Assembly: GCA_946410005.1 (NCBI GenBank)
Contig: CAMJYS010000018.1
Span: 1 to 10,047, forward strand
Direction: 5' to 3'
From: an uncultured Clostridia bacterium
GTDB taxonomy: Bacteria > Bacillota > Clostridia > Oscillospirales > Acutalibacteraceae
Length of the DNA: 10,047 nt
The notes beneath the pieces are model-generated. The model did not search any database. It had not been told where the DNA came from and worked only from the letters and a program-made list of their open reading frames with translations. Below, one piece after another: positions 1 through 10,047 of the stretch (position 1 is its first letter; each line of letters begins with the position of its first letter). A program made the position numbers and the translations under genes.

Positions 1-44
1 ATTGATACGTGTGACTGGAGTTCAGACGTGTGCTCTTCCGATCT
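1..44. other. Untrimmed Illumina adapter (Read 2 / P7 side)
   Basis: Bases 11-44 match the TruSeq Read 2 adapter exactly, from GTGACTGGAG to the final CTCTTCCGATCT. Bases 1-10 are either 'AT' from the end of P7 plus an 8-base i7 index, or a damaged start of P5 (8 of 10 bases agree with AATGATACGG). This is not organismal DNA. Genuine sequence begins at about base 45, and the gene running off this edge is truncated by it. Confidence 0.97.
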
Positions 45-1009
45 TTTTTGCTTGTCAATAATTCGTTTGGTTCAACAGATGTATTAACTTTTATTGGGCG
101 ATTTAAACTGTCATAATCGGCTCTGCTAAGTGTAATCATAAATTGCCCGTTAATAGGAAATAACGATTTTCTTGTTTGGGCTTTTTCTACTAAATTTTTT
201 TGATCACAAAAAGTATTAAATTCTTTTTCATAATTGCGCTCAGTGTCATACCACAATTCTTCAAATTTTGATAGCCACTCTTCACTTGATTCGAATTCTT
301 TTTTTATCTTATCAGCTTCAACACTATCATATTTTTTATTGCTTTTTAATAATTCAGAAATTTTACAACTACTATTTATATATAGTTGTCTGCTATTATA
401 TAAATAATCATCATCAGGGTCTCCATCAGAGTATTGTTCAAATTTTTCTTGTTTAAATAACTTAAAAACATCGCTCCATCCGAATTGAGCAAATAGTACG
501 CTATCTTCTTGATTACCGGTATGCCCCAATTTATTATACATTAAAGGTTTTAAATATATTTCTTTTTCGCCTGACATATATTCAAAAATTGATTTCATAG
601 CTTCTATTTTATTTAAAGTTTGCTCATCTATATCGCTCACGTGTTGATTATAACTAAAATTAATTATCCACTCACGAAAAGCATCGATGCTGTATAGTTG
701 TTGAAGCATTGCATTCATATAACAAGAATTGCCGACGTTATATAAGCCGTTATTTATTCCCAATTCATCTAGTTCTTCTTTTGTTCTATATTTGGGCTGT
801 AATGATAATATAGCGCTGGTCAACACCATCAATGACCCGGCTGCTAAACCATAATACGCTATCTTGTCTTTTGTAGACATTTTTTTATTAGATAATGAAG
901 AAGTGTTATTTTTTATTTTGCTGTAATTATTACCAGTAGCAGTACAAGGTTGGTATATTAAAGATAATGATAAAATTACAGATAAAATTCTATTTATATG
1001 TTTTTTCAA
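45..1009 (-). CDS. Ubiquitin-specific protease-like protein (peptidase C19 fold), N-terminally anchored or secreted; 3'-partial
   Basis: The frame is open for 321 codons and runs into the adapter without a stop. The start is TTG at 1009: AAAGGAAAG lies 6 bases upstream, an in-frame TAG sits at 1030-1028, and the first ATG (codon 44, 880) has no ribosome site. Residues 1-23 (MKKHINR, then a hydrophobic run) look like a signal peptide, and residues 51-70 form a second hydrophobic segment. Residues 88-105, GLYNVGNSCYMNAMLQQL, are a near-perfect USP Cys box with nucleophile Cys96 and oxyanion-hole Asn91. QEDSVLF (167-173) matches the QQDSxEF box, with Leu in place of Glu. FPINGQFMITLSRADYD (284-300), then KV and P-ELL, match the USP strand before the His box. 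The His box itself is beyond the edge. No zinc-ribbon Cys pairs are seen. USPs cleave ubiquitin from proteins. Bacterial C19 proteins are known, e.g. in Amoebophilus. A role as a host-directed effector is inference. Confidence 0.85.
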
Positions 1010-1015
1010 ATATAT

Positions 1016-1024
1016 CTTTCCTTT
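1016..1024 (-). promoter_or_regulatory. Ribosome binding site deciding the TTG start of the USP-like gene
   Basis: On the minus strand AAAGGAAAG stands 6 bases before TTG at 1009. No other Shine-Dalgarno-like sequence precedes the later in-frame ATG at 880, which would also remove the signal-peptide-like N-terminus. TTG is therefore the better-supported start. Confidence 0.7.
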
Positions 1025-1046
1025 CTGCTATATAATTTATAAACAT

Positions 1047-1075
1047 ATTATACCACAAAATAAAACTAATTTCAA
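1047..1075 (-). promoter_or_regulatory. Sigma-A-type promoter of the USP-like gene
   Basis: On the minus strand TTGAAA (1070-1075) and a perfect TATAAT (1047-1052) are separated by exactly 17 bases. TGG directly precedes the -10 box, giving an extended -10. Transcription would begin near 1040, leaving about 30 bases of leader. The -35 box lies inside the terminator hairpin of the upstream operon. The gene therefore appears to be transcribed independently of the housekeeping operon. Confidence 0.75.
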
Positions 1076-1095
1076 GTGTTTTGAAATTAGTTTTA
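1061..1095 (-). terminator. Intrinsic terminator of the eight-gene operon
   Basis: A perfect 15-bp inverted repeat (1061-1075 with 1081-1095) encloses the 5-base loop 1076-1080. It lies 36 bases after the stop codon of the dehydratase gene. On the minus strand the stem ends in TTTTA and continues TTTTG, giving an imperfect U-rich tail. The stem is AT-rich, so it is weaker than a GC-rich terminator, and because the repeat is symmetrical it could also act on plus-strand transcripts. Confidence 0.65.
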
Positions 1096-1131
1096 ATATT
1101 TTGAATATATTTCTAAAAACAAACATATAAA

Positions 1132-3003
1132 TCAAATATTTTTAGTATGTTTGAATGTCGGAACCATTTTTAAAAGCATTTCTAAAATGTCAGACATACT
1201 ACCATTTGACGAAATATTTCTTAATTTTTCCAAATCATTTAAAAATTCTTCAGAATTAATATTAATCGGGTGACCAATATATATTTTTTTGTTTTCGGTT
1301 TTCTTCATTCCTTCTTCATCCATAAGAAGTTCTTCATAAATTTTTTCGCCAGGACGTAAACCGGTATATTCAATTTTTATATCTTCATGCGGTATAAATC
1401 CCGAAAGCCGTATTAAGTTCTCCGCTAAATCCTTTATTTTTACGGGTAAACCCATATCCAAAACAAATATCTCGCCTCCCTTAGCCAAACTACCCGCTGT
1501 TAAAACTAAGGAAACCGCTTCCGGTATGGTCATAAAATATCTTATTATTTCAGGATGCGTTACCGTAACAGGCCCCATTTTTTGAATTTGCTTTTCAAAA
1601 AGCGGTATAACAGAACCATTTGAACCTAACACATTACCAAACCTTACGGCAACGAATTCAGTTTTACTTGTTTTATCTTTATTTTGAACCATCATTTCGC
1701 AAATTCTTTTAGTTGCACCCATAACATTTGTCGGATTTACAGCTTTATCGGTAGAAATTTGAATGAATTTTTTTACATTGTACTTATCTGATAAATTCAC
1801 TAAATTTAACGTACCGAAAACATTATTCTTTACTGCTTCATCAACGTTTTTTTCCATTAGTGGAACATGTTTATGTGCCGCGGCATGAAAAACTACGTCT
1901 ATATTTTCTTTTATAAAAATGTCTTCAAGTTCTTTTAAATCGCATATCGTAACAATTTCAACGGATAAATTTAAAGAATCAGAATATTTCATTTTCAATT
2001 CTTGTTGAATATTATAGGCACTATTTTCATAAATATCTAAAATTATTAGCTTTTTAGGTGAAAGTTCCGAAATTTGCCGACAAAGCTCCGAACCTATCGA
2101 CCCGCCCCCGCCGGTCACCAATACAGTCTTATCAATCAAATAATCTCCGTATTGTTTTTTATCGAAAATTATCGGTTCCCTGCCAAGCAAGTCTTCGACT
2201 TTTATTTTTCTCATTGCAGAAAAAACAGAAGTTCCTGACGTCATGATTTCATAAATATTCGGAATTATTTTTACTTCTAAATTTGTTTTTGCACAAATAT
2301 CTAAAATTTCCCGTCTTTTCGAATTCGAAATAGATATAATGGAAAAAAGAATTACGTCTATATTTAATTTTTGGCAAATTTCAGGGATTCTGCTCGTAGT
2401 TCCTTCGACTTTTACTCCCATAATCTTTCTGCCGATTTTTTCGCTGTCATCGTCAACAATTGCAATGGGCTTGTATTCACCCGAAGGATGTTTAAAAACT
2501 TCTTTCAAAAACATTGCGGTAGAATCTCCGCCGCCGATAATTAACATTCTTTTTTGGGGTCTACCGGAATTTGAAGAAACATTGTCCAAAAGTCGATTGA
2601 CTCTGTAAAGCACTCTGAACATGAAAATGCTGAAAATAGAAGTCACCAAAAAAATAAAATACATTCTGGGACTCATTTTTATTTGTGTCAATACCGTGAC
2701 AATAAGAAAAACAGTATTTGCCGCAAACGTTGCCATTACAGCGTAAAAAAAATCTATCGCCTCAGCGTATCGCCATATTTTGTCGTACAACTTAAACAGT
2801 AAAAATACAACTAAAAAACAAACGTTCATCACCGAAAGATAAACTAAAAACATTTTATCGAAATTTACAAAAAACAAGCTGTTTTTATTTATCGAATACG
2901 AAAAATAAAACGATATATTCCATATCAAAAAGTCACAAAACAATAATGCGTATTTCCTGTATTTTTTCACGAATCTCCATATAGCATTTTTTATACGTTC
3001 CAT
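1132..3003 (-). CDS. Membrane-bound nucleoside-diphosphate-sugar 4,6-dehydratase (PglF/WbpM/CapD class)
   Basis: This 623-residue protein has the usual length and layout of the large membrane dehydratases. Four N-terminal membrane segments (about 19-37, 50-71, 83-106, 111-131) are followed by a first Rossmann-like domain (MLIIGGGD, 153-160) and a C-terminal extended-SDR catalytic domain. The latter has the NAD(P)-binding GGGGSIG (298-304), AAAHKHVPLME (374-384), STDKAVNP (417-424) and LRPGEKIYEELL (549-560). Met428 replaces the usual Tyr of YxxxK (M428...K432), the S-M-K arrangement known from WbpM-type enzymes. The family converts UDP-GlcNAc to the 4-keto-6-deoxy sugar that feeds surface polysaccharide or glycan synthesis. 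The exact sugar substrate here is not known. ATG at 3003 is preceded by AAGGA. It is the last gene of the operon, 23 bp after upp. Confidence 0.93.
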   Translation of the reverse strand: MERIKNAIWRFVKKYRKYALLFCDFLIWNISFYFSYSINKNSLFFVNFDKMFLVYLSVMNVCFLVVFLLFKLYDKIWRYAEAIDFFYAVMATFAANTVFLIVTVLTQIKMSPRMYFIFLVTSIFSIFMFRVLYRVNRLLDNVSSNSGRPQKRMLIIGGGDSTAMFLKEVFKHPSGEYKPIAIVDDDSEKIGRKIMGVKVEGTTSRIPEICQKLNIDVILFSIISISNSKRREILDICAKTNLEVKIIPNIYEIMTSGTSVFSAMRKIKVEDLLGREPIIFDKKQYGDYLIDKTVLVTGGGGSIGSELCRQISELSPKKLIILDIYENSAYNIQQELKMKYSDSLNLSVEIVTICDLKELEDIFIKENIDVVFHAAAHKHVPLMEKNVDEAVKNNVFGTLNLVNLSDKYNVKKFIQISTDKAVNPTNVMGATKRICEMMVQNKDKTSKTEFVAVRFGNVLGSNGSVIPLFEKQIQKMGPVTVTHPEIIRYFMTIPEAVSLVLTAGSLAKGGEIFVLDMGLPVKIKDLAENLIRLSGFIPHEDIKIEYTGLRPGEKIYEELLMDEEGMKKTENKKIYIGHPININSEEFLNDLEKLRNISSNGSMSDILEMLLKMVPTFKHTKNI

Positions 3004-3026
3004 ATATTTTTCCTTTTTTAATTTTT

Positions 3027-3665
3027 TTATTTGGTACCGAATATTCTGTCGCCTGCATCACCGAGGCCGGGTACTATGTATCCGTCTTTATTTAAACATT
3101 TGTCTTTTGACGCACAATAAATTTTTACGTCCGGATGAGCTTTTGTTACGGCTTCAATTCCTTCCGGAGAAGCAATAATGCACATAAATTTGATTGAGGC
3201 AGGGTTATGTTTTTTTATTCCGGAAATAGCGTCGATAGCTGAGCCTCCCGTTGCTAACATCGGGTCTAAAACGATAACATCGCCGCCATTTATATCGCTT
3301 GGCAATTTGCAATAATATTCAATCGGCTTAAGAGTTTCGGGGTCACGATAAAGTCCAATATGCCCGATTCTTGCGGTAGGAAGTAAACTTGTAACGCCTT
3401 CTACCATACCAATCCCAGCTCTTAAAATCGGTACAATTGACAAATGCGGTTCTGCCAAAACTTTGAACACAGAAGTTGTTATAGGGGTTTCAACTTCAAT
3501 TTCTTTTAGCGGTAAATCCCGAAGCGCTTCGTAACACATTAATCTTGTAACTTCAATAATTAATTCTCTAAATTCTTTCGAGCTTGTGTTTTTATCTCTC
3601 AAAAGAGTTATTTTATGCTTGATTAAAGGGTGATTCATAACAAAAACATTTTTTGGTTCATTCAT
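3027..3665 (-). CDS. upp: Uracil phosphoribosyltransferase
   Basis: The 212-residue protein is full length for Upp, which makes UMP from uracil and PRPP in pyrimidine salvage in the cytoplasm. It shows [11 protein letters not shown] (80-90), the PRPP-binding loop [14 protein letters not shown] (130-143), and the C-terminal uracil-binding segment [17 protein letters not shown] (196-212). The ATG abuts the rpiB stop (TAAATG), so the two genes share no spacer and translation is probably coupled. The overall sequence resembles clostridial Upp. Together with rpiB it links ribose-5-phosphate (PRPP precursor) supply to nucleotide salvage, which is inference from adjacency. No pyrimidine-responsive attenuator is visible, as there is no leader. 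Confidence 0.97.
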
Positions 3666-4121
3666 TTAAAATTCCTCCTTAAAATTCACATTTTCAATAG
3701 CTTTTATTTTATTTACTCGATTTAAATGCCGTCCACTTTCAAAATCGGTATTTAAAAACGACTTTATAATTTCTTTTGCAGTTTCAAAATCAATAAACCT
3801 TGCGCCTAAACATAAAACATTTGCGTTATTGTGTTTTCTTGATAATTCAGCGCATTCAGACGAATAGCAAAGCGCAGCTCTGACATTTTTTGTTTTATTT
3901 GCAACGATTGAAACACCTATTCCGCTTCCGCAAACTAAAATTCCTTTCGAGTTTTCGTTTTGTGATACATATTTCGATACTTCTTTTGCAAAATCAGGAT
4001 AATCGCAAGAGTCGGTCGAGTTTGTTCCAAAATCAATATAGTTTATATCGTTGCCATTCATATATTCTTTGATTTTTTCTTTTAATTCGTATCCGGCGTG
4101 GTCTGAACCGATTGCAATCAT
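3666..4121 (-). CDS. rpiB: Ribose-5-phosphate isomerase B
   Basis: The 151-residue protein belongs to the RpiB/LacAB family, which interconverts ribose 5-phosphate and ribulose 5-phosphate in the pentose phosphate pathway. Visible hallmarks are GSDHAGYELK (5-14), DYPDFA (40-45), GILVCGSGIGVSIVANK (60-76) with the probable catalytic-base Cys64, SRKHNNANVLCLGAR (94-108) with His97 at the ring-opening position, and FESGRHLNRVNKI (127-139). Cys64 is typical of the bacterial Cys-type enzymes. The start ATG lies 2 bp after the tsaB stop, with only a weak AAAGG upstream, so translational coupling is likely. Allose-phosphate isomerase or LacA/B alternatives are less likely, because the neighbours include no sugar catabolism genes. 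Confidence 0.95.
   Translation of the reverse strand: MIAIGSDHAGYELKEKIKEYMNGNDINYIDFGTNSTDSCDYPDFAKEVSKYVSQNENSKGILVCGSGIGVSIVANKTKNVRAALCYSSECAELSRKHNNANVLCLGARFIDFETAKEIIKSFLNTDFESGRHLNRVNKIKAIENVNFKEEF
3674..3680 (-). promoter_or_regulatory. Ribosome binding site of upp, embedded in the rpiB coding end
   Basis: On the minus strand a perfect AAGGAGG lies 8 bases before the upp ATG at 3665. The same bases encode Lys-Glu near the C-terminus of RpiB (ending FKEEF), so the ribosome site of one gene constrains the protein end of the other. Confidence 0.85.
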
Positions 4122-4123
4122 TT

Positions 4124-4837
4124 TTAATCGCCAACCTTTAATTTGTTTTCTTTAAGTAATCTTTCCGCCTGAGAGAGCTTCAAATAATTTATCGGCAAAT
4201 TATAGCTGTCGGATAAATTATTTTGGTTTTTCATTTCTTGTGCTACAAAAGCGACGTTTGAAGCTTTTATAAATTTGTTTCTGTCTTTAATCGGAAAGAC
4301 TTTTAATTTGTCGCTTGATTTTAATATATCATAACATATTATAGCACTATCTCCGACAAATCGTAAATCGCCCTCTAAGTTTTTAAAATCGTTCGCTATT
4401 TCATCCAGCGTTACGGATTTATCGTCAGTAAGTCTTGTGATAACTTTATTTTCCGACTTAAAAACAGCGCTGTAAATTTCGTTTGTTCTTGAATTTATAG
4501 CGGAATATATAAAAGAGTTTTCGTCGATAAAATTATATGCAAGTGCATGCAGCGGCGAAATTCCTACGCATGGCTTGTTTGTTACCATTGCAAGCGCTTT
4601 AACAATAGAAACGCCTATCCTAAGCCCCGTAAAAGAACCGGGCCCATTGCAAACTGCGAATAAGTCAATGTCATTTATGTCGGTTTTAGAGTTAGACAGC
4701 ACAGACGCAACCATTGGAGCCAATGTTTCGCTGTGAGTTAATCCGCAATTTGTAAAGGATTCAGAGATAATTTTATCGTCTTCTACAATCGCCACAGAAG
4801 CAGTAGCGGAAGACGAATCAACGGCAAGTATTTTCAA
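4124..4837 (-). CDS. tsaB: tRNA threonylcarbamoyladenosine biosynthesis protein TsaB
   Basis: This 237-residue ASKHA-fold protein is the TsaD partner in the complex that makes t6A37 on ANN-decoding tRNAs. It carries the family signature NGPGSFTGLRIG (64-75), HSE (35-37), and a C-terminal YLKLSQAERLLKE. The TTG start at 4837 was chosen because AAGGAG (4847-4852) is 9 bases upstream and the protein then begins MKILAVDSSS, as TsaB proteins do. The in-frame ATG at 4846 directly touches the ribosome site, and TTG at 4855 overlaps it. The gene overlaps tsaE by 20 bp in another frame. TsaD and TsaC are not in the window. Confidence 0.95.
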   Translation of the reverse strand: MKILAVDSSSATASVAIVEDDKIISESFTNCGLTHSETLAPMVASVLSNSKTDINDIDLFAVCNGPGSFTGLRIGVSIVKALAMVTNKPCVGISPLHALAYNFIDENSFIYSAINSRTNEIYSAVFKSENKVITRLTDDKSVTLDEIANDFKNLEGDLRFVGDSAIICYDILKSSDKLKVFPIKDRNKFIKASNVAFVAQEMKNQNNLSDSYNLPINYLKLSQAERLLKENKLKVGD

Positions 4838-5261
4838 AATTTTCATCTCCTTCAATAGTTATAATTCTTTCATTTTCATAAGATGTTTTTTCTATTGATA
4901 TTTTAATAGCACTTTTGGGAATAAAATTTTCTATATTTTCGCTCCATTCAATTAGCATAACGCCGGAATCTATATAATCAAAAAAACCGGTAGATTCTAA
5001 ATCTTCCGGCGTGTTTACTCGATACATATCAAAATGATATATAGTAAATTTATCCGTTTGATATTCGTTAATAATCGAAAAGGTAGGACTGGAAACTTCA
5101 TTTTCTATATTAAAATATTTTGCAATTCCACGTATAAACGCAGTTTTTCCAACACCAAGGTCACCGAAAAAAGCAATAATTTCGTTACCTACTAAATTTT
5201 TAGCAATATTTTGAGCTATATTTTCAGTTTCAGATAATGAACAACTTTTTATTTTTAACAT
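4818..5261 (-). CDS. tsaE: tRNA threonylcarbamoyladenosine biosynthesis ATPase TsaE
   Basis: The 147-residue P-loop protein has the normal length for TsaE, the ATPase that resets the TsaBD complex during t6A synthesis. The Walker A motif GDLGVGKT is at 33-40, SSPTF at 57-61, HFDMYR with Asp78 at 76-81, and LIEWSE at 103-108, all characteristic of the family. The ATG at 5261 follows GAGGAA at short spacing. Its 3' end overlaps tsaB, the classic tsaE-tsaB arrangement in Bacillota, so the two products are probably made in step. It starts 19 bp after the ABC ATPase gene. Confidence 0.96.
   Translation of the reverse strand: MLKIKSCSLSETENIAQNIAKNLVGNEIIAFFGDLGVGKTAFIRGIAKYFNIENEVSSPTFSIINEYQTDKFTIYHFDMYRVNTPEDLESTGFFDYIDSGVMLIEWSENIENFIPKSAIKISIEKTSYENERIITIEGDENFENTCR
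4847..4852 (-). promoter_or_regulatory. Ribosome binding site that fixes the tsaB start
   Basis: AAGGAG on the minus strand lies inside the end of tsaE, 9 bases before TTG at 4837. The two upstream start candidates (ATG 4846, TTG 4855) are respectively adjacent to and overlapping this site, so neither could use it. Confidence 0.7.
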
Positions 5262-5280
5262 ATATTCCTCGATTTATTTT

Positions 5281-6015
5281 TTAAATTAGTTTGTTAAGAA
5301 ATTTGCTTACACGAACATTTTCGCAATTTTTGAATAATTTTTCCGGAGTTTCGTCTAAAATAATTTCTCCATTATCCATAAAAAGCACTCTTGAAGCTAT
5401 ATTTTTAACGAATGACATATCATGAGTTACAACAACCATAGTCATGCCGTGTCTAGCAATATCAGACATAACAGCTACGACTTCGTTCACCATTTCAGGG
5501 TCAAGCGCAGAGGTGGGTTCATCGAAAAGCATTAATTCAGGTTTCATAACGAGTGACCTTACAATAGCGATGCGCTGTTTTTGACCACCTGAAAGTTGTG
5601 ACGGATAATGATTCGCTTTGTCATCCAGTCCAACTTTTTTTAATAATTCATTAGCATAATATTCGGCTTTTTCTTTTGAGTAAATTTTTAGCGAAACAGG
5701 AGCCAGTGTTATATTTTGCATAATAGTTAAGTGCGGAAAAAGATTAAAGTGCTGAAAAACCATGCCGATATTTTTTCTTATTAGGTCTAAATTACAATTC
5801 TTCGCTGTAATATCTGTACCTTTAAAAAATATAGATCCGCTCGAAGGTTTTTCTAAACCGTTAAGGCACCTCAAAAAAGTACTTTTTCCAGAGCCTGACG
5901 GCCCAATTACAGCTACTTTTTCGCCTTTTTGTATATCTACGTTTATGCCGTCTAATATTCTTAAAAGTTTGTTTTCTTGATGAAATTCTTTATATAAATT
6001 TTTAACGCTTATCAT
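5281..6015 (-). CDS. Polar amino-acid ABC importer, ATP-binding subunit (GlnQ/ArtP type)
   Basis: This 244-residue ATPase is full length for the family that powers polar amino-acid uptake. In order: Walker A GPSGSGKST (38-46), Q-loop MVFQHFNLFP with Gln88, signature LSGGQKQR (141-148), Walker B LMLFDE (161-166), the D-loop SALD, and switch His198 in VVVTHDM. It overlaps the end of the fused binding-protein/permease gene by 14 bp, and it would form a homodimer under that permease. The ATG at 6015 has AAAGGA about 12 bases upstream, slightly far, which fits coupling to the upstream gene. The substrate (glutamine, arginine, cystine or another) cannot be read from the ATPase. Confidence 0.95.
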   Translation of the reverse strand: MISVKNLYKEFHQENKLLRILDGINVDIQKGEKVAVIGPSGSGKSTFLRCLNGLEKPSSGSIFFKGTDITAKNCNLDLIRKNIGMVFQHFNLFPHLTIMQNITLAPVSLKIYSKEKAEYYANELLKKVGLDDKANHYPSQLSGGQKQRIAIVRSLVMKPELMLFDEPTSALDPEMVNEVVAVMSDIARHGMTMVVVTHDMSFVKNIASRVLFMDNGEIILDETPEKLFKNCENVRVSKFLNKLI

Positions 6016-7465
6016 TTACACGTAATTTCCTTTCGATAAAAGACATAAAGAATGTTGTTGCGATTACAGTTATAAGATATAAAATTGCAACTGTAGATAG
6101 CGGAACAAGAGGTTCATATGTTTGACTTCTGATAATATCTCCCGCACGAGAAAGGTCTGTAACGCCGATAAATCCGGCAACAGAAGTTTCTTTTATTAAC
6201 TGTATAAATTCATTTACAAGTGTAGGCAAAACATTTTTCAGAGCTTGCGGCATAATAATTTTTCGCATAGTTATCGATTCACTCAACCCCAAAGACCGAC
6301 CGGCTTCATATTGTCCAACGTCTATCGAAAGTATTCCCGAACGAATAATTTCCGCTACATATGCTCCGGAATTTATTCCAAAAGCTATCATTGAAACAAC
6401 AACTTTGCTAAGTCCGGTAGACGAAAAAATCAGATAATACATTACAAAAAGCTGAACAACCACCGGCGTGCCTCGTATTATTGTTAGGTATAAATCAGCT
6501 ATTGCTTTTAAAATCTTAATTACAAAATTTTCTTTGCGACTTACTTTTACTGCAGAAATTAAAATTCCTATAAATATACCGATTAAAAGAGCCACTACGG
6601 TTATTTCGAGTGTTGTCAGTAAACCGTTTATTATCATTTTATAGCGGTCTTTTTCTTTTAAGTTATTATAAATTTGCGCTATTAAATCTATGCTCGGTGA
6701 ATATGAATCCGTTATATATTTATCGACGATTTTATCGATTTCTTTCGAGTCTTTTAAGGATTTAAGTTCGCTGTTTATGTGTTCCAATAATTCCGTTTCG
6801 CCTTTTGGAACAGCAATGCGGTAACCTTCTTCGAATAAATATTCGTCCAGCATTTTTACTTTGTTATTCGAAAGCGAAATTAATTTTTTAGCAGGCGCAT
6901 CGTCTACAACAACTGCGTCCAAACGATTGTTTATTAAATCTAAAACTGCGTCGGAACTTTTGTTGTAGCGTTCTATTGCTGCATTTTTAAAATTCTCCGT
7001 GCAATAAATATCCCCGGTAAATCCCATAGCTACGCCAATTCTTTTTCCGTCTAAATCGGCAGAAGATTTGATATTGCTGTTGTTTGGAACGATAATCGCC
7101 TGTTTTGAATAATAATATACATCCGAAAAATCTACGTTTTGAGCTTTATCGCTACTATAACTCATAGCGGCAATTGCAAAATCGCAATTTCCGCTATTTA
7201 ATTCCAAAGTTACAGCATCAAACGAAACGTCGTTTATTTTAGTTTGAGCGTTTAAACTTTCGGCTATTTTTTTCGTTATGTCTATGTCTATTCCTACGAT
7301 TTTATCTCCGTTTTTATATTCAAAAGGTTCAAATTCGGCATTTGTTGCTATTTTTATTTCGCCGGATTTTTGAATTTCCGAAAGCTTATTTTCGGCATTG
7401 GCGGTAAATAAAGTTGTAGCTAAAACAAACATTGCGCATAATATTTTTTTCGAAAGATGTTTCAC
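6002..7465 (-). CDS. Fused substrate-binding protein and permease of a polar amino-acid ABC importer
   Basis: The 487 residues combine two normally separate subunits. Residues 1-24 form a signal peptide ending in TANA. Residues about 34-252 are a family-3 solute-binding domain (IATNAEFEPFEY at 39-50, then GIDIDITKKIAESLN at 58-72). Residues about 278-475 are a HisM/GlnP-type permease with RGTPVVVQ (331-338) and the EAA loop EAGRSLGL...MPQAL (387-409) that contacts the ATPase. Such fusions are common in Gram-positives, where the binding domain stays tethered outside the membrane. The start is GTG at 7465, with AAGGA overlapping the end of the upstream gene 11 bases away, 7 bp after its stop. 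With the following ATPase gene this is a complete importer. The substrate is undetermined. Confidence 0.93.
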   Translation of the reverse strand: MKHLSKKILCAMFVLATTLFTANAENKLSEIQKSGEIKIATNAEFEPFEYKNGDKIVGIDIDITKKIAESLNAQTKINDVSFDAVTLELNSGNCDFAIAAMSYSSDKAQNVDFSDVYYYSKQAIIVPNNSNIKSSADLDGKRIGVAMGFTGDIYCTENFKNAAIERYNKSSDAVLDLINNRLDAVVVDDAPAKKLISLSNNKVKMLDEYLFEEGYRIAVPKGETELLEHINSELKSLKDSKEIDKIVDKYITDSYSPSIDLIAQIYNNLKEKDRYKMIINGLLTTLEITVVALLIGIFIGILISAVKVSRKENFVIKILKAIADLYLTIIRGTPVVVQLFVMYYLIFSSTGLSKVVVSMIAFGINSGAYVAEIIRSGILSIDVGQYEAGRSLGLSESITMRKIIMPQALKNVLPTLVNEFIQLIKETSVAGFIGVTDLSRAGDIIRSQTYEPLVPLSTVAILYLITVIATTFFMSFIERKLRVNDKR

Positions 7466-7472
7466 CTTTAAA

Positions 7473-9377
7473 TTAATCCTTCCCTAATTCTACTTTTGGT
7501 TTGTTTAATGATTTTGGTTTTTCGTAAAAATACGGTACGAGTATTGTTGCAACGTTTTCATGTTTTCTAAGTCTTTTTTCGATGAAGAATGTTGTTTGAT
7601 TGTGAAATATAATATCTTTCCAACCGCTTCCGCAAATTCTCGTCAAAACAACAGTCAAACTTTCATCGCCTTTTAGTAAAGCTTCCTGTTCAGAAACATA
7701 TTTCTCAATCGGAGTTATTATGTCACGATAAGGTGTATATTTTATCGTAAGAGGAATATCAATTTTTAAGTCTTGCCACTGTCTTTTAAGGCGTTCTGTT
7801 TCCGTGCTGGAAACTGAAATATGAAGCGGAGTTACATTCGAGGTTATTTTATTTGCGTAATCGAAAGTCTTTAACGCTGCACGATTAACTTTGTTTATCA
7901 AAACAATACAAGGAAATGTATCTGAACTTGTGCTTTTTTTGTATTGGTATTTATAACCTAAAAGACTTATACCCTTTAAGAATTTAAAGTAATGCCTGTG
8001 CGTTCTGGACATAAACCACATTAAAAGCGGCGCTATTATAATAAGTGCCCACGCACCATGCGAAAACTTTGTTGTAAACACTACAATAGAACCTATAAAG
8101 GTGACTAACGCACCGAATCCATTAATTAAAGATTTATACTGCCAACCGTCTTCTTTGGAACGTAACCACTTAACAAACATACCGAATTGAGAAATCGTAA
8201 ATGAAACAAATACGCCCACAGAATAAAACGGAATTAATTTATGCGTATCAGCATTAAAAGCGATTAATAAAATTGAGCTTGCTGAAAATATGAACATAAT
8301 ACCATTAGAAAAACTAAGTTTAGTTCCTCTTTGCGAAAATTGTATAGGAACATATCTGTCTTTTGCGAGGATTGATAATAAAATCGGTAAACCGCTGTAA
8401 GAAGTATTTGCGGCTAAAAGTAAGATTAAGGACGTAGTTATTTGCAAGACATAAAACATAATGCCGTTCCCGAAAATAGCTGATGCCATTTGGGAAAGAA
8501 CTGTTTTATCCTCTAAAGGTATAACTTTTAAAGAACTTGCAAGAAAACTCGTGCCGCCGAATATAAATATTATTATTCCGCCGAGCATAAACAATACTTG
8601 TTTAGCGGTTTTCTGAGAAGGTTCTTTAAAGCTCGGAATGGCATTGCTGACCGCTTCAACTCCTGTCAGCGCCGAACAACCCGATGAAAACGCACACAAA
8701 AACAAAACCAACGTCATACCGGTTATATTGTTATTAGAAATCTGTGCGATTTGCTCCGGAGAGTAACTAATCGGATGAAGTCCGTTTGTAAATATTCCGA
8801 TAAATCCGGTAACAATTAAGGTTATCATAGAAAAAATGAACATGTATGTCGGTATACCGAATATCTTGGAAGATTCGCCAATTCCACGTAAATTTATTAA
8901 AGTAATCACACCAACACAAAAAAGCGAAATAATAATTTTGTATGGTTCTAAAACAGGATACACTGCTAATATTGCCGCAGTCGAAGAAGAAACGCTTACC
9001 GCTACCGTCATAATATAATCTATAATCAAACAAGTTGCGGCTAATAAAGAAGCTTTTTTGCCGAAATTTTCTTTTGCAACAACGTACGCTCCCCCACCGT
9101 TCGGGTAATGATTTATTATTTGTGAATATGAAAAAATTAAAATCAAGAGGAGTAAAATAATCGGAACGCTAACCATTCCAACATAGTTAACTGCCATTAT
9201 TCCCAAAGCCGGAACAAGTGCCATCAAAATTTCTTCCACTGCATAAGCAACCGACGATACTGCATCACTCGCCATAATGGGAAGACCCCACAGTCTGGAA
9301 AGTTTTTCGCTTTTTAGTTGATCATCTTTTAGTGCCGAACCTAGTAATAGCTTTTTAAAATCGTTTAAATCAGGCAC
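7473..9377 (-). CDS. kimA: KimA-like APC-superfamily potassium transporter
   Basis: The 634-residue protein has about 12 membrane segments (to about residue 455), then a soluble C-terminal domain of about 175 residues, the layout of KimA/YdaO high-affinity K+:H+ symporters rather than the shorter amino-acid permeases. The N-terminus FKKLLLGSAL...MASDAVSSVAYAVEEIL is typical. Positions that I recall binding K+ in B. subtilis KimA (Asp36, Tyr43, Asp117, Thr121, Thr230, Glu233) have plausible equivalents here: Asp38, Tyr45, Asp120, Thr124, Thr238, Glu241. Start GTG at 9377 follows GGAG (9389-9392) by 11 bases; no in-frame ATG lies near. It is the first gene of the operon. In Bacillus this family is governed by c-di-AMP; no c-di-AMP riboswitch is evident in the short leader. 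A general amino-acid permease annotation is the alternative. Confidence 0.85.
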   Translation of the reverse strand: MPDLNDFKKLLLGSALKDDQLKSEKLSRLWGLPIMASDAVSSVAYAVEEILMALVPALGIMAVNYVGMVSVPIILLLLILIFSYSQIINHYPNGGGAYVVAKENFGKKASLLAATCLIIDYIMTVAVSVSSSTAAILAVYPVLEPYKIIISLFCVGVITLINLRGIGESSKIFGIPTYMFIFSMITLIVTGFIGIFTNGLHPISYSPEQIAQISNNNITGMTLVLFLCAFSSGCSALTGVEAVSNAIPSFKEPSQKTAKQVLFMLGGIIIFIFGGTSFLASSLKVIPLEDKTVLSQMASAIFGNGIMFYVLQITTSLILLLAANTSYSGLPILLSILAKDRYVPIQFSQRGTKLSFSNGIMFIFSASSILLIAFNADTHKLIPFYSVGVFVSFTISQFGMFVKWLRSKEDGWQYKSLINGFGALVTFIGSIVVFTTKFSHGAWALIIIAPLLMWFMSRTHRHYFKFLKGISLLGYKYQYKKSTSSDTFPCIVLINKVNRAALKTFDYANKITSNVTPLHISVSSTETERLKRQWQDLKIDIPLTIKYTPYRDIITPIEKYVSEQEALLKGDESLTVVLTRICGSGWKDIIFHNQTTFFIEKRLRKHENVATILVPYFYEKPKSLNKPKVELGKD

Positions 9378-9440
9378 GCAAAAACCATCTCCGTTCTTTT
9401 TTATAATTAGTTAACGCGAATTTTGATTTGCTTGAGAATA

Positions 9441-9468
9441 ATATTACCATAAAATCGACTAAATACAA
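9441..9468 (-). promoter_or_regulatory. Candidate promoter of the eight-gene operon, in the 152-bp gap 9378-9529
   Basis: On the minus strand TTGTAT (9463-9468), a 16-base spacer and TAATAT (9441-9446) are preceded by TGG, forming an extended -10 like that of the USP-gene promoter. Each box matches consensus at 4 of 6 positions, so the call is moderate. The rest of this AT-rich gap holds two weak A/T-only hairpins and no recognisable riboswitch or small gene. Confidence 0.4.
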
Positions 9469-9505
9469 AATTTTTTGTAAATAAAATCATTAATTTCTCA
9501 AAGCT

Positions 9506-9528
9506 TATAAAATTATAACTATTTTATA
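9506..9528 (-). terminator. Possible weak terminator after the MBL-fold gene
   Basis: An 8-bp perfect inverted repeat (9506-9513 with 9521-9528, 7-base loop) begins 1 base after the stop codon. It contains only A and T and lacks a following T-run on the minus strand, so it may be simple AT-rich composition rather than a working terminator. Confidence 0.25.
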
Positions 9529-9529
9529 T

Positions 9530-9994
9530 TTACGCAACGGATTTTTCGGTCTTGAAATTTATATTTTCACCGTCTGAATAAGCCTTAACAGTGCCGTCTT
9601 TATCTGTTCGATATATCTTTTCGCAAAAGCTGTTGAGTCTCGTTACAATTTTTTCTTTCGGAACACCGGAAATTACTGCATATTTAGGAGAAACGCATTT
9701 TAAAAATTTGTATGTATTCGAAGTTGTACTTCCGTGATGCCCGACTTTTAAAACATCTGATTTTAAATTTTTTCCTGATTTTATAATATCAGATTCCTCA
9801 CTTTTTTCAGCGTCTCCCGTAAATAAAAATGAAACTTTTTTGTAAGCTATTTTTATAACGAGTGAGTTGTTGTTTAGGTTGGAATCGTCTTTTTTAATAG
9901 GACCAAAAACTTCAAAATGTAAATCTCCGATTTTAAAAGTGTCGTTTGGAGTAACGGTTTTTTTGAGAATACTTTTATCGGATATAAGATTTAA
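9530..9994 (-). CDS. ComEC-like metallo-beta-lactamase-fold hydrolase, C-terminal part (5'-partial)
   Basis: The frame is open from the adapter junction for 154 codons to TAA at 9530-9532. It shows the C-terminal half of the ComEC/Rec2-type MBL domain: NNNSLVIKIAYKKVSFLFTGDAE (41-63 of the fragment, with the metal-bridging Asp61), DVLKVGHHGST (80-90, His86), YAVISG (105-110), and the closing RTDKDGTVKAYSDG typical of clostridial members. The HxHxDH metal site that must precede it is outside the window. It could be a small secreted stand-alone hydrolase or the tail of a full ComEC competence channel with DNA-processing activity; the fragment cannot tell. It lies 152 bp upstream of kimA and is probably a separate transcription unit. 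Confidence 0.88.
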   Translation of the reverse strand, partial: LNLISDKSILKKTVTPNDTFKIGDLHFEVFGPIKKDDSNLNNNSLVIKIAYKKVSFLFTGDAEKSEESDIIKSGKNLKSDVLKVGHHGSTTSNTYKFLKCVSPKYAVISGVPKEKIVTRLNSFCEKIYRTDKDGTVKAYSDGENINFKTEKSVA

Positions 9995-10047
9995 AGATCG
10001 GAAGAGCGTCGGGTAGGGAAAGAGTGTAGATCTCGGTGGTCGCCGTA
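9995..10047. other. Untrimmed Illumina adapter (P5 / universal side)
   Basis: These 53 bases are the reverse complement of the TruSeq universal adapter, from AGATCGGAAGAGCGTC to GGTCGCCGTA, with a single mismatch (G for T at 10012). This is technical sequence. The MBL-fold gene is truncated at 9994. Confidence 0.97.

What the first reader, a model, noticed from the sequence alone, without database searches (positions are those of the whole stretch)
45..1009. Eukaryotic-type ubiquitin-specific protease (C19) encoded beside a clostridial housekeeping operon
Seen: GLYNVGNSCYMNAMLQQL fits the USP Cys-box consensus GLxNxGNxCYMNxxLQxL, including the oxyanion Asn five residues before Cys96. QEDSVLF sits 71 residues on, where the QQD box belongs, and FMITLSRADYD with a following K-V...P-ELL fits the strand leading to the His box. 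Three USP landmarks in the right order and at plausible spacing are hard to explain by chance. Known: USPs are overwhelmingly eukaryotic; bacterial ones are mainly reported from host-associated bacteria such as Amoebophilus. Inference: a host-ubiquitin-directed factor of a gut or host-associated Clostridia-like bacterium. The Leu in place of the QQD-box Glu and the absence of a zinc ribbon suggest a divergent subgroup.
Basis: partly seen in the sequence, partly recalled or inferred. Interest (0 to 1): 0.88.

Follow-up and report, generated by a model that had tools for sequence, protein, structure and literature searches.

The report
Ubiquitin-cutting enzyme of a clostridial parasite
A tiny-genome gut clostridium, of a kind whose best-studied relatives live inside protists, carries a eukaryote-like gene for a protease that probably removes ubiquitin in its host cell, and this gene differs sharply between two otherwise near-identical genomes.

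Summary
Window 45-1009 (-) encodes the first 321 residues of a USP/C19 protease (Pfam UCH, 2.6e-13). The gene is cut at a contig end by Illumina adapter. Its catalytic-His part lies on another contig of the same genome (1.4e-14). An intact 398-aa public protein matches both parts without a difference, scores 5.5e-30, and has the full set: Asn91, Cys96, His349, Asn366. The organism belongs to a reduced-genome clostridial group: 11 of 11 held congeners match both UCH and the ATP/ADP translocase family. This fits the intracellular "small genome clade" of Acutalibacteraceae, for which ubiquitinyl hydrolases are already reported (PMC10579323). I read the gene as a host-directed deubiquitinase exported through an N-terminal signal. 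New here: between this genome and G006, seven flanking genes are 93-99% identical in protein, the USP at the same site 37-46%, with edges ~40 bases before its start and at the end of dnaC. Public alleles keep the Cys and His boxes while the middle varies: possibly a variable effector cassette.

The parts
45..1009 (-). 5' part (321 whole codons, 47-1009, TTG start) of the USP/C19 protease gene; cut at the contig end
   Evidence: Pfam UCH 2.6e-13
938..1009 (-). N-terminal signal-peptide-like segment (residues 1-24; hydrophobic core 8-18, mean Kyte-Doolittle 2.77 after a +3 n-region)
   Evidence: my own scan, not a trained predictor; five cytosolic window proteins score at most 1.79, the solute-binding/permease protein 2.48
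806..862 (-). second hydrophobic segment, residues 50-68, possible membrane anchor
   Evidence: mean 1.67 over 19 residues
695..748 (-). Cys box, residues 88-105; Asn91 oxyanion, Cys96 nucleophile
491..511 (-). QQD-type box QEDSVLF, residues 167-173
110..142 (-). strand FMITLSRADYD, residues 290-300, leading towards the His box
1016..1025 (-). ribosome-binding-site-like stretch gaaaggaaag before the TTG start
   Evidence: read directly
1047..1075 (-). promoter-like site TTGAAA-17-TATAAT with TG, 11 of 12
   Evidence: a consensus match only: 4 sites found in the stretch, shuffles give a mean of 2.9
1061..1095 (-). 15-bp hairpin followed by T-rich sequence: likely terminator of the upstream gene, so the USP may be its own transcription unit
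   Evidence: -13.9 kcal/mol, z -7.5; the terminator scan (which needs three G-C pairs) found none
1046..5867 (-). stretch that is about 95% identical to G006; identity falls to 50-75% from about 1055 towards the USP
1132..3003 (-). polysaccharide-synthesis (nucleoside-sugar 4,6-dehydratase-like) gene, conserved neighbour
3027..5261 (-). upp, rpiB, tsaB, tsaE: conserved housekeeping neighbours
1..44 (.). Illumina adapter at the contig end

Best explanation
The gene encodes a USP-family (Pfam UCH, MEROPS C19) cysteine protease of an uncultured clostridium that fits the Acutalibacteraceae 'small genome clade', whose studied members live inside gut protists. A Sec-type signal takes the protein out of the bacterial cell, and a second hydrophobic segment may hold it at the bacterial surface or in a host membrane. 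There the Cys96-His349-Asn366 triad cuts ubiquitin from host proteins or from the bacterium's surroundings, which would blunt ubiquitin-marked destruction of the bacterium. Shown: family, catalytic residues, host-dependent genome type, same chromosomal site in a close relative, high divergence of this gene against constant flanks. Inferred: export, location, ubiquitin as substrate, benefit to the bacterium, protist host.
For: Pfam UCH 5.5e-30 over profile positions 2-245 of 254 for the intact copy P0001. PDB matches to USP28, USP25, Ubp6, FAF-X and others, best 6.8e-15 for P0001 and 9.8e-21 for profile A2. Oxyanion Asn, Cys, His with a following aromatic residue, and Asn are present. 14 of 14 USP proteins read from the 10 other held congeners keep the Cys and a His with aromatic neighbour; 13 of 14 have Asn or Asp at the third place (Ser in L005). 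UCH match in 11 of 11 congeners, 14 of 300 of the family (13 over cut-off), 1 of 394 of the order sample (own only) and 2 of 398 of the phylum sample (own, and one below cut-off with a stop inside). Translocase match in 11 of 11 congeners and 19 of 300 of the family. 12 of the 14 USP-bearing family genomes have it against 7 of 286 others, Fisher p 5e-15 (taking the two 300-genome draws as the same set, as their handles suggest). The window's genome also encodes a Roc/Ras GTPase with a signal-like start. dN/dS 0.32 for the one USP pair that I measured, L008/L013.
Against: By my scan only 7 of 13 congener USPs have a signal-like N-terminus; 6 of 13 do not (L012 not scanned), so Sec cannot be the route for all. 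After a cleaved signal peptide, the second hydrophobic segment could act as a stop-transfer helix and leave the enzyme in the bacterial cytoplasm; the topology is unresolved. The residue at the QQD-box Glu place is Leu, Tyr, Ala, Ile or Thr in several alleles. P0012 has Val for the Gly in GNxC. Two of 14 USP-bearing family members show no translocase match (G102; G209, which is 77% complete). G004 has only a weak translocase match (9.2e-15). No ankyrin match in the window's own genome (78% complete), and ankyrin repeats also ring in 5 of the 14 control genomes.
Confidence: 0.75

Rival explanations
1. USP-fold protease whose true substrate is another ubiquitin-like modifier, or a ubiquitin ester, of the host and not ordinary ubiquitin chains.
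For: The middle region that would hold the modifier is the variable part (0.56 mean pairwise identity against 0.99 in the Cys box and 0.96 in the His box). The residue at the QQD-box Glu place changes among close relatives. A USP-type effector of another bacterium has lost the fingers and binds ubiquitin differently (PMC10719079, passages).
Against: An aromatic residue after the catalytic His, of the kind that the Simkania paper calls a gatekeeper, is kept. [quoted passage not shown]
Confidence: 0.15
2. Delivery by a contractile injection system and not by Sec: the USP is a payload.
For: In G010 the USP gene lies just before genes for a Cu_amine_oxidN1 protein, Pvc16_N (4e-24), a carboxypeptidase-regulatory-like protein and an AAA ATPase, with a MORN-repeat protein on its other side. 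In G008 a MORN-repeat protein adjoins the USP, and a LysM protein lies some 6 kb away (6.1e-5). 6 of 13 congener USPs have no signal-like N-terminus.
Against: The G010 protein itself has a signal-like segment and a second hydrophobic segment. No sheath, tube or baseplate family rang among the 16 neighbouring proteins that I scanned from G004, G006, G008 and G010; many others there were not scanned, and no genome-wide search for these families was made. Nothing of the kind adjoins the gene in G000 or G006.
Confidence: 0.12
3. The enzyme acts on a bacterial ubiquitin-like conjugation system of its own.
For: Such systems exist in bacteria (recalled). ThiF/E1-like genes match in 11 of 11 congeners.
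Against: Each genome has one strong ThiF match with an open frame of 234-263 codons; the one from G000 fits the tRNA-modification enzyme TcdA better than other NCBIfam models, though under its cut-off. A further match over cut-off occurs only in G004; two weak ones lie below it. The genes beside the window's USP are not a conjugation operon. E2 and ubiquitin families were not searched.
Confidence: 0.04
4. A decaying gene acquired from a eukaryote, no longer active.
For: High divergence at the locus.
Against: The frames are open around the catalytic domain and Cys and His are kept in 14 of 14 congener proteins; dN/dS is 0.32 in the one pair that I measured.
Confidence: 0.04

Closest known systems
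Eukaryotic-like 'ubiquitinyl hydrolases' of the Acutalibacteraceae small genome clade (Ca. Improbicoccus, Ca. Paraimprobicoccus and gut MAGs), PMC10579323 (abstract, passages and sections 17-21 seen)
   Same: Same kind of organism: 0.86-1.4 Mb with one exception, ATP/ADP translocase, eukaryotic-like proteins of which 20 of 42 had predicted signal peptides, ruminant gut MAGs among them; ubiquitinyl hydrolase domains are named there in one sentence.
   Different: In the parts seen there is nothing on sequence, catalytic residues or variation of these hydrolases. Supplementary tables could not be read here, so I cannot say whether this gene is listed.
SnUSP1-3 of the amoeba-associated Simkania negevensis, PMC10643670 (passages seen)
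   Same: USP-type deubiquitinases of an intracellular bacterium; whole USP domain with active site and aromatic gatekeeper.
   Different: A Chlamydia-like bacterium with type III and IV secretion. The clostridial proteins have signal-like N-termini or none.
TssM, the fingerless USP-type effector of a Burkholderia species, PMC10719079 (passages seen; sequence not fetched)
   Same: USP-type enzyme exported through a general route (type II secretion, not an injection machine).
   Different: It lacks the whole Fingers part. P0001 has 180 residues between the QQD Asp and the His; P0016 and L010 have 107 and 103. Membership in that subfamily was not tested.
Predicted ubiquitin-specific proteases of Amoebophilus asiaticus, PMC8831229 (passages seen)
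   Same: Obligate intracellular bacterium with ankyrin proteins, ATP/ADP translocase and USP genes expressed during infection.
   Different: Bacteroidota, amoeba host, other secretion machinery.
Eukaryotic USP25/28, FAF-X/USP9X, Ubp6
   Same: Best sequence matches among solved structures.
   Different: Weak: in the best hits shown the aligned stretches are mainly the Cys and His regions; no zinc ribbon in the window's allele.

Membership tests
USP / peptidase C19 | Significant match to the USP catalytic-domain profile over most of its length | tested here: met
   P0001, 5.5e-30, positions 2-245 of 254; window piece 2.6e-13
USP / peptidase C19 | Cys box with oxyanion Asn five residues before the nucleophile | tested here: met
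   Asn91, Cys96
USP / peptidase C19 | His box with following aromatic residue, and Asn or Asp third residue | tested here: met
   GGHYYSYK, YEYNDS on C62 and in P0001
USP / peptidase C19 | Papain-like thumb-palm-fingers fold | not testable with these tools
USP / peptidase C19 | Zinc ribbon in the fingers (common, not universal, so not strictly defining; recalled) | tested here: not met
   no CxxC in P0001; two in the family member L020
USP / peptidase C19 | Isopeptidase activity on ubiquitin | not testable with these tools
   needs assay
Acutalibacteraceae small genome clade (organism) | ATP/ADP translocase | tested here: met
   G000:C103, 1.1e-139; 11 of 11 congeners match, G004 only weakly
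Acutalibacteraceae small genome clade (organism) | Genome about 0.86-1.4 Mb with eukaryotic-like proteins | tested here: met
   congeners 0.8-1.3 Mb, G000 0.80 Mb at 78% completeness; ankyrin in 8 of 11 (none in G000); Roc/Ras GTPase with signal-like start in G000
Acutalibacteraceae small genome clade (organism) | Phylogenetic position within the family | not tested
Contractile-injection-system payload | Encoded within a complete contractile cluster | tested here: inconclusive
   G010 has Pvc16 and AAA genes near the USP; sheath and tube not found among the 16 neighbouring proteins scanned; none beside the gene in G000 and G006

The most novel reading that the evidence does not exclude
The locus is a variable effector cassette: at one fixed chromosomal site, near-identical strains swap or rapidly remodel the USP, keeping the Cys and His boxes while the ubiquitin-holding middle is reshuffled. 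It would be a deubiquitinase diversified in the manner of surface antigens, tuned to different protist hosts or host ubiquitin defences.
Probability: 0.35. Interest if true: 0.8.

Novelty: new member of a known kind. Interest (0 to 1): 0.58.

Why it matters
It describes a USP-type deubiquitinase family in reduced-genome clostridia of the ruminant gut. In the library held here, searches listed one study of this clade (PMC10579323) and one paper on another subject (PMC12116990, listing only); one search found nothing. If the cassette reading holds, it offers a natural series of deubiquitinases with a nearly fixed active site and an exchanged ubiquitin-binding part, which could show what gives USPs their specificity and how protists and their bacterial parasites contend over ubiquitin. 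The one close relative that carries an NCBI name, P0016, is called a hypothetical protein, so such genes are easily missed.

Tried and rejected
Rejected: chance motif match (two profile hits on two contigs). Rejected: contamination by eukaryotic DNA (flanks are bacterial and syntenic with G006). Not supported: phage- or plasmid-borne gene (no match of P0001 in either collection). C48 and OTU proteases gave 0 of 11 each, but nothing rang in the controls either, so absence is not shown. A genome-contig scan with P0001 alone found no relative; one with alignment A2 found three loci. A shared N-terminal module across the USP groups was sought: apart from the lineages it was built from, only L009 (E 0.0012) and hits of 0.03 or worse followed, so I do not claim it; one of the weak hits led to the GTPase in G000. 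The tree (33 chosen rows, quick method, 251 of 1007 columns, several long branches) suggests several groups and does not settle how often USPs were acquired; L029 and L037 were taken out beforehand, and L012, L025 and further near-copies were not put in. The recombination signal comes from proteins of metagenome assemblies, where chimeras are possible, and the middle is hard to align between the two allele types; I could not reach their DNA.

Full report
WHAT IS THERE. The minus-strand frame from 1009 encodes 321 genuine residues; window 1-44 is Illumina adapter and gives a false tail. Pfam UCH hits with 2.6e-13. The gene continues on contig C62 of the same genome, whose end is also adapter; its 3' part there hits the complementary end of the profile with 1.4e-14 and holds GGHYYSYK and YEYNDS. 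I kept the two pieces apart. A protein search (14 proteins at E up to 0.001 among 1494 candidates) returned an intact 398-aa protein, P0001. It equals the window piece at residues 1-321 and the C62 piece at 317-398 and scores 5.5e-30 over profile positions 2-245 of 254. Oxyanion Asn, Cys, His and Asn are at 91, 96, 349 and 366.

THE FAMILY. P0001 matches solved USPs by sequence, best USP28 at 6.8e-15; a profile of eight relatives matches USP25 at 9.8e-21. In the alignments shown the matched stretches are the Cys region and the His region. There is no zinc ribbon. The residue at the QQD-box Glu place varies: Leu in P0001, Glu in P0009, Tyr in P0010-P0013, Ala in P0016. That this Glu contacts ubiquitin Arg72 is recalled; PMC10719079 describes a conserved Glu with that role and found that changing it in its own enzyme had little effect (passages).

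THE ORGANISM. The genome has 0.80 Mb in 125 contigs at 78% completeness. In its genus 11 of 11 held genomes (0.8-1.3 Mb) have a UCH match and 11 of 11 a match to the ATP/ADP translocase family, in G004 only a weak one. In 300 genomes of the family, 14 have UCH and 19 the translocase; 12 of the 14 are in both sets, p 5e-15, or 2e-10 when the window's genus is left out. In the order sample 1 of 394 has UCH, the window's own; in the phylum sample 2 of 398, the second below cut-off. Ankyrin repeats match in 8 of 11 congeners, up to 39 matches, none in G000; they also ring in 5 of 14 control genomes. G000 also encodes a Roc/Ras GTPase with a signal-like N-terminus and a C-terminal hydrophobic stretch. 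Named relatives are titled 'Clostridia bacterium'; two of three are goat jejunum and duodenum MAGs. This fits the small genome clade of Acutalibacteraceae, whose three studied members live inside termite-gut protists, whose MAGs come from ruminants and humans too, and for which small GTPases, kinases, phosphatases and ubiquitinyl hydrolases are reported (PMC10579323, abstract and sections 17-21). I did not place G000 on a species tree.

ARCHITECTURE AND EXPRESSION. P0001 begins with a signal-peptide-like segment, then a basic linker and a second hydrophobic segment at 50-68, then the protease. By the same home-made scan 7 of 13 congener USPs have a signal-like N-terminus and 6 do not; five cytosolic controls from the window score lower, one exported control scores high. 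The gene has a promoter-like site of its own, 11 of 12, and is separated from the upstream sugar-dehydratase gene by a 15-bp hairpin with z -7.5, though the terminator scan did not list it. So it stands beside the housekeeping genes but probably not in their operon.

A VARIABLE LOCUS. In G006 the same gene order holds: tsaE, tsaB, rpiB, upp, sugar dehydratase, USP, then dnaC and dnaD, with three further genes between USP and dnaC in G006. The seven neighbours compared are 93-99% identical in protein. The USP is 37% (N part) and 46% (C part) identical. DNA identity near 95% runs through the neighbours, falls from 90-100% to 50-75% about 40 bases before the USP start, and resumes at 95.4% at the end of dnaC. 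Such edges speak for replacement rather than steady divergence. This rests on one pair of genomes. A second pair, G004/G001, has a USP 80% identical (dN/dS 0.32) between neighbours at 90% and 95% (0.09 and 0.10): still constrained, but faster. Among 13 public alleles P0001-P0013 the Cys box has mean pairwise identity 0.99, the His box 0.96, the middle 171-287 only 0.56; 1434 of 3240 pairs of two-state sites show all four combinations, and 698 of 1225 among the nine alleles P0001-P0009 that align throughout. P0014 and the C62 fragment were left out of that count. Chimeric assembly may contribute, and I could not check that these alleles sit at the same site.

HOW IT MOST LIKELY WORKS. Export through Sec, possible anchoring, and removal of ubiquitin from host targets or from the surface of the bacterium. 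Other intracellular bacteria use deubiquitinases against ubiquitin-marked autophagy (PMC10719079, PMC10643670, passages). The export route is uncertain: in G010 the USP sits near Pvc16 and AAA genes of contractile-injection type, and about half of the congener USPs show no signal.

VERDICT. The presence of such enzymes in this clade is known in outline. The variable locus is the new part, and it needs long reads and an assay.

Noticed in passing
G000:C7, locus L083:2758-3876 (-): Signal-like N-terminus followed by a Roc/Ras-type GTPase domain (Roc, 2.1e-6) and a C-terminal hydrophobic stretch: a second eukaryotic-like protein in the window's genome.
   Followed up: partly
L070 (G010:C1:128000-139000): USP gene near MORN-repeat, Cu_amine_oxidN1, Pvc16_N, carboxypeptidase-regulatory-like and AAA genes, a possible contractile injection system.
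   Followed up: partly
window 1-44 and about 9995-10047; G000:C62 end: Untrimmed Illumina adapter at contig ends; it creates false protein tails (DRKSTRLNSSH and similar) in this assembly.
   Followed up: yes
L020 (G102): A canonical-looking USP with two CxxC pairs (zinc-ribbon type) and a signal-like N-terminus in a 1.1 Mb family member without a translocase match.
   Followed up: partly
L072:5951-9052 (G006): Three further genes (G5/3D-domain protein, DUF11 protein, small protein) between USP and dnaC, absent from C62 of G000: the site also gains or loses genes.
   Followed up: partly
G001 and G004: 39 and 37 ankyrin-repeat matches in 1.2 Mb genomes.
   Followed up: no
L074:1777-2571 (G010): Two short frames with a signal plus glycine-rich hydrophobic segment resembling the USP N-termini (weak, E 0.03-0.04): possible further effectors.
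   Followed up: no
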